Shown piece after piece: positions 1 to 64,000 of a stretch of 64,000 nt of DNA (positions are counted from its first letter, which is position 1; every line of letters starts with the position of its first letter). A program made the translations under genes and the position numbers. The stretch is from Adhaeribacter aquaticus DSM 16391 (GTDB lineage: Bacteria; Bacteroidota; Bacteroidia; Cytophagales; Hymenobacteraceae): NCBI RefSeq assembly GCF_000473365.1, contig NZ_KI421517.1:2195504-2259503 (forward strand). The letters run 5' to 3'. A model generated the notes under the pieces. That model worked only from the letters and a program-made list of their open reading frames with translations, searched no databases and was not told where the DNA came from.

Positions 1-426
1 TAGTAATATTTTTTCTACCCGCAAACTTCTATGCAAAGTTTTTTTATTTTTTTCAGAAGACTTTCTCTTCTTTTCCTGCTCTAAAAACCCTAAACCTCTT
101 TTTCATTGGAAACGGTTGCAAAGATAAGAAAGCTTTTTCACATTGTTAGCAAAAAATTTAAACTTTTTTTATTCCTGCTGGTTATGCAGCCGCTCTGTTT
201 CCGCCTCCTGCTGATTTGGTTGCACAAAGGTAGTAGGTTTCCTCCGGTAAACAAGCACCCTTGCTTGCTTTTCCTGTTTCTTATGCCGTTCCAGCCTCTT
301 CTTCATCTGCTAATGAAGGTGTTAACGGCTCAACTTTTTTTACCAAACCACCTTGTTTTTTCTTTTACAGGACCAGTTGTCATCTTTTTCCCTGCTATAC
401 TCCTTCCCTACCCTCTGACCTGCAAA
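1..426. other. Noncoding left edge, no gene seen
   Basis: AT- and pyrimidine-rich stretch downstream of purA. Two overlapping open frames of about 100 codons exist here, but their translations are low-complexity (runs of Leu, Phe and Pro) and resemble no protein family, so I do not call them. I see no tRNA, repeat or consensus promoter. Confidence 0.6.
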
Positions 427-464
427 ATAAAAAAAAGCAGCTAAGGTTTATCTCTAGCTGCTTT
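427..464 (-). terminator. Rho-independent terminator of the fur-STAS-purA operon
   Basis: A 10-bp perfect inverted repeat (434-443 with 455-464, AAAGCAGCTA stem) with an 11-nt loop. On the minus strand it is followed by a T-run, seen as the A-run at 427-436 on plus. It lies 22 bp past the purA stop codon. Confidence 0.85.
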
Positions 465-486
465 ATCTTTCTTGGCAAAATTTATA

Positions 487-1776
487 TTATTCTAAAACTT
501 CTACTGTGGGTTTGTTTAAAGTACTTACTCTATCTGGACCAACACTCACTATAGTTATTTCTACTTGTAGTTCTTTTTCTAAAAAGCTTAAGTAAGACAG
601 GAATTCCTGAGGCAGTTCCTTATATTCTCCCACCTTTTTAGAACTAGTTTGCCATCCTGGTAAGGTTACATATACTGGAGTTAACTCTTCGTCTACTAAC
701 TGGTGCGGCACTTTATCAGTTTTCTCGCCGGAAGGCAATATATAATGCGTACAAACTTTGATTTCCTCAAAATCATCCAATACATCAGCCTTCATCATGT
801 TTAACTGGGTTACCCCGTTCAACATAATGGAATATTTTAATGTTGGCAAATCTATCCAACCACAACGGCGCGGACGACCTGTTGTAGAGCCAAATTCATT
901 ACCAGCTTTGCGGATTCTTTCTCCTTCTGCATCATGTAGCTCGGTAGGGAAAGGACCACTACCCACCCGGGTACAGTAAGCCTTAAATATTCCGTACACT
1001 TCCCCAATATGACGAGGAGCCACGCCTAAACCTGTACAAGCACCTGCTACTAATGTATTAGAAGAAGTTACAAACGGGTAAGTACCAAAATCTATATCTA
1101 ATAAAGACCCTTGAGCGCCTTCAGCTAATATTTTTTTGCCGCCTGCAATTGCTTCGTTTAGCATATACTCACTATCTACTAATTGCAAGGTGCGCAAGTA
1201 ATCAATAGCTGAAAAGAAATCACGCTCGGCTTCTTCTATTTCTAAAGATTTACCATAAAACCCGACAATCTTCTGATGTCTTTCAATTACCGTGTTGTAA
1301 CGTTCTTTGAAATCTGCAGCCAATATATCGCCTACTCTTAAACCAAAGCGACCTATTTTGTCTTGGTAAGTAGGTCCTATACCTTTTAAAGTAGATCCAA
1401 TTTTGTTTTCACCTAAGGCTTCTTCCTGAACACGGTCGATAAACTTATGAGAAGGTAAAATTAACTGTGCTTTACGGGAGATAAATAAATTTTTAGAACC
1501 ATCAATGCCACGGTCAGTCAACTTCTGCATTTCGGCACGGAATATTACTGGGTCCAGCACAACCCCATTGCCAATAATATTTATAATATGCGGGTGAAAT
1601 ATACCAGAAGGAATTTGATGTAAAACATGTTTGGTTCCACCGAATTCTAAGGTATGACCTGCATTGGGACCTCCCTGAAAGCGAGCCACAATGTCATAAG
1701 TTGGAGCCAGAACATCAACAATTTTTCCTTTACCTTCGTCACCCCACTGAAGGCCTACTAAAATATCTACTGCCAT
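487..1776 (-). CDS. purA: Adenylosuccinate synthase
   Basis: Converts IMP and aspartate to adenylosuccinate using GTP, the first committed step from IMP to AMP, in the cytoplasm. The N-terminal phosphate loop WGDEGKGK is at residues 11-18. The GGPNAGHT, GSTLKGIGPTYQDK and STTGRPRRCGW segments of the family are all present, and 429 residues is the usual full length. It is the last gene of a minus-strand operon behind a STAS protein and a Fur-family regulator, only 4 bp after the STAS stop, and a clear terminator follows. The ATG start gives the canonical beginning directly before the P-loop. Identification is secure. Confidence 0.98.
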   Translation of the reverse strand: MAVDILVGLQWGDEGKGKIVDVLAPTYDIVARFQGGPNAGHTLEFGGTKHVLHQIPSGIFHPHIINIIGNGVVLDPVIFRAEMQKLTDRGIDGSKNLFISRKAQLILPSHKFIDRVQEEALGENKIGSTLKGIGPTYQDKIGRFGLRVGDILAADFKERYNTVIERHQKIVGFYGKSLEIEEAERDFFSAIDYLRTLQLVDSEYMLNEAIAGGKKILAEGAQGSLLDIDFGTYPFVTSSNTLVAGACTGLGVAPRHIGEVYGIFKAYCTRVGSGPFPTELHDAEGERIRKAGNEFGSTTGRPRRCGWIDLPTLKYSIMLNGVTQLNMMKADVLDDFEEIKVCTHYILPSGEKTDKVPHQLVDEELTPVYVTLPGWQTSSKKVGEYKELPQEFLSYLSFLEKELQVEITIVSVGPDRVSTLNKPTVEVLE

Positions 1777-1780
1777 TTTA

Positions 1781-2128
1781 TTATTTGGATTCTTTTAAAA
1801 GATTAGCGGCTTGCGCATCATCTTCGGCCACCGTAAAGATGGCATTAAGTTTAGTTATTATAAGAAGTTTACGAATATGTTCGGATGGATTAATTAGCAC
1901 CATTTCCCCACCCCGGTTCCGGAACTTTGTAAGCAATGACACCAATACGCCAATGCCACTACTGTTAATAAACCGAACCTTAGATAAGTCGACGGCACAT
2001 AAAATAATATTTTTGTTAATACTGTTATTAACTACCTCTAAAAGTTGCTGCGTATCAGGGCTTCCAATTAAGTCTCCCTGTAATCGTGCAGTTAAGATAT
2101 TATTTGTTATAGCATGTGTTAGATTCAT
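1781..2128 (-). CDS. STAS-domain protein (anti-sigma factor antagonist type)
   Basis: A 115-residue single STAS domain similar in size and pattern to SpoIIAA/RsbV. The segment [19 protein letters not shown] carries the serine (S56 or S57) that partner-switching kinases phosphorylate in that family. Such proteins usually bind an anti-sigma factor or HATPase-type kinase; no such partner is encoded in this window, so the target is unknown. The start overlaps the end of the upstream Fur-family gene by 4 bp, so the two are probably translationally coupled, and purA follows 4 bp downstream. The family is clear and the pathway role is not. Confidence 0.9.
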
Positions 2129-2592
2129 GGAGTAGCAATACTATTTTTGGAACGGCAATCGCCACAAATGCCGTACAGATTTAAAGAGTGGTGCAAGATA
2201 TGAAAATTTAATAGTTCGCCCACCATTGTTTGGATATTGTGTATCCGGGGATCACAGAATTCAACAACCTTATGGCATTCTGTACAGATAACGTGGTCGT
2301 GTTGCCGATAGCCATACGATTTTTCGTACTGTGCCAGATTACGGCCAAACTGATGTTTACTTACTAAATCATTTTCTACCAATAAATCCAAGGTATTATA
2401 TACAGTGGCCCGGCTAACTTGGTAATTTTTATTCTTCATACTGATGTAGAGCGACTCTACATCAAAATGACCACTTCGAGAGTAAATTTCTTCCAGTATA
2501 GCATACCGTTCAGGTGTTTTGCGCAACCCCTTGCTTTCCAGGTAAGCTGTAAATATTTTTTTTACTTCCTCAAATTTCTTTTGATCTAACAC
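2125..2592 (-). CDS. Fur-family metal- or peroxide-responsive repressor
   Basis: A 155-residue DNA-binding regulator. The winged helix includes [11 protein letters not shown] (residues 61-71). A structural zinc site is indicated by C103-x2-C106 and C143-x2-C146, and sensory-metal ligands by the HDH at 98-100 and the His cluster at 131-135. The motifs cannot decide between Fur (iron), PerR (peroxide) and Zur (zinc). It is first in the operon, overlaps the STAS gene by 4 bp and is cotranscribed with purA, an association I recall from other Cytophagales. I found no clear palindromic Fur box in the 110 bp upstream. Confidence 0.93.
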
Positions 2593-2702
2593 TATTATAC
2601 TAAATTAAATACAATGTTACTTTTATACAGGATTAAAACCAAAAAATTGTTTTCAATTATTTAGCTTTACTTAAAGAACGGTTAACAGTCTCTCTTTGAT
2701 AT

Positions 2703-4898
2703 TTAAGAATCAAAACGCTCTACTAATAATACCCCTTCTACTTTTTGCAATCGTTGAATTAATTTGTCTAAATGGCTGGTATCATTTACATACACCATTA
2801 TTCTTCCATCAAAAACCCCATCCTGTGAATCTAAGGTGATGGACCGCATATTAACCCTTAAGCTGTTAGAAATAATTCGGGTTAAATCATTTACCATACC
2901 TACCCGGTCGGTACCTTTTATGCTTATACCAGCCAAGAATACCAATTCATATTGGTCGGTCCATTTGGCTTTTACTATGCGGTTGCCATAGTTCGACATT
3001 AATTCAATTGCCTTCGGGCACGAGGTACGGTGTATCTGAATAGCTTCTTTTTCAGTTTCGAATCCAAACACTTCATCGCCCGGTATAGGATTACAACAAG
3101 TGGCTATTTTATAATCGATTTTAGCTGTATTTTCCCCTATTACCAACATGTCAGAGTTAACACCCCGTAACTTGCGCAACTCCTGATCGAAGGTATTAGG
3201 TTGTGCTACTGACGATCTTACTTTTTCAGTAGCCGGATCAAATATAAACTCCTTAATATCTTTAACATCAATTTTCCCTATCCCAACCCTGGCGTAAAAC
3301 TCCTGTGGATTGTGAATACCAAAATAGGTACACAGCCGATTTAAGTTTTGCGGCGTCTTTTCAATTTTTAATACCTCTAATTGTTTCTCTACCAGTTCGC
3401 GTCCTATTTCACATTTTTGCTTTTTATCTTCCCGCAGGTATTCTTTTATTTTGGTTCGGGCTTTAGAGGTAGAGGCAAATTTGAGCCACTCGGCAGTAGG
3501 GTGCTGCTTTTTAGATGTTAAAATTTCGACCTGATCGCCATTATGCAATTTATAACTAAGCGGCACCAGTTTCTGGTTTACCTTTGCTCCTATACATTGC
3601 ATTCCTATATGGGTATGAATTTCAAATGCCAAATCAAGGGCTGTTGCTTTGTCCGGCAAAATTTTCAGATCGCCTTTTGGGGTAAAGACAATAACTTCTT
3701 CTACAAAAAGATTCTTCCGGAATTCATCCATAAACTCCAGTGCATTGGAGTCATTGGTTTCCAGCATATCACGTACGCGGCTTATCCACATTTCCAAAGC
3801 CGACTCGTGCTGGCTAGAACCATCTTTGTATTTCCAATGGGCCGCAAAACCTTTTTCAGCAATATCATCCATCCGTTTCGTCCGGATTTGTACCTCCACC
3901 CATTGTCCCGTCTTACTCATTACTGTAGTATGCAGAGATTCATACCCATTAGCCCGCGGCGTACTTATCCAATCACGCAATCGTTGTGGACTAGGCTGGT
4001 AAAAATCAGTAACAATGGAATAAACCGACCAACAAGCTGCCTTTTCTATTTCGTGCGGAACATCCAGAATAATCCTTATTGCAAATAAATCATAAACTTC
4101 TTCGAAAGGAATATTCTGCTTTTTAAGCTTTTTCAGAATTGAGTAGATAGATTTTGGCCGACCTTTTATCTCAAATTTAAAGCCTTGCTTCTTTAATTCT
4201 TCTTCAATTGGGTGGGTAAAGTCTTTGATAAACTTTGTTCGGGAACTTTTGGTTTGCCTAATTTTATAGGATAGCTCCCGATAAGTATCCGTATCAGTAT
4301 ATTTTAAGTAAAGGTCTTCTAACTCTGATTTAATAGCATATAAACCCAAGCGATGCGCCAGCGGGGCATACAGGTACATGGTTTCAGAAGCAATCTTTAA
4401 CTGCTTATCCCGGGGCATACTTCCCAGCGTCCGCATATTATGCAACCGGTCTGCTAGTTTTATAAGAATAACCCGAACATCATCCGATAGGGTAAGCAGC
4501 ATTTTCCGGAAGTTTTCGGCCTGCTGTGAAGTTCCATAATCAAAAACACCGGAAATTTTGGTAAGTCCTTCAATAATCCGGGCTACTTTCAAACCAAAAT
4601 CACGCTCTATTTCGGTAATTTCTATTTCGGTATCTTCAACAACGTCGTGCAAAAGAGCTGCTACTATGGAGGTAGTACCTAAGCCTATTTCTTCTACGGC
4701 AATTTGGGCTACAGCTAGCGGGTGTAAAATATAAGGTTCACCGGACTTCCGGCGCATATCCTTATGTGCTTCTAAAGAAGTATTAAAAGCTTTCTTTATT
4801 ATTTTGGCATCATTCCCTTTTAAAAAAGGTTTCGCATGCCGCAGTAACCGGCGGTAATGCTGCAATATTTCTTTACGCTCTACTTCAGGATCTATCAT
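2703..4898 (-). CDS. Bifunctional (p)ppGpp synthetase/hydrolase, RelA/SpoT family
   Basis: Makes and degrades the stringent-response alarmone. From the ATG at 4898 it has 731 residues and the full long-RSH order. The HD hydrolase domain has catalytic HDVVEDT at about 84-90. The synthetase domain carries RPKSIYSILKK and GYESLHTTV. A TGS domain (VFTPKGDLKILPDKATALDLAF) follows, then a zinc-finger/helical region with CC and a C-terminal ACT domain. Both catalytic domains look intact, so it should be a Rel-type bifunctional enzyme. A TTG at 4916 would add six residues; the ATG matches how related proteins begin. It stands alone, divergent from tRNA-Leu. Confidence 0.96.
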   Translation of the reverse strand: MIDPEVERKEILQHYRRLLRHAKPFLKGNDAKIIKKAFNTSLEAHKDMRRKSGEPYILHPLAVAQIAVEEIGLGTTSIVAALLHDVVEDTEIEITEIERDFGLKVARIIEGLTKISGVFDYGTSQQAENFRKMLLTLSDDVRVILIKLADRLHNMRTLGSMPRDKQLKIASETMYLYAPLAHRLGLYAIKSELEDLYLKYTDTDTYRELSYKIRQTKSSRTKFIKDFTHPIEEELKKQGFKFEIKGRPKSIYSILKKLKKQNIPFEEVYDLFAIRIILDVPHEIEKAACWSVYSIVTDFYQPSPQRLRDWISTPRANGYESLHTTVMSKTGQWVEVQIRTKRMDDIAEKGFAAHWKYKDGSSQHESALEMWISRVRDMLETNDSNALEFMDEFRKNLFVEEVIVFTPKGDLKILPDKATALDLAFEIHTHIGMQCIGAKVNQKLVPLSYKLHNGDQVEILTSKKQHPTAEWLKFASTSKARTKIKEYLREDKKQKCEIGRELVEKQLEVLKIEKTPQNLNRLCTYFGIHNPQEFYARVGIGKIDVKDIKEFIFDPATEKVRSSVAQPNTFDQELRKLRGVNSDMLVIGENTAKIDYKIATCCNPIPGDEVFGFETEKEAIQIHRTSCPKAIELMSNYGNRIVKAKWTDQYELVFLAGISIKGTDRVGMVNDLTRIISNSLRVNMRSITLDSQDGVFDGRIMVYVNDTSHLDKLIQRLQKVEGVLLVERFDS

Positions 4899-4973
4899 AG
4901 TATTCAGAAGAGGCAAAGCAAATTATACTATTCTGTAATCTTGCTTTTACCTTAATCTACTTTTAAGAATAAT

Positions 4974-4981
4974 CAAATTTA
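4974..4981 (-). promoter_or_regulatory. Candidate -7 element upstream of the RelA/SpoT gene
   Basis: The minus strand reads TAAATTTG here, an exact match to the Bacteroidota -7 consensus TAnnTTTG, 75 bp upstream of the start codon. I see no good TTTG at the -33 distance, so this is a weak call. Confidence 0.35.
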
Positions 4982-5115
4982 CATAACAGTTAGCAATAAA
5001 CATATTCTATAAAAGAGGGTCTGTTATGCTAACGCTATATACAGAACAAATTCAAAACCAAAATAGCTGTCTGGATACGCATTATTTAATTTTTATAATT
5101 TTTTTTGCGATAGTT

Positions 5116-5146
5116 TTTGTTTTAAAATAAAACCATACTACATTTG
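5116..5146 (+). promoter_or_regulatory. Consensus Bacteroidota promoter of tRNA-Leu
   Basis: TTTG at 5116-5119, a 19-bp spacer and TACATTTG at 5139-5146 match the primary sigma factor consensus TTTG-N19-TAnnTTTG exactly. It ends 20 bp before the mature tRNA 5' end, which places the transcription start a few bases upstream of the tRNA. Confidence 0.85.
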
Positions 5147-5166
5147 CACCACCATAAAGAAAGCCT

Positions 5167-5248
<82 letters not shown>

Positions 5249-5252
5249 CTCA

Positions 5253-5291
5253 AACCCTCAACATGTACTCGTGTTGAGGGTTAATTTTTTT
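5253..5291 (+). terminator. Terminator of tRNA-Leu
   Basis: An 11-bp perfect stem (5253-5263 with 5272-5282, AACCCTCAACA) with an 8-nt loop, followed by a T-run at 5285-5291. It separates the tRNA transcript from tig. Confidence 0.88.
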
Positions 5292-5328
5292 ATCCTAGTT
5301 CTAAGTCGAAACACTAAATTTTACAGCC

Positions 5329-6660
5329 TTGAATATTACATTAAACCAAACCGACCCAACTCTAGCAAACTTACATGTAGTGTTGGAAGAAGCCGATTAC
5401 GCTCCAAAGGTGGACGAAAAAATCAAAGAATATAGCCGCAAGGCTCAAATCAAAGGTTTCCGTCCGGGTAAAGTTCCTGCTGGTCTGATCAAAAAAATGT
5501 ACGGTAAAGGCATTTTGGTTGAAGAAATAAACAGCTTGCTTTCTAAATCTGTAAATGATTATATCAAGGAAAATGATATTAAATTAGTAGGCGAACCATT
5601 GCCTGACGAAACCAAGCAGCAAAACATAGACTGGGATACGCAAACTTCTTTTGAATTTGATTTCCAGTTGGGTTTAATTCCTGACTTTAGCTTAGCATTG
5701 GATAAGGTTTCAGTAGATGCTTACAAAGTAGACGCTGACGAGCAAACCTTAGAGCAAGTGTATGAACACATGCAACGCCAATATGGCAAAACCGACAACC
5801 CGGAAACTTCAGAAGAAAATGATTACTTATCCGGTGAATTAAAAGAATTAGAAGGTGATTTCACTACTTCTACTTTACTTCCTATTAACAAAATTAAGAA
5901 AACGCAGGATCAGTTTATAGGTAAACAAGCTGGCGATGTTATTTCTTTTGACATACAAGAAATTTTTGACAACGATGCCGCTGCTATTAGCCACGTAACT
6001 GGTTTAAGCAAACAAAAAGCTGCTGAGTTAAAAGGAACGTTTGAATTTACTGTAGAAAAAATCAACCGTACTACACCAGCTGAATTTGACCAGGAGTTAT
6101 TTGACAAAATATTTGGCCAAGGTAATGTTACTACCCGCGAAGAATTTGACGCGAAAGTAAAGGAAACCATTATTGAAAATTACAATTCTGAGGCTGAAAA
6201 ATTATTACACAATAACCTGGTAGAGAAGCTGGTTAAAGAAACAGATATTCAGATTTCGGATGAATTCTTCAAAAAGTGGTTATTAACTGCTAACCAAGGC
6301 AAGTTAACCCAGGAGCAAATCGAAGAAAATTTAGATCGCTACAAAGAAGAATTAAAGTGGTCTTTAATCCGGAATAAAGTAGTGGAAGAAAATAACATTA
6401 AAGTAAGCAACGATGAAGTTGTAGCTTCTGCTAAGAAAAAAATGTTAGCTCAATTTGGCATCAACGAGCCTTCTCCGGAAATTGAAGAATCGATCAGCGG
6501 TTACCTAGATAACTTCTTAAAACAAAATGACGGGCGTAACTACATTAACGAATATGAAGCCATTTTGGCAGACCGCGTTATTGATGTAATAAAAGAGAAG
6601 ATTACAGTAGTCGAAAAGTCAGTTAGTGCTGAAGAATTCAGAAATATTGTAGAACAATAA
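5329..6660 (+). CDS. tig: Trigger factor, ribosome-associated chaperone
   Basis: A 443-residue protein that binds at the ribosomal exit tunnel and shields nascent chains. The N-terminal ribosome-binding domain contains the GFRPGKVP loop (residues about 44-51), the signature that docks on ribosomal protein L23. The middle PPIase-like domain is divergent, as is usual in Bacteroidota, and the long helical C-terminal domain follows. The start is TTG: the frame has no earlier ATG, and the next ATG would remove the ribosome-binding loop. It lies directly upstream of clpP, the classic tig-clpP-clpX neighbourhood, although a terminator separates tig from clpP. Confidence 0.96.
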   Translation: MNITLNQTDPTLANLHVVLEEADYAPKVDEKIKEYSRKAQIKGFRPGKVPAGLIKKMYGKGILVEEINSLLSKSVNDYIKENDIKLVGEPLPDETKQQNIDWDTQTSFEFDFQLGLIPDFSLALDKVSVDAYKVDADEQTLEQVYEHMQRQYGKTDNPETSEENDYLSGELKELEGDFTTSTLLPINKIKKTQDQFIGKQAGDVISFDIQEIFDNDAAAISHVTGLSKQKAAELKGTFEFTVEKINRTTPAEFDQELFDKIFGQGNVTTREEFDAKVKETIIENYNSEAEKLLHNNLVEKLVKETDIQISDEFFKKWLLTANQGKLTQEQIEENLDRYKEELKWSLIRNKVVEENNIKVSNDEVVASAKKKMLAQFGINEPSPEIEESISGYLDNFLKQNDGRNYINEYEAILADRVIDVIKEKITVVEKSVSAEEFRNIVEQ

Positions 6661-6683
6661 GCAATTTTCTAAACCTTTTTATA

Positions 6684-6714
6684 AAAAAGTCCTTACAATA
6701 AGGACTTTTTTTAT
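6684..6714 (+). terminator. Terminator of tig
   Basis: A 12-bp perfect inverted repeat (6684-6695 with 6699-6710, AAAAAGTCCTTA stem) with a 3-nt loop, running into a T-run. It is 23 bp after the tig stop, so clpP probably has its own promoter. Confidence 0.88.
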
Positions 6715-6784
6715 TTTCGCACGATTTATGTAACATTGCTTTTACTAATCCATTCTATCTACCATCATCTAAAACAAAGACAAG

Positions 6785-7486
6785 ATGTTTAATAAAGAAG
6801 AATTCAGAAAATTTGCTGTAAAAGGCCAGGGATTAAGCGGCCTGGGCGTAGATCAATATATTAACCACGTGGAAGCTTCTACTAACATGCATCGCATTGA
6901 AAGCATGACGCGTTCGGTTATTGAAGAACGTCCGACTAACTTCCGTGAAATTGACGTGTTTTCACGTTTAATCATGGACCGCATTATTTTCCTGGGCACT
7001 CAGGTTGATGATTTTATTGCTAATATTATAACAGCCCAGCTGTTGTTCTTAGAGTCTTCTGATTCCAAGAAAGATATTTTATTATATATAAATAGCCCTG
7101 GTGGTTCAGTTTATGCTGGTTTAGGCATTTATGACACCATGCAATATGTAAAGCCAGATGTAGCTACTATCTGTACAGGTTTGGCTGCTTCTATGGGTGC
7201 GGTATTATTATGTGGTGGTGCTAAAGGCAAACGTTCTGCTCTGCCTCACTCCCGCGTTATGATTCACCAACCGCTTGGAGGAGCTCAAGGTCAGGCTTCT
7301 GATATTGAAATTACTGCTCGTGAAATTCTAAAGCTTAAAAAAGAGCTTTATGAAATTATTGCTAATCACAGCGGAAAAACGTATCAGCAAGTACACGACA
7401 ACTCTGATCGTGACTACTGGATGCGTGCCGAAGAAGCAAAAGAATACGGCTTAATTGATGAAGTTTTAACCCGTACTGCAAGCTAA
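6785..7486 (+). CDS. clpP: ATP-dependent Clp protease proteolytic subunit
   Basis: The serine peptidase that forms the tetradecameric chamber of the ClpXP complex. The catalytic triad is visible: Ser136 in GLAASMGAV, His161 in [10 protein letters not shown] and Asp210 in DRDYWM. The oxyanion-hole segment SPGGSV is intact. At 233 residues it is slightly longer than the usual 195-210 because of an N-terminal extension of about 25 residues, which may be processed as ClpP propeptides commonly are. clpX lies 2.7 kb downstream on the same strand, with an oppositely oriented restriction module between them. Confidence 0.97.
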
Positions 7487-7515
7487 TAATAGCAAAATAC
7501 ATTAAATATAAATGG

Positions 7516-7540
7516 AGCCTGGTTTAACCAGGCTTTTTTA
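7516..7540 (+). terminator. Terminator of clpP
   Basis: The inverted repeat AGCCTGGTT/AACCAGGCT (7516-7524 and 7526-7534) followed by a T-run. The effective loop must open a few base pairs. It sits between the convergent clpP and mcrC-like genes, which end at 7486 and 7538. Confidence 0.8.
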
Positions 7541-8581
7541 TGCCCTAATAATTGCCAACAAATCCTGCTTTATATGCGGCCATGGCTGAGCCAGGTTAAT
7601 GGTCTTAATACTAAGCTGATGACCTTGCATATGGTAAGTTAAATCTATTTCCTGCTGCACCACCGGATAAAGCAACATACCTTCGGTAAGCTGGTCTTTA
7701 TATTTACTATTCCTGTTCTTTAGATAAGCAAATAATTGATATAAATGAGCTGAAATAAGTTTTTGTTTTTCGTATCGCTTTAGTAGGGCTGCGCGGTAGA
7801 ATTTGGTATCTATAATAATATTGCGTTTAGAGGAGAGTAACGAAATATCCGTAACCATCAGAGGCAAATATTCGAGAGCGGTTTCATCCGAAGTATCTAA
7901 GATCCATTTTATTCGCTCGGCTTTTACTTCATATTGCTTTTGTTCCTGCCGGTAAAAATTCCGGACAAAAGCTTCAAACAAGTGTCCCATTTGCCGTTCA
8001 TCTTCCAGAAAGCTTCTAAAGTAAAATTTCCCGTCTTCGGCTTCTGGCAATAAGTTACTCCAGATTAATTCGCAAATGGCCAATACGGGTTTATAGTAAG
8101 GATTTATAGCTTTAATCTGTTTTGCCTGATCAAAATCCGTACTTTTTACCGCTACCACCTTCACCTCTGGAAAGGCTTTTATTTGATAATGAATAAGGGA
8201 CTTCCACTCTGGCGTTATTTCTGTTAGAGCGAGCAGACGAAGTAAAGTGGCTTTGATAACCTGGTTAAGCAGGATATCCGTACTGGTGGTTTCAAAGGAA
8301 CAAACAGCCTTGCCCTGTTTAAGCAAATTTCCCTGAAAAGAAAGATTGATTTCTAACTTACCCTTGATACCATTTACAACCTGTGTTTCCCGCACATAGT
8401 TTTGGGCTATACCTTTTTTTATTAAGTGATGATTTTGCTTTTGTAGCAAATAAATTAATAAGGACAAACTACTTTCCGCTCCAGGGATAGCATTTAGATC
8501 AGTAAATTCTTCTTCGTCTAAAATATGCCAGGCATAACAGAGCATATAGTAAAGGTTCTGAATAGGAATAGCCACCTTCAA
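7538..8581 (-). CDS. mcrC: McrC-like nuclease subunit of a McrBC-type restriction system
   Basis: A 347-residue protein of the McrBC 5-methylcytosine restriction family. In this family McrC binds the McrB GTPase ring and supplies a PD-(D/E)xK nuclease that cuts modified DNA. The expected motif is present: Asp245, Asp258 and Lys260 in VTDISLL and IIIDTKFY, with a 12-residue spacing like that of characterised McrC. The N-terminal IPIQNLYYMLCYAW opening is also typical. It begins 4 bp after the mcrB-like stop, so the two are cotranscribed. The pair lies antisense between clpP and clpX, which suggests acquisition into a core locus. The exact DNA modification recognised cannot be read from the sequence. 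Confidence 0.9.
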   Translation of the reverse strand: MKVAIPIQNLYYMLCYAWHILDEEEFTDLNAIPGAESSLSLLIYLLQKQNHHLIKKGIAQNYVRETQVVNGIKGKLEINLSFQGNLLKQGKAVCSFETTSTDILLNQVIKATLLRLLALTEITPEWKSLIHYQIKAFPEVKVVAVKSTDFDQAKQIKAINPYYKPVLAICELIWSNLLPEAEDGKFYFRSFLEDERQMGHLFEAFVRNFYRQEQKQYEVKAERIKWILDTSDETALEYLPLMVTDISLLSSKRNIIIDTKFYRAALLKRYEKQKLISAHLYQLFAYLKNRNSKYKDQLTEGMLLYPVVQQEIDLTYHMQGHQLSIKTINLAQPWPHIKQDLLAIIRA

Positions 8582-8585
8582 AACA

Positions 8586-9854
8586 TTAAATATCTAAAAG
8601 CATACGAATAGCTTCTTTCGCTTTAGCCGGCTTTTCAGACCAGTATTCTTCCAGTAAAGGTGCTAATTCATGCTGCACAAGATTGGTATACCAGTTTATA
8701 TCGCCCCCTGATTTGGGCGGATGGCAGAAGTAACTATGGCCAATCCGGAACCCTTCACCTAAATAGCTATCAAGCTCTATTTCTTTATTTAAAGCCACTA
8801 ACTTTGAAAAGATTAAATCAATAAGGGCATCAGGTGTATTCCGGTACTCCAGAAAGCGGCGGAAATGGGTATTAAAAGCAGGCTCCATTTTTGCAAAGCC
8901 AAACCGGCGCCGCAAGGCAAAATCCAAAGGTACCAGGGCCTGATCAGCTGTATTCATGGTTCCGATTACAAATAGATTCTCCGGTACATAGAAAGGAGTA
9001 CCGCCGCTGGGCAAGGCTACCGCAAACTCTTTTCCACGCTTATCGGCTTCTAATAATAAAAGCAGTTCGCCAAAAATATTTCTTAAGTTCCCCCGGTTTA
9101 TTTCTTCTATAATAAAAAAATAAGGGGTATCAGGATTAGCCTTTGCTTTTTCACAAAACTGCTGAAAAACCCCAGGCATCAGCACAAACTTACCTTCACC
9201 ATCTGGCCTATATCCCTGAATAAAATCTTCATAGGCAAAGGAGGCATGAAACTGAATAGTTTGTACTTTTCCAACATCCTCATACCCTAATCCCAAATAA
9301 GCTAAACGGCGAGCTAAAAAAGTTTTACCGGTGCCGGGTGGACCTTGTAAAATTATATTTTTCTTTTGTTGCAAAGTAGCCCTAATGTTGCTCAGCTGCT
9401 CTTCGCTTATAAATATTTCAGCCAATGCTTTTTTTAAAGTATACCTTTCAACTACCTTCCGCTTAGCGTAAAACTCGATGGGTTCCTCAGCTCTTACGGG
9501 TAGTGTAGGTAAAACTTCTTCTGGGGTTTGCAGGGCAACCTGTTCCTGTTCCATTATAGGGGGCAACTGAATATCCAGAGCTTTACTTAAAAATAAAGGC
9601 CGCTTTTGGACTACAGCAAAACCCATTCTTTCTAAATAAGCATTAGTGGCAACGCCAGCGGATAACGCCCATTCAGCCGTACCATTGGCCATTTTATAAG
9701 CCAAGCGCATTAGTTCCAGCGGCGGATAGCGCTTACCGCGGTATACTACATCATAAACCGTAGAAGAGTTTAGCTCCGGATGGCGGAGATCAATTTCGCG
9801 GATAGCCTGTAGGACATGTTGCCGCGTAATACCAGAAAGAGTGAATGCTTTCAT
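8586..9854 (-). CDS. mcrB: McrB-like AAA+ motor subunit with an N-terminal head domain
   Basis: A 422-residue AAA+ protein. Walker A GPPGTGKT is at 171-178. The Walker B/McrB signature YFFIIEEINRGN is near 245-256. The MNTAD motif is at 300-304, followed by the arginine-rich ALRRRF. The INRGN signature is typical of McrB, which hydrolyses GTP rather than ATP. Residues 1-85 form a separate domain (VVYRGKRYPPLELM, then a GVATNAYLERMGF pattern) resembling the N-terminal head of ScoMcrA-type enzymes; that assignment is from memory of the pattern. About 70 poorly conserved, Glu/Pro-rich residues link the domains. There is no DUF3578-type reader, so target recognition may differ from E. coli McrB. 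Confidence 0.88.
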   Translation of the reverse strand: MKAFTLSGITRQHVLQAIREIDLRHPELNSSTVYDVVYRGKRYPPLELMRLAYKMANGTAEWALSAGVATNAYLERMGFAVVQKRPLFLSKALDIQLPPIMEQEQVALQTPEEVLPTLPVRAEEPIEFYAKRKVVERYTLKKALAEIFISEEQLSNIRATLQQKKNIILQGPPGTGKTFLARRLAYLGLGYEDVGKVQTIQFHASFAYEDFIQGYRPDGEGKFVLMPGVFQQFCEKAKANPDTPYFFIIEEINRGNLRNIFGELLLLLEADKRGKEFAVALPSGGTPFYVPENLFVIGTMNTADQALVPLDFALRRRFGFAKMEPAFNTHFRRFLEYRNTPDALIDLIFSKLVALNKEIELDSYLGEGFRIGHSYFCHPPKSGGDINWYTNLVQHELAPLLEEYWSEKPAKAKEAIRMLLDI

Positions 9855-10153
9855 GCTTTTTACGCCCTTAAAACACGCTTCCGCCGAAGGGAAGTTCCAT
9901 TTAACGTATTCTGTTTAAAATAGATATAAACTTTTAACAAAAATTTATCCACATTATATCCACAGCAAAACGAGTACTAAACAACTAGATATCAATAAAA
10001 TATAAAATATCACATTTTTTATTTTGTGGATACTTTAGGCTTAAAAGCAGTCATTATCAGGTATAAGCAAAAAAATAATTTATAAAACCTAACCTTTCTA
10101 TTTTGTACCTTTGTTAGCATAACACTAAAATACCCTTGCGATAGTAAATTTTT
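9855..10153. other. Divergent mcrB-clpX intergenic region with DnaA-box-like cluster
   Basis: This 299-bp AT-rich region contains TTATCCACA at 9945-9953, ATATCCACA at 9956-9964 and the reverse-oriented TGTGGATAC at 10025-10033. These are one exact and two one-mismatch matches to the DnaA box. The two direct copies start 11 bp apart, and an AT-rich stretch of about 60 bp separates them from the third. TACCTTTG at 10106-10113 matches the Bacteroidota -7 element and probably serves clpX, though no clear -33 TTTG is present. A replication origin or DnaA-controlled promoter is possible but unproven. Confidence 0.5.
10106..10113 (+). promoter_or_regulatory. Candidate -7 element of clpX
   Basis: TACCTTTG is an exact TAnnTTTG match, 40 bp before the clpX ATG. 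The -33 position lacks TTTG, so the promoter would be imperfect. Confidence 0.45.
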
Positions 10154-11377
10154 ATGGCCGATATAACCTGCTCTTTCTGCGGAAAAACTAAAAAAGAAGT
10201 CTCAGTAATGATTTCGGGCATTAATGCCCATATTTGCGAACGCTGCATCGGTCAAGCACAACAAATCCTGAATGAGGAGAATAAGATTCGCGCCAACAGT
10301 AAAACCCCCAAGTTTAATTTAATTAAACCTCGGGAAATGAAGGAGTACCTGGATCAGTTTGTTGTTGATCAGGAGGAAGCTAAAAAGGTAATGTGCGTGG
10401 CCGTTTATAATCACTATAAACGCCTGATGCAAAAAACCAAGGCTGAAGATGTAGTGATTGAAAAATCAAACATTATTATGGTTGGCGAAACCGGAACCGG
10501 AAAAACCTTCCTGGCCCGGATGCTGGCCGGTATTTTACAAGTTCCTTTCTGTATTGCTGATGCTACTGTATTAACCGAGGCAGGTTATGTAGGTGAAGAC
10601 GTTGAAAGTATTTTAACCCGTTTATTACAAGCTGCCGATTATAATGTGGAAGCAGCAGAACGTGGCATTGTTTACATTGATGAGATAGATAAAATAGCTC
10701 GTAAGAGCGATAATCCATCCATTACTAGGGACGTAAGTGGTGAAGGCGTGCAGCAGGCTTTGCTTAAATTATTAGAAGGCACTTCGGTAAATGTACCACC
10801 ACAAGGAGGTCGTAAGCACCCGGAACAAAAAATGATATCTGTAAATACAGAGAACATTCTATTTATCTGTGGTGGGGCCTTTGGAGGAATTGACCGGATA
10901 ATTAAGAGCCGCTTAAACTCTAAGCCTATTGGATTCTCCAGTACTTCATTAGATCATATTTCTGAAACAGATAGCTTCCTGAAATATATAACTGCTCAGG
11001 ACTTAAAAGCTTTTGGTTTGATACCAGAATTAATTGGTCGTTTACCAGTTTTAACCCACTTAAATCCATTAGATAAAAATACCCTGCGTCTTATATTAAC
11101 GGAACCAAAGAACTCCATTCTTAAACAATACAAGCGCTTATTTGAAATGGAGAACATTTCGATTTCCTTTGACGATGAAGCGTTGGATTATATTGTAGAA
11201 AAGGCAGCTGAGTATAAATTAGGCGCCCGTGGTTTACGGTCTATTTGCGAAGGTATCATGACGGATGCGATGTTTGAACTACCATCACAGGAAGGAGTAA
11301 CTGAACTAGTAATTGATGTGGATTACGCCCGCACCCAATTTGAAAAGTCAACGTTAAAGCAGTTAAAAGTAGCATAA
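10154..11377 (+). CDS. clpX: ATP-dependent Clp protease ATP-binding subunit ClpX
   Basis: The AAA+ unfoldase that recognises tagged substrates and feeds them to ClpP. The N-terminal C4 zinc-binding domain has C6, C9, C28 and C31. Walker A GETGTGKT is at 111-118, and the GYVG pore loop and Walker [11 protein letters not shown] follow. The IGF loop that docks in ClpP pockets is present (KPIGFSS), as is the RKH pore loop (GGRKHPEQ). The length of 407 is normal. It is separated from clpP only by the minus-strand McrBC genes and has its own upstream region. A strong terminator follows. Confidence 0.98.
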
Positions 11378-11396
11378 AGCACTTATATAAAAAGAT

Positions 11397-11436
11397 AAAA
11401 GAAAAGGCTCTAAGTAATATTAGAGCCTTTTCTTTT
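11397..11436 (+). terminator. Bidirectional terminator between clpX and lpxB
   Basis: A perfect inverted repeat of about 17 bp (11397-11413 with 11420-11436, core GGCTCTAA/TTAGAGCC) with a 6-nt loop. T-rich sequence follows on both strands, which fits two convergent genes. Confidence 0.88.
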
Positions 11437-11469
11437 ATCTTGCCTTTTTCCTTTTTTAAGTACTTATTC

Positions 11470-12576
11470 TTATTTTAAATAACCAACCATTAGTTTAGCC
11501 GCTTTGGCAGCCGCTTTAGCTTCTCCTAACTTTTCCTGAATAAATTTATAACCAGCTTTCTGTTCGGCGATATAAACTTCATCCAACAGAATATTTTTCA
11601 ATTCAGCAATAATATTATTCTTGGTAAGGTCACGCTGAATTAATTCTTTTACAACTGGTTTATCAGCAATTAAATTTACCAGCGAGATATAGGGTACTTT
11701 TATAACCGCACGGCCTATCCAATAAGAAATAGCACTGGTTGTATAGCAAACTATTTGAGGAACATTAAACAATGCTGTTTCCAGCGTAGCTGTGCCCGAG
11801 GTTACCAGGGCCGCTTTTGCATTTGCTAATAAGTCGTAGGTTTGATCGTAGATAATTTTAATATTAGGATCCCGATTAAACTGCTCGTAATAATCCTTAC
11901 TTAAATTAGAAACGCCTGCTACTACAAATTGATATTCGCGGAAGGCTGGAATAACACTCAGCATTATAAAGAGGATATTTTCAATCTCCTGTTTGCGGCT
12001 ACCCGGTAATACGGCAATGATAGGTTTGTCGGTAAGGTTGTTCCGGGTTAAGAAATCTGTGCTGGGTACGTGCGCCCGTACTGTATCTGAGATAGGATTC
12101 CCTATGTAATCAACCTTATATTCAAAACGTTTATAAAAAGCTTCTTCAAATGGCAGAATTACAAACATGCGGTCTACCAGCTTTTTAATATTATGAACCC
12201 TGCCCTGGTTCCAGGCCCAGATTTTAGGGGATATATAATAAAAAACTTTTAACCCCTGCGACTTACCAAACTTAGCAATTCGCATATTAAAGCCGGCGTA
12301 ATCAACCAGAATAACCACATCAGGCTGATACTGCATGATATCTGCCTTACATTCTTTCAGAAACCTGACAATTTTAAAGATATTGGCAGCGGCTTCGGCA
12401 AAGCCCATAAAAGCCAACTCTTTATAATGATGCACTAATTCCCCGCCAACAGTCTGCATCATATCGCCGCCCCAAAAACGGAAGCTAGCTTCAGGGTCCT
12501 GAGCTTTTATCTCCCGCATCAAGTTGGAAGCATGTAAGTCTCCGGAACGCTCTCCTGCTATGAGGTAATATTTCAA
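11470..12576 (-). CDS. lpxB: Lipid-A-disaccharide synthase
   Basis: Joins UDP-2,3-diacylglucosamine and lipid X into the lipid A disaccharide at the inner membrane (glycosyltransferase family 19). The N-terminal AGERSGDLH, the FWGGDMMQ segment, VDYAGFNMR, YYISPKIWAW and the LPGSRKQEI nucleotide-binding stretch are all family hallmarks. At 368 residues it is full length. The start codon is TTG (12576), giving LKYYLIAGERSGD; no ATG precedes it in frame. It shows that the host makes lipid A and is therefore Gram-negative. It stands alone on minus, convergent with clpX, 113 bp downstream of the QueD-like gene. Confidence 0.95.
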   Translation of the reverse strand: MKYYLIAGERSGDLHASNLMREIKAQDPEASFRFWGGDMMQTVGGELVHHYKELAFMGFAEAAANIFKIVRFLKECKADIMQYQPDVVILVDYAGFNMRIAKFGKSQGLKVFYYISPKIWAWNQGRVHNIKKLVDRMFVILPFEEAFYKRFEYKVDYIGNPISDTVRAHVPSTDFLTRNNLTDKPIIAVLPGSRKQEIENILFIMLSVIPAFREYQFVVAGVSNLSKDYYEQFNRDPNIKIIYDQTYDLLANAKAALVTSGTATLETALFNVPQIVCYTTSAISYWIGRAVIKVPYISLVNLIADKPVVKELIQRDLTKNNIIAELKNILLDEVYIAEQKAGYKFIQEKLGEAKAAAKAAKLMVGYLK

Positions 12577-12689
12577 GATGATTATTTGTTAAATGGGTTG
12601 AACAGTAGCCAGTGCTTGCTTTAAGAGCAGAAATAGTTACCTCAGGTAATTAAATTTTAATTGTATCAGGGCTTGTCAGCAAAAGATTA

Positions 12690-13106
12690 TTATTCTCCGT
12701 AATATTCTACAAAATTGCGAGGTGTTTCGTAAAGTTTCAGGCAATGTAGTTTGGCCGAAGAAATACTACTTATCAAGGGTTCTAAAATTCGCCAGAACTC
12801 CATCACCAGGTTTTCAGTACTTGCCAATTTACCCTGCATAAAGGGCACATCCAGGTTCAGGTTTTTATGATCGACCTTGTTTATGATCTGCTCCCGGATT
12901 AGATTACTCAGTTTTTTTAAATCAATAACAAAACCTGTTTCAGGATCTGGTTGACCTTTTACTGTAACAATCAGTTCGTAATTATGCCCGTGCCAGTTTT
13001 GGTTAGAACAAGGCCCAAATACTTCTTTATTCCGCTCTTCCGACCAATTGGGATTATACAGCTTATGCGCTGCATTAAAATGTTCTAGTCTGCTTAAGTA
13101 AACCAT
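12690..13106 (-). CDS. 6-pyruvoyl/6-carboxy-tetrahydropterin synthase family protein (QueD-like)
   Basis: A 138-residue member of the PTPS/QueD family, which converts dihydroneopterin triphosphate in pterin or queuosine/7-deazapurine synthesis. Zinc ligands are visible as the His in FNAAHKLY and the pair in NWHGHNYE. The catalytic Cys lies in GPCSNQNWHGH, and the VDHKNLN and ASTENLVMEF motifs are present. ATG at 13106 is chosen over a TTG one codon upstream, because the ATG overlaps the TGA of the preceding permease by one base (TGATG). Its place at the end of a metal-chelate transporter operon is unusual. Queuosine versus pterin function cannot be separated here. Confidence 0.88.
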   Translation of the reverse strand: MVYLSRLEHFNAAHKLYNPNWSEERNKEVFGPCSNQNWHGHNYELIVTVKGQPDPETGFVIDLKKLSNLIREQIINKVDHKNLNLDVPFMQGKLASTENLVMEFWRILEPLISSISSAKLHCLKLYETPRNFVEYYGE

Positions 13107-14116
13107 CAATTAAACTTATAACTCTTTTTCAACAGCAAATATACGAAGAAAGGCACACCAAAGAACGATGTTATGATACCAATTGGTAAACCAGCCGGCG
13201 GATAAAGCAACCTCGACAAAATATCACAACCTACCATAAACCCACCACCTATTAATGTACATAAAAATAAATTCCATTTGTAGGTCAGGCCAAATATGCT
13301 TCGGGTTACATGGGGCACAATTAATCCCACAAAACCAACCGAACCAGCTAAGGCAACTGAGAATCCTGTAGCAACCGAAACAGTAGCCAGTATAATCCAA
13401 CGAGTCCGGGCTACACGCACCCCAAGGGTACCGGCTCGTTCTGCGCCCAACAATAAAATGTTTAATTCTTTTTGTAAAAACAGGAATAATAGCAATGCAA
13501 GGGCTAAGGCTACTGTTGGGTAAGGCAATAAATTCCAATTTGCTCGTCCAAAATCGCCCATAGACCAGAACAAAATAGATCTTACGGCACTCTCTGAATC
13601 CGATAAGAAAGTAAACAAACTAACCATTGCCGTTAGCAATGAACCTACTGCAATACCCGCTAATAACATTTGGGCAGGAATTATCTGCCCCTTCCTATAC
13701 CCCAGGGCAATTACAATTAAAGTAACACCAAATGCTCCGGCTAAAGCAAAAATTGGCGGCAAGTAAAAACTTCCCCAGGTAGTTGCCAGCACACCCGAAA
13801 TACTTAGAGACGCCCCTAAGGAAGCCCCCGAAGCTGTACCTAAAATAAAAGGATCGGCCAGCGCATTGTTCACCATAGCCTGCATTAAATAACCAGAAAA
13901 AGCCAAAGAACCACCCACCAATAAAGCTAAAAGCAAACGGGGCAGCCGGAGCTGTACAATAGCAAAATGAACCTGATCATCGGGATTATAAGCAAAAAGA
14001 GCTGCTTTAAGCTGGTAAAAATCTGCCTTAAAACTACCTACTTTTAAGCCTAGTGTTATTAAGCCTACCAGTAACAGGAGTGCGAATGAAAAATAAAGTA
14101 TTCGCCGATTGATCAC
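13106..14116 (-). CDS. FecCD/BtuC-family ABC transporter permease
   Basis: A 336-residue polytopic inner-membrane permease of the iron-siderophore/vitamin B12 import family. It has about ten hydrophobic helices and family motifs such as RLPRLLLALLVGGSLAFSG near residue 55-75 and VGFVGLIVPH near 265. It starts with GTG, overlapping the stop of the binding-protein gene by 4 bp, so the two are translationally coupled. No cognate ATPase gene lies in this cluster, so it presumably borrows one encoded elsewhere. The substrate (cobalamin, heme or ferric siderophore) cannot be assigned. Confidence 0.92.
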   Translation of the reverse strand: MINRRILYFSFALLLLVGLITLGLKVGSFKADFYQLKAALFAYNPDDQVHFAIVQLRLPRLLLALLVGGSLAFSGYLMQAMVNNALADPFILGTASGASLGASLSISGVLATTWGSFYLPPIFALAGAFGVTLIVIALGYRKGQIIPAQMLLAGIAVGSLLTAMVSLFTFLSDSESAVRSILFWSMGDFGRANWNLLPYPTVALALALLLFLFLQKELNILLLGAERAGTLGVRVARTRWIILATVSVATGFSVALAGSVGFVGLIVPHVTRSIFGLTYKWNLFLCTLIGGGFMVGCDILSRLLYPPAGLPIGIITSFFGVPFFVYLLLKKSYKFN

Positions 14117-15021
14117 TTAATAAAGTTTTTAAGTTCTTTTATAGAAGCTACAACCCGGGGACTGGGCCGCGCCATCAGATCGTCGGTAGCTTTAAATATC
14201 TTCTTTTGCTGATAGGCTTTCACCTTCTTAAGCTCCGGATATTGCTTAAAAAAGGTAGTCTCCATTTTCTCTGGTTCCGCTCCTATTATAATATCCGGAT
14301 TTAATTTTAATATATACTCCCTGGTTAGCGCCGGGTACGATTGAGCAAATACTTCTTTAACGGCATTCTCGGCTCCTAAAAATCGAAGTTTATCAGTAAA
14401 AAGGGTGTTTTGCCCATACACGTAAATTGGATCGTTCCAGGTAATAGCCAGCACCTGGGGTTTAGCATTAGAGGTCTTTACAGGCTGGATTTGGGCAAGT
14501 TCGTTTTTTAAAGAATCCACCACCTGTTTAGCTCGTTCTTCCCGACCCAATATTTTACCAATGTTGGTTAACCCTTTAAAAATGTCCTGTACTTTCTCAT
14601 ACTTCTGATAGTAAACAGGTATGTGTAAATCCCGCTCTAACTTTGCTGCTACCTCTGCAGGAGTAATGCCTTCCACCGTAAAAATTAAATCGGGTTTAAG
14701 CAGCACCAGCTGTTCGTAATCCATGGGGTAGTTATTTACCACCGGCTTCTTCTTTACTTTTTCAGGAAAGTCGCAATTTTGGGTCCGGCCAATAATAGTT
14801 TTCTCATCGGCTACCGCATAAAGCATTTCGGTTGCCGAAGGGGCCAAAGCCATAATGCGTTTGGGGTTTGCCGGTATTTTTACCTTTCTTCCTAAATCGT
14901 CGGTTACGGTTACAGAGTTAATTTGCTTCTCCTGTGGTTGCTTACTCTGGCAGGCATAAAACAAACTTGCTAAAAAAATAGAAAAGAAATAAAAAAGCTT
15001 TTTTACAAACATTCGAAACAA
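14113..15021 (-). CDS. Periplasmic metal-chelate-binding lipoprotein, BtuF/FhuD type
   Basis: A 302-residue ABC-transporter binding protein with the helical-backbone fold of B12 and siderophore receptors. A lipoprotein signal peptide ends in FYAC (Cys about 24). The domain starts with VTDDLGRKVKIPANPKRIMALAPSATEML in substance, the hallmark segment around a PKRI motif, followed by LKPDLIFT and the C-terminal LNPDIIIGAEP. It heads an operon with a BtuC-like permease and a QueD-like enzyme. It would capture the chelate in the periplasm and hand it to the permease. The small helical lipoprotein form resembles BtuF, but ligand identity is not shown. Confidence 0.88.
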   Translation of the reverse strand: MFRMFVKKLFYFFSIFLASLFYACQSKQPQEKQINSVTVTDDLGRKVKIPANPKRIMALAPSATEMLYAVADEKTIIGRTQNCDFPEKVKKKPVVNNYPMDYEQLVLLKPDLIFTVEGITPAEVAAKLERDLHIPVYYQKYEKVQDIFKGLTNIGKILGREERAKQVVDSLKNELAQIQPVKTSNAKPQVLAITWNDPIYVYGQNTLFTDKLRFLGAENAVKEVFAQSYPALTREYILKLNPDIIIGAEPEKMETTFFKQYPELKKVKAYQQKKIFKATDDLMARPSPRVVASIKELKNFIK

Positions 15022-15125
15022 AGTTGCTTAAACACGTAGGCAAAAGGAAAAGAAACCTGGCAGGTGCCGTGTTAATTTTTTCGTAAATTTAGCGCAATAT
15101 TTAGATTGATTTATATAAACATTAT

Positions 15126-16091
15126 ATGATAGTAGTAACCGGTGCCGCTGGCTTTATTGGTTCTTGCCTTGTAACCCGCCTAAATGCGGATAACTTTAAC
15201 GACATTGTTGTTGTTGATAATTTTTCCATTTCAAAGAAAGAACCTAATTTACAGGGTAAGCGCATTAAAGAATACGTAGACCGTATGGACTTCTTTAACT
15301 GGTTAGATAAAAACTACGAAGAGGTAGAGTTTATTTTCCATTTAGGTGCCCGTACCGATACCACTGAATTTAATAAGGAAATTCTGGACTCGCTAAACCT
15401 TGATTATTCGAAAAAGGTATGGATGGCTTGCTGCGAATACCAGATTCCTTTAGTATACGCTTCTTCTGCGGCCACATATGGTTCCGGCGCCCTTGGTTAT
15501 GATGATGATGAAAATATTATCCACTTATTGAGGCCTTTAAATCCTTATGGCGATTCGAAGAATGAATTTGATAAATGGGCTCTGGCCCAAACAGCTAAAC
15601 CATTTTTTTGGGCTGGTCTTAAATTCTTTAATGTTTATGGACCTAACGAATATCACAAGAGCCGTATGGCGTCGGTGGTTTTACATGCTTATAATCAAAT
15701 TACCCAAAACGGGAGCTTAGAATTATTCCGGTCGCATAACCCGGATTTTGCCGATGGTGAACAAAAACGAGATTTCATTTATATTAAAGATGTACTGGAA
15801 GTTTGTTACTTCTTAATGCATCACCGGCAAAACAGTGGTATTTATAATTTAGGAACCGGCAAGGCACGCACTTTCCTGGACTTAGCCTTCAATACCTTTA
15901 CTGCTATGGGCAAAGATATTAATATTGATTTTAAAGACACACCTGCCGATATCCGGGATAACTACCAATATTTTACAGAAGCCAACATGCAAAAGCTTCG
16001 CAGTATTGGTTACACCCGTCCGTTCCATTCGCTGGAAGAAGGAATAAAAGAATACGTCCAGGAATATTTAATACCTAATAAATATTTTTAG
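15126..16091 (+). CDS. hldD: ADP-L-glycero-D-manno-heptose 6-epimerase
   Basis: An NADP-dependent short-chain epimerase that produces the heptose precursor of the LPS inner core. The N-terminal Rossmann motif GAAGFIGS is at residues 6-13. The catalytic YGDSK (YxxxK) follows, with SSAATYG supplying the Ser/Thr. The FFNVYGPNEYHK and RDFIYIKDV segments are typical of HldD. The 321-residue length is normal. Alternative dTDP-glucose-type epimerases share the fold, but the overall sequence is closest to HldD. It fits functionally with lpxB nearby on the other strand. Confidence 0.93.
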   Translation: MIVVTGAAGFIGSCLVTRLNADNFNDIVVVDNFSISKKEPNLQGKRIKEYVDRMDFFNWLDKNYEEVEFIFHLGARTDTTEFNKEILDSLNLDYSKKVWMACCEYQIPLVYASSAATYGSGALGYDDDENIIHLLRPLNPYGDSKNEFDKWALAQTAKPFFWAGLKFFNVYGPNEYHKSRMASVVLHAYNQITQNGSLELFRSHNPDFADGEQKRDFIYIKDVLEVCYFLMHHRQNSGIYNLGTGKARTFLDLAFNTFTAMGKDINIDFKDTPADIRDNYQYFTEANMQKLRSIGYTRPFHSLEEGIKEYVQEYLIPNKYF

Positions 16092-16182
16092 AGCGTAAGG
16101 CTTTTACTTTAATATAAATAAACATTTTGTCAATCCGAATCAGGAGTAATAGAGTATATTCTTAAAAAGAGAGTTACCTGTT

Positions 16183-16902
16183 ATGATTCGGTATTTATTA
16201 AATATAGTTTATGCATCAAGTTTGCTATTCTTGTCATGTCAGCAAGATACGCCAGCGCCCGATTTAAGTGCTATGGATACACCCAACCCATCCTCCTACC
16301 AGTACAGTTATTTAGCCTTAGGCGATTCTTATACCATAGGCGAAAGTGTTTTGGAATCGGAAAGGTGGGGCGTATTATTAGCTAACTCGTTACGGAATAA
16401 CAAGGTGAGTGTAGCCAACCCCACTACCATTGCCCGTACCGGCTGGACTACTGGTGAATTACTTGCGGCAATAGAGGCTAGAAAGTTACAAGGTACTTTT
16501 GATTTAGTTTCTCTTTTGATAGGTGTAAACAACCAGTATCGGGGGCAGAGCCCGGAACTACCTTTTCGTTCTGAGTTTAAAGAGCTACTAGCCATTGCGA
16601 TTAAGTTTGGCAAAGGAAATCCGGCGAATGTAATAGTACTGTCTATCCCCAACTGGAGTCTGACCCCATTTGGCAGCGGTTCTAATAAAGAGCTGATGAC
16701 CAAACAAATTGCTGCTTACAATGCCATAATACAAGAAGAATGTAAAAAGGCCAATGTTAGCTTTATTGATATTACGCCTTTAACAGAGAAAGCAAAAGAT
16801 GACCTTACTTATGTGGCTAACGACGGCTTACATTATTCTGGCAGAATGCACATGGAATGGGCTAACGCTGCGTTACCCGAAGCTTTAAAAATATTAAAAT
16901 AA
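16183..16902 (+). CDS. SGNH/GDSL-family hydrolase lipoprotein
   Basis: A 239-residue predicted lipoprotein: a signal peptide followed by LFLSC, Cys about 20. Block I has the catalytic serine in LALGDSYTIGE, block III is GVNNQYRG, and block V has the Asp/His pair in DGLHYSGRMH. These place it among SGNH esterases, which deacylate lipids, acetylated sugars or small esters. The substrate is unknown. Its last 9 bp overlap the 3' end of the convergent outer-membrane protein gene. It lies 91 bp after hldD with no terminator seen, so cotranscription with hldD is possible. Confidence 0.88.
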   Translation: MIRYLLNIVYASSLLFLSCQQDTPAPDLSAMDTPNPSSYQYSYLALGDSYTIGESVLESERWGVLLANSLRNNKVSVANPTTIARTGWTTGELLAAIEARKLQGTFDLVSLLIGVNNQYRGQSPELPFRSEFKELLAIAIKFGKGNPANVIVLSIPNWSLTPFGSGSNKELMTKQIAAYNAIIQEECKKANVSFIDITPLTEKAKDDLTYVANDGLHYSGRMHMEWANAALPEALKILK

Positions 16903-19900
16903 TACGGCTACCTGCATCCGGCCGGTATGAATAACCGGAATATTATTGGGTTTCCGACCCTCGTAATTAACAGATATATTTAAGCCGCTGCTGAGGCGTT
17001 GCTGCAGAATAAAATTCCAGGTAACATTATTACCCGGCCGTAATGCATTTAACATTTCGTAACCTATAGCCGAGTTTTCATTACCAGTGTAGGCTACTTT
17101 AATAAAACTTAAATTACCCGAAACAGTTCGTTTACTTACCTGACTTATTCGGGTTTCAGTAGCTAATTCATGAAAAACAGCTTCTTCTGTGGTTTCTTTA
17201 TTTAAAGCATTGTGCTTGGTAGTAAAACGGTAAGTGCCGGTAAACCGAAGGGAGTTATTAGGCTGAAAAGATAACTCAGGTGCAGCCTCATAACCTAAAA
17301 TCAGGAAATTTTTTGTTGTCAAATAATTCGATTGGCTTTGGCGGCTAAACTGATTTATAGAGACCCGGGAACTGAGCACCTGACTTAAGTTATAGCGGCC
17401 AATTACCGCACTAGATCCTATATTCCTAACATCCGTCCCGTTGGTTAATAATATTTTCTGCTGATTTTTTTGGAAAGTATATTCCAGCCCAAAAGTTGGA
17501 TCACTCCGATTATAAAAAATCGTATTCCGGTACGCATTAGAAGAAGATATCAATAAATTATCCTCGATATCTAAGGTAAAAGGATTAAAACGGCGCCATA
17601 CATCAGCGTCGGTTGTTTTTTTATTTATATTAATATAGGTAACAGCAGAAAAACGGGACGCAAGATCTTTTAATCCTCCTTTGCCCCGCCAGTTACGGGG
17701 CAGAGTACTGTTAAGCCGGTAAGTAAATAAGTTGGTGTAGGCCACCAGGTACTCATCGGTAGGTAAAAATATTTTGATGTGAGTCCGGTACCTGGCATCC
17801 GGCACCTGGGCTTCAAAATAATTATTTAAATTTTTAGGATCGCTCCCTTCAAGTAAAAAATGCGTGCCTTGCCCCGGGGCTACTACTACAAACTCATATT
17901 GCCGCTTTGGCTCCCGACCCGTACCCACAGAATAACTAAGTTCCGAACGTAAATGCCGATCCAGAAAATCGCCAAACCAATTTACAGTTCCTAATATAGC
18001 TGATTGATTTAAACTATCCCGGTTACTTACTTGCCGGTAAGTTGCAATTACATTTATATCCTGGCTTTGGCCGAGACGGGTTTGTAAAGTACCTCTATAG
18101 TTTTGGGAATTCTCCCAGGGTGTTAAGCGCCTTTCGCCTGGCAATCGATCTTGCCGGTAAGTATAACTTAAACTATACTTAGTCGCTGCTGTATCCTGGC
18201 TCCGGACATAAACAGTATGTTCATCAAAATACATAGCAGAGGTAATAAGTGAATCGGGACGTCGGATTGAATTCACCCGGTTCTTATCAAAACGGTAGAG
18301 ATACCCTGGTACCAGTTTGTGTACCGGGTAGTTTACATCCACATTCCCCCTGTACCAGTCCGATTTACCCTGGCGGGCGGTGGCATTTAAGATAAAAAAA
18401 TCACTTTTCAGAGCTACTCCCCGAACTTGTTGGTTAAAATGTACAAAATGCTGTACCCCATCAAGTTCCTGGTTTCGGTGCCGGTGGCTAAACCGGTAAC
18501 CAATTAAGTTATTTACATCTTTATTTGCTCCAACTGCAAAGTTTAAAATATTATCGCTTTGCCGGCTATTCAGGTTAATGGGTAAACTCCAGTCCCGGTT
18601 AAAATCAATATCGCGGTACCGGTCTATTGGCTGAAAATTGGTATCGGTATATTCGTAATTAAAGCTACTTCGTAATTTATATGCTCCTAAAACCGGTACT
18701 GATTTATCTTCCATTGTATACCCCAACCGCATAGCTTTTCCTTTGTCGTCCTCGCGGTCTTTAGTAGAAAAGCGGTTTATGTCATATTCGCTGGCTGCTG
18801 TCTCAAAGAAAACACTCGTTTGCTTATCTACCTGATAACTTCCTCCCAGAGTAGCCATTTGCCTTTTAACGGGAGCGGGTATAATTCGTAACGGCACATA
18901 CCGACCCTGCCTTACGCCATTTACAGGAGCAACATAACTGAATATACGGCCATTTATAGAAGTGCTTTGCTGTATATAATCACCTTGGCCAGGACCAACA
19001 TCGGTAAATTGCACGGTGTAATATTGGCTTAAAGAAGAATCCTGCGAATAGATATAAACAGGCGTTGGCACCCCATTAACCAGTTCAGAAGTTTGCCGGT
19101 AAAGAATTAGCTCCCGGTTATAAGGGCTGGCAACGGCCCCGGAAGTAAAAGCTTGGTTTAAACTATCTCCTATTGATTGTAATAACAGTTTTTCCTGATT
19201 ATTTAAATTTAAGCCCAGTAAGTTATTAGGATTATCAGCCTCATTATAAATATTAAAATTCAAGCGCAGCTTTTTAATATCCTGGTAATGGCTGGCGTGG
19301 TATATAGAGCGGTTATAATTTCGGTCTGAATATTCAAAATCAACCCGGATACGCGAAAATTTAGTAATTAAGTGACGGGCAGTAAAGGTAATTTCTGCTT
19401 GATTATAATCTATGATATAATCAAAATCAAAACCCCGGGTCATTAACTGTCCATCCAGGTAAACCCGTTCCGAGTTGGCTATTATAATTATAAATTTTTC
19501 TCCAGTTGGCCCGGTAAGCCGGTAAGGCCCTTGTACTCCTTCGAGGGCCGGCACTGCAATAGAAGCAAATTTACCTTTAGCTACTGATGCAGCCACTGTG
19601 GTACTGGAACCCTCTCCCGGTGTTTTTCCCCGGTTTACTTCTAAAACACCTCCCTGTACATTTTTATAAAACTTAAGAAAATGGGTTTGTTTATTTCTTA
19701 GTACCACATCGCCACCTGTAATATTCCAGAGCCGGTGCTGCAGAGTTAGGTAAACTCTGTCAAATTGCTGCAACTGCTGGGTATTGCCTTCTGGCTGAAA
19801 TGGGATATTCTGATCGGTAATGGCTGCTGTAATATTAATTTCATCCGATAATTTACCTTCCAACTGCAGATTTAAGGCAGAATTTACAAATACATTTTGC

Positions 19901-20394
19901 CGGTTTCCAACTGAGATCCCCCTGGTCACGGTTCCGGTTTTATTTAAACCGGGCGTACTAAAAATTTCTTCTTTTTTAGTGGCCAGAGTTTCGGTATAGA
20001 AGGGTTCGCGCATAAATAGCGAATCAGCGCGGCTTAGCTTTCTTTTATATCGGGTATTAGCTAAGTTTAATGGCAAGACCCGGTAACACACTAAAACAGA
20101 GTCTACAGCATGTATAACCTGAGCTAAGGAATCCGTAACCAGAGAATCTGGTTTATTTATTGGCTTATTTACAGGTAATAATGTAAACTGATCGGTGGCA
20201 GGGTTATAATCAAATGAAAAATTAGCTGCTCCTGCCCCGGCCATGGTAATAGATCCGGGCACAATGGTTAAGGTATCTAATACAAATGGAGTAGTGGTCA
20301 GCTTAATCCATTTGCATCTTTTACTAGCAGTTTGAGAAAAGGCCGGAAAACAAAACAGGCATATTAGAAAAGATAGTACCAGCCGGTATTTCAT
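16894..20394 (-). CDS. Large outer-membrane beta-barrel-like protein, function unknown
   Basis: A 1166-residue secreted protein with a cleavable signal peptide (about residues 1-20, ending AFSQ) and a C-terminal phenylalanine after alternating residues (QVAVLF), as in outer-membrane barrels. A conserved-looking segment near 150-200 contains GTVTRGISVGNRQN, LEGKLSDEINI and NTQQLQQFDRVYL. This pattern, from memory, recurs in uncharacterised Bacteroidota proteins and is loosely reminiscent of parts of SprA. The rest is dominated by short amphipathic beta strands. The start ATG overlaps the TGA of the histidine kinase gene by 4 bp, so the pair is translationally coupled. No enzyme motif is evident. 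Confidence 0.75.
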   Translation of the reverse strand: MKYRLVLSFLICLFCFPAFSQTASKRCKWIKLTTTPFVLDTLTIVPGSITMAGAGAANFSFDYNPATDQFTLLPVNKPINKPDSLVTDSLAQVIHAVDSVLVCYRVLPLNLANTRYKRKLSRADSLFMREPFYTETLATKKEEIFSTPGLNKTGTVTRGISVGNRQNVFVNSALNLQLEGKLSDEINITAAITDQNIPFQPEGNTQQLQQFDRVYLTLQHRLWNITGGDVVLRNKQTHFLKFYKNVQGGVLEVNRGKTPGEGSSTTVAASVAKGKFASIAVPALEGVQGPYRLTGPTGEKFIIIIANSERVYLDGQLMTRGFDFDYIIDYNQAEITFTARHLITKFSRIRVDFEYSDRNYNRSIYHASHYQDIKKLRLNFNIYNEADNPNNLLGLNLNNQEKLLLQSIGDSLNQAFTSGAVASPYNRELILYRQTSELVNGVPTPVYIYSQDSSLSQYYTVQFTDVGPGQGDYIQQSTSINGRIFSYVAPVNGVRQGRYVPLRIIPAPVKRQMATLGGSYQVDKQTSVFFETAASEYDINRFSTKDREDDKGKAMRLGYTMEDKSVPVLGAYKLRSSFNYEYTDTNFQPIDRYRDIDFNRDWSLPINLNSRQSDNILNFAVGANKDVNNLIGYRFSHRHRNQELDGVQHFVHFNQQVRGVALKSDFFILNATARQGKSDWYRGNVDVNYPVHKLVPGYLYRFDKNRVNSIRRPDSLITSAMYFDEHTVYVRSQDTAATKYSLSYTYRQDRLPGERRLTPWENSQNYRGTLQTRLGQSQDINVIATYRQVSNRDSLNQSAILGTVNWFGDFLDRHLRSELSYSVGTGREPKRQYEFVVVAPGQGTHFLLEGSDPKNLNNYFEAQVPDARYRTHIKIFLPTDEYLVAYTNLFTYRLNSTLPRNWRGKGGLKDLASRFSAVTYININKKTTDADVWRRFNPFTLDIEDNLLISSSNAYRNTIFYNRSDPTFGLEYTFQKNQQKILLTNGTDVRNIGSSAVIGRYNLSQVLSSRVSINQFSRQSQSNYLTTKNFLILGYEAAPELSFQPNNSLRFTGTYRFTTKHNALNKETTEEAVFHELATETRISQVSKRTVSGNLSFIKVAYTGNENSAIGYEMLNALRPGNNVTWNFILQQRLSSGLNISVNYEGRKPNNIPVIHTGRMQVAVLF

Positions 20395-23300
20395 TCCTGT
20401 ACTAATGGTAACTCAATATAAAAAGTAGTACTTACGCCTTCCTCTGTTTCAAACCAAATACGACCACCTGCTGCTTCTATACCTTTTTTTACCAAGGCCA
20501 ATCCAATACCAGAACCTGTAAATTTAGTGCTAAAATTAGGAACAAATATTTTATGCCGAATTTCTTCCGGCACTCCGCTTCCATTATCCTTCAAGCTAAT
20601 CAATACTTTGGAATCCATGGATTGCAACCTTACCTGGAGTTCGGGTTTCCGGCCACTTGGAACCGCTTGTACGGCATTAATTATCAGGTTATTAAAAGAA
20701 CGCATTAAAATATTTTCATCTGCCAATACCTCGTACGTTCCCGCAGGCAAATCCGTTCTGATTTCAACTTCGGCCGGATTCTTATGCAAATCCAAACTTT
20801 GTTTCAATACATTAATAATATTTAGTCGCTCAGGTTTTAAATCAGGTAAAGCGGTGAAATTAGAAAACGAAGTGGCGATATCGCTTAGTATTTCAATCTG
20901 AGTAATTAAAGTTTTGGATATTTTATTGATTAACTCTTCCAGATTATCACGTCTTTCGGCGATGGCTTTTTGCAGGTACTGCAACGACAACTTCATTGGA
21001 GTTAGCGGGTTCTTGATTTCATGGGCTACCTGCCGGGCCATTTCGCGCCAGGCGGCTTCCTTTTCTCTCAGGGCCAACTCTTTTTTACTTTCTTCCAGCT
21101 TCAACAACATCTGATTGTACTCATTTACCAGCAACCCAATTTCATCAGCAGAGTGGTATTCTAATTTTTCATTTTTCCCGGTGAGGGTTGTTTGTTTAAG
21201 TTTTTGCGTAATAAGTTTCAAGGGTACGGTAAGGGTGCGGGCAGCCCAGTTTGTTAATACCATAAATATGATAAACATGGCTGTGAAAATATTCATAATG
21301 GTGGTGAGCAACTGAATAAGTTTGACATCCAGCTCTTGTTCCGAATCAAAAAAGGGAATACCAACAAAGCCATCCACTCCACCATTTTGGTGTACCGAAG
21401 GCAAAGGCAAATAAAGGGTATTGAACGAAATGTTACCTGTATGCTCCTTCAAAAGTATTCGTTGGGCATTATTTTCTTTAATGTCGGCCAGGGCTTCCGG
21501 GTTCATTAACCTCGAAAGTAAACCAGCTTCAAATATCAAAGGCTGACTGGAGGTTATTAAGTTCCCATCCTTATTGTATACATTTATATCGGCCTCCGAT
21601 AAATCTGCAATGGCCCCCACCTCTTCCCGTAAGGCTTCCTTATTTGTTTCATGGGTAGCCCACGACCAGGAATGTAAAATATTTTCCTGTACCAGTTTAC
21701 CCCGCTTTTCATAAGTATCCTGTAAATCTTTTTTATAAGAGGCCGTAACCAGGCTGGCAGTAGCTATACTAACTATAACCAGGGGAATAAGAATACCAAA
21801 GTTTAAGAATAACTGAATCTTAGTACTGAAGTTGGTATTTAAAGCCATTTTAAGTCCTCCCTGCAGTAACAGGAAAGCCAGCATATAGACTAAAAAAATA
21901 AACGTATGGATCAGGAATAAAAAGGAAAAATTAGAAGCTACATCCAATAGTGAATATTGGGAAGTAGAAATTACAATTACTTTTTCCCCACCATTACTTA
22001 CCCCTAAATGGTGGTATCCCTGCACCCGAATTCCCTTTGTATAAAGCGCCTGATCCTGAAGGTCTTTCTTATCCAGGTAATGGACATACTCAAAATTCCC
22101 TTCATTGTATTGTATTACATGTTTTACATATATGGCATAACTTAAAGAGCGGCTATACAAAGGCTGCAAAAACTTCTGATCAACTAATAATTCCGGGATT
22201 ACACTGTTTGGCATCAGCTTCTTTAAATTCATTTCCAACACCACCGTAACTATATTTCCATAATTACCAGTTAAGTTAAAAAACTGGATATACTTCCGGG
22301 AGTACGGCTGCTTTTCATCCTTTATTAAATAAAGGTTTTTCCGCTCCGTTTTTATGGCATTGCGTAAGTAGCTTTTCTTATAATCGTTTAGTGAATAACT
22401 TACTCCGGACTGGTTAGCTAAACTATCGCCGGCATTAAAAAACTTAACGGTAGTTTCATACCGGTCAAAATAATCCCGCAGGTAATACCGGATTATCTTT
22501 TGCTCTATAAATTCCCGCTCATTTACCGGATCCGATATTTTACTTTTAATTATTTTATCCTTTTGAATTTCTGGCACGATGTCCTCTATCAGGTATTCTC
22601 CCTGAATGTCACGATCAACAATCAAGTCCGAACCAAACTTCTGCTTATAATCGAGCAAGTCGTGCAGATAGTGCTCATAAATGGCGACACCACCTGTAAC
22701 CGCACTTATTGCTATGATCCAAAAAATGAATAAATAATTTTGAAATGGATTAACAGATATATTCTTCTTAAACCTTATAAAAATGACTATCAGGTAAAAT
22801 AATAAACTAATGCTCAGCAGTAACAGGTGAATTTTGTCGAACACACTTCCCACAATTATACAAACAATACCTATACCGGCCAACCCAAAATGCCAGTACT
22901 TCCGTTTCGTTTCCTGGTGAATCAGGTAAAATACCTGCATCAGTAAATGGGCTAATATTAGGAAGATTAGGTTATGTATAATGAAAGCGGTATACAATAA
23001 AATTTTATAAAATGAAAAATGTAAACTCTGAGTTATATCCATTACCAGCAACGAATTGCTAAAGCTGGTATAATAGATAAAATACATTCCAAGTAATAGC
23101 AGGTAAAAGGCTATGCCACACCCTATCTCCATAAGCAATCGTGTTCTGCTACTTAAGGTTTTTATAAACTTTTGAATAAGTTTCTTTCTAAACAGGCTGT
23201 TTACATGAATGGTAAATAATAATAACAATAGTGCATTTAATATAAGATCACCAATAGAAGGTGCCCAGAAGGAGGCAGCATATAATCGTGGATCAAAGGC

Positions 23301-24086
23301 ATCGAGATCAATAACCGCAAAAGGGAAGTTATAATACAAAAGAATTAACCGAATGGCTAACAAAGGCAGAACCAGGAGTAAAGTGGCCTGCCATGCTTTA
23401 TTTTCTTTTACTAATCCTTTACTGATGCGGATTAAGCCCCATATCAGGAAAAAAAGCCCCAGGGAAACAACCGCCATGGCCGCATTACTGATAGGTCGGT
23501 TAATATCTTTCTCTAGATTTTCTACTGAGAAAAGAACACGGCCTTTATAGGTAATATTTCCTTGAGTTGGACCTCCAATTGGTAGAACCCTTAACCGCTT
23601 ATTACCAAATATTTCTTTATTCAATCCGGGTTGTAAATACCTGTTATTTATGCCATATTGTTTTTCAAGAGGCACATATACCTGGATGTTATAGGCATTA
23701 TACTTAGTACCAGAAACTAGAAATTTACCTGATTTATTTTCAATAACCCTCGGCTTCGTAAGTTCCAGATCCTGATTTAGTTCCGGAACCAGGCTATGGT
23801 TGGTCCAGAAGATAACCGCATTTTTTTTAAAAATAAAGGTTGGGTAATAGGTGCGCTCTTTTAGGAGATCATGAAAACTAACCGAATCCGTAGCCAGATA
23901 AGCCTGAACCCGGTTCATGTCTCGTTGAGCTTTACTTAAAGCCGTATTTACCTTGGTACTAATTTCCTTCCCGGCACTTTCTGGTTTGGGATGAACAAAA
24001 AGGACATAAAGATTCAAAACCGCTGCAGCGGCAAAACAAATTAAAGCGGCTAATAAATGGTAATGCGGAGAATATTTAGCTTTCAA
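20391..24086 (-). CDS. Large multi-pass sensor histidine kinase, NtrY-like
   Basis: A 1231-residue inner-membrane kinase. One N-terminal helix and a domain of about 170 residues precede a block of roughly eight helices (200-470). A large extracytoplasmic region of about 250 residues follows, then two helices (about 723-783), a second sensor region and another helix (about 930-955). A HAMP linker leads to HisKA, with the phosphoacceptor in VAHEIKNPLTP (His about 1023), then HATPase_c with N box NLIINAVQAV, DNGSGVP and GSGIGLALVKKG. The kinase core resembles NtrY. No response regulator is nearby. The start is TTG. It overlaps the downstream outer-membrane-like protein gene by 4 bp. Confidence 0.88.
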   Translation of the reverse strand: MKAKYSPHYHLLAALICFAAAAVLNLYVLFVHPKPESAGKEISTKVNTALSKAQRDMNRVQAYLATDSVSFHDLLKERTYYPTFIFKKNAVIFWTNHSLVPELNQDLELTKPRVIENKSGKFLVSGTKYNAYNIQVYVPLEKQYGINNRYLQPGLNKEIFGNKRLRVLPIGGPTQGNITYKGRVLFSVENLEKDINRPISNAAMAVVSLGLFFLIWGLIRISKGLVKENKAWQATLLLVLPLLAIRLILLYYNFPFAVIDLDAFDPRLYAASFWAPSIGDLILNALLLLLFTIHVNSLFRKKLIQKFIKTLSSRTRLLMEIGCGIAFYLLLLGMYFIYYTSFSNSLLVMDITQSLHFSFYKILLYTAFIIHNLIFLILAHLLMQVFYLIHQETKRKYWHFGLAGIGIVCIIVGSVFDKIHLLLLSISLLFYLIVIFIRFKKNISVNPFQNYLFIFWIIAISAVTGGVAIYEHYLHDLLDYKQKFGSDLIVDRDIQGEYLIEDIVPEIQKDKIIKSKISDPVNEREFIEQKIIRYYLRDYFDRYETTVKFFNAGDSLANQSGVSYSLNDYKKSYLRNAIKTERKNLYLIKDEKQPYSRKYIQFFNLTGNYGNIVTVVLEMNLKKLMPNSVIPELLVDQKFLQPLYSRSLSYAIYVKHVIQYNEGNFEYVHYLDKKDLQDQALYTKGIRVQGYHHLGVSNGGEKVIVISTSQYSLLDVASNFSFLFLIHTFIFLVYMLAFLLLQGGLKMALNTNFSTKIQLFLNFGILIPLVIVSIATASLVTASYKKDLQDTYEKRGKLVQENILHSWSWATHETNKEALREEVGAIADLSEADINVYNKDGNLITSSQPLIFEAGLLSRLMNPEALADIKENNAQRILLKEHTGNISFNTLYLPLPSVHQNGGVDGFVGIPFFDSEQELDVKLIQLLTTIMNIFTAMFIIFMVLTNWAARTLTVPLKLITQKLKQTTLTGKNEKLEYHSADEIGLLVNEYNQMLLKLEESKKELALREKEAAWREMARQVAHEIKNPLTPMKLSLQYLQKAIAERRDNLEELINKISKTLITQIEILSDIATSFSNFTALPDLKPERLNIINVLKQSLDLHKNPAEVEIRTDLPAGTYEVLADENILMRSFNNLIINAVQAVPSGRKPELQVRLQSMDSKVLISLKDNGSGVPEEIRHKIFVPNFSTKFTGSGIGLALVKKGIEAAGGRIWFETEEGVSTTFYIELPLVQE

Positions 24087-24524
24087 AGAAGAAACCTTTT
24101 ACACGAATATATTCAAAAATCGTGCAGAAAAAGAAGGAAGAACAGGATAAATTAAATCCCATAGTATATTGGCCTTTTCTAAACCCCTTTGAAAATTACC
24201 TTATTAACAGACCGTCATGAAGAGGCAATGGGGAAATTAATATAATGCGAGCAGTTATTTTGAATCAATAAAATTTTAGAGAAGGATCAACTAATAAAAA
24301 AACAGCAGTAAGCAGGTCAAAGAATCCGCTGCACCAGAAAACTATCACCAAGGTACCTTACCCTTAAAACCAAAACTTTATTTTGAAAAAGGACCTCGTA
24401 CCCGGCAATGCCTAAACCTATCTATTTACCTTTTTAGAATAACCAGGTATAGGCAATCATTTCTCCTCTTTAGAAACGTAATAATATCTCTTGCAGGATA
24501 ACTCGTTTCTTCAGTATTAAGCTA
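24087..24524. other. Intergenic region upstream of the kinase operon, nothing definite
   Basis: 438 bp between the end of the respiratory operon and the kinase gene. I found no open frame of note, no RNA gene, no strong hairpin with a T-run and no exact TTTG-N19-TAnnTTTG promoter on the minus strand. A loose inverted repeat AGAAACG/CGTTTCT (24472-24478, 24504-24510) with a 25-nt loop is too weak to call a terminator. Confidence 0.5.
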
Positions 24525-24764
24525 CTATTGTTTGCGGTTATGGCGATACCAGAAAAAGCCAACAGTACCAGCTAAAACATATGGTATAGCCATTAGATAC
24601 AAGATGCCTTTATTTAAACCACTGCCAAACTTAACTAATTTACCATCATTAGCTGTTTCAACAGATGTGCGACACATAGCACATTGAGCTGTTGCTTCAG
24701 TGGAAATAAAATTAAGACTTAAAGCTAATGTGAAAACTGCTAAATAAAATTTTATGAACTTCAT
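24525..24764 (-). CDS. Small CxxC membrane protein at the end of the oxidase operon, unknown function
   Basis: A 79-residue protein with a signal peptide (cleavage likely after ATAQ), a CAMC motif immediately after the cleavage site (Cys about 28 and 31), and one C-terminal helix (GILYLMAIPYVLAGTVGFFW) followed by a basic tail. The CxxC would therefore sit in the periplasm at the membrane surface. It is the last gene of the oxidase and heme/copper assembly operon, 18 bp after the DUF420 gene. A thiol or copper-handling role in oxidase assembly is plausible from context, but I recognise no characterised family. Confidence 0.75.
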   Translation of the reverse strand: MKFIKFYLAVFTLALSLNFISTEATAQCAMCRTSVETANDGKLVKFGSGLNKGILYLMAIPYVLAGTVGFFWYRHNRKQ

Positions 24765-24782
24765 AAGAAATAAACATTAGAA

Positions 24783-25316
24783 TTAAGAAGTATAATAAGG
24801 GGCAATCATAAAATAAACAATTACTCCCGTAACCGCCACATATAACCACAACGGAAAAGTCCAGTTAGATATACGCTTATGCTTCACAATTTGATTAGTC
24901 CAGCCGTAATAAACAGACAATAACACGAATGGAACGATAACCGCTGCTAATACAATATGTGTAATTAAAATAAAATAGTAAATGGTTTTAATTATTCCTT
25001 CACCACCATACGAAGTTGGACTTGCCTGGTAATGGTACGTAACATAAGAAATTAAAAAAAAGGAAGACAATACAAAAGCAGTAACCATAGAAAACCTATG
25101 AAACCGGACATTTCCTTTCTTAATATAATTGTATCCTACTAATAAAGCTATTGCTGTTAAAGAATTTAGAAGCGCATGGAGCTTTGGCAAAAAAGTTACA
25201 TCTACATCACCCAGTTTACCTGTTTGAGGCACAAAAAGCAAAAGCGCTACCAACAAAGGTACCGCTACAGATAAAATGGCAATTAAAATCAGGTATTTAG
25301 AATCGTTAGTTTTCAT
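24783..25316 (-). CDS. DUF420 membrane protein, oxidase assembly-associated
   Basis: A 177-residue integral membrane protein with about five hydrophobic helices and conserved His residues in FLPKLHALLNSL, NVRFHRFSM, YVTYHYQ and ILITHIVLA. This matches the DUF420 family, which includes the CtaM-type factors of Gram-positive aa3 oxidase maturation. The arrangement of membrane histidines suggests heme or copper handling. It lies one base after the Sco gene and upstream of the small CxxC protein, inside the respiratory operon. Family assignment is good; the exact step is inferred. Confidence 0.85.
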   Translation of the reverse strand: MKTNDSKYLILIAILSVAVPLLVALLLFVPQTGKLGDVDVTFLPKLHALLNSLTAIALLVGYNYIKKGNVRFHRFSMVTAFVLSSFFLISYVTYHYQASPTSYGGEGIIKTIYYFILITHIVLAAVIVPFVLLSVYYGWTNQIVKHKRISNWTFPLWLYVAVTGVIVYFMIAPYYTS

Positions 25317-25317
25317 T

Positions 25318-25977
25318 TTACTTTTCTTTCAGAAGAAGCCTTATTTCGGTAATTAATCGATCGACATCTTCTGGTTTGGTACCATCATAAATTCCCCGCA
25401 CATGCTTTTGCTTATCTACTAAAATAAACTTTTCACTATGAATAAAATCTGGTGTAACAGAAGGAGCTTCCATTACTGCTAACTTATAACCTTGTTGCGC
25501 TAATTGGTAAATAGCAGGTTTGGGGCCAGTTAAAAAGTACCATTTTGTAGAATCCGCATCATAGGTTTGGGCATATTTGCGCAGTGTACCAACAGAATCC
25601 CGTTCAGGATCTACGGTGTACGAAACTATTTTAACGGATGGATCTTGAAGGAAAGCTTCCTGCACCCGTGATAATTGGGTCGACATTTTTTTACAAACAT
25701 CTTTGCAGGAGGCAAAAAAGAAATTAGCCACATAAACCGAATTATCTAAATCTGCTTGGGAAATAGACTTTCCGGTTTGGGAGGTAAGCTTAAAATCAGG
25801 GACCTTTTGAAATAACGTATCCCCATTTTGGACTACCGGCTCTTCGGTATTTTCATCTATGACCGGAAAAAAAGTCCGGAGATGGTATTGATTGGAACCA
25901 AAAATCCGTAAAAAGAAGTAGAAAAAAATAGGTACTAGTAGTAGTATACCTAATATTAGTACCTTTCTAGGTGACAT
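25318..25977 (-). CDS. Sco1/SenC-family copper chaperone
   Basis: A 219-residue protein anchored by one N-terminal helix, with a thioredoxin-fold domain in the periplasm. The copper-binding CKDVC (CxxxC) lies near residue 92-96 in FFASCKDVCKKM. The distal His is in DFIHSEKFILVD, and DPERD and YAQTYDADSTKWYFLTG are typical of the family. Sco proteins deliver copper to the CuA site of oxidase subunit II or reduce its cysteines. It is encoded between subunit IV and DUF420, consistent with dedicated assembly of the oxidase in this operon. Confidence 0.94.
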   Translation of the reverse strand: MSPRKVLILGILLLVPIFFYFFLRIFGSNQYHLRTFFPVIDENTEEPVVQNGDTLFQKVPDFKLTSQTGKSISQADLDNSVYVANFFFASCKDVCKKMSTQLSRVQEAFLQDPSVKIVSYTVDPERDSVGTLRKYAQTYDADSTKWYFLTGPKPAIYQLAQQGYKLAVMEAPSVTPDFIHSEKFILVDKQKHVRGIYDGTKPEDVDRLITEIRLLLKEK

Positions 25978-25982
25978 TATGG

Positions 25983-26330
25983 TTATTTAAAATAATTAAA
26001 AACTGAATCTCCGTAATAAGCGCCTTCTGAAATTAAGGCTATAATTAACCAAACTAAAAGCACTAAAGGAATCATAATTGTCCATATTAAACTTTTAGTT
26101 TCATGCTTTAAGTGCATAAACTCCGCCACAATATAGAATGCTTTAACAATTGTTAAAACAATAAATATTGAGTTCCGAAGCATACCTGCATCCATCATAA
26201 ATGCAAAAGCAAATTCAACTGCAGTTATTGCACAAAGAATAAAAAATACTTTCCAAATACCTTTGGTCTGTGCTGGTGGAATTTCACCTACATTGTGTTC
26301 ATCGTGGGCGTGATGAGAATGAGCTGCCAT
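25983..26330 (-). CDS. Cytochrome c oxidase subunit IV (small bacterial type)
   Basis: A 115-residue protein with three hydrophobic helices and a His-rich N-terminus (AAHSHHAHDEHN). It matches the short bacterial subunit IV family associated with heme-copper oxidases, which stabilises the CuB site or the complex. FKAF-like conserved positions show as VKAFYIVAEFMHLKHE. It sits 74 bp after the large subunit III paralogue, the longest gap in the operon, which contains a hairpin, and 5 bp before the Sco gene. Confidence 0.88.
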   Translation of the reverse strand: MAAHSHHAHDEHNVGEIPPAQTKGIWKVFFILCAITAVEFAFAFMMDAGMLRNSIFIVLTIVKAFYIVAEFMHLKHETKSLIWTIMIPLVLLVWLIIALISEGAYYGDSVFNYFK

Positions 26331-26367
26331 AATATTATATAATTTATATTTTATATTTAGTTAAAGT

Positions 26368-26393
26368 AGATCAGGTTTAAACTCACCTGATCT
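26368..26393 (-). other. Intra-operon hairpin between subunit III and subunit IV genes
   Basis: A 9-bp perfect stem AGATCAGGT/ACCTGATCT (26368-26376 with 26385-26393) with an 8-nt loop, in the largest gap of the respiratory operon. On minus it is followed by ACTTTAACT rather than a clean T-run, so a partial terminator, attenuator or mRNA-stabilising stem is more likely than a full terminator. Confidence 0.55.
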
Positions 26394-26404
26394 TATGCTG
26401 CTAA

Positions 26405-27151
26405 TTAAACTAAGTAGAAGAAGGTAAATACGAATACCCATACTAAATCTACAAAGTGCCAATATAAACCAACTTTTTCTACCATTTCGTAATGGCCCCG
26501 ACGTTGGTAAGTTCCATTTACAGTGTTAATGAACATGATAATTAACAATACAATACCACTAAATACGTGGGTACCGTGGAAACCGGTAATAAAGAAGAAT
26601 AAATCTGCAAATAATACAGGACCGTATTGATTAAACTTTAGATTGGCCCCATGAAATACTGAACCATCTGGTAAAGTCATACCTTGTTCGGTCCCGGTAA
26701 TAAAGTGACCCCACTCCCAAGCCTGGCAACCAACGAATGCACTACCAAATAATATTGTCCATAATAACCATTTTTGCACATCTGCTTTGTCCATCCGGTG
26801 ACCAGCTTCCACTGCTAATACCATTGTTACAGAAGATAAAATCAGGATCATGGTCATTAAAGCCACGAATGCTAAGGGTAAATCAACCCCATGAAGTCCT
26901 GGGAAGGCATTAAATACTTTCTCCGGAATAGGCCAATAAGCAGTTGAAAAAGTAAAATCTTCGGGTGCACCCGTGTAAGCGTGGTGACGGTGACGAATAG
27001 CACCATAAGCTGTTAAAAAGGCGCAAAACGTAAAGGCATCCGATAACAGGAAGAACCACATCATTAGTTTTCCGTACGAAGCCTTCATTGGCTCATTGCC
27101 ACCATCCCAGGTTGTTGTATTGGCCTGCTCCAAGGTTGTAGTAGTTGACAT
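26405..27151 (-). CDS. ctaE: Cytochrome c oxidase subunit III (248-residue paralogue)
   Basis: An integral membrane subunit of the aa3-type oxidase with about seven hydrophobic segments. Typical subunit III features are the WFFLLSDAFTFCAFLTAYG helix start, GCQAWEWGHF, ITGFHGTHVFSGI and the C-terminal GLYWHFVDLVWVFVF. It has a roughly 60-residue insertion in the first third, compared with the neighbouring paralogue. It follows that paralogue by 17 bp, so the oxidase has two subunit III-like proteins in tandem. Subunit III helps proton uptake and stability and lacks redox centres. Confidence 0.93.
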   Translation of the reverse strand: MSTTTTLEQANTTTWDGGNEPMKASYGKLMMWFFLLSDAFTFCAFLTAYGAIRHRHHAYTGAPEDFTFSTAYWPIPEKVFNAFPGLHGVDLPLAFVALMTMILILSSVTMVLAVEAGHRMDKADVQKWLLWTILFGSAFVGCQAWEWGHFITGTEQGMTLPDGSVFHGANLKFNQYGPVLFADLFFFITGFHGTHVFSGIVLLIIMFINTVNGTYQRRGHYEMVEKVGLYWHFVDLVWVFVFTFFYLV

Positions 27152-27168
27152 AGTTTATTAATCTAGAT

Positions 27169-27750
27169 TTAATGGTTCATTGATAAAAAAGCAAATAAAT
27201 AGACCCATAGGGCACCTAAAAAATGCCAATAAGTAGTACATAACTCTATCCGAAGCATATTACGGGAATGTACTTTAAATTGGTGGCTCGAAATTAATAC
27301 AATTAATACAAATATTAAACCTGTAATCAAGTGAAATCCGTGAACACCGGTTAAAACATATAAAAATGACCCGGAAGGGTTAGAATCTGAACCCCCAAAA
27401 AATATTTTACGATCCACTAAATCGCTCCAGGCTTGCCACTGGCCTAATAAAAAACCTAAACCGGCCACGAAAGTACCAATTAAATATAATTTTAGTTTTG
27501 CTAATTCATCCTTTTTAGCGGCTCCATAAGCTAATTGCATGAACACACTACTTATTACTATAATTACTGTATTCACTATCAGATTACCTGGTAAAGAAAA
27601 ATCTAACCAGTTACCTTCTTCTTTTCTAACAATGTATGCACTCGTCCAGGCGGCGAACATCATTATTATACTAACTATTATCAACCAAAGTGCAAATTTT
27701 AATGGATGCACCTTTGATGAAGTTTCATTTTGTTTTATTGCTCCAACCAT
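27169..27750 (-). CDS. Cytochrome c oxidase subunit III (193-residue paralogue)
   Basis: The shorter of two adjacent subunit III proteins. It has five to six hydrophobic helices, GVHGFHLITGLIF near residue 135 and the C-terminal ELCTTYWHFLGALWVYLF that defines the family. It lies between heme O synthase (4 bp upstream) and the larger paralogue (17 bp downstream). The tandem arrangement occurs in other Bacteroidota to my knowledge. Whether both copies enter one complex or replace each other cannot be judged from sequence. Confidence 0.92.
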   Translation of the reverse strand: MVGAIKQNETSSKVHPLKFALWLIIVSIIMMFAAWTSAYIVRKEEGNWLDFSLPGNLIVNTVIIVISSVFMQLAYGAAKKDELAKLKLYLIGTFVAGLGFLLGQWQAWSDLVDRKIFFGGSDSNPSGSFLYVLTGVHGFHLITGLIFVLIVLISSHQFKVHSRNMLRIELCTTYWHFLGALWVYLFAFLSMNH

Positions 27751-27754
27751 TTTT

Positions 27755-28654
27755 TTATACTTTATCTAACACAAACGCAATTTGTACTATTGGTAAATAT
27801 AAGAAAGATCCAAACATTATATTCATGGCCGCTTTCTTAGAACAGGTTTGCATGAGGTAAAATGTTTGCATCAAAAACAATACCCCGCAAACTACTGCAA
27901 TTATAGCCGATGTTTTACCTGCCATTCCAAATTGTAAAGGCAACATCCCCATCGGTATTAATAACAACGTATACATCATTATTTGAATAGCCGTTTTTAA
28001 ATTCTTACCTCCTGCCGTAGGCAACATTTTAAATCCTGCTTTTTTATAATCATCATCCAAAACCCAGGCTATTGCCCAAAAGTGTGGGAATTGCCAAATA
28101 AATTGTATACCAAACAAAATTCCTGCCTCCCAACCAAAAGTGCCTGTTGCGGCTATATATCCTATCATGGGTGGAAGACCTCCCGGAATAGCCCCTATAA
28201 AAACACAAATTGGTGAAATCTGTTTTAAAGGAGTATATATGAATCCATAAATCACTAAAGAACCAAAAGATAAGGCCGCTGCTAGTGCATTAAAATAGAA
28301 CCCTAATAATCCTAAACCAACTATACCTAAAAAACTTGCCAATATAGCCGCCTCTTTAACAGAAACTTTTCCTTGAGGAATTGGTCTCTTGGCTGTTCTT
28401 TTCATTAACTTATCTAAATCCTTCTCCAGGATTTGGTTAATAATATTAGCAGCCCCTGTTACCAATAATCCACCCAGCATTACCAAGAATACATTACTCC
28501 AGATGAAATTTCTTTCACCTAATATGTATCCGATAGCACTGGAAAAAGCAACTGTGAAAGAAAGCCTGAACTTTAATAATTTAAAATATTGCTTTGCTTT
28601 CATCATCCCCGCAAATATAACAGGTATTCCGCTGTTTATTTCATCTCCAACCAT
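27755..28654 (-). CDS. ctaB: Heme O synthase (protoheme IX farnesyltransferase)
   Basis: A UbiA-family membrane prenyltransferase that adds farnesyl to heme B, giving heme O for the oxidase. The first Asp-rich motif is in NQILEKDLDKLMKRT, followed by RPIPQG. The second is VLDDDYKKAGFKML. About nine helices are present. I chose the ATG at 28654, one base after the ctaA stop, giving 299 residues. A TTG at 28663 would overlap ctaA. The ATG pair at 28603-28606 would begin MKAKQYFKLLKFRL, which resembles other family N-termini and remains possible. The product feeds heme A synthase encoded just upstream. Confidence 0.94.
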   Translation of the reverse strand: MVGDEINSGIPVIFAGMMKAKQYFKLLKFRLSFTVAFSSAIGYILGERNFIWSNVFLVMLGGLLVTGAANIINQILEKDLDKLMKRTAKRPIPQGKVSVKEAAILASFLGIVGLGLLGFYFNALAAALSFGSLVIYGFIYTPLKQISPICVFIGAIPGGLPPMIGYIAATGTFGWEAGILFGIQFIWQFPHFWAIAWVLDDDYKKAGFKMLPTAGGKNLKTAIQIMMYTLLLIPMGMLPLQFGMAGKTSAIIAVVCGVLFLMQTFYLMQTCSKKAAMNIMFGSFLYLPIVQIAFVLDKV

Positions 28655-28655
28655 C

Positions 28656-29729
28656 TCACGCAAATATTCTTGCTACCCCTTTAGCACGAGTAGCATAATG
28701 ATAAACAATTATGGCCGTAAATTGCGCGCCAAAAATTAATGTAGCTAATAATAAATGTAAAGGCTGTAGGGAAGCAGGTATTGCAAAATTTGCTAACCCT
28801 ACCCCTATAAAAATCTCTAAAAATATAAGTCCTAAAACAGTAGTGATTAGCATATTTAATAAAGCATCCTTTAATTTAAATATTTGGTAGCCAGCAAACA
28901 CGTTAAGAAGCAATACAATCCAGGAAAAGGACCGATGGATGTAAAACGGCAAATTTAACTTGCCAATCCAATCTTCTCTTGAAGAATAATTGAGATCAAA
29001 TGCGATCTGATCTATAGATTCCCTTACTTGGGTTCCTAAAAGAATTTGAGCAAATGAAAAAGCTAGTATCACCCAAAGCAAACCAAATAATCCAGAAGAG
29101 AAAATGAAAGTTCTTTGTTGCAACGATTCTTTTTGAGACCGTGCAATGGCATAAATAAGTAAAGCAATTAGTACTAAAGCCAAAGCCATGTGGATGGTTA
29201 CCATCTCTGGCAGGAGGTTAGTAGACACAACTAAGGAGCCTAACCAACCCTGAAAGACAACAACTAAAAAAGAAAGAAAAGACAGGTAAAAAATAGCCTT
29301 ATCTATTTTGAGGTAGGGAAAGGAATAATATAAGGTTAGAATTATTAAAAAACCAATCACTACCCCAACTAACCTGTTCACATATTCAATCCAGGTTTTT
29401 GTTGGGTTAAAGGAAGTTTCTATAAAAGCGGTAGGATTAGATAACATTTTATTGGCAACCTCTTCTAAACCTATCTTTTCTAAATGACCTGCCAATCTAA
29501 CGTTTTTTTGGATTCGTTTATCTCGATAAACTTCCAGGTAATCTTTAGGTAATTGGTTAATATTAGTTGGAGGAACCCAAGATCCAAAACACTTAGGCCA
29601 ATCTGGGCAACCCATACCGGAACCTGTACTTCGAACGATTCCTCCAACCAAGATCAAAAAATAAACAGAAGCAATTGTTACTACTCCTATATTTCTAAAT
29701 CTTTTAGTATTAAAAGATTTACTACTCAT
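28656..29729 (-). CDS. ctaA: Heme A synthase (COX15/CtaA)
   Basis: A 357-residue multi-helix enzyme that oxidises the C8 methyl of heme O to the formyl group of heme A. The first helix carries GGIVRSTGSGMGCPDWPKCFG, whose Cys pair flanks the heme-binding half. Histidines occur in YIHRSFSW, VTIHMALAL and QPLHLLLAT. It lies between ctaD (7 bp upstream) and ctaB in the oxidase operon. The length and fourfold helical repeat match the Cox15 type found in Bacteroidota. Confidence 0.94.
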   Translation of the reverse strand: MSSKSFNTKRFRNIGVVTIASVYFLILVGGIVRSTGSGMGCPDWPKCFGSWVPPTNINQLPKDYLEVYRDKRIQKNVRLAGHLEKIGLEEVANKMLSNPTAFIETSFNPTKTWIEYVNRLVGVVIGFLIILTLYYSFPYLKIDKAIFYLSFLSFLVVVFQGWLGSLVVSTNLLPEMVTIHMALALVLIALLIYAIARSQKESLQQRTFIFSSGLFGLLWVILAFSFAQILLGTQVRESIDQIAFDLNYSSREDWIGKLNLPFYIHRSFSWIVLLLNVFAGYQIFKLKDALLNMLITTVLGLIFLEIFIGVGLANFAIPASLQPLHLLLATLIFGAQFTAIIVYHYATRAKGVARIFA

Positions 29730-29736
29730 TTAAAGC

Positions 29737-31566
29737 TTAAGCAAGATCCTTTTCGTGTGGCAAGTTTGAAGACGCCGTTTCGGAATAAGGAATATGTTGT
29801 GGAATAAAATCATCAGCTGCACCTGGCTTGCTATAGTCGTATGGCCAACGATAAACTGTAGGGATTGCACCCGGCCAGTTTCCATGACCTGGATTTACTG
29901 GTGTAGTCCATTCCAAGGTAGTAGAACGCCATGGATTTTGAGTAGCTCTTCTTCCACGGAACATGCTGTAAAAGAAGTTGAAAGCAAAAATAAACTGTGC
30001 TAACCACGCAATAACTGCTGCTAAAGAAATATACATGTTTAAGTCAGCAAACTTGCTAAAAAGCTCAAAAGAAGTCCAGGAATAATAACGACGAGGGAAA
30101 CCAGCAATACCTACATAGTGCATTGGCATAAATACCATGTAAACACCTATAAATGTTAACCAGAAATGAATGTACCCTAATTTATCATCCATCATGCGGC
30201 CAAACATTTTGGGGTACCAATGGTAAACACCAGCAAACAACCCAAAGAAAGCAGATGAGGCCATTACTAAGTGGAAGTGGGCCACAACGAAATAAGTGTT
30301 ATGGAATTGGATATCTAAAGTAGAGTTACCTAAAATAATACCTGTTAAACCACCTGAAATAAACAAAGAAACAAAACCAATAGAGAATAACATTGGAACA
30401 GTAAATACAATGTTACCTCTCCACAAGGTTGCTAACCAGTTAAATACTTTTACCGCAGAAGGTACAGCAATAATCAAAGTTAGGAACATGAAGACAGAAC
30501 CTAAAAATGGGTTCATACCTGACACGAACATATGGTGCGCCCATACAATGAAGGATAGTAAGGAAATACCCAACATAGAACCAATCATAGCTCTATAACC
30601 AAAGATTGGTTTCCGTGCGTTTGTAGCAATAATTTCAGAAACTATACCAAAACCTGGTAAAATTACAATGTATACCTCTGGGTGGCCTAAGAACCAGAAT
30701 AAGTGCTGGAATAAAATCGGGCTACCACCTACGTTAGAAAGAGCTTCACCAGCTACATAAATTTCAGACAGGTAAAAACTTGTTCCAAAACTACGGTCAA
30801 ATAAAAGTAACAGTACACATGAAAACAATACTGGGAATGAAAGAACCCCTAGAACAGCCGTTAAGAAAAACGCCCATATAGTTAAAGGCAATTTTGTCAT
30901 CGACATACCTTTCGTTCTTAGGTTGATTACAGTTGTAATGTAATTAACGCTACCTAATAAAGAAGATACGATGAAGAAAGCCATGGAAACAATCCACATG
31001 GTCATACCAGTACCTGAACCAGGAATTGCTTGCGGTAGAGCACTTAGTGGCGGATAGATAGTCCAACCGGCAGAAGCCGGGCCTGTTTCCAGGAATAAGG
31101 ATAAGAACATAATAACACTGGATAAAAAGAAAAACCAGTAAGATAGCATGTTCAGGAATCCAGAAGCCATATCGCGGGCTCCAATCTGAAGTGGTATTAA
31201 AAAGTTACTGAATGTTCCACTTAAACCTGCGGTCAATACAAAGAATACCATGATGGTACCATGCATCGTAACCAGAGACAAGAAGAACTCAGGACTTAAC
31301 TTTCCACCTTCTATCCATTTTCCTAAAATTGGCTCTAACCAATCATAAGTTGCCTGAGGCCAACCTAATTGTAAACGGAAAATTGTAGATAAAGCCCCAC
31401 CAATAAATGCCCAAATTATACCTGTAATCAGGAATTGTTTAGCAATTACTTTATGGTCTTGGCTAAAAATGTATTTAAAAATAAAATGCTGATCATGATG
31501 ATCGTGGTCATGATCATCGTGTGCATGATGCACATCATGTGTTAAAGATATATCGGTGCTTGCCAT
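29737..31566 (-). CDS. ctaD: Cytochrome c oxidase subunit I
   Basis: The catalytic heme-copper subunit (609 residues, about twelve helices), holding low-spin heme a and the heme a3-CuB oxygen-reduction site. The CuB/Tyr crosslink motif is in WFLGHPEVYIVILPGFG. The other CuB histidines are in VWAHHMFVSG, and the heme ligands are in HFHLVMA and VTMHGTIMVF. The Glu of the D channel is not evident in that position; the HPEVYI...PGFG block fits an A-type enzyme. The N-terminus is very rich in His and Asp (residues 9-27), which would be cytoplasmic. It is the seventeenth-kilobase core of the respiratory operon, downstream of subunit II by 18 bp. Confidence 0.97.
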   Translation of the reverse strand: MASTDISLTHDVHHAHDDHDHDHHDQHFIFKYIFSQDHKVIAKQFLITGIIWAFIGGALSTIFRLQLGWPQATYDWLEPILGKWIEGGKLSPEFFLSLVTMHGTIMVFFVLTAGLSGTFSNFLIPLQIGARDMASGFLNMLSYWFFFLSSVIMFLSLFLETGPASAGWTIYPPLSALPQAIPGSGTGMTMWIVSMAFFIVSSLLGSVNYITTVINLRTKGMSMTKLPLTIWAFFLTAVLGVLSFPVLFSCVLLLLFDRSFGTSFYLSEIYVAGEALSNVGGSPILFQHLFWFLGHPEVYIVILPGFGIVSEIIATNARKPIFGYRAMIGSMLGISLLSFIVWAHHMFVSGMNPFLGSVFMFLTLIIAVPSAVKVFNWLATLWRGNIVFTVPMLFSIGFVSLFISGGLTGIILGNSTLDIQFHNTYFVVAHFHLVMASSAFFGLFAGVYHWYPKMFGRMMDDKLGYIHFWLTFIGVYMVFMPMHYVGIAGFPRRYYSWTSFELFSKFADLNMYISLAAVIAWLAQFIFAFNFFYSMFRGRRATQNPWRSTTLEWTTPVNPGHGNWPGAIPTVYRWPYDYSKPGAADDFIPQHIPYSETASSNLPHEKDLA

Positions 31567-31584
31567 ATTTTTCTTATTAATAAA

Positions 31585-32640
31585 TTATAAAGCTGCTTTC
31601 TCTTCAATTTTACCCTTTTCATTCCCGGCTGTAACAACCTGCACCGGAGCATTTTTAAATTTAGCTAAAAGATCAGGGTTCTTTTCTAAAAATGGCTGTT
31701 CTTTTGCTAACCAAGCTTCATAATCTTCAGGTTCGTCCACTACCAGAGTACCTCTCATAGCAAAGTGGCCCCGACCACAAATTTGGCTACAAACTAATTC
31801 ATATTTGAAATCAGGATTACCTGTTTCTTCTGCCATTTCAGCCGTTGTTTTAGTAGGCACAAACCAAAATTTAGTTGGCATACCTGGTACGGCGTGCATT
31901 TGTACTCTAAAGTTTGGCTGATAAACGTCGTGGATTACGTCTCTGGAACGAATTCTGAACAATACAGGACGGCCTTTAGGAATATGAATTTCGTTAACAA
32001 TAATATCGTCATGCGCCTTTTTATCATTAAAATCAATCCCAATTTCATTAGAAGCATCTATCAAAGTATGCTTAGCTAAACCTAAAGCATTATCCTTACC
32101 TGGGTACCGGAACAACCAGTTAAATTGTTTACCTGTTATTTCTACCACAACTGCATCCGCTGGAGCAGGATTCGTTATTTTTGTCCATGCTTTCCAACCA
32201 GAGAATACTAACATGGCCATTACAATTGCCGGAATGATTGTCCAGATAATTTCTAACTTGTTATTGTGTGGGTAATAATAAGCTGTTTTATCTTCTCTGA
32301 ACTGGTATTTATAAGAGTAATAGAATAACAATACCTGTGTTATTACAAACACAATTCCTATTACCGCCATAGTTAACCAAAACATGTCATTTACCCAAGC
32401 TCCATGAACTGATGCTACAGGTACAGTCATTTCTGGTTTTGCATCCTGGAAGGACCAAAAGAATGCGCCACCACCTACAATCAGGAAAACAACAAATAAA
32501 GTGGCATTAACTTTATTACTGGTGCTTACCCGCTTATTGTAAGTTCCCCGGTACACAGAGCCTAAAATCTGTATCCGGAATATGAGGTATAGAATAACTC
32601 CTAAGAGTGCTAAGGTAAATAGTATAGCGAGAGTAATCAT
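31585..32640 (-). CDS. ctaC: Cytochrome c oxidase subunit II
   Basis: A 351-residue subunit with membrane helices at the N-terminus (one very early, one near 45-65, one or two near 85-150) and a periplasmic cupredoxin domain that binds the dinuclear CuA centre. The CuA ligands are visible as HDVYQPNF upstream and CSQICGRGHFAM near 283-294. There is no CxxCH, so unlike caa3 oxidases this subunit carries no fused cytochrome c domain. Electrons must arrive from a separate carrier, probably a heme domain of alternative complex III encoded upstream. It follows actF by 22 bp. Confidence 0.96.
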   Translation of the reverse strand: MITLAILFTLALLGVILYLIFRIQILGSVYRGTYNKRVSTSNKVNATLFVVFLIVGGGAFFWSFQDAKPEMTVPVASVHGAWVNDMFWLTMAVIGIVFVITQVLLFYYSYKYQFREDKTAYYYPHNNKLEIIWTIIPAIVMAMLVFSGWKAWTKITNPAPADAVVVEITGKQFNWLFRYPGKDNALGLAKHTLIDASNEIGIDFNDKKAHDDIIVNEIHIPKGRPVLFRIRSRDVIHDVYQPNFRVQMHAVPGMPTKFWFVPTKTTAEMAEETGNPDFKYELVCSQICGRGHFAMRGTLVVDEPEDYEAWLAKEQPFLEKNPDLLAKFKNAPVQVVTAGNEKGKIEEKAAL

Positions 32641-32662
32641 TATATAAGTGGTATATTATCGT

Positions 32663-33937
32663 TTAAACATGATGATGCATACTTTCCTCTAAGAATGGGT
32701 GATTTACAGGAATCAAAGATGCACTGGTTAATTTTCTTGTAACTAATGTTAAAAACACACCTAAGAAAATTAATGCAGTACCTAATTCCATAAATCCTAA
32801 TCCACTTTCTCCTCTTAAAGTTCCGGGCATAATCATTAAATAGAAATCCATCCAGTGGCCGAATAATACTGCAAAACAAACAATCTTTAACATGATTACT
32901 TGGCGTTTTGCATCCCGGGTCATTAATACCAACAAAGGTAGCGCAAAATTGATAAACAGGTTGAAAAGCAATATCCAGCTATAGTGGTCATTGTACATTC
33001 CAAATCTTTCTTTAAAGTAAATTACTTCTTCAGGAAGATTAGCATACCAATACAACATAAATTGGGAGAACCATAAGTAGGTCCAGAAAATACTGAAACC
33101 AAAAATGAATTTTCCTAAGTCATGCAGGTGATCCGCATTTAACATTTTTAAATAACCATTTTGCTTTAAGAAAATAGCGATTAAAGTAGTAACGGCTAAA
33201 CCTGATACTAACCAACTGGATAAAACATACCAGGCAAATAACGTACTGAACCAGTGGGTATCAATTGACATTACCCAATCCCAAGCTGAAATAGAGGAGC
33301 TTACTCCAAATATAACTAAAAACATAGCTGAGATACGAATGCTTTTGTGGTAATAGCTTAAACCACCATTGATATCTTCTTCAAGTGATTGTTTTCTTAA
33401 CCACCAGGCGAAATAGATCCAGGCCCCATAAAACACCACCATTCTGATGATGAAGAATGGCTTATTCAGAAAGCCAGCTTTACCTGCTATAATTGGGTCA
33501 TAATTTGGACTAGCTGTATCAAATAAAGAATTATCTGTCCAGTGAAATATTTGGTGCTGACCAATAAAGAATACAATTAAGGCCACAGCAGCACCAAATG
33601 GAAGATAGGCAGTAATGCTTTGCAGTATCCGTACAAATGGAACCGACCAACCCGCATAGGCTACATATTGAATGGCTCCAAAAAATAACCCAATTACAGC
33701 GATACCTGTAAAATAAACATTATTTAGCCATAGGTTTGCGAATAACCGGTTAACCCAGGTAATAGCATGGTGCCCTCCGGCAGCGGCAGCTTCTTCATGC
33801 CCTCCACCGCCATGGTGACCACCTCCGCTGTTCATGGTAATAAAGATGCCGACAATCAGCAATACCAGACCCAGCCCTATCAAAAAGAAGAACCTGTTAC
33901 TTGTTCTTTTCGAAATTGTTAGACTTTCCTCTATCAT
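32663..33937 (-). CDS. actF: Alternative complex III subunit ActF (membrane quinol-oxidoreductase subunit)
   Basis: A 424-residue integral protein with about ten helices, the NrfD-like second membrane subunit of quinol:cytochrome c oxidoreductase. It pairs with ActC. Features include a Gly/His-rich loop near residues 34-55 (GGGHHGGGGHEE type), SISAWDWVMSIDTHWFSTLFAWY and YWYANLPEEVIYF, all typical of ActF/SoxF-like proteins. ActF is thought to be structural and possibly a second quinol site. It lies between actE and ctaC, linking the ACIII and oxidase parts of the operon. Confidence 0.93.
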   Translation of the reverse strand: MIEESLTISKRTSNRFFFLIGLGLVLLIVGIFITMNSGGGHHGGGGHEEAAAAGGHHAITWVNRLFANLWLNNVYFTGIAVIGLFFGAIQYVAYAGWSVPFVRILQSITAYLPFGAAVALIVFFIGQHQIFHWTDNSLFDTASPNYDPIIAGKAGFLNKPFFIIRMVVFYGAWIYFAWWLRKQSLEEDINGGLSYYHKSIRISAMFLVIFGVSSSISAWDWVMSIDTHWFSTLFAWYVLSSWLVSGLAVTTLIAIFLKQNGYLKMLNADHLHDLGKFIFGFSIFWTYLWFSQFMLYWYANLPEEVIYFKERFGMYNDHYSWILLFNLFINFALPLLVLMTRDAKRQVIMLKIVCFAVLFGHWMDFYLMIMPGTLRGESGLGFMELGTALIFLGVFLTLVTRKLTSASLIPVNHPFLEESMHHHV

Positions 33938-33961
33938 TAGTGTTCGTATTATTCGTAAACC

Positions 33962-34669
33962 TTAAAGTTGTTTTGTTTGCTTTGGAGCTTCTGTAGCACC
34001 GCCAGAAGGATTTTCAGTTCCAGTTACCTGGTTGGTATTTTGCTCTGTACTTGCATCTATAGTATCAACATTTGCTGGTCCATCTGATGCAGCATCTCCC
34101 TGGCCTTGTAATACACTTTTTACATACATCGCAATTTTCCAACGCTCCTCTGGATTTACCTGAGTACCATGAGGCATCATTCTACCTCTTCCGTGGGTGA
34201 TAACGTGGTAAATGTAACCCGTAGAAACAGCTTTTAATCTGTCTTGGGTTAAGTTTGCAACCCCTTTAAACTTTTGGCCTACTAAACCATCACCTGCTCC
34301 TTCAGCTCCGTGGCAAGGAGTACAAAAACGGGCATAAAGAACTTCACCTTCTTGTAAAGTAGCTTCGTTAGCTACTAGAGGATTCTTTAATTTTTGTCCC
34401 GCTTCTTCTGGGCTGTTTTTATCAATGTGGTTATAATATCCTAATTTACCTCTGGCAATAGTACCTTGAGCAGGAATCCGCATGGTCATTCCTGAAGGGT
34501 TTACCGGGTTTTTCTCCGTTTGCTTTAAAGGTTCGTAAGCTGCATCATCATACATTTGATTTGCATACTCCCTCCCTGGGTCATTTGCATCTGGCGAACA
34601 TGAAAAAACTAAGGCAGTGGAAAAAGCGACTAACGAAGCTTTGAGACCTATTTTGAAATCTATTTTCAT
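33962..34669 (-). CDS. actE: Alternative complex III subunit ActE, mono-heme cytochrome c lipoprotein
   Basis: A 235-residue lipoprotein: a signal peptide with VFSC, Cys24. It has a single class-I cytochrome c domain, with heme motif CTPCH at 116-120 and candidate Met ligand in GRGRMMPHG. The last 50 residues are low-complexity, rich in Thr, Asn and Gly. In solved ACIII structures ActE sits at the periplasmic face near ActA. Its ATG overlaps the actD stop by one base (TAATG), indicating coupled translation. Confidence 0.94.
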   Translation of the reverse strand: MKIDFKIGLKASLVAFSTALVFSCSPDANDPGREYANQMYDDAAYEPLKQTEKNPVNPSGMTMRIPAQGTIARGKLGYYNHIDKNSPEEAGQKLKNPLVANEATLQEGEVLYARFCTPCHGAEGAGDGLVGQKFKGVANLTQDRLKAVSTGYIYHVITHGRGRMMPHGTQVNPEERWKIAMYVKSVLQGQGDAASDGPANVDTIDASTEQNTNQVTGTENPSGGATEAPKQTKQL

Positions 34670-35196
34670 TATTTTGCTACCTCCTTCTCGTTTACTTCTA
34701 TAGCACCATTGTCACGTAGAAGGGTATCTAATTTTTTGATATCTGTTTTACCTTCCTGTACTTCGATAGCCATAATAAATTTATCATCAGTAGACCTTAC
34801 ATCCATAACTGGTACTTTAATTCTTGGATAAAGTCCTGATATAATAAAAAATGTTATAACCATACCATGAGCCGTAAATAAAACGGTTAATTCAAAGCTC
34901 ACCGGAATAAAGGCTGGTAATGCAATATGTGGTTTACCACCAATAATCATTGGCCAATCAAATCCTAACATATAAATCTGCATCCACAACGCAAATGCTA
35001 GGCCACAACATCCGTAAAGGAATGCGGCTATTGGCAGTTTTGTTCTTTCAATACCTAAGGCATCATCAATACCGTGAACTGGATATGGAGAAAAAACAGT
35101 AGTAATTTTTGTGCCGGCAGCTCTAATTTTATCAATTGCATGAAGAAGTACATCTTCATCGTCATAAACACCGAGTATGTATTTCTTATTTGTCAT
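34669..35196 (-). CDS. actD: Alternative complex III subunit ActD (DUF3341)
   Basis: A 175-residue protein with an N-terminal alpha/beta part ([19 protein letters not shown]) and two transmembrane helices (about 58-78 and 100-122), as in DUF3341/ActD. It has no cofactor motif. It stabilises the complex at the cytoplasmic side in known structures. Its first codons overlap the 3' end of actC by 11 bp, and its stop overlaps actE. Confidence 0.93.
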
Positions 35197-36607
35197 GATG
35201 ATTGTGATTATTTGGTGAATGAGCGTGCATAGAATCTGGTTTATGAGAATGAGGCACGCCAGATGATGATTTCAAGATGGTCTTTACTTCAAACATATTT
35301 ACTACCGGGAAATATTTAGCAAACAATAAAAACAAAGTAAAGAATAAACCTAAAGTACCTACATAAACTCCTACGTCTATAATAGTTGGAGAGAACATAG
35401 CCCAGCTGGATGGTAAGAAGTCGCGGTGCAAAGACGTAACAATAATTACGAAACGCTCGAACCACATACCAATGTTTACAAAGATGGAGATGATAAATGT
35501 AGCCACAACACTTCTTCTGATTTTGCGGAACCAGAATAACTGTGGAGTGATTACGTTACAAGTCATCATGGACCAGTATGCCCACCAGTAAGGACCAGTT
35601 GCCCGGTTAATGAAGGCGTATTGTTCATATTCTACTCCTGAATACCAAGCAATAAAGAACTCTGTGATATAAGCCACACCTACTATAGAACCCGTTACAA
35701 TGATGATTTTATTCATTGATTCAATGTGCTCTAAAGTAATGTAATCCTTTAAGCGGAATACATCTCTGGTAATAATCATCAGGGTCAATACCATTGCAAA
35801 TCCAGAGAAAATAGCACCCGCAACAAAGTAAGGAGGGAAAATGGTCGTATGCCATCCTGGAATCACAGAAGTTGCAAAGTCCATAGATACGATAGTGTGT
35901 ACTGAAAGTACCAGTGGTGTAGAAATACCTGCTAATATCAACGATACCGTTTCGTAACGAGACCAGTGTTTAGCAGAACCTGTCCAGCCAAAACTTAATA
36001 AAGCATAAGCTCTTCGGGCAATAGGACCGGTTGCACGGTCACGGATTGTAGCAAAATCAGGAATTAAACCTAAATACCAGAATACTAATGAAACTGAAAA
36101 ATAAGTACTGATCGCAAATACGTCCCAAAGAAGTGGAGAGTTAAAGTTTACCCAAAGGGAACCCCAGGTGTTTGGTAATGGTAATACCCAATAAGCTAAC
36201 CAAGGACGGCCCATGTGTAATACCGGGAACATAGCAGCACAAATAACAGCAAAAATTGTCATCGCCTCTGCTGCCCGGTTAATGGAACTTCTCCATTTCT
36301 GACGGAATAATAACAGTACGGCAGAAATAAGTGTACCGGCGTGACCAATACCTACCCACCATACGAAATTGGTAATATCCCAAGCCCAATCTACGGTCTT
36401 GTTAAGACCCCATTCCCCAATACCGTACCAAAGGGTACGGTATACAGAATAAATAAAAACTCCTAGGAAAAATAAAGCTACAGCTAAAGCAATGGCCCAT
36501 CGGATATTCGGTTTAGCCTCTACCTGACGGCACACATCTTCAGTGATGTCATGGTAGGTCTTCCCTCCTGTTACTAACGGTTCCCTTACCGGAGATACAT
36601 GTTGCAT
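35186..36607 (-). CDS. actC: Alternative complex III subunit ActC, NrfD/PsrC-family quinol-binding membrane protein
   Basis: A 473-residue protein with about ten transmembrane helices, the NrfD-family subunit containing the menaquinol-oxidation site next to the ActB iron-sulfur chain. [15 protein letters not shown] and the [11 protein letters not shown] segment supply the conserved His/Asp residues of the quinol pocket. The C-terminus ends in a His-rich tail ([16 protein letters not shown]). It follows actB by 47 bp and overlaps actD by 11 bp. Confidence 0.95.
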
Positions 36608-36654
36608 AATCTATTCTCTAATTTTTGTTCCTTATTAATAGCTCCAGGCTTAGA

Positions 36655-39600
36655 CTAAGCTATAGAACTGTTTCTAATTTTTGTTAAATAAGTTACGTTA
36701 GGTTGGGTATTTAACTCTTCCAATACGTGAAAGGCTCTTTCCCCATCTTCACGACGTAAAATTTGGGAAACCTGGCTATTTGGATCTTTCATGTCCCCGA
36801 AGATAATTGCATTGGTTGGGCAAGACTGAGCACAAGCCGTTACAATTTCACCATCTTTAGGACGACGACCATCTTTTTTCGCTTCTAGTTTTCCTAATTG
36901 AATACGTTGAACGCAGAATGAACATTTCTCGATAACACCACGAGCTCTTACGGTTACGTCCGGGTTAAGAACCATTCTACCTAAGTCCGTCTGCATTTGT
37001 GGGTTTGAAACTGAGAACTTCTCATTATCTGTGTAAGAGAACCAGTTGAAACGACGAACTTTATATGGACAGTTGTTTGCACAATAACGTGTACCTACAC
37101 AACGGTTATAAGTCATCTGGTTTAAACCTTCGGTGCTGTGAGTAGTAGCCAATACCGGACATACTGTTTCACACGGAGCATGGTTACAGTGCTGGCACAG
37201 CATTGGCTGAAAAATAACCTGAGGATTCTCAGATGGTTCTTCCATCGCCTGGTAAGTATCAATTAATCCCATTTCAGAAGTTTCCTTATGGGTATCGCTA
37301 CTGTAGTACCGGTCAATACGTAACCAGAACATATCACGACGATTTAACACTTCTTGCTTACCTACTATTGGAGTATTATTTTCAGATACGCAACCTAAAA
37401 CACAAGAACCACAACCTATACAAGAGTTAAGGTCAATAACCATACCCCAGTGGTGATTCTTATATTCGTAATCATACCACAAAGAAACTTTAGAAGGAGA
37501 TTGAGGTCCATCAGGCGTAGCAATTTTAATATATTCTGTTACGTTTGTTGGATCTTTTTTGTATTCCTCTAAAGAAGCTTCCTGAACCACCAAACGATCC
37601 ATAAAAGTATGGTGCGTTTGCGTTTGAGCGATTGGTTTTTCAGCTCCTGTTTTTTCTATGCTTACTCCATTAATGTACTGAATGCCATTGTTAGTAACGG
37701 TAGCAAGCGGATAAGCATTGGCTCCAACACCATTTGCTACTTTACCAGCATGCGTACGTCCGTATCCTACCGCAATAGAAACTGTACCTTTTGCCTGTCC
37801 TGGTTGAATAAGAGCAGGTAATTCAATGGTAGTCCCATTAGCCGCTTTTACTCTCAGAACATCATTTTGTTTGATATCCATTTCTTTTGCTAACGACTGC
37901 GGGATGGCCACATAATTATCCCAGGTAGCTTTGGAAATAGGATCGTGTAATTCTTGCAACCAAGGGTTGTTAGCCATTTCACCAGAACCAATAGTTGATT
38001 TTTGGTAAACTGCTAATTCTATTCCTTTAGCAGCTTTTGCCGTATTATTTACAGCTACAGAAGCGGCGGCTAAAGTCATGGGAGGAGCTCCAGCACCGGA
38101 AGTTTGTCCCGGAGTAGAAACATTATTTAATACACCATCGTGTACTGCTTTATCCCAGAAGGCATTAAAATCACCTGAAGAGAAATTAGACTGCCAGAAC
38201 GTGCGTAGGTAGTCGTAGTAGTTGGTGTTATTCCCACTCCAAACCAATAAGCTATCCTGAACCTGGCGGGTTTTAAACAATGGAGCTATGGTTGGCTGAG
38301 ATAAACTTACAAAACCTTTTCTTGGTTCAAAATCATTCCAAGATTCCAGCGTGTGATGATCGGGAGTTATATAATCAGCTAAAGCAGCTGTTTCATCAAT
38401 TCTATCGGCAAAAGAAATCTTTAACGCTACTTTTGCTAAACCACTTTTTACCTTTTCGGCTAATGGATGGTTGTACACTGGGTTAGCGTTGTAAAAAATT
38501 ACCGCCCCAACTGTACCCGCATTCATTTCTTCAATAATGCGCAGCATTTGCGCATCATTACCTTGTTTTGTATAAATAGGGGCAGCCGGATTAATGGTGC
38601 TTCCTTCGCTTCCTAAAGCTCTGTTAATTTCACGAACTAAGGTTTGAACAGCTAAATCATTAGAACCTGATACAACTAAGGCAGCCCCCCGGTTTGCTAA
38701 TAAATCTTTAACAGCAGCATCTAATTCTTTTGTTTGGGAAAAAGCAGGCGTATTTAATACCTGACCTCCAGTAGCCTGAGCAATTCTGTTATATAAAGCA
38801 GCTACAAACACACCTTCTTCTGATGGCTTAATAGGCACACGAATATCAGCGTTTGCACCAGTTAAGCTTAATGCGGTCTCGAACTGATAATGCTTCGACA
38901 TATTAGGGTTGTCGCGCGTTACCTTCCGGTTGGTAATATATTGCTTGGCAAATTCTACTTGTGATAACCAAGGACCAATAAAATCGGCGTTGATACCTAC
39001 AATAGCTTTTGCTTTACTAAAATCATAACCTGGTACTACTCCGCCATTAGCTTGTATCAAGGCCGAGGCAGAAATTGGATCATACTGCACATGCTCAAAA
39101 CCTGGATATTTAGCGCCAAATTCGCGGATAACCTGTTTTGTTGTTGGGCTGATGATGGTAGTTGAAACCAAAACCACTTTGCCTCTTACGCCGGCTAGTT
39201 TAGTTGTAATTTCTCTATCAACTTCTTCCCAGGTAATATCTTTATGCGTTTGGCCACTTTTAGAAACTGGTCCTTTTAATCTTGCTTCATCATAAAGGCT
39301 TAATACGGATGCTTGTCCGCGTGGGCTTAAACCTCCACGAGTAACACCAGAAAGTGGATTTCCTTCCACTTTGATAGGACGACCTTCCCGGGTTTTAACT
39401 AAAACCGCATTGTAATCGCCATCGCCAAAGAAAGTAGAAGCATACCAGTTAGCTATTCCTGGATCAACTTCTTCTGGTTTATGTAAATATGGTATAGCTT
39501 TTCTTACAGGAGCTTCACAAGAAGCTAATGTAGCTGCAGCCAGGCCGAAGCCCATTAGTTTCAAGAAATCACGTCTTGGAGCAGTTTCTTTATCTGCAGC

Positions 39601-39717
39601 TCCATTTTTTTCTTTTACCGGCAGAAACTCCGCAAATTCATTTAAAGAATTATTGATAAACTCCGGAGTGTTTTCGAGCTCTTCTAGCCCTTTCCAGTAT
39701 TTTCTCTTTTCTTGCAT
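36655..39717 (-). CDS. actB: Alternative complex III subunit ActB, iron-sulfur molybdopterin-oxidoreductase-like protein
   Basis: A 1020-residue fusion of a molybdopterin-oxidoreductase-like N-terminal domain (about 50-750) and a C-terminal ferredoxin-type domain. A twin-arginine-like signal (PRRDFLKLMGFGLAA) runs into LASC, so it is probably exported folded and lipidated. Cluster motifs are CIGCGSCVLGC (about 768), CQHCNHAPCETVCP (about 840), CVGTRYCANNCP (about 869) and CSFCVQ with CAQSC (about 931-963), for four Fe-S clusters. In known ACIII the N-terminal domain has lost its molybdenum cofactor. It passes electrons from ActC towards the hemes of ActA. Confidence 0.95.
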   Translation of the reverse strand: MQEKRKYWKGLEELENTPEFINNSLNEFAEFLPVKEKNGAADKETAPRRDFLKLMGFGLAAATLASCEAPVRKAIPYLHKPEEVDPGIANWYASTFFGDGDYNAVLVKTREGRPIKVEGNPLSGVTRGGLSPRGQASVLSLYDEARLKGPVSKSGQTHKDITWEEVDREITTKLAGVRGKVVLVSTTIISPTTKQVIREFGAKYPGFEHVQYDPISASALIQANGGVVPGYDFSKAKAIVGINADFIGPWLSQVEFAKQYITNRKVTRDNPNMSKHYQFETALSLTGANADIRVPIKPSEEGVFVAALYNRIAQATGGQVLNTPAFSQTKELDAAVKDLLANRGAALVVSGSNDLAVQTLVREINRALGSEGSTINPAAPIYTKQGNDAQMLRIIEEMNAGTVGAVIFYNANPVYNHPLAEKVKSGLAKVALKISFADRIDETAALADYITPDHHTLESWNDFEPRKGFVSLSQPTIAPLFKTRQVQDSLLVWSGNNTNYYDYLRTFWQSNFSSGDFNAFWDKAVHDGVLNNVSTPGQTSGAGAPPMTLAAASVAVNNTAKAAKGIELAVYQKSTIGSGEMANNPWLQELHDPISKATWDNYVAIPQSLAKEMDIKQNDVLRVKAANGTTIELPALIQPGQAKGTVSIAVGYGRTHAGKVANGVGANAYPLATVTNNGIQYINGVSIEKTGAEKPIAQTQTHHTFMDRLVVQEASLEEYKKDPTNVTEYIKIATPDGPQSPSKVSLWYDYEYKNHHWGMVIDLNSCIGCGSCVLGCVSENNTPIVGKQEVLNRRDMFWLRIDRYYSSDTHKETSEMGLIDTYQAMEEPSENPQVIFQPMLCQHCNHAPCETVCPVLATTHSTEGLNQMTYNRCVGTRYCANNCPYKVRRFNWFSYTDNEKFSVSNPQMQTDLGRMVLNPDVTVRARGVIEKCSFCVQRIQLGKLEAKKDGRRPKDGEIVTACAQSCPTNAIIFGDMKDPNSQVSQILRREDGERAFHVLEELNTQPNVTYLTKIRNSSIA

Positions 39718-39759
39718 ATTATAAATAGAAAACTCAGATGCTTTGGGAAAATGATATTA

Positions 39760-41055
39760 TTAATAATGACACTTAGAACATTCTGCTCCACCATTTGAAG
39801 CTACAGTAAAGGCAGCACCTTTATTTGCCTCATCGTGTAATTTCACTAAGTTGTCGTAGTATTTATTTCCTTCCGTATTTAAAGGAGTCTCGCGATGACA
39901 GTTAATACACCATCCCATAGTTAATGGAGAGTATTGGTACACCACATTCATAGATTCAATTGGACCGTGGCAAGTCTGACACTCAATACCACCCACTTTT
40001 GTATGTTGAGAGTGGTTGAAATAAGAAAAGTCTGGCAGGTTATGTACACGCACCCACTCAATTGGCTTATTCTTTTCTATTGCACTGTAAATTTTCTGGA
40101 TCTCCGGAGAATCTTTCTTGATCTGGCTATGGCAGTTCATACAGATGTTTGCCGAAGGAATATTGGCACTTGCACTCTTATAAACACTGGTATGGCAGTA
40201 ATTACAGTTTATCTGGTGCTCGCCTGCGTGTAACTTATGCGAGAAAGCTATTGGCTGCCGAGGCTGATAACCTTGTGACAAACCTACACCATAAGTTTCT
40301 TCGATTGCAATATCTAATAAAACACAGAAGAAGATTAAACCTGCAATTACTTGTACCGCCCGAGATTTGTAAACTTTTGAAAAATCCCAGCGCTGCTCAA
40401 CTAATTCTATATCATTACCTTCTAAGTCTTTTTTACCACGAAGATAATCTTTCATCAGATTAGCGATAATCAATAAAGTTATCACCATCACAATCAGGAG
40501 CACAATTAAAGCAATCAGGATAAAGTTTAAATACTTTCCTGCATCACCTATGCTTTCACCACCCGGGCCATCGGTAGCAGCCTGTGCAGTTTGATCATTT
40601 GCGTTTCCGCCTGTTGGGGCAGTGGTTGCAACCGGAGCAGCACTTTCAGCTTCAATGTATTTAACAATTGAAGTGATCTCTTCATCCGAAAACGCGAAGC
40701 TAGGCATTTGCTGCTTGTCGTATTCGTTGAAAATCTGAACGGCTTGTTTATCGCCAGACTGCACCATTTTGCTGGAATTACGAATCCAGCTAATCAACCA
40801 AGGGAGTTTATGCTTTTTATGAATATCACGCAAAGCAGGGCCTACAACTTTTTCATTAATAGCATGACAAGAGGCACAGTTGTTTTTAAACAGTGTTCCT
40901 CCAGCCTGAACATCGGGACCAGCAGCACCCGCTGTCACACCATCTTGGCTAACAGAGGCTTGTTCGCCCTGCGCAAAAGAAGAAAAAACTGTTAAAAATG
41001 AAAAAAGTAGTGCTAGTAGAAATGAGTATTTTTTGTTGGATTTACAGCTAATCAT
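39760..41055 (-). CDS. actA: Alternative complex III subunit ActA, six-heme cytochrome c with fused N-terminal domain
   Basis: A 431-residue protein. A signal peptide (about 1-29) leads to a mono-heme cytochrome c domain (CASCH 60-64, candidate axial Met117). A low-complexity linker and two membrane helices (about 176-200 and 234-250) follow. The C-terminal multiheme domain has CNYCH 284-288, CMNCH 305-309, CQTCH 359-363, CINCH 383-387 and CSKCH 426-430, the last ending one residue from the C-terminus. The pentaheme part is the classical ActA. The extra N-terminal heme domain could pass electrons to the oxidase. It is the first gene of the operon, 45 bp from its promoter. Confidence 0.95.
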   Translation of the reverse strand: MISCKSNKKYSFLLALLFSFLTVFSSFAQGEQASVSQDGVTAGAAGPDVQAGGTLFKNNCASCHAINEKVVGPALRDIHKKHKLPWLISWIRNSSKMVQSGDKQAVQIFNEYDKQQMPSFAFSDEEITSIVKYIEAESAAPVATTAPTGGNANDQTAQAATDGPGGESIGDAGKYLNFILIALIVLLIVMVITLLIIANLMKDYLRGKKDLEGNDIELVEQRWDFSKVYKSRAVQVIAGLIFFCVLLDIAIEETYGVGLSQGYQPRQPIAFSHKLHAGEHQINCNYCHTSVYKSASANIPSANICMNCHSQIKKDSPEIQKIYSAIEKNKPIEWVRVHNLPDFSYFNHSQHTKVGGIECQTCHGPIESMNVVYQYSPLTMGWCINCHRETPLNTEGNKYYDNLVKLHDEANKGAAFTVASNGGAECSKCHY

Positions 41056-41099
41056 TGCTTAGATTGCTTTTTTAGTAAGGTGAAACTACATTACGGCCA

Positions 41100-41130
41100 C
41101 AAATCTACTATGCGAATTTTATTATTCAAA
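41100..41130 (-). promoter_or_regulatory. Consensus promoter of the ACIII/oxidase operon
   Basis: On the minus strand, TTTG (41130-41127), a 19-bp spacer and TAGATTTG (41107-41100) match TTTG-N19-TAnnTTTG exactly. This predicts a transcription start near 41093 and a leader of roughly 40 nt before the actA ATG. Confidence 0.82.
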
Positions 41131-41155
41131 CTCACATTTCCCTTAATTTTGGCAA

Positions 41156-41186
41156 TATAGCCTGTTGATTTACTTTAAAGGCTATA
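41156..41186. promoter_or_regulatory. Inverted repeat upstream of the actA promoter
   Basis: A perfect 8-bp dyad TATAGCCT/AGGCTATA (41156-41163 and 41179-41186) with a 15-bp spacer, 26 bp upstream of the -33 element of the actA promoter. The position fits an activator or repressor site; no regulator is identified. Confidence 0.4.
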
Positions 41187-41453
41187 ACTTGCTAATTACC
41201 AAATGGTTATACCTTAAAAATTCTTTATTTAGAATTATTTTAAATTATGTTTATATAAATTAGGAATATACTTTTAAAAATCAGGCTCCTAGGCAGCTTT
41301 GAGCTAAACCTTCTATTACTTAATAGCATTTTATAGATATACTAATTATATTATATCTTTTAAGTTGTATTTTGAACCTTCCTACTCCTTATAATTCTCT
41401 GTTCTTTTCGCCTTCCTTTATTTAAGTATGCGCTTCATCAAATTAAACAACCG

Positions 41454-41485
41454 TTTGTTATACAAATTAATTATTCTTATCTTTG
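41454..41485 (+). promoter_or_regulatory. Promoter of the rpsF-rpsR-rplI operon
   Basis: TTTG (41454-41457), a 20-bp spacer and TATCTTTG (41478-41485), an exact -7 element. The predicted start near 41492 leaves a leader of about 30 nt, too short for the S6:S18-binding hairpin found in the leaders of many other bacteria. Confidence 0.75.
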
Positions 41486-41521
41486 CGCCTTCATTTACAA
41501 AATTAAATTTCGACAACCTAG

Positions 41522-41902
41522 ATGGAATTAAAAAATTATGAAACGGTCTTCATTTTGACCCCGTTACTAAACGAGGCCCAAATGCAAGAAACGGTCGAGA
41601 AGTTCAGACAGGTGCTTAAGGAAAATGGCGCCGACATTATTCACGAAGAGAATTGGGGTTTACGTAAGTTAGCTTATCCAATTCAGAAAAAGTCAACAGG
41701 TTTCTACCACCTGATCGAGTTTACAGCTCCAGGTACTATTGTAGATACTTTAGAACTTGCTTATCGTCGTGATGAAAAAGTAGTTCGCTTCTTGACCACA
41801 GTATTAGACAAGCACGCTGTTTCTTACAACGAGCGTCGTAGAAATGGTGAAATGAATCAGCAAAAAGCTGCTAAAAGAGAAAAGGAGGCACAAGCATCAT
41901 GA
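41522..41902 (+). CDS. rpsF: 30S ribosomal protein bS6
   Basis: A 126-residue ribosomal protein that forms a heterodimer with bS18 on the 30S platform. [36 protein letters not shown] and [17 protein letters not shown] are family signatures, followed by a basic, Gln-rich tail of about 25 residues. The start ATG has no Shine-Dalgarno sequence. Its last four bases overlap the rpsR start (ATGA), and the rpsR Shine-Dalgarno lies inside its final codons. Confidence 0.97.
41881..41888 (+). promoter_or_regulatory. Strong Shine-Dalgarno sequence of rpsR
   Basis: AAAGGAGG, ten bases before the rpsR ATG and embedded in the end of the rpsF coding sequence. It is exceptional in a window where the other starts I inspected lack such a motif. 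Confidence 0.85.
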
Positions 41903-42150
41903 GTTTAGTTAACGAAAAAATCCATAAGCAAGATACCCGCAAGAAATACTGCCGTTTTAAGAAAAATGGTATCCAGTATATCGATTACAAAGACGGTAAC
42001 TTCTTGTTAAAATTTGTAAACGAGCAAGGTAAAGTTCTTCCTCGTCGTATTACAGGTACCAGCCTGAAATTTCAGCGTCGTGTAGCACAAGCAGTTGCTC
42101 GTGCGCGCCACTTGGCTATTTTGCCATACGTTACAGATTCATTAAAATAA
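41899..42150 (+). CDS. rpsR: 30S ribosomal protein bS18
   Basis: An 83-residue 30S platform protein that pairs with bS6. [18 protein letters not shown] and the basic [30 protein letters not shown] core identify it. In Bacteroidota ribosomes bS18 together with bS6 and bS21 helps to hide the 16S anti-Shine-Dalgarno tail, so its strong Shine-Dalgarno sequence is notable. Its start overlaps the end of rpsF by four bases, and its stop codon forms part of the rplI Shine-Dalgarno. Confidence 0.97.
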
Positions 42151-42156
42151 GGAGGT
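42148..42156 (+). promoter_or_regulatory. Perfect Shine-Dalgarno sequence of rplI
   Basis: TAAGGAGGT is a nine-base complement of the conserved 16S rRNA 3' end, nine bases before the rplI ATG. Its first three bases are the rpsR stop codon. Confidence 0.88.
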
Positions 42157-42165
42157 ACTTAGAAG

Positions 42166-42609
42166 ATGGAAATTATTTTAAAAGACGACGTTAAAGGCTT
42201 AGGCTTTAAAAACGATATCGTAACTGTTAAGCCAGGATACGGCCGTAATTACTTGATCCCACAAGGTATTGCTGTAATTGCTGATAAATCAAACAAAAAA
42301 GTAGTAGCTGAAAATATTCGTCAGGCTGCTCACAAAGCTGAAAAAGTAAGATTAGACGCTCAGTCTATAGCTGATCAGATTGGTGATCAGGTATATGAAT
42401 TAAAAGCTAAGGTAGGTGAAAGCGGCAAAATTTTTGGTGCTGTTACGACTACGCAGCTTTCTGATGCGTTACGTGCTAAAGGTATTGAAGTAGATCGTAA
42501 GAAAATTTCTTTTGATCAGGAAGTTAAATCTGCTGGTGAATACACTGCTTCTATCGCATTACACAAAGAAGTGAAGCATTCTGTACGTTTTAACGTAGTA
42601 GCAGAATAA
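42166..42609 (+). CDS. rplI: 50S ribosomal protein bL9
   Basis: A 147-residue two-domain ribosomal protein at the base of the L1 stalk. The N-terminal MEIILKDDVKGLGFKNDIVTVKPGYGRNYLIPQG signature (residues 1-34 in substance), the long connecting helix and the C-terminal VGESGKIFGAVTTTQLSDAL domain are all present. It is last in the rpsF-rpsR-rplI operon, 15 bp after rpsR, and is followed by a terminator. Confidence 0.97.
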   Translation: MEIILKDDVKGLGFKNDIVTVKPGYGRNYLIPQGIAVIADKSNKKVVAENIRQAAHKAEKVRLDAQSIADQIGDQVYELKAKVGESGKIFGAVTTTQLSDALRAKGIEVDRKKISFDQEVKSAGEYTASIALHKEVKHSVRFNVVAE

Positions 42610-42630
42610 GCATACTTTGGTTTAAAGGAA

Positions 42631-42665
42631 AAGTCCTGCTGTGAATACGGCAGGACTTTTTTTAT
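42631..42665 (+). terminator. Terminator of the rpsF operon
   Basis: A 9-bp stem AAGTCCTGC/GCAGGACTT (42631-42639 with 42650-42658), a 10-nt loop and a T-run reaching about 42664. Confidence 0.87.
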
Positions 42666-42708
42666 TTTACACAGTAAACTAACTTACGAATCCATACGCT
42701 TAAATACT

Positions 42709-43689
42709 ATGGCAACTTCTTTTCGTACTGAAATACAAGTTTCCCCCCGCCCCTTCCGACTTAATTCCGAATCAATTATTCTTACCACCGGTTCTTGTTT
42801 TGCCGTAGTAATAGGCCAAAAAATCAAAAACTATAAGGTTAACACTTTAGTAAACCCTTTTGGTACTATTTTCAATCCTATTTCTTTGTTTAGTTTGCTA
42901 GATGCTGGCTTATTTCCGGAGCAGCCGTTTACAGGAAATTTAGTAGCCCGCGACGAGCGGTGGTATGCTTATGATTTGCATTCTTCTTTTTCGGCCCCAA
43001 ACCAAGAAGATTTGCTTTTTTCTATTCAGAAAGCCCGGAACGAAGTATACTCTTATCTGGCCTCAGCTGATGTACTCATTCTTACATTAGGTACTGCGGT
43101 CGGGTATTTGCATAAAGAAAGTAACCAGTTAGTAGCTAACTGCCATAAAATTGCCCAGCAACAATTTGAAAAGAAACTGATTTCTACAGCAGAGATTACG
43201 GCGACTTTTTCCGCTCTTTATTTAAAACTGAAGCACCTAAATCCAAAGCTACAGGTAATTGTAACGGTAAGCCCGGTGCGTCATATTAAAGAGACCTTGG
43301 AACTAAATAGCGTCAGCAAATCTATTTTACGAATAGCCTGTCACGAAATAGCAGGACAATTAGCCGATGTGACTTACTTCCCGGCTTATGAACTTTTACT
43401 GGATGATTTACGGGATTATCGTTTTTACAAACGCGATATGATTCATCCTTCCGAAGAAGCGGAAGATTATATCTGGGGAAAGTTTATCCAAGCCTTCTTT
43501 GAGGAGCCGTTTCAACAATTTACGAAAGAGTGGGATAAAATTAAATTAGCCTTAGCCCATAAACCATTTCATCCGGATGCTCCGGCGCACCAACAATTTT
43601 TGCGAAATACCTTGGCCAAACTGGAACAGATACATCTACATACAGATTGCAGTCAGGAAATAGCGCAGGTAAAAAGTCAGCTTCGGTAA
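42709..43689 (+). CDS. GSCFA-domain protein
   Basis: A 326-residue protein with the defining GSCFA motif at about residues 27-31 ([12 protein letters not shown]). It has a second conserved block [11 protein letters not shown], then [16 protein letters not shown] and a C-terminal [17 protein letters not shown]. The GSCFA family belongs to the SGNH-hydrolase-like superfamily, in which the Ser of GSC and the D..H near the C-terminus would be catalytic. Its substrates are uncharacterised. No signal peptide is apparent, so it is probably cytoplasmic. It is followed 56 bp later by the DUF255 protein. Confidence 0.9.
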
Positions 43690-43745
43690 AGCCTTGTTCT
43701 TTTCTTTCCGTATTTACCTTTAACACTACCCTACAACCCAATCCT

Positions 43746-45770
43746 ATGAAAACTGCCAATCGCCTTCTCCACGAATCGAGCCCATACTTATTACAGCATG
43801 CCTATAACCCGGTAGATTGGTACCCGTGGGGAGAGGAAGCTTTGCAAAAAGCTAAACTGGAGCAAAAACCTATTCTGGTTAGTATTGGTTATGCTGCCTG
43901 CCATTGGTGCCACGTTATGGAGCATCAATCTTTTGAAAAAGAAGAAATAGCCCAGGTTATGAATGAGCATTTTATTTGCATAAAAGTAGATCGGGAAGAA
44001 CGTCCCGATGTTGATCAGATTTATATGGATGCTATTCATGCCATGGGAATTCAGGGAGGTTGGCCATTAAATGTATTTCTAAACTCCGAGGCGAAACCTT
44101 TTTACGGCGGCACCTATTTTTCACCGCAGCATTGGGTACAAGTTTTAAAAAATATTGCGGAAGCTTACCAAAACCACCGGGAGGAGCTTGACAATTCTGC
44201 TGAACAGTTTGCCCAGCATATAAACCTGAGCGATCTTCATAAATATGGCTTAAAGCAAAGTGAATCTGATTTTTCTGAAAAAGACTTTCAGCAACTGTAC
44301 CATAAGTTTAGCTTACGGTTTGATACAGTTCGTGGCGGCATGGGCAAAGCGCCTAAATTCCCGATGCCGGTAAATTACTTTTTTTTGTTGCGCTATTACC
44401 ACCATACTAACCAACAGGCTGCTTTAGAACAAACAATACTTACCTTACAGGAAATGGCTTTGGGCGGCATCTATGATCAGGTTGGTGGTGGCTTTGCCCG
44501 CTATTCCGTAGATGAAGATTGGCTGGTACCCCACTTCGAGAAAATGCTTTATGATAATGGGCAATTAATAAGCCTATATGCGGAAGCATATTCCGTTACT
44601 AAAAATCCGTTATTTAAAGCTGTAGTTTATGAAACCGTTGCATTTGTACAACGGGAGCTTATGAATGAAGAAGGTGGCTTTTATTCTTCTCTGGATGCAG
44701 ATAGCGAAGGCGAGGAAGGCAAGTTTTATGTTTTCCGACAAGAAGAGTTAGCCGAAATATTAGGAGGCGAAGAACCCTTATTTTCCCGTTATTATAACAT
44801 TACCGAAGAAGGCAATTGGGAGCATGGCGTAAATATACTTCACCGCCACATCACCGACGAAGCTTTTGCGGCCCAGGAGAACCTGGAAATACCAGTGCTT
44901 CAAAAATTAGTGGCTGATTGGAAAGCCAAAATCATGGAAGTACGGGAAAAACGCGTCCGCCCCGGCCTGGATGGCAAAATTCTGACTTCCTGGAATGCAT
45001 TAATGCTAAAAGGCCTGACAGATGCATTTAAGGTTTTCGGTGACCTGACTTTTTTAAACCTGGCTTTAAGCAATGCAACTTTTTTAAAAAATAAAGTACG
45101 CAACGGTAAAGGCCTTTTCCATAATTACAAGAATGGGAAAGCTTCTATTCCGGGGTTTTTAGAAGATTATGCCTTACTTATACAAGCGTACATCAGTTTG
45201 TATGAAGTAACTTTCAGTGAGCACTGGTTGATGGAAGCACAACGCTTAACTGAATATACAATTCAGAACTTTCTGGATACTGATGAGCAATTATTTTACT
45301 TTACCGATAAAACTGCCGAAAAACTAATTGCCCGGAAGAAGGAGATTATGGATAATGTGATTCCTGCTTCTAATTCCGTCATGGGTATTAATCTGCACTT
45401 TTTAAGTTTGCTGTTCGATGTACCCCAATATATGGAATTATCGGATAATATGCTAGCCAAAGTAAAACCGTTGTTAATAAAAGAACCGTCACATTTAGCA
45501 AATTGGGCATCCCTTTATTTTCTTAAATTAAAGTCTACTGCCGAGATAGCCATTGTGGGTGAAGAAGCCGAAACTATACGGCAGCAACTAGGCTCTTACT
45601 TTTATCCAAATGCTGTAGTAGTGGGCACCACTACCGAAAGTGATTTACCATTGCTCCAGGATCGGGAACCACTTTACGAGCAAACTACCATTTTTGTATG
45701 TTATAATAAAGCCTGCCAATTACCAGTGCATACGTTGGTAGAAGCTTTGGAACAACTGAATAACATATAG
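43746..45770 (+). CDS. DUF255 thioredoxin-domain protein (YyaL/SPATA20 family)
   Basis: A 674-residue protein. The N-terminal thioredoxin-like domain (about 1-165) contains [19 protein letters not shown] and the CHWC active-site-like motif (C52-x2-C55), then GGWPLNVFL. The remainder is an (alpha/alpha)6-barrel-like domain resembling glycoside hydrolases or epimerases, with [29 protein letters not shown] and [14 protein letters not shown]. The ATG at 43746 is chosen because the family begins there; an open frame extends 33 codons upstream into the GSCFA gene without homology. The molecular function of the family is unsettled. Confidence 0.93.
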
Positions 45771-45898
45771 TTAAGAACTGATCCTTTAATTAACTATTTC
45801 CTTTAGCTCATCCAAATTTGGGTGGGTCCAATCGGCTAACTATACCGGACAAAATTAGGTATACATGGAAAGTTAATTTGCTCCGTAACTTTTAGCCT

Positions 45899-46372
45899 AT
45901 GAGCTTTACAACAGGCAATGCAGATCTTAAGAAGTCTATGCAGGCCGCCGCACTAATTGGTATTGGTATAATGGCTGGAATAGATGAAATTATTTTTCAT
46001 CAAATACTTTCCTGGCACCACTTCTATGACCATTCTACTCCTGAAATTGGCCTGTTAACAGACGGAATATTACATGCCGCTGAATTATTAGCTATAGTTG
46101 CCGGATTCTTTTGGCTCTTAGATTTAAGACGAAGTCAATCCTTATCAAAACCGAGGGCAAGAGCAGGCTTCTTTATAGGATTAGGAGGATTTCAGTTGTT
46201 TGATGGCGTAGTGGATCATAAAGTATTACGGGTACACCAAATTCGCTACGTAGATAATTTACTACCATATGACCTTACCTGGAATATAGCTGCACTCCTT
46301 CTTCTTTTAATAGGCATCTATTTGTGGCGGCGAACTGTTAATCAGGAAAGAACCCAAATGGCCTTGTCGTAA
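45899..46372 (+). CDS. DUF2243 membrane protein
   Basis: A 157-residue protein with four predicted helices. The DUF2243 pattern is clear: GIDEIIFHQILSWHHFYD, LLTDGILHAAELL, GGFQLFDGVVDHKVLRVHQIR and YDLTWNIAA. Many histidines near helix ends suggest metal or heme proximity, but no function is established. It is immediately upstream of ctaG, and the two commonly co-occur, so a role near oxidase copper assembly is a reasonable guess. Confidence 0.88.
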   Translation: MSFTTGNADLKKSMQAAALIGIGIMAGIDEIIFHQILSWHHFYDHSTPEIGLLTDGILHAAELLAIVAGFFWLLDLRRSQSLSKPRARAGFFIGLGGFQLFDGVVDHKVLRVHQIRYVDNLLPYDLTWNIAALLLLLIGIYLWRRTVNQERTQMALS

Positions 46373-46386
46373 CCACCTTGGTTATT

Positions 46387-47196
46387 ATGCAGCCTCACGC
46401 CCATCATCCGACCGGCTCTTCCTTCTTTGATTGGATTCCTATACTAATAGTTGTAGGTATTGCATTGGTATATGTTTATGCGCGTCTTCTTAATAATAAG
46501 AAAAGCAAGGGCAGTAATTGGTCTTTGGGGAGAAGTATTAGCTTCCTTTTAGGCATTAGTTTGTTATGTATTGCTTTAACCCCTACCATAACAACCTGGG
46601 GCCATGCAGATTTACGTGGGCATATGGTGCAGCACCTCCTGATTGGTATGTTTGCGCCCATATTCTTGGTATTAGGAGCACCAATAACATTGGCTTTAAA
46701 AGTAGCACCCGTTAAAGTAGCAAGAACTGTAACAGCCATTTTTAAAACACCTCTCTTCCGGATTTTAAGTCATCCCTTTATTGCCTTACTATTGAATATG
46801 GGAGGTATGTATATTTTATACCTCACGCCGCTTTACAACCAAATGCTATCAAAACCTTACCTCCATGCTGTCATGCATATCCATTTTTTGATGGCGGGAT
46901 ATCTTTTTACCTGGTCTATAATTGGTTCTGATCCGGTGCCCTATCGTTCCAGTTTTACAACCCGAAAATTCATCTTATTCATTAGTATAGCATCCCATGC
47001 TTTTTTAAGTAAATTTATGTATGCTTACCTGTATCCCCAAAGTTCTCCTCACGCCGCTGAGCAAATTCAGGAAGCGGCTAAACTGATGTATTATTGGGGA
47101 GATTTGTCTGAGTTGCTTCTAACCATTTTGCTCTTTACTTCCTGGTATCAATCCCGGCATCCTTTCCCAGCAAAACTAACCCCTATAACGCCTTAA
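46387..47196 (+). CDS. ctaG: Cytochrome c oxidase assembly protein, CtaG (caa3 type)
   Basis: An integral protein of 269 residues from the ATG at 46387, with about seven helices. HADLRGHMVQHLLIGMFAPIFLVLGAP, the VMHIHFLMAGYLFTWSIIGSDP block and EQIQEAAKLMYYWGDLSELLL are characteristic of the caa3_CtaG family, which is required for active A-type oxidase. A TTG nine bases upstream would add three residues. It lies 14 bp after the DUF2243 stop, so the pair forms an operon, separate from the large oxidase cluster. Confidence 0.92.
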   Translation: MQPHAHHPTGSSFFDWIPILIVVGIALVYVYARLLNNKKSKGSNWSLGRSISFLLGISLLCIALTPTITTWGHADLRGHMVQHLLIGMFAPIFLVLGAPITLALKVAPVKVARTVTAIFKTPLFRILSHPFIALLLNMGGMYILYLTPLYNQMLSKPYLHAVMHIHFLMAGYLFTWSIIGSDPVPYRSSFTTRKFILFISIASHAFLSKFMYAYLYPQSSPHAAEQIQEAAKLMYYWGDLSELLLTILLFTSWYQSRHPFPAKLTPITP

Positions 47197-47344
47197 CCAA
47201 TTTTACTTGAATAAAGCTTTAAACCATCAAAATTATTTAAACCTTTAAGAACAGGATCAGCTTGGCTTTTAAATTAAGGTTTGTGGATTTAGCAGAATTT
47301 CGCTTAATTACTCTAACCCTTTAGCACTATAACCTGAAACTTCC

Positions 47345-48109
47345 ATGACACCACAACAACCTGATCGTAGGAATTTTATTAAAAAAGCTTCATTAGGCAG
47401 TTTTCTGTCTTTAAGTTTAACCGAAATAGTTCTTTCTTCATTTACTGAGGAAAAAGTTAGTAAAATCATGTTAAAAAAAGATGATATTATTCTTTTTCAA
47501 GGTGATTCCATTACAGATTCTGGTCGTCTGAAAACGGAAACTGGTGCTAATCAAAGTCGGCTTTTAGGGAATGGCTACCCGTTTATGGCTTCTTCGGATT
47601 TACTGATGCAGCACCCAACCAAGAACCTAAAAATATATAACAAAGGTATTAGCGGCAACAAAGTTTACCAATTAGCCGAACGCTGGGATACAGATTGCCT
47701 GGAGCTGAAGCCAAATGTATTGAGTATTATGATTGGGGTGAATGACTTTTGGCATACCCTTACCAGCAATTATACGGGCACTAGTGATACATACCGGAAA
47801 GATTATAAAGCTTTATTAGAACGAACTAAACAAAGTTTACCGGATGTAAAGTTAATTATTGGCGAACCTTTTGCCGTAACTGGGGTGAAAGCGGTAACCG
47901 AGAAATGGTACCCAGCCTTTAATGAATACCGCCAGGCAGCTAAAGAAATGGCTGCCAGTTATAATGCGGCCTGGATACCTTACCAAACTGTTTTTGACAA
48001 TGCGCAAAAATTAGCTCCGGGTAGCTACTGGACAACAGATGGTGTTCACCCAACCCTAGCCGGTGCCCGGTTAATGGCCACTGCCTGGCTAGAGACAGTT
48101 AAAGGGTAA
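47345..48109 (+). CDS. Exported SGNH/GDSL-family esterase
   Basis: A 254-residue hydrolase with a twin-arginine-like signal (RRNFIKKASLGSFLSLSL, residues 8-25). Catalytic Ser is in FQGDSITDSGR, block III is GVNDFWHT, and Asp/His are in TTDGVHPTLAGA. GNKVYQLAERWDTD resembles carbohydrate esterase-type SGNH enzymes (rhamnogalacturonan or xylan acetylesterase-like), so an acetyl-sugar esterase is plausible but not shown. It is monocistronic by spacing. An AT-only hairpin follows at 48111-48136. Confidence 0.9.
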   Translation: MTPQQPDRRNFIKKASLGSFLSLSLTEIVLSSFTEEKVSKIMLKKDDIILFQGDSITDSGRLKTETGANQSRLLGNGYPFMASSDLLMQHPTKNLKIYNKGISGNKVYQLAERWDTDCLELKPNVLSIMIGVNDFWHTLTSNYTGTSDTYRKDYKALLERTKQSLPDVKLIIGEPFAVTGVKAVTEKWYPAFNEYRQAAKEMAASYNAAWIPYQTVFDNAQKLAPGSYWTTDGVHPTLAGARLMATAWLETVKG

Positions 48110-48110
48110 T

Positions 48111-48136
48111 AAATTAAAAATTTCAGTTTTTAATTT
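48111..48136 (+). terminator. Possible AT-rich terminator hairpin
   Basis: A 10-bp stem AAATTAAAAA/TTTTTAATTT with a 6-nt loop directly after the SGNH gene stop codon. The stem lacks GC pairs, so strength is doubtful. Confidence 0.4.
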
Positions 48137-48313
48137 TAAAGCCATTCTTATTCCTCCATATCTAAAGAGAAAACTTAATAGCTTATACACTTTATAAACC
48201 CATTGGGGTATGTTACCCAAGCCTTAAATCTATTTACCAAATTTAACTGTGAAATAAGCCGCATCTTTCCGAACTTTGTTTAGCTGGCACTTGATTAGCT
48301 AAATTTATTTTCC

Positions 48314-50848
48314 TTGAATCATCAATTAGAATTTAATACTTCCGACTTACCCATTGCCGACCGGATTACCCTGTTTGCCGATGTAATATTACCCTTGCCT
48401 CTGCCTAAGCTTTATACGTACCGGGTGCCTTACGACATGAATGATGAGGTATTGGTTGGAGCGCGGGTGATTGTGCAGTTTGGAGCTAAAAAGGTACTAA
48501 GTTGTATTGTTGCCGCTATTCACGAAAACCCTCCGGAAGGTTATCAAGCTAAGTATTTACTAGAAGTAATTGATGAAAAACCTGTTGTAACGGGATCTCA
48601 ATTGCGCATTTTCCAGTGGATAGCAGAATACTACATGTGTACCATTGGCGAAGTAATCAATGCCGCATTACCTTCAGCGCTTAAGCTAAGTAGTGAATCC
48701 CGGATACAAATACACCCCCAGTTTAGTCCGGAAGAATGTGATTTTCCGCTCACTGCTCACGAAGAGAAAATCTTATTTGCTTTGCAACAAACGGAAGTTT
48801 TAACGTTTACCGAAGTAGGTAACCTGCTGCAAATTTCCAGTTTCCATAAAATAATAAAATCCCTGATTCAAAAGCAGGCCATTATTATTTTTGAAGAAAT
48901 TGCCGATAAGTACACTCCTAAAATTGTAAAAAAACTTAAGCTTTCGCCCAACTTCATTCACGACGAACAGCTACTGGAGGAGCTATTAAACCAATTAGCC
49001 GCCAAGCCCAAACAACTGGATGTAATTATGAATTACCTCCAGAAAGTACCGGTACACCAAAACCTGCATCTGAATGAGAAAGGATTAAACAAGAACCTGC
49101 TTACTTCTAATCCGCACCTTTCTCTTTCTGCTATCAATAGCTTAATTAAGCATGGCGTATTAGTTCAGTTCGATGCTATTGTTTCCCGGTTCCCGGTCGA
49201 TGAGTCAAATAGTAAAACATTGCCGTTTAAACTTTCTGAACACCAGGAAGCAGCTCGGGAGGAAGTGTTATCGCTTTTTGCCCAAAAGGACATTGTATTG
49301 CTGCACGGCATTACGGGTAGCGGTAAAACAGAAGTATACATTGATTTAATTAAAAAAGCCTTAGACGGTGGCGGGCAGGTTCTGTATCTGTTACCGGAAA
49401 TTGCGCTGACTGCCCAAATTGTAACCCGTTTAATCAAAGTTTTTGGTAATCGGTTAGGTGTTTACCATTCTAAATTTTCGGATAACGAACGCGTGGAGGT
49501 CTGGAATGGAATTCTTTCGGGGCGCTTCTCTGTGGTTGTGGGAGTACGTTCGGCTATCTTTTTACCCTTCCATAATTTGTCTCTTATTATTGTAGATGAG
49601 GAACACGAGTCGTCTTACAAGCAATACGATCCGGCTCCCCGTTACAATGCCAGGGAAGTGGCTTTGATGCTGGCCAGCTATCATAAAGCTAAAACCTTAT
49701 TGGGTTCAGCTACTCCCTCCGTAGAAACCTATTACAACTGCAAAAGTGGTCGTTGGGGATTAGTTACCATGAACAAGCGGTTTGGTGATGCTGGCCTGCC
49801 CGAGATAGAACTAATAGATACCCGGCGCGAAAGTCTGAAGAAGAACATGCACAGCCATTTTTCAAATGACTTGTTAACCGCTATTGAACAAAAATTACAC
49901 AAAAAAGAACAGATAATTTTGTTCCAGAACCGGCGTGGCTATTCGCCCTATATTAGTTGTCACGACTGCGCCTGGATTCCTAAATGTAAGAACTGTGCCG
50001 TAAGTTTATCTTATCATAAGTTTAACCACGAACTGCGTTGCCATTATTGCGGCTACCACGAAAAAATGCGACCGGATTGCCCGGCTTGCGGTTCTTCGGT
50101 ACTTAAAACAATGGGCTTTGGTACCGAAAAAATTGAAGATGAACTAAAACTGCTGCTGCCGGATGCTAATATTCAGCGGATGGATTTAGATACGACCAAA
50201 GCCAAGAATGCTTATACTCAGATAATTGCTGATTTTGAAGCTAACCGTACCAATGTTTTGGTGGGTACCCAAATGGTAACCAAGGGTCTGGATTTTGAAA
50301 ATGTAAGTTTAGTAGGTATTATTAACGCCGACAGCATTATTAATTTCCCTGATTTCAGAGCTCATGAAAGGGCTTTCCAAATGTTTGTGCAGGTAAGCGG
50401 CCGGGCTGGCCGGAAAGGTAAAAAGGGTAGGGTAATTATTCAAACCGGAAATACCAGTCAACCTATTTTTCAGAAGGTAATTGAGAACGATTATTTGGCG
50501 TTGTATGAACATGAAATAAGTGAAAGGCAAAAGTTCCTATTCCCGCCCTTTGTGCGCATTATCCGGATAACCGTAAAGCACCTGGATGAGAAAATTAGTG
50601 AAGAAGCGGCCATGGCTTTATCGCACGCTTTTGCAGAACGACTAGGAGCCAAACACGTGCTTGGGCCAGAGGTACCTTACATTTTTAAAATTCGTAACTT
50701 ATATCTGAACGAGATCCATATAAAACTAAACCGGGAACATACCAGTTTAAAAGCGGCCAAATTACATATTGCCGAAGCAATACAGTTTAATAATCTGAGG
50801 AAAGAATTTAAAGGACTACGGGTTGTGGTGGATGTGGACCCGATGTAA
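48314..50848 (+). CDS. priA: Primosomal protein N' (replication-restart helicase PriA)
   Basis: An 844-residue superfamily-2 helicase that reloads the replisome at collapsed forks. The N-terminal DNA-binding domain starts near FADVILPLPLPKLYTYRVP. Walker A is GITGSGKTEVY, the DEEH box is in LIIVDEEHESSYK, and LLGSATPSVETY follows. The eight-cysteine zinc region contains CHDCAWIPKCKNC, CHYCGYH and CPACG. Motifs V-VI show VLVGTQMVTKGLDFENVSLVGI and SGRAGRKGKKGRV. The start is TTG; the only in-frame ATG would lie inside the conserved N-terminal domain. It stands alone. Confidence 0.96.
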   Translation: MNHQLEFNTSDLPIADRITLFADVILPLPLPKLYTYRVPYDMNDEVLVGARVIVQFGAKKVLSCIVAAIHENPPEGYQAKYLLEVIDEKPVVTGSQLRIFQWIAEYYMCTIGEVINAALPSALKLSSESRIQIHPQFSPEECDFPLTAHEEKILFALQQTEVLTFTEVGNLLQISSFHKIIKSLIQKQAIIIFEEIADKYTPKIVKKLKLSPNFIHDEQLLEELLNQLAAKPKQLDVIMNYLQKVPVHQNLHLNEKGLNKNLLTSNPHLSLSAINSLIKHGVLVQFDAIVSRFPVDESNSKTLPFKLSEHQEAAREEVLSLFAQKDIVLLHGITGSGKTEVYIDLIKKALDGGGQVLYLLPEIALTAQIVTRLIKVFGNRLGVYHSKFSDNERVEVWNGILSGRFSVVVGVRSAIFLPFHNLSLIIVDEEHESSYKQYDPAPRYNAREVALMLASYHKAKTLLGSATPSVETYYNCKSGRWGLVTMNKRFGDAGLPEIELIDTRRESLKKNMHSHFSNDLLTAIEQKLHKKEQIILFQNRRGYSPYISCHDCAWIPKCKNCAVSLSYHKFNHELRCHYCGYHEKMRPDCPACGSSVLKTMGFGTEKIEDELKLLLPDANIQRMDLDTTKAKNAYTQIIADFEANRTNVLVGTQMVTKGLDFENVSLVGIINADSIINFPDFRAHERAFQMFVQVSGRAGRKGKKGRVIIQTGNTSQPIFQKVIENDYLALYEHEISERQKFLFPPFVRIIRITVKHLDEKISEEAAMALSHAFAERLGAKHVLGPEVPYIFKIRNLYLNEIHIKLNREHTSLKAAKLHIAEAIQFNNLRKEFKGLRVVVDVDPM

Positions 50849-51058
50849 TTAAACAGAACAACCACAGCAAGTTACCATTCAACAATAATATAGGTAATTG
50901 CGAAGCACGCAATAATTTCTATTTGAAGCTAGACAACTTTTAGCTATTAGTGCTGGCCAAAATTTTATTTCTTACCAGCTTTTACTACCTTTTGATTTTG
51001 AATAGCTGGGCCCACAGACAGACTATAAAGTAACCATTTCCAAAAAAGAATTTACTTT

Positions 51059-51379
51059 ATGCCATTACTCAAAATTGCAAACTCTTTAGAAGAAGCCAAA
51101 ACAATTATTCCGCTTGCTAAAACAAGATTAATTGTTGTTAACGATGTTCCTATTTGCCTGGCTCATACGCAAGCCGGCTTATTTGCCATAGAAGATACCT
51201 GCTCCCATTTAGGAGAATCTTTAAGTAAAGGAACTACAAATTATTTAAATGAAGTTATTTGTCCCTGGCATAGCTACCGATTTAGTTTAATATCCGGAGA
51301 GGAGGCAAAAGAACGCTGCCGAAAACTTAAAACATACCCATTAATCAGTCAACCGGATGGCTTATATATAGATGTTTAA
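51059..51379 (+). CDS. Small soluble Rieske [2Fe-2S] protein
   Basis: A 106-residue single Rieske domain with cluster ligands C48-x-H50 and C68-x2-H71. No signal peptide or membrane helix is present. This is the ferredoxin type found in dioxygenase or nitrite-reductase small subunits rather than the bc1 Rieske subunit, in line with a genome that uses alternative complex III. No partner oxygenase or reductase is adjacent; the next gene, 94 bp downstream, is unknown. It may donate electrons in an unidentified pathway. Confidence 0.9.
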   Translation: MPLLKIANSLEEAKTIIPLAKTRLIVVNDVPICLAHTQAGLFAIEDTCSHLGESLSKGTTNYLNEVICPWHSYRFSLISGEEAKERCRKLKTYPLISQPDGLYIDV

Positions 51380-51473
51380 ATTGAATTAAGTCTAAAAAGT
51401 TTGAGCCGTATTCCTCTATCCAATTACTTTTACTTTCGTATTTACAATCATCTTACTTATAAATTGACTTTTC

Positions 51474-51953
51474 ATGTCAGAAACTAATTTTGAGCAATTA
51501 ATAACCCGCGCCCTTCGGACGGAAACACCTGGTTTATTTGATAAAAGTGAAGCAGCTGTTTACAAAGAGTTTGAATTGGCAGAATCGCGCCACCGGAATA
51601 ATGCTAATCAACCTAAAGCAGGTGATAATCTGCATTTTAAATTTGAGAAGGTGCGGTTAGGCGTAGGCATAGCCATTATGCAAGTTTTTTCGGATATGGC
51701 TGATGATGACGATAGCCGCAAGGTCTTAAAGGCTTTGGTAAATGCCGCTCAAGCTACTAGTATTGCACAAATAGATGCCGCCATAAACAAAGACATGAAA
51801 GCTTTTGATAACTTGTACAAAGACTTGTATATAAATGATGAAGGCGAAATGTTACTGGGGTTATTTGAACGGACTTTAAATGCCGATTCTAAAAGAGAAT
51901 TAGATCAGATTATAGCTGAAAGCTTAAAATTGTTTGATCATATTCTGGAGTAA
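51474..51953 (+). CDS. Hypothetical protein, helical, cytoplasmic
   Basis: A 159-residue protein I do not recognise. It has no signal peptide or membrane segment. The composition is acidic and helix-forming, with DMADDDDSRK in the middle and regularly spaced hydrophobics in the C-terminal half (LLGLFERTLNADSKRELDQIIAE in substance). Codon use resembles its neighbours. It lies between the Rieske protein and a DUF2721 membrane protein on the same strand, with 60-95 bp gaps, so it may share a transcript with them. No catalytic motif is visible. Confidence 0.7.
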   Translation: MSETNFEQLITRALRTETPGLFDKSEAAVYKEFELAESRHRNNANQPKAGDNLHFKFEKVRLGVGIAIMQVFSDMADDDDSRKVLKALVNAAQATSIAQIDAAINKDMKAFDNLYKDLYINDEGEMLLGLFERTLNADSKRELDQIIAESLKLFDHILE

Positions 51954-52012
51954 GTATTTGTAATTTATTACTTTCTATTCTACTTTACTTGTTCCCAATC
52001 TCGACCAAACAG

Positions 52013-52447
52013 ATGGATATTACTGTTACTACTCCTGCACTTTTGTTTCCGGCCATTTCCTTGCTATTATTAGCCTACACTAACCGGTTTATTGCACTGG
52101 CCTCTCTCGTGCGTAGTCTGAAACAGCAATACATAGAAACACATAAAAATATTATCAAAGGTCAGATTAGCAACTTACGAATAAGGCTTATTCTTATCCG
52201 AAACATGCAGGCCATAGGAATTTCAAGTATGCTTTTATGCGTTACGTCTATGTTTGTGTTATTTGCCGGCGAGCCCCTGATAGGAAAGTATTTATTTGCT
52301 TTTAGCTTAATCCTGCTAATGGTTTCATTAGCCTTATCTATCTGGGAAATACAGATATCTGTAACTGCCTTAAATATAGAACTTGGCGAAATTGAGTACC
52401 TGGAAAAGCAACATAGGGAAACCTGGTCCTCGCAAGATTTTAAATAA
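52013..52447 (+). CDS. DUF2721 membrane protein
   Basis: A 144-residue protein from the ATG at 52013; a TTG 24 bases upstream would give eight extra residues of unconvincing sequence. The N-terminal helix PALLFPAISLLLLAYTNRFIALASLVR, a basic/helical cytoplasmic segment of about 40 residues and two further helices (about 70-90 and 95-117) fit DUF2721. Function is unknown. A long inverted repeat overlaps its stop codon. Confidence 0.85.
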   Translation: MDITVTTPALLFPAISLLLLAYTNRFIALASLVRSLKQQYIETHKNIIKGQISNLRIRLILIRNMQAIGISSMLLCVTSMFVLFAGEPLIGKYLFAFSLILLMVSLALSIWEIQISVTALNIELGEIEYLEKQHRETWSSQDFK

Positions 52448-52479
52448 GTACCTGTTTTGAGATAACAGTTACTTATTTA
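52441..52479. terminator. Candidate bidirectional terminator hairpin
   Basis: A 16-bp inverted repeat with one mismatch (52441-52456 with 52464-52479) and a 7-nt loop, spanning the DUF2721 stop codon and lying before the convergent binding-protein gene. T-runs are poor on both strands, so termination strength is uncertain. Confidence 0.55.
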
Positions 52480-52492
52480 AGGGTAATAATTT

Positions 52493-53527
52493 TTACAAAC
52501 CTGCTTCAATTTTCTCCTGATTAGCCACTAACTCCAAATCAGGATTTAACAAATTGGCCATATCAGGTCTATTCATGTTGTCTTTCGTAGCAATATAAAC
52601 TTTTGTTTTTACTCGTTTAGGACCAGGCTTGTTATTAGCGGCTTCAACGGCCATTTTAACACTCATATACCCCATGTTTATGGGTTCCTGAATGCCCAAG
52701 GCATGCACTTGTCCTTTTTTCATAGCGGCCAGTAATCTTTCACTGGTATCTACTCCAACAAAATTAACCTTACCCAAACGGCCTGTATTTTTTAAAGCAT
52801 CCAACATAGCCTCAGACCCCACCACATTTGAAGCAAAAACTCCTTTTATATCCTGATGCTTCAGTAAAAATTCTTCTGCCGCTGCCTGAGCTTTCACTAC
52901 GGATACAGAACCATAAGTATCGTTTATGATATTAATCTGAGGTGCGTATTGTTTAATACCCGCAATAAATCCTTCTTCCCTTTGCGAAGTACTCAAATGG
53001 CCCTTTTCGTAACGGAGCATCATTAGTTCGCCAGTCCCTTTCATTATTCTGGCCATTTCTTTGGCACACTCCTTCCCAAATTCAAAGTTATCTGTTCCTA
53101 TGTAAGTGGTATAATCTGGAGAGCTTAATTCAGAGTCTACAATTATTAAAGGAATGTTTTTGGAGGCCACCATTTTTGCACTAGGAATCAAAGAAGTCCC
53201 ATTTACAGGTGCCAATATTAAAGCATCAATTTCCCGGTCTATTACATTTTGCACCACCTGGGCCTGCAACTGATGATTATCTTCCCGTATTGGATCCTGC
53301 CAAATTAAATCTACCCCTAACTCTTCCGCCGCTTTTAAGGCCCCGGTATGAATTATTTTCCAATAAATAGAAGAACCTTTGGGTATAAACGCCACCTGCA
53401 ACACTTTATCCCCTACAGTAGAGGTTAGCGTTTCAGCTGTTTGTAACCTTTTTGTTCGTTCCTGACAATTCCAAAACCCCAAGCTGATTAATAAATAAGT
53501 TAACCAGCAAAACCAGATACCTCTCAT
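52493..53527 (-). CDS. Orphan sugar-binding lipoprotein, RbsB-like
   Basis: A 344-residue periplasmic-binding-protein family I member. From ATG 53527 it starts MRGIWFCWLTYLL with a lipoprotein-like signal ending FWNC. A TTG nine codons earlier is less likely. The fold markers are VAFIPKGSSIYWKIIHTGALKAAE, VDALILAPV-type strands (EIDALILAPVNGTSL), GTDNFEFGKECA and FVGVDTSERLLAAMKKG. These resemble ribose/galactose-binding proteins. No ABC permease, ATPase or sensor kinase gene adjoins it, so it is an orphan. It could serve a remote transporter or act as a sensory subunit. Confidence 0.88.
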   Translation of the reverse strand: MRGIWFCWLTYLLISLGFWNCQERTKRLQTAETLTSTVGDKVLQVAFIPKGSSIYWKIIHTGALKAAEELGVDLIWQDPIREDNHQLQAQVVQNVIDREIDALILAPVNGTSLIPSAKMVASKNIPLIIVDSELSSPDYTTYIGTDNFEFGKECAKEMARIMKGTGELMMLRYEKGHLSTSQREEGFIAGIKQYAPQINIINDTYGSVSVVKAQAAAEEFLLKHQDIKGVFASNVVGSEAMLDALKNTGRLGKVNFVGVDTSERLLAAMKKGQVHALGIQEPINMGYMSVKMAVEAANNKPGPKRVKTKVYIATKDNMNRPDMANLLNPDLELVANQEKIEAGL

Positions 53528-54012
53528 GGTAGCAAATGAATATTTATTTTCCAAAGATTAAAAATGTTATCAAAGCTGGACTTCTCTAGGTAAAGATAAA
53601 AATCAATTTCCTATAATTTTAATATTTTCAGAAGTAAATGAAGGAATTATAATTTTATTTATACATCCGTTAGGTAATTCAAAACTTCAGGCGCAAACCC
53701 TGCTAAATTATTATATTTATAACACAAGCTTCTTATCAAGTAAAAGCATTTTTATACTTTTAAATGCTTATAATTAAAAAATTAAAATGTCCCCTCAACG
53801 TTATAGAAATAGTTAAAGTCAAGGGTTTAGAAAATTATTTACTTTAAATCTAATCATTAGATTCTGGAAATAGTATCCATCTATAAGCGACTAAAGCATC
53901 TTATTCCAAAACAAGAGAAACATCATTTTGTTTGCGGCATAAATAAAATTTTGAACTTCAGAATTGCTTCTATTTTTAATTATAATTTTGCCCCTGCTTT
54001 AGTTTATTTGTT
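53528..54012. other. AT-rich divergent intergenic region
   Basis: 485 bp between the binding lipoprotein and the 714-residue protein. It has no open frame of note and no strong hairpin. TAATTTTG at 53981-53988 is an exact -7 element 25 bp before the GTG start of the downstream gene, but a TTTG at the proper -33 distance is missing. Confidence 0.5.
53981..53988 (+). promoter_or_regulatory. Candidate -7 element of the 714-residue protein gene
   Basis: TAATTTTG matches TAnnTTTG exactly. There is only a TTG, 16 bp upstream, so the -33 part is poor. If used, the mRNA leader would be about 15-20 nt. Confidence 0.4.
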
Positions 54013-56157
54013 GTGAGAAAGATATTCCTACTTTTACCTTTTTTCGTTTACCTTTTTTCAAGCTTAGGTTACGCACAGGTTTCGGACGGTAACAGCCCAT
54101 TTAGAGAAGTAACTTTAAAAGTTGATACAGCCACCTATTCCCTTTCCAGGAATTTAATTAGCTTTAACAATGAATATCATCTTCCCTTTCAATATAAACA
54201 GGAAGATGAAATTAGCGAAATTAGACTTTATCCTTTCTCTTTTAATAGTATAGAAAACATTAGCCTGGCCCGATCCGCTGATTATGAATTACTGGATTCG
54301 GTGGTAAATGTAAACAATGCCTATTACCGGGTAAAAGTTAGATTTAAAAACCTGACCAGCTCTCAGTTCCTAAATTTAACTTTTGCGGTTTATGATACCA
54401 CCAGTGCCCCTGCCCACATAGAAACTATCAAGCTTTTTCCTTATACCAAAACTACTGTTAACTTTTATCCGGAAAGTGAGGAACTGTTTGTAGGAGAAGA
54501 AAAAATATTTGAACTCGTTACCAATAATATTAAAAATGTAAAGGTTAAAAATGAATGGGTAAAAAGTGATGATATTGATTACCGCGTTTCAGAAAGTAAT
54601 GGGGTGTTGCGGCTTCACCTACATCCGAACGACATTGGCCGAAAAACCTTAAAAATAAGCTTACAAACAAACAAACCTTTTCTAAATCCTAACGGTCAGA
54701 TTGTTTACCAATTACCGGTTATAGAAAAAAGGTTTGAAGTAAAAGGTAGCCGGTTAAAATTCCTGAACCTAGACCGGAAAGAAGTTACCCTGGATGAGGT
54801 TTCCCGTCAGAAAGGAACCGAGGTGATGATTGACAACCATTGGGCCTTAAGTTTACAAAAAACCTACCGTATAGAAGCACAGGAAGAAGCCGGAGGAGCC
54901 TTAGTTGGTGAAATCTTTACCAGACGCAATGTAGCCAATAACCGGGTTTTATGCTGGCTAAGGCTCTATAATTATCACCGCATCTCAGAAGGTTATTTAT
55001 ATATTAAAGACGGCGACGAACCTAAATTTATCACCAACTTCAATATAACCCCTAAAACTACTATCAGCAGCATTAGCATTATGCACGAAGGCGGTGACTG
55101 GACTAATAACTTAAGTGTAAATCCTGGAGAAACAATTAATTTAAAAATTGAAGGACAAGGTTTACACAAAGCACGCTTCCAGTTTGATGATTTAACAGAT
55201 ATTACTTCCGATTCTTCACTTCGCACAGAAGAAATATCGGTTTATCGGTTTAAGGTACCCATTAGCATTCAACGAAAAAAAATCAACATCTATAATAGAG
55301 CTGTAAATACAGGTTTCTCCATTGCAGTTAAAGAATTTCAACGCCCACGCCCGTTCGATTTTATTACGTTAGATTATGGTGATGTTCCTAACAAAGTATC
55401 GGCTTTATTTGATGGTCCTTTATTCTATGACCATACCATCCGCGATGTAATATTTACCTTTAATCCTAACCTGATTGATAGCGAAACCCGATTATACGGG
55501 AAGCAATACTTAGATTTTGACATTCGTATTACTAATAGTAAAAACGAATTAATAGATCAGCGGCGGATTGAGGATATTTTGATTTGCCCGGGTGAAAACT
55601 CTCCGCGTTACTCTTTTTACACCGATAAGCAATGTTATTCGGGAAACCTTAGTTTAAATAAAATAATAGGCCGGAAGACCTATGACTTAGATGACTGGTC
55701 TCGGATCCAAATCACGATTAAGCACGACAAAGACAAACACGGCGACGAAGGTCAGACCAAAAATATTGATATTGTTCTCAGAAAAAAAATACGGTTTGAT
55801 ATAGATGTTTCCTTCCCGACCGGATTATTGGTAAAAAGTCAGGGGAGCACTGGTTATGGCGATTTTAGTGGTATATCCATGGCCATGATTGCTCAATTCA
55901 GCTTTTATCATCCTGAAAAAATTGCCCGTTTCCGACCGTATAAAATTGGAGCTGGCTTCCTGGCTTTCAATGCTTTCAACTTTTCCAATAGTACTACCGT
56001 GGAAAGAAACGTAGGACTTGTAGTTTTAGGTTCTATTTACCCAACTACCCGGGATGCTAAACTTACTTTTCCTCTATTCTTAGGTGGGGGTTACTTTTTA
56101 GGGAAAGATAAACCCTGGTTTTATTTATTGGGCCCGGGTATTCGGGTTAAAATTTAA
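54013..56157 (+). CDS. Secreted protein of unknown function with tandem beta-sandwich-like domains
   Basis: A 714-residue protein that I do not recognise. A signal peptide (about 1-21, ending GYAQ) follows a GTG start. Residues 30-570 are strand-rich with recurring segments of 80-100 residues that look like Ig-like or fibronectin-like domains. The last 120 residues (from about LVKSQGSTGYGDFSG) contain alternating aromatic/hydrophobic strands, FSFYHPEKIARFRPYKIGAG and VVLGSIYPTTRDAKLTFPLF, reminiscent of a short outer-membrane barrel, though the C-terminal residue is Ile. No catalytic motif is seen. It is 13 bp upstream of the VOC gene and may share its transcript. Confidence 0.72.
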   Translation: MRKIFLLLPFFVYLFSSLGYAQVSDGNSPFREVTLKVDTATYSLSRNLISFNNEYHLPFQYKQEDEISEIRLYPFSFNSIENISLARSADYELLDSVVNVNNAYYRVKVRFKNLTSSQFLNLTFAVYDTTSAPAHIETIKLFPYTKTTVNFYPESEELFVGEEKIFELVTNNIKNVKVKNEWVKSDDIDYRVSESNGVLRLHLHPNDIGRKTLKISLQTNKPFLNPNGQIVYQLPVIEKRFEVKGSRLKFLNLDRKEVTLDEVSRQKGTEVMIDNHWALSLQKTYRIEAQEEAGGALVGEIFTRRNVANNRVLCWLRLYNYHRISEGYLYIKDGDEPKFITNFNITPKTTISSISIMHEGGDWTNNLSVNPGETINLKIEGQGLHKARFQFDDLTDITSDSSLRTEEISVYRFKVPISIQRKKINIYNRAVNTGFSIAVKEFQRPRPFDFITLDYGDVPNKVSALFDGPLFYDHTIRDVIFTFNPNLIDSETRLYGKQYLDFDIRITNSKNELIDQRRIEDILICPGENSPRYSFYTDKQCYSGNLSLNKIIGRKTYDLDDWSRIQITIKHDKDKHGDEGQTKNIDIVLRKKIRFDIDVSFPTGLLVKSQGSTGYGDFSGISMAMIAQFSFYHPEKIARFRPYKIGAGFLAFNAFNFSNSTTVERNVGLVVLGSIYPTTRDAKLTFPLFLGGGYFLGKDKPWFYLLGPGIRVKI

Positions 56158-56170
56158 AATACTTTTCGCT

Positions 56171-56536
56171 ATGCAAATATTGAACTTGGACCATGTTGCC
56201 TTATTAGTAAAAAATATAGCGGCTAGTTGTAAGTTTTACGAGGATGTCCTGACTTTGAAGTCCATTCCCCGGCCAGCCTTTGATTTTCCTGGTGCCTGGT
56301 TCCAAATTGGAGCAACCCAGCAACTGCATTTAATTGGCCGTCAGGAAGCGCAGGAGTTTGTTCCTTTACGCAGTAATCATTTTGCCATGCAGGTAGCCTC
56401 CATTAAAGAGGCCGAACAACACTTGCTAGCTAAAAATGCGACTTTTACCGGCCCCAAAACCAGGCCGGATGGCGCCTGGCAAATATTTATTCAGGATCCG
56501 GATGGTCATTATGTGGAGCTAACAGAGATAGTTTAA
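56171..56536 (+). CDS. VOC-family (glyoxalase/dioxygenase superfamily) protein
   Basis: A 121-residue single VOC domain: LDHVALLVKNIAASCKFYEDVL at the start and IQDPDGHYVELTE at the end. Metal-ligand candidates are His in LDHVAL and HLIG, and Glu in VELTE, as in glyoxalase I-like proteins. The substrate is not predictable. It is encoded 13 bp after the 714-residue protein. Its last 50 bp overlap the 3' end of the convergent NUDIX gene. Confidence 0.9.
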   Translation: MQILNLDHVALLVKNIAASCKFYEDVLTLKSIPRPAFDFPGAWFQIGATQQLHLIGRQEAQEFVPLRSNHFAMQVASIKEAEQHLLAKNATFTGPKTRPDGAWQIFIQDPDGHYVELTEIV

Positions 56537-56948
56537 ACTTCTTTATTAAATATTCATTTTCTAAAAAAAGCCGGATGTATTCTCTTACTGCGGTTCTATC
56601 CATTTCTAACTCCAATTCCGATAGATTATGCAACTGAATCCAGAATAAGGCCTCTGCCTCATTATTCTGAATCTCCCCACTCCAATTCTCAACCACATAA
56701 TAATGCATCTTCTGGAAACGCTGAGACAACAAGGTACAGACATAACTCCACGATACCGGCTGTAAAGCTAATTCCTCCTGCATTTCCCGGTGCAATGCCA
56801 TCACCTGGTCCTCTCCGGGTTCCATATGGCCTCCAGGAATTTCAACTAAACCAGGATCAATCAATTTGCTTAGCTTACGTTTCTCTACTAGCAGCCTCCC
56901 TTCCTTAAACAACATAAAAATTACACAATCTGCTAAGTCCGATACCAT
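56487..56948 (-). CDS. NUDIX hydrolase
   Basis: A 153-residue NUDIX protein. The box GGHMEPGEDQV...HREMQEEL satisfies Gx5Ex7REUxEE near residues 40-61. It would hydrolyse a nucleoside diphosphate linked to another group; the specificity is unknown. The C-terminal tail of about 17 residues is encoded antisense to the end of the VOC gene. Tandem 18-bp repeats lie 19 bp upstream of its start. Confidence 0.9.
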   Translation of the reverse strand: MVSDLADCVIFMLFKEGRLLVEKRKLSKLIDPGLVEIPGGHMEPGEDQVMALHREMQEELALQPVSWSYVCTLLSQRFQKMHYYVVENWSGEIQNNEAEALFWIQLHNLSELELEMDRTAVREYIRLFLENEYLIKKFKLSLLAPHNDHPDPE

Positions 56949-57328
56949 AAATCTTATTGGTTATATTGTTTATAGGATTTCCAATGTTTATAGAATTTCC
57001 AATATTAATAGGAAATCAATTATTGGCACATATTAGCACCTAGTTTCTATCCTAAAAGGAAAAATTACAAGGCAATCCTATTGGTACTACAGATTAGATG
57101 CACAACTTAAAAGCCTTTTCAAAATAAATCAGTAGTGGTGCTCTTGCTAAAATGTATGGTAACTACGGATGTGCTTTTTTATTCCTTTTACAACTAACAT
57201 ACTTCTAGCCCAAATATTTACGTTTATTTAAGTGTCGGTTAATATTTTGGCCTAATTAATGCATTTTAACTATCTTTACAGATATATTTTTACGTATAAG
57301 GTAGTAGTTTCTTTATCTTAATTACACA
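56949..57328. other. Divergent intergenic region with a tandem 18-bp repeat
   Basis: 380 bp between the NUDIX gene and the TPR-like protein gene. Near the NUDIX start are two adjacent 18-bp repeats and a small dyad. On the other side, TTTG at 57246 and TATCTTTA at 57271-57278 form only a weak promoter match (spacing 21, one mismatch). No gene is seen. Confidence 0.5.
56967..57002. repeat. Two tandem 18-bp direct repeats upstream of the NUDIX gene
   Basis: TGTTTATAGGATTTCCAA (56967-56984) is followed without a gap by TGTTTATAGAATTTCCAA (56985-57002), one mismatch. The ATTTCC of the second copy also pairs with GGAAAT at 57011-57016, a dyad with a 10-bp spacer. The position suggests a regulatory site; a simple duplication is the alternative. 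Confidence 0.7.
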
Positions 57329-58618
57329 ATGATAGTATTTAAGCGCCTTGCGTTTACCTTTCTTTGCTATTTTACTTTAGTAACCTTTGCTTATAGCTCA
57401 GACAAAGGTTTTAAAGCGCTATCCGAAAAAAAATACGATAAAGCATATAGTCTTTTTGCAGAAGCCTTACAAAAGAGACCTGATGATGTACAGGCTTCGT
57501 TTGGCATGAGCAAACTTTTAAGCTCACGCGAGTCTAAATACTTTGATATAGAAAAAGCTTACGTTCATATTATCAATGCCCGGGAAGGTTATAAACAGCT
57601 GGACGAGAAATCGAAAAGCAAATTAGTTAAAAACGAAGTTGATGAGAATGCTATTAGTTCTTTATTAAGCGTTATTGATGCGGTAGCTTTTCAAAAAGCC
57701 CTAACTGCCAACAGTCTGGAAGTTTTAGATGAATTTATAAAAATTCATAAAACTTCTCCCGACTTGGAGAAAGCCATTAATTTAAAAAGCCAATTAGACT
57801 TTCTGAATGTTCAAACCAGCAACACCTACCAGGCTTATGCTGATTACATGAAGAAATATCCTAAATCGGTTAAGATAGCAGAAGCGAAGAAAAAATATGA
57901 CTTATTGCTTTACCAGGCTGTTACAGCTGATGGGTCATTGGAAGCTTTTAAAAATTTTGTACAGAATTACCCTGACAGCCCCTATCGAAAAGAAGCACTT
58001 GCCAAATTAGAGGTATTGGAATTTAAATCTCAATTAAAAGAAAATTCCATTGCGGGTTACGAGGAATTTATCAGAAATAACCCTGACAGTAAATTCAAGA
58101 AGATGGCGGAAGATAGTATTTATGCCCGCTATACTTCCTTTCCATCTATTGAAGAATACGAAAAATACATTAAAAAATATCCCCAAAGTCGGCATATCCG
58201 TGATGCCTGGGAAAAGCTTTATGTATTATTTAATGATAGTGGAACACCTGAATCGTACGAAGCCTTTAAAGCCCGTTACCCGCAGTACATAGAGCCCTAT
58301 CAGTTAGAGAACGATATAGAACTCGCTAACTTTGGCGCAAAAATGCTTAATACCAATTTTGCCGGTTTTAAACCCGATCAGGCAGAAGCTTACATAACCT
58401 TGGCTGCTCCCACTGAACAAGCTATTGCTATGTTAAAGCTGCGTATTAAACCTTATATACAGGCGCATCAATACCAGAAGGCTATAGATGTTCTCCAGAA
58501 AATTCAGCCTTACTTTCAGCATAAAGCTTACCGCATTTCTTCCTGGATAGAAACTTTGAATAGAGCCAAAGAAAGCTATTTAGCAAAAGAGACCGTTGCT
58601 GAAATTAACTTAAATTAG
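57329..58618 (+). CDS. Secreted TPR-like repeat protein
   Basis: A 429-residue protein with a signal peptide (about 1-23). An N-terminal TPR pair begins at KGFKALSEKKYDKAYSLFAEAL. Residues about 165-330 hold at least four helical repeats of 30-40 residues, with the shared pattern Y-x2-Y/F-x5-P-x-S, then a basic helix: YMKKYPKSVKIAE, FVQNYPDSPYRKE, FIRNNPDSKFKKM, YIKKYPQSRHIRD. These resemble outer-membrane or periplasmic TPR/BamD-like scaffolds. No enzymatic domain is seen. A protein-interaction role at the envelope is likely; the partner is unknown. Confidence 0.8.
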   Translation: MIVFKRLAFTFLCYFTLVTFAYSSDKGFKALSEKKYDKAYSLFAEALQKRPDDVQASFGMSKLLSSRESKYFDIEKAYVHIINAREGYKQLDEKSKSKLVKNEVDENAISSLLSVIDAVAFQKALTANSLEVLDEFIKIHKTSPDLEKAINLKSQLDFLNVQTSNTYQAYADYMKKYPKSVKIAEAKKKYDLLLYQAVTADGSLEAFKNFVQNYPDSPYRKEALAKLEVLEFKSQLKENSIAGYEEFIRNNPDSKFKKMAEDSIYARYTSFPSIEEYEKYIKKYPQSRHIRDAWEKLYVLFNDSGTPESYEAFKARYPQYIEPYQLENDIELANFGAKMLNTNFAGFKPDQAEAYITLAAPTEQAIAMLKLRIKPYIQAHQYQKAIDVLQKIQPYFQHKAYRISSWIETLNRAKESYLAKETVAEINLN

Positions 58619-58638
58619 ATTATCTGTTTGGGGTTAGC

Positions 58639-59781
58639 TTAAATAGCCTCTAACGCTGCACTTAGTTCTTCCATAAGTTCCTCGGGTTCTTCTACGCCTA
58701 CTGATAACCGTATAACCCCCATAGTAATACCTAATTGTTCGCGCTTTTCCGGGTTTAGCGACCGGTGCGAAGTACGCAAAGGATGCGAAAAAGAAGTAGT
58801 TACTCCGGCTAAGGACGGCGCAAATGGAATGGTTTTTAAAGCCTGCATAAAGGAATTAACAGCAGCCTCCTCGTCCTGAATAACGAAAGAAAGCATACCC
58901 CCATATAACCCATTTCCTTGTTGGCTGGCTAACTCATGTTCTGGGTGCGACTCCAGGCCGGGATAATATACCCGACTAACTTTGGGATGGTTTTCCAGGA
59001 ATGTAGCAATGGCTAAGGCATTACTGGCATGTTGCTTTATCCGTAGTCGCAATGTTTTCAGGCCGCGAACAGCTAACCAACTGTCAAACGGGCTTAAATT
59101 CAACCCATAATACATCATTACCTGCCGGGCCCGCTTAGCATGTTCTTCGCCTTTGGCGACTACTACGCCAGCCGTTACATCACTATGACCAGCTAAGTAT
59201 TTGGTAACACTATGAATAACTACATCGGCCCCTAAGGAGAGTGGTTTGGTAATAACCGGCGAGGCAAAAGTATTATCTATAATTAATTTTATATTTTGTT
59301 TTTGGCAGGTTTGGGCCAAACGCCTAATATCAAAAACCCGAAGCAAAGGATTACTCATGGTTTCGGCTAACAATACCCTAGTATTGGGCTTGCAATAAGC
59401 TGATAAATCATAAATGTTATCTGAAGGTACAAAGGTAACTTCTATGCCCAGCCTATTTAGTTCCTGACTTAGTAAGACAGCAGAGCCACCGTAAATTTCC
59501 TCTGCGCATAAAAGGTGGTCGCCAGCTTTACAAAATACCATTATGGCCGTAAAAATAGCCGACATACCCGATGAGGTAACCACAGCCCCATCGCCACCCT
59601 CCAATTTATTTACTTCTTCTGCCAGTTCATTGCTATTTGGATTGCTGTAACGCGTATACATATAGCGTTCAGAAGGCTGATCAAAATAAGCTTCCAGCTC
59701 TGTTAAGTCCTCAAAAGTGAAAACTGAGGTTTGGTAAATAGGCGTAACTTTAGGCTTGATTGGGGAAGAAGAATTTGACAT
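58639..59781 (-). CDS. Cys/Met-metabolism PLP-dependent enzyme (cystathionine gamma-synthase/lyase family)
   Basis: A 380-residue fold-type I PLP enzyme. The PLP lysine lies in HSVTKYLAGHSDVTAGV. The phosphate-binding and substrate segments YTRYSNPNSNELAEEV, SSGMSAIFTAI and LLAETMSNPLLRVFDI are present, as is the C-terminal SFSHPLRTSHRSLNPEKREQLGI with GVIRLSVGVEEPEEL. This subfamily covers cystathionine gamma-synthase, gamma-lyase and methionine gamma-lyase; motif reading cannot separate them. It lies downstream of a terminator for atpC on the same strand and is probably transcribed alone. Confidence 0.92.
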   Translation of the reverse strand: MSNSSSPIKPKVTPIYQTSVFTFEDLTELEAYFDQPSERYMYTRYSNPNSNELAEEVNKLEGGDGAVVTSSGMSAIFTAIMVFCKAGDHLLCAEEIYGGSAVLLSQELNRLGIEVTFVPSDNIYDLSAYCKPNTRVLLAETMSNPLLRVFDIRRLAQTCQKQNIKLIIDNTFASPVITKPLSLGADVVIHSVTKYLAGHSDVTAGVVVAKGEEHAKRARQVMMYYGLNLSPFDSWLAVRGLKTLRLRIKQHASNALAIATFLENHPKVSRVYYPGLESHPEHELASQQGNGLYGGMLSFVIQDEEAAVNSFMQALKTIPFAPSLAGVTTSFSHPLRTSHRSLNPEKREQLGITMGVIRLSVGVEEPEELMEELSAALEAI

Positions 59782-59839
59782 AAGGAAATAGAAGTTTCAG
59801 CTTAGGGACAAATGTAGAAAATAGGATAAAGAATAAAAA

Positions 59840-59872
59840 CAAAAAAGCCTTCTTCATTTCTGAAGAAGGCTT
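59840..59872 (-). terminator. Terminator of the atpD-atpC operon
   Basis: A 12-bp perfect stem AAGCCTTCTTCA/TGAAGAAGGCTT (59845-59856 with 59861-59872) with a 4-nt loop. On minus it is followed by the T-run complementary to the A-run at 59841-59846. It is 21 bp after the atpC stop. Confidence 0.9.
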
Positions 59873-59892
59873 CCTGCTTAATATTGTTTACG

Positions 59893-60138
59893 TTATTCAG
59901 TAATGGCTTCGGCCAAAACAATAATTTTATTATTTAGTACTTCAACCACACCACCATCAACATTAAAATATTGGTTGCCAGTTGCTGAAGTAACCCGAAT
60001 ACGACCATTTTCTAAAGTACTGATCAAAGGCGCGTGGTTATTTAAAACCTCAAACGAGCCTTGTGTACCCGGAAATGATACCGAGCTTACTTCTCCTTCA
60101 AAAACTCTCTTATCCGGGGTAATTATCTCTAAATACAT
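59893..60138 (-). CDS. atpC: F-type ATP synthase epsilon subunit (short form)
   Basis: An 81-residue subunit of the F1 central stalk. LEIITPDKRVFEGEVSSVSFPGTQGSFEVLNNHAPLIS is the conserved N-terminal beta-sandwich (in substance), ending with GGVVEVLNNKIIVLAEAI. It lacks the C-terminal two-helix domain, which in longer homologues inhibits ATP hydrolysis. The short form is common in Bacteroidota. It is 79 bp after atpD. Confidence 0.95.
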   Translation of the reverse strand: MYLEIITPDKRVFEGEVSSVSFPGTQGSFEVLNNHAPLISTLENGRIRVTSATGNQYFNVDGGVVEVLNNKIIVLAEAITE

Positions 60139-60217
60139 ATTTTTAGTTGTCGGTCTATAGTTAGCGGGAGTTAGGTTACTTTTTGTAAAACCTATCTCCC
60201 GCTATCTGATAACTAAT

Positions 60218-61732
<1,515 letters not shown>

Positions 61733-61772
61733 TTAAGAGTATATAAACTACTGTAGTTTTTATTTCAGAGCG

Positions 61773-61803
61773 CGAAATTAATCTATAATTCGCTTAATTC
61801 AAA
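61773..61803 (-). promoter_or_regulatory. Probable promoter of atpD-atpC
   Basis: On minus, TTTG (61803-61800), a 19-bp spacer and TAATTTCG (61780-61773). The -33 element and spacing are exact, with one mismatch in the -7 TAnnTTTG. The predicted leader is about 40-45 nt. Confidence 0.6.
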
Positions 61804-61934
61804 TGGAATATTTGAAAAGTTTTGAATTACTAGAAGTTAAGCATTCATTTTGCTTTAATATTCTTCTAATATAGGATAATTAAAATGATTATATATTTTT
61901 ATTGCAAACTTTAACAAGTACTTACGAATTAATT

Positions 61935-62570
61935 ATGTTGCTTTTCCAGAACTTCAGGAAAACCTATGGTGATTTCCTGGCTTTAAATATTCCTACACTT
62001 GAGTTGCCGCCAGGAATACATTGGTTTAAAGGGCAGAATGGTTCTGGTAAAACTTCCTTATTTAAGGTATTAGCAGGCCTACTACCTTACCAGGGGCAGA
62101 TCTTTTTTGAGAATTTACCTTTAAATAATAATGCGGTACTCCAGCGCGAATTGATTAATTACAGTGAAGCTGAACCTTTATACCCGGAATTCCTGAAAGG
62201 AGAGGAATTAGTAAATTTATTTGCTCAGGCCAAAGAAGCTCCCTTGGGTCAGGCAGAAAGAATAAGTAAACTATTAGGGACAGACACCTTTTTAAGTAAA
62301 CGAATGAGCACCTACTCTTCGGGTATGCTGAAAAAGTTATCCCTGCATTTAGCTTTTATGGGCGACCCAAAGTTAATTTTACTGGATGAGCCATTAATTA
62401 CCTTGGATGAGCTTACCATCCAAAATTTGTATGCCCTAATTTCAGAATATGCAAAACAAGGGGTTAGCTTTCTGCTTTCGTCACACCAGGACATAAAAAC
62501 ACAAATTTTACCCATTAATCATACCTGGCTCGTACAAAACCAAACCGTAATTAAGGAAGAGTTGGTTTAA
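61935..62570 (+). CDS. ABC transporter ATP-binding protein
   Basis: A 211-residue ATPase from the ATG at 61935; a TTG eleven codons upstream is possible but adds unconserved sequence. Walker A is GQNGSGKT (about 33-40), the signature is degenerate (YSSGMLKKLSL instead of LSGGQ), Walker B is LILLDEPLITLDE, and the H-loop is in SSHQD. This resembles the CcmA/gliding-type exporters that have a GMxxxL signature. The stop overlaps the start of the next gene (TAATG), so the membrane protein downstream is its likely partner. The substrate is unknown. Confidence 0.9.
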   Translation: MLLFQNFRKTYGDFLALNIPTLELPPGIHWFKGQNGSGKTSLFKVLAGLLPYQGQIFFENLPLNNNAVLQRELINYSEAEPLYPEFLKGEELVNLFAQAKEAPLGQAERISKLLGTDTFLSKRMSTYSSGMLKKLSLHLAFMGDPKLILLDEPLITLDELTIQNLYALISEYAKQGVSFLLSSHQDIKTQILPINHTWLVQNQTVIKEELV

Positions 62571-63679
62571 TGAAAGACTTACAGGCTATTTTGGAAAGAG
62601 TAATTGTGAAACAGTATTACAGACGTAATATTGGCTTTTTCTTTTTGGTGTTTTTCTTAGCCTTTGGAATTCAAAATCCTTCTACTTTACTCATAAGCCC
62701 GCATTTTCTGGTCAAGGCTATCCACTCAGCTGCTTTTATAGGCGGCACCCTCCTGTGCTGTTTCCTTTTCTACTTAAAATGCTGGAATTTTATTTATAAA
62801 ACGCTGCTGGCACCCGAAAATGAATTTTTATTTGCCGCCTCTTTGCTTTCTAAACTTTCCTTGCTTTACAACTTAGGTAATATCCATATACTTTTATTTA
62901 TTCCGGCCTTAGGATACACCATTCTCTTAATGGGCTACGCTTTCTGGCTAAATGCCTCCGGAACCTTTGTTATTTTATTGACTTTTAACCTATTCCTGCT
63001 AACCAATACGGTTGTTAGTTTTTATTTAATACTACGAAAAACGCCTCCGGAAACCATCCTTAGAATATTAAACCTTGATTTACTTTTTAAACTTAAACAT
63101 ATAAGCCTTTGGCCTCTCAGGCATCTAATTCAAAAAGAAAAAGTTCTGTTACTATTAACTAAACTATTCTCCCTTGCTATTTTATTTGCCTTTATACAAG
63201 TATACCCTGATCCTAGTTTTGATTTAAGAGCTATCCGAGTTGGTTTCTTATTTGCAGTAGTAGCCCATATTCCCATTATTCTTCGTCTGCAACAATTTCA
63301 GGAAACTCAATTAAATTTACTACGGCAACTTCCTTATCCTACATACAACAGGTTGCTGCAACAGCTGATCCAGTACCTACTGCTGCTTTTACCGGAAGTT
63401 TTGTTTCTTTTCAGGAGTAACATGTCTATTTATTATTTGCTACCCTTATTAACACTAGTTGTTTTTGGAATAAGCCTGCTGCTTGTTTTCCTGGTTCTGA
63501 TGTATCAACCTAACTACTCGCTGAACCAGTTTATAAAACAATCTTTCTTTCTTTTCCTTGGACTACTTCTTCTTTTACTTGCCTCCACTCCAATAGGAAT
63601 ATTGGCTTTTGTCCACCTTTGGGTATCTTATTTATTATTTAAGAGATGGTTTTACCAATATGAGACTCTTCCTATTTGA
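62570..63679 (+). CDS. Multi-pass membrane protein, probable ABC permease partner
   Basis: A 369-residue, strongly hydrophobic protein with about nine to ten helices, rich in Leu, Phe and Ile. There is no recognised permease motif in sequence. A charged cytoplasmic stretch (KTPPETILRILNLDLLFKLKH) lies mid-protein, followed by another containing FQETQLNLLRQLPYP. Translational coupling to the ATPase gene (TAATG overlap) argues that it is the membrane component of that transporter. I do not recognise the family; an exporter of the ABC-2 type is the closest guess. Confidence 0.72.
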   Translation: MKDLQAILERVIVKQYYRRNIGFFFLVFFLAFGIQNPSTLLISPHFLVKAIHSAAFIGGTLLCCFLFYLKCWNFIYKTLLAPENEFLFAASLLSKLSLLYNLGNIHILLFIPALGYTILLMGYAFWLNASGTFVILLTFNLFLLTNTVVSFYLILRKTPPETILRILNLDLLFKLKHISLWPLRHLIQKEKVLLLLTKLFSLAILFAFIQVYPDPSFDLRAIRVGFLFAVVAHIPIILRLQQFQETQLNLLRQLPYPTYNRLLQQLIQYLLLLLPEVLFLFRSNMSIYYLLPLLTLVVFGISLLLVFLVLMYQPNYSLNQFIKQSFFLFLGLLLLLLASTPIGILAFVHLWVSYLLFKRWFYQYETLPI

Positions 63680-64000
63680 AATAATAACAGATTAAACCTT
63701 ATTCTATCCCATCCAAATTTTCTCCTGATAAAATGTTCGGGAAATAGATCTTAAGAAGAAACCCTGTTCTGACCTGATGGTTATTGTACCAGATTAGCTC
63801 ACCTGATGGCGAAATCTGGAGAAACAAAAGCTATTAAAGCTGATATTTTGCCCTAACCAAGCTTACAAGTGCACAAAAAAGTAAATTCTTAATTTTTTAT
63901 TTTAAGGATTGGCGGTTTTCAGGCTACAAACTATTAAGGTTGGCAGTAATGACATCTGGTGTAGAAAAAAATATCAGGAAACAGCTAAAATTAACTATTT
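63680..64000. other. Noncoding right edge, no gene seen
   Basis: 321 bp after the membrane protein with no credible open frame, RNA gene or terminator. CCTGATGG occurs twice, at about 63774 and 63803, but the copies are too short to interpret. Confidence 0.5.

Follow-up and report, generated by a model that had tools for sequence, protein, structure and literature searches.

Strong Shine-Dalgarno (SD) motifs precede rpsR and rplI at the internal starts of the rpsF-rpsR-rplI operon of Adhaeribacter aquaticus DSM 16391. They are complementary to the organism's intact 16S rRNA tail, are conserved in Hymenobacteraceae beyond coding constraint, and are kept or missing together. A third and stronger motif, with the same phyletic pattern, lies before an actE-like gene of a putative alternative complex III operon. 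The distribution of the motifs suggests a small gene set read by a special ribosome state.

Motifs in the A. aquaticus genome

The window (the whole analyzed stretch of 64,000 nt) contains the following features.

41478..41485, plus strand: candidate Bacteroidota -7 promoter box TATCTTTG, 5' of rpsF, from comparison with the consensus TAnnTTTG
41522-42609, plus strand: rpsF-rpsR-rplI operon
41522..41902, plus strand: rpsF (bS6), start without an SD (-1.9 kcal/mol)
41881..41888, plus strand: SD of rpsR, AAAGGAGG (-14.4 kcal/mol)
41899..42150, plus strand: rpsR (bS18), its ATG overlapping the rpsF TGA as ATGA
42148..42156, plus strand: SD of rplI, TAAGGAGGT (-15.3 kcal/mol over AAGGAGGT)
42166..42609, plus strand: rplI (bL9)
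42630..42663, plus strand: terminator-like hairpin and T run 3' of rplI, spotted by eye
33962..34669, minus strand: actE-like gene, alternative complex III cytochrome c subunit by weak matches and operon order
34669..35196, minus strand: actD-like gene, named from operon order, its last codons forming the actE SD
34679..34687, minus strand: SD of the actE-like gene, GAAGGAGGT (-16.6 kcal/mol), within the actD-like 3' end

The rpsR motif lies ten bases upstream of the ATG at 41899, within the 3' end of rpsF, whose codons there encode K-E-A. The rplI motif lies nine bases upstream of the ATG at 42166, and the TAA of TAAGGAGGT is the rpsR stop. Both would form 8-bp helices with the 16S 3' tail found in the A. 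aquaticus genome, GGATCACCTCCTTTCT. The presence, spacing and complementarity of these motifs are as described in the initial annotation, and the motifs are under selection. Predicted local folding gives no clear message, the rpsR GGAGG being partly paired and the rplI GGAGG mostly open with the rplI AUG paired.

Before rpsF, TATCTTTG would read as a -7 box under the consensus TAnnTTTG, which we take to be that of Bacteroidota; the rpsF leader would then span very roughly 30-36 nt, and a short leader is plausible. A scan of positions 41060-42720 with Rfam gave no match over the gathering scores, and the sub-threshold matches fall on the hairpin at 42630..42663.

The annotation had placed strong SDs only before rpsR and rplI, which the actE-like gene contradicts: GAAGGAGGT, nine bases before its ATG, is stronger than the rpsR motif. 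Among the 50 window genes scored, the actE-like gene and rplI reach -9 kcal/mol or better and the others are at -7.9 or weaker. The actE-like start overlaps the actD-like stop (TAATG). Both gene names follow from an operon order that we take to be that of alternative complex III, with neighbors resembling molybdopterin/iron-sulphur, NrfD-like and multiheme cytochrome proteins. The actE-like protein gives weak c-type cytochrome matches, nearly all below curated cut-offs, and the actD-like gene has no NCBIfam match.

Starts were scored by the best contiguous helix between the 16S tail and positions -22 to -4, in a 1.36-Mb sample (about a quarter of the genome) that includes the window. Of 1,106 called genes, 1,077 were scored; rpsR is absent from the gene calls, hence outside the 1,077, and was scored separately. 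Three mock windows yield 2, 2 and 3 starts at -13.5 kcal/mol or better and 15, 20 and 26 at -10.5 or better; in the real sequence the numbers are six and 24. In this sample AGGAG is found 17 times at the 5-11 nt spacing, compared with 3-8 in six upstream bins. SD use in A. aquaticus lies close to background except for a small genuine class, and the anti-SD is intact, in agreement with the earlier premise that Bacteroidota largely do without SD pairing. The 8-mer AAGGAGGT occurs at 214 sites genome-wide, against 205 for the mirror pattern. Since the bare 8-mer is not enriched, its position and conservation count and its frequency does not.

The ribosomal genes scored were those of the S10/spc/alpha/rplKAJL block together with rpsF, rpsR, rplI and rpsU. 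Within the block, SDs were found only in rplA and, weakly, in rplE (-9.3 kcal/mol).

L302 3336-4025, minus strand: rplA with AAGGAGG (-13.5 kcal/mol), 12-nt gap to the upstream gene

Conservation and joint loss in Hymenobacteraceae

We searched 60 family genomes and scored rpsR and rplI in 59, the sixtieth being 78% complete and its rpsR not obtained. At a cut-off of -10.2 kcal/mol, both motifs occur in 36 genomes, neither in 23 and one alone in none; the motifs are thus conserved in close relatives, whereas the annotation had named a lack of such conservation as refuting its proposal. By genus, both are present in 7/7 genomes of the A. aquaticus genus, 14/14 of g3 (probably Pontibacter, from sequence and tree), 14/14 of g4 (including Rufibacter roseus), 1/2 of g116, 0/14 of g2 (including Hymenobacter pini) and 0/8 of g5 (on the same grounds probably Hymenobacter-like). 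The strong SD that rpsU can carry in the phylum, according to the annotation, was not found here: rpsU scores -5.4 kcal/mol in A. aquaticus, and none of the 59 family genomes has an SD at this gene. No SD was found before rpsF in 58 family genomes either. The rplA motif was considered as a further conserved member and dropped, being scattered over 9 of the 50 family genomes examined (of 60).

When bS6 (tail removed), bS18, bL9 and bS21 are used to build a tree, the 22 Hymenobacter-like genomes form one clade (support 1.0) amid motif-keeping genera, and genome G291, with neither motif, is sister to G292, with both (support 0.99). Parsimony places the motif at the family base (node support 0.83; rpsR motif in 10 of 13 outgroups). 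Each of rpsR and rplI then requires two changes within the family, and these fall on shared branches, giving two concerted losses, one in the Hymenobacter-like clade and one in species G291. Before rpsR, G291 and G292 differ at three of the five GGAGG bases and at one of 21 other compared bases. In G291 (L427, L159) the rpsR and rplI SDs are gone and the actE SD is weakened, while its sister retains all three.

For actE, 24 starts were obtained out of 25 family genomes. All 15 motif-keeping genomes among them have an identical motif, which is weakened to -11.5 kcal/mol in G291 and absent from all eight Hymenobacter-like genomes; in the 80 named loci, actE falls within the flanks of six, with the motif in three motif-keepers and in none of three Hymenobacter. 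The joint loss of the rpsR, rplI and actE motifs suggests a shared trans-acting condition. The 16S tail pattern GGATCACCTCCTTTCT was matched in 30 of the 60 family genomes, covering all six genera and G291 (the other 30 were unmatched), and Tyr54 of bS21, the signature residue of the pocket, is present in 59/59 genomes, motif losers included. The anti-SD has therefore not been lost in the matched genomes, losers among them, and neither the tail nor Tyr54 accounts for the loss of the motifs. Comparison of bS6, bS18 and bS21 by eye in 11 genomes revealed no clear change that would explain the losses.

A ferritin-like gene was picked from the top-scoring list for comparison.

L310 8755-9600, plus strand: ferritin-like gene with a moderate SD (relatives L443-L466)

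Its SD is weaker and less constant, reaching -9 kcal/mol or better in 11 of the 16 motif-keepers and in 0/8 Hymenobacter-like genomes; no homologue was found in G291. Well-spaced AGGAG was counted 77 times at the rpsR, rplI, actE and ferritin-like genes of the motif-keeping genera. Other genes of the fetched loci show no clear excess (3, against bins of 0-3, in motif-keepers; 3, against bins of 0-4, in Hymenobacter-like genomes).

Comparison of the operon junctions, the check originally proposed, shows conservation beyond coding constraint in codon choice before rpsR and in spacer columns before rplI. K/E-rich protein tails might spell GGAGG by chance, and both rpsF and actD end in such tails; a motif of this kind also lies within the tail of the upstream neighbor of L333:17189-17440, a gene with homologues in 2 of 25 genomes, its own included. 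We conditioned the codon test on amino acids able to encode the motif with correct spacing to the start, with the small bias that the motif-forming reading is taken if a tail offers two; a cruder test was discarded because its loci were selected by the motif itself. Motif-forming codons are used in 80 of the 84 qualifying rpsF tails (of 136). Elsewhere in the A. aquaticus genome they form 144 of 1,569 such tripeptides (7/67 in last-15-codon stretches), and in sequence flanking the named loci 199 of 1,496 (47/167 in last-15-codon stretches, rpsF tails included). A matched control was available for 40 named loci; of these, 36 use motif-forming codons where 5.8 would be expected (P about 1e-29 on the assumption of independent loci, which does not hold for related ones). 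The rplI motif lies in non-coding sequence; across 36 rplI spacers, entropy is 0-0.37 bits in the AGGAGG columns and 0.92-1.72 in those that follow. In 14 scored actD tails, the K-E codons are always AAG GAG amid synonymous variation at codons -12 to -7. On these three grounds a coding artefact is rejected, and we give it scarcely any credence.

The Hymenobacter-like actD tails (L430, L432, L434-L438) have AAA GAA in 7/7 cases where the other genera use AAG GAG. These loci are richer in GC (0.55 vs 0.44) and yet use AAA GAA, as if an SD were avoided.

Wider survey and gene packing

The wider survey comprised 137 loci, 59 from the family and 78 named, after two named duplicates were dropped. 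At the -10.2 kcal/mol cut-off, both motifs are present in 62 loci, the rpsR motif alone in 28 (90 in all) and neither in 47; the rplI motif alone was found in none. This dependence of rplI on rpsR has one exception at a cut-off of -10.9 kcal/mol and six at -12, because some rpsR energies then fall just short.

For rpsU the survey covered 50 of the 80 named genomes, with orders assigned from their record titles. Sphingobacteriales have SDs at rpsR and rpsU in 9/9 genomes and at rplI in 7/9. Among 34 named Cytophagales, 33 were scored at all three genes, with SDs at rpsR in 18, rpsU in 9, rplI in 4 and none in 12, three of the latter being Hymenobacter; five of them carry Hymenobacteraceae names, and two members of the family set, Rufibacter roseus and Hymenobacter pini, are counted here a second time. 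The single Maribacter shows an SD at rpsU only. Of three Bacteroidales, one has SDs at rpsR and rplI, one at rpsR (its rpsU was not found) and one has none; three further named genomes, of unassigned order, have an SD at rpsR only. Complementary loss of the rpsU and rpsR SDs was considered and rejected, both being present in 6/33 Cytophagales and 9/9 Sphingobacteriales and, with rplI included, none in 12/33 Cytophagales.

Motif presence follows gene geometry. Where rpsF and rpsR overlap, the rpsR motif occurs in 80/83 loci, at a gap of 1-20 nt in 10/51 and at wider gaps in 0/3. At an rplI cut-off of -9.2 kcal/mol, loci with the rpsR motif have the rplI motif in 68/77 cases with an rplI gap of up to 30 nt and in 0/13 with a wider one, and loci without the rpsR motif have it in 0/47 (27 tight, 20 wide). 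In A. aquaticus, starts at -10.5 kcal/mol or better make up 3/69 co-directional overlapping genes (mocks 2, 2), 4/130 at a gap of 1-25 nt (mocks 0, 5), 7/184 at 26-100 nt (mocks 3, 0) and 10/694 other genes (mocks 10, 13), with rplI among the last because rpsR is uncalled. The SD excess thus lies in co-directional downstream genes, and first genes show none. General SD use in close gene pairs was rejected for A. aquaticus, since most such pairs lack an SD. The dependence on geometry and the co-directional excess favor a role for cistron packing.

Readings of the motifs and published precedents

The motifs could well be working SD elements in a lineage that otherwise starts translation without SDs, read by 30S subunits with a free 16S tail; from the comparative sequence data we tentatively favor this reading. 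A minority of 30S subunits would have a free tail, their bS21/bS18/bS6 pocket being incomplete, not yet complete, or opened, and would prefer the rpsR, rplI and actE starts, whereas rpsF upstream would start by the ordinary SD-independent route. At rpsR the feedback loop would be closed, bS18 being part of the pocket. To this may be added, speculatively and by analogy, the rplI product bL9, which promotes 30S maturation in E. coli, where L9 reduces immature 16S in 30S particles according to excerpts of PMC4399890. Ribosome pairing with the motifs, their use by pocket-incomplete subunits, and feedback are all three steps that we infer.

Several results argue for the free-tail reading: the absence of genomes with one operon motif alone, the codon choice in rpsF and near-invariance of the rplI spacer columns, the changes of rpsR and rplI on the same branches with actE absent or weakened alongside, and the lack of an SD peak in other genes of the fetched loci. 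In excerpts of PMC9976891 it also has a precedent, mutation or depletion of bS21 raising the translation of strong-SD reporters in Flavobacterium johnsoniae. Against it stand the non-ribosomal actE, the lineages that manage without any of the three SDs (the 12 Cytophagales above), and the identical Tyr54 and 16S tail of motif losers. In Hymenobacteraceae rpsU lacks an SD, so that bS21-lacking ribosomes would act on genes other than rpsU. The bS18/bS6 feedback proposed in the initial annotation is accordingly supported in part: near-background SD use, the intact anti-SD and the constrained motifs speak for it, and the actE motif, rpsU, the 8-bp helices and a packing that also fits translational coupling speak against it. 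Its observation of the rpsR and rplI motifs is, as a whole, partly confirmed.

Pure bS18 feedback has a serious competitor in SD-assisted re-initiation, since actE encodes no ribosomal protein and the motif genes lie close behind their upstream neighbors. The motif would hold a terminating ribosome at an adjoining or overlapping start, with no sensing of ribosome state, an explanation that we regard as possible but rather doubt; equally doubtful is its corollary that the motifs set the subunit ratios bS6:bS18, bS18:bL9 and ActD:ActE. The motif genes are indeed closely packed downstream cistrons (rpsR and actE overlapping, rplI at 12-15 nt, rplA at 12 nt, the ferritin-like gene at 20 nt), the rplI motif is tied to a short gap, and starts at -10.5 kcal/mol or better exceed the mocks solely among co-directional genes, which also weighs against the free-tail reading. 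Against re-initiation alone stand the lack of an SD in most close pairs of A. aquaticus, the actE overlap kept without one in 7/8 Hymenobacter-like genomes, the rpsR overlap and 15-nt rplI gap of G291 with neither motif, and the absence of an rplI motif from 27/27 tight loci without the rpsR motif. The two could act at once, the second start of coupled cistrons being open solely to ribosomes whose 16S tail is free and coupling being conditional on ribosome state; this would unite the geometry with the concerted loss at the price of more assumptions than either model alone, and we consider it improbable. Functionless relics would fit the rarity of SDs in A. aquaticus, but near-invariance in 36 genomes and synonymous constraint make them very improbable.

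Going further along the free-tail reading, rpsR, rplI, actE and partly the ferritin-like gene might constitute a small trans-dependent SD regulon in most non-Hymenobacter Hymenobacteraceae, which Hymenobacter and one species have lost or are losing while keeping the anti-SD. If so, free-16S-tail ribosomes would read the regulon and tie ribosome assembly state to the respiratory chain; we think this extension somewhat unlikely.

The core idea, with SDs at rpsR and rpsU, possible self-control by bS18 and bS21, and an rplI SD in some Bacteroidia, is already published in PMC9976891. In the excerpts available, strong SDs often precede rpsU and/or rpsR in several orders, Cytophagales among them (a point repeated in excerpts of PMC8710568), rplI is listed with other ribosomal genes among further SD genes of certain Bacteroidia (citing Jha 2021), and self-control by bS21 and/or bS18 is raised as a possibility. 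The same excerpts report a test of SD-linked rpsU autoregulation in F. johnsoniae, give rpsU helices of 9-13 bp and infer a different control for rpsR-type SDs. Cytophagia are SD-scarce with CCUCC conserved in excerpts of PMC10783764, which show 0.1-2% for three species.

As far as these excerpts describe it, the F. johnsoniae rpsU system shares with ours a strong SD, an SD-poor genome and an occluded anti-SD, and for rpsR a product belonging to the occluding pocket. Here, in contrast, rpsU lacks an SD, the helices at rpsR and rplI have 8 bp rather than 9-13 bp, and the motif genes are operon-internal, include a non-ribosomal one and are known from sequence alone. The rpsR and rplI SDs of Bacteroidia excerpted in PMC9976891 concern the same genes at similar strength, with Cytophagales rpsR listed; the nested rplI/rpsR pattern, the Hymenobacteraceae losses and the actE motif were not found in those excerpts, supplements aside. 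In excerpts of PMC10931766, bS6:bS18 bind the rpsF leader in E. coli and B. subtilis, so that the same operon is controlled by its own products; here the motifs lie at internal starts, there is no Rfam leader match, and the leader is probably too short.

In the open-access literature searched (supplements outside the search), neither an SD before actE nor a concerted SD loss was found, and no paper combined 'alternative complex III' with 'Shine-Dalgarno'. The third gene, the concerted losses and the dependence of rplI on the rpsR motif and a short gap were not encountered in that literature. The list of SD genes now reaches past ribosomal proteins, and the published feedback model gives no prediction of this. 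Related genera and one pair of sister species, alike in their 16S tail, either retain or lack the entire motif set. They offer a natural experiment on the use of SD pairing as a regulatory code in SD-blind bacteria.

The strongest motif among the 1,077 scored genes, AGAAAGGAGGT (-20.7 kcal/mol), precedes an 88-aa ORF with no NCBIfam match (L346 16327-16593, plus strand), and may be a chance occurrence or mark a genuine SD gene.
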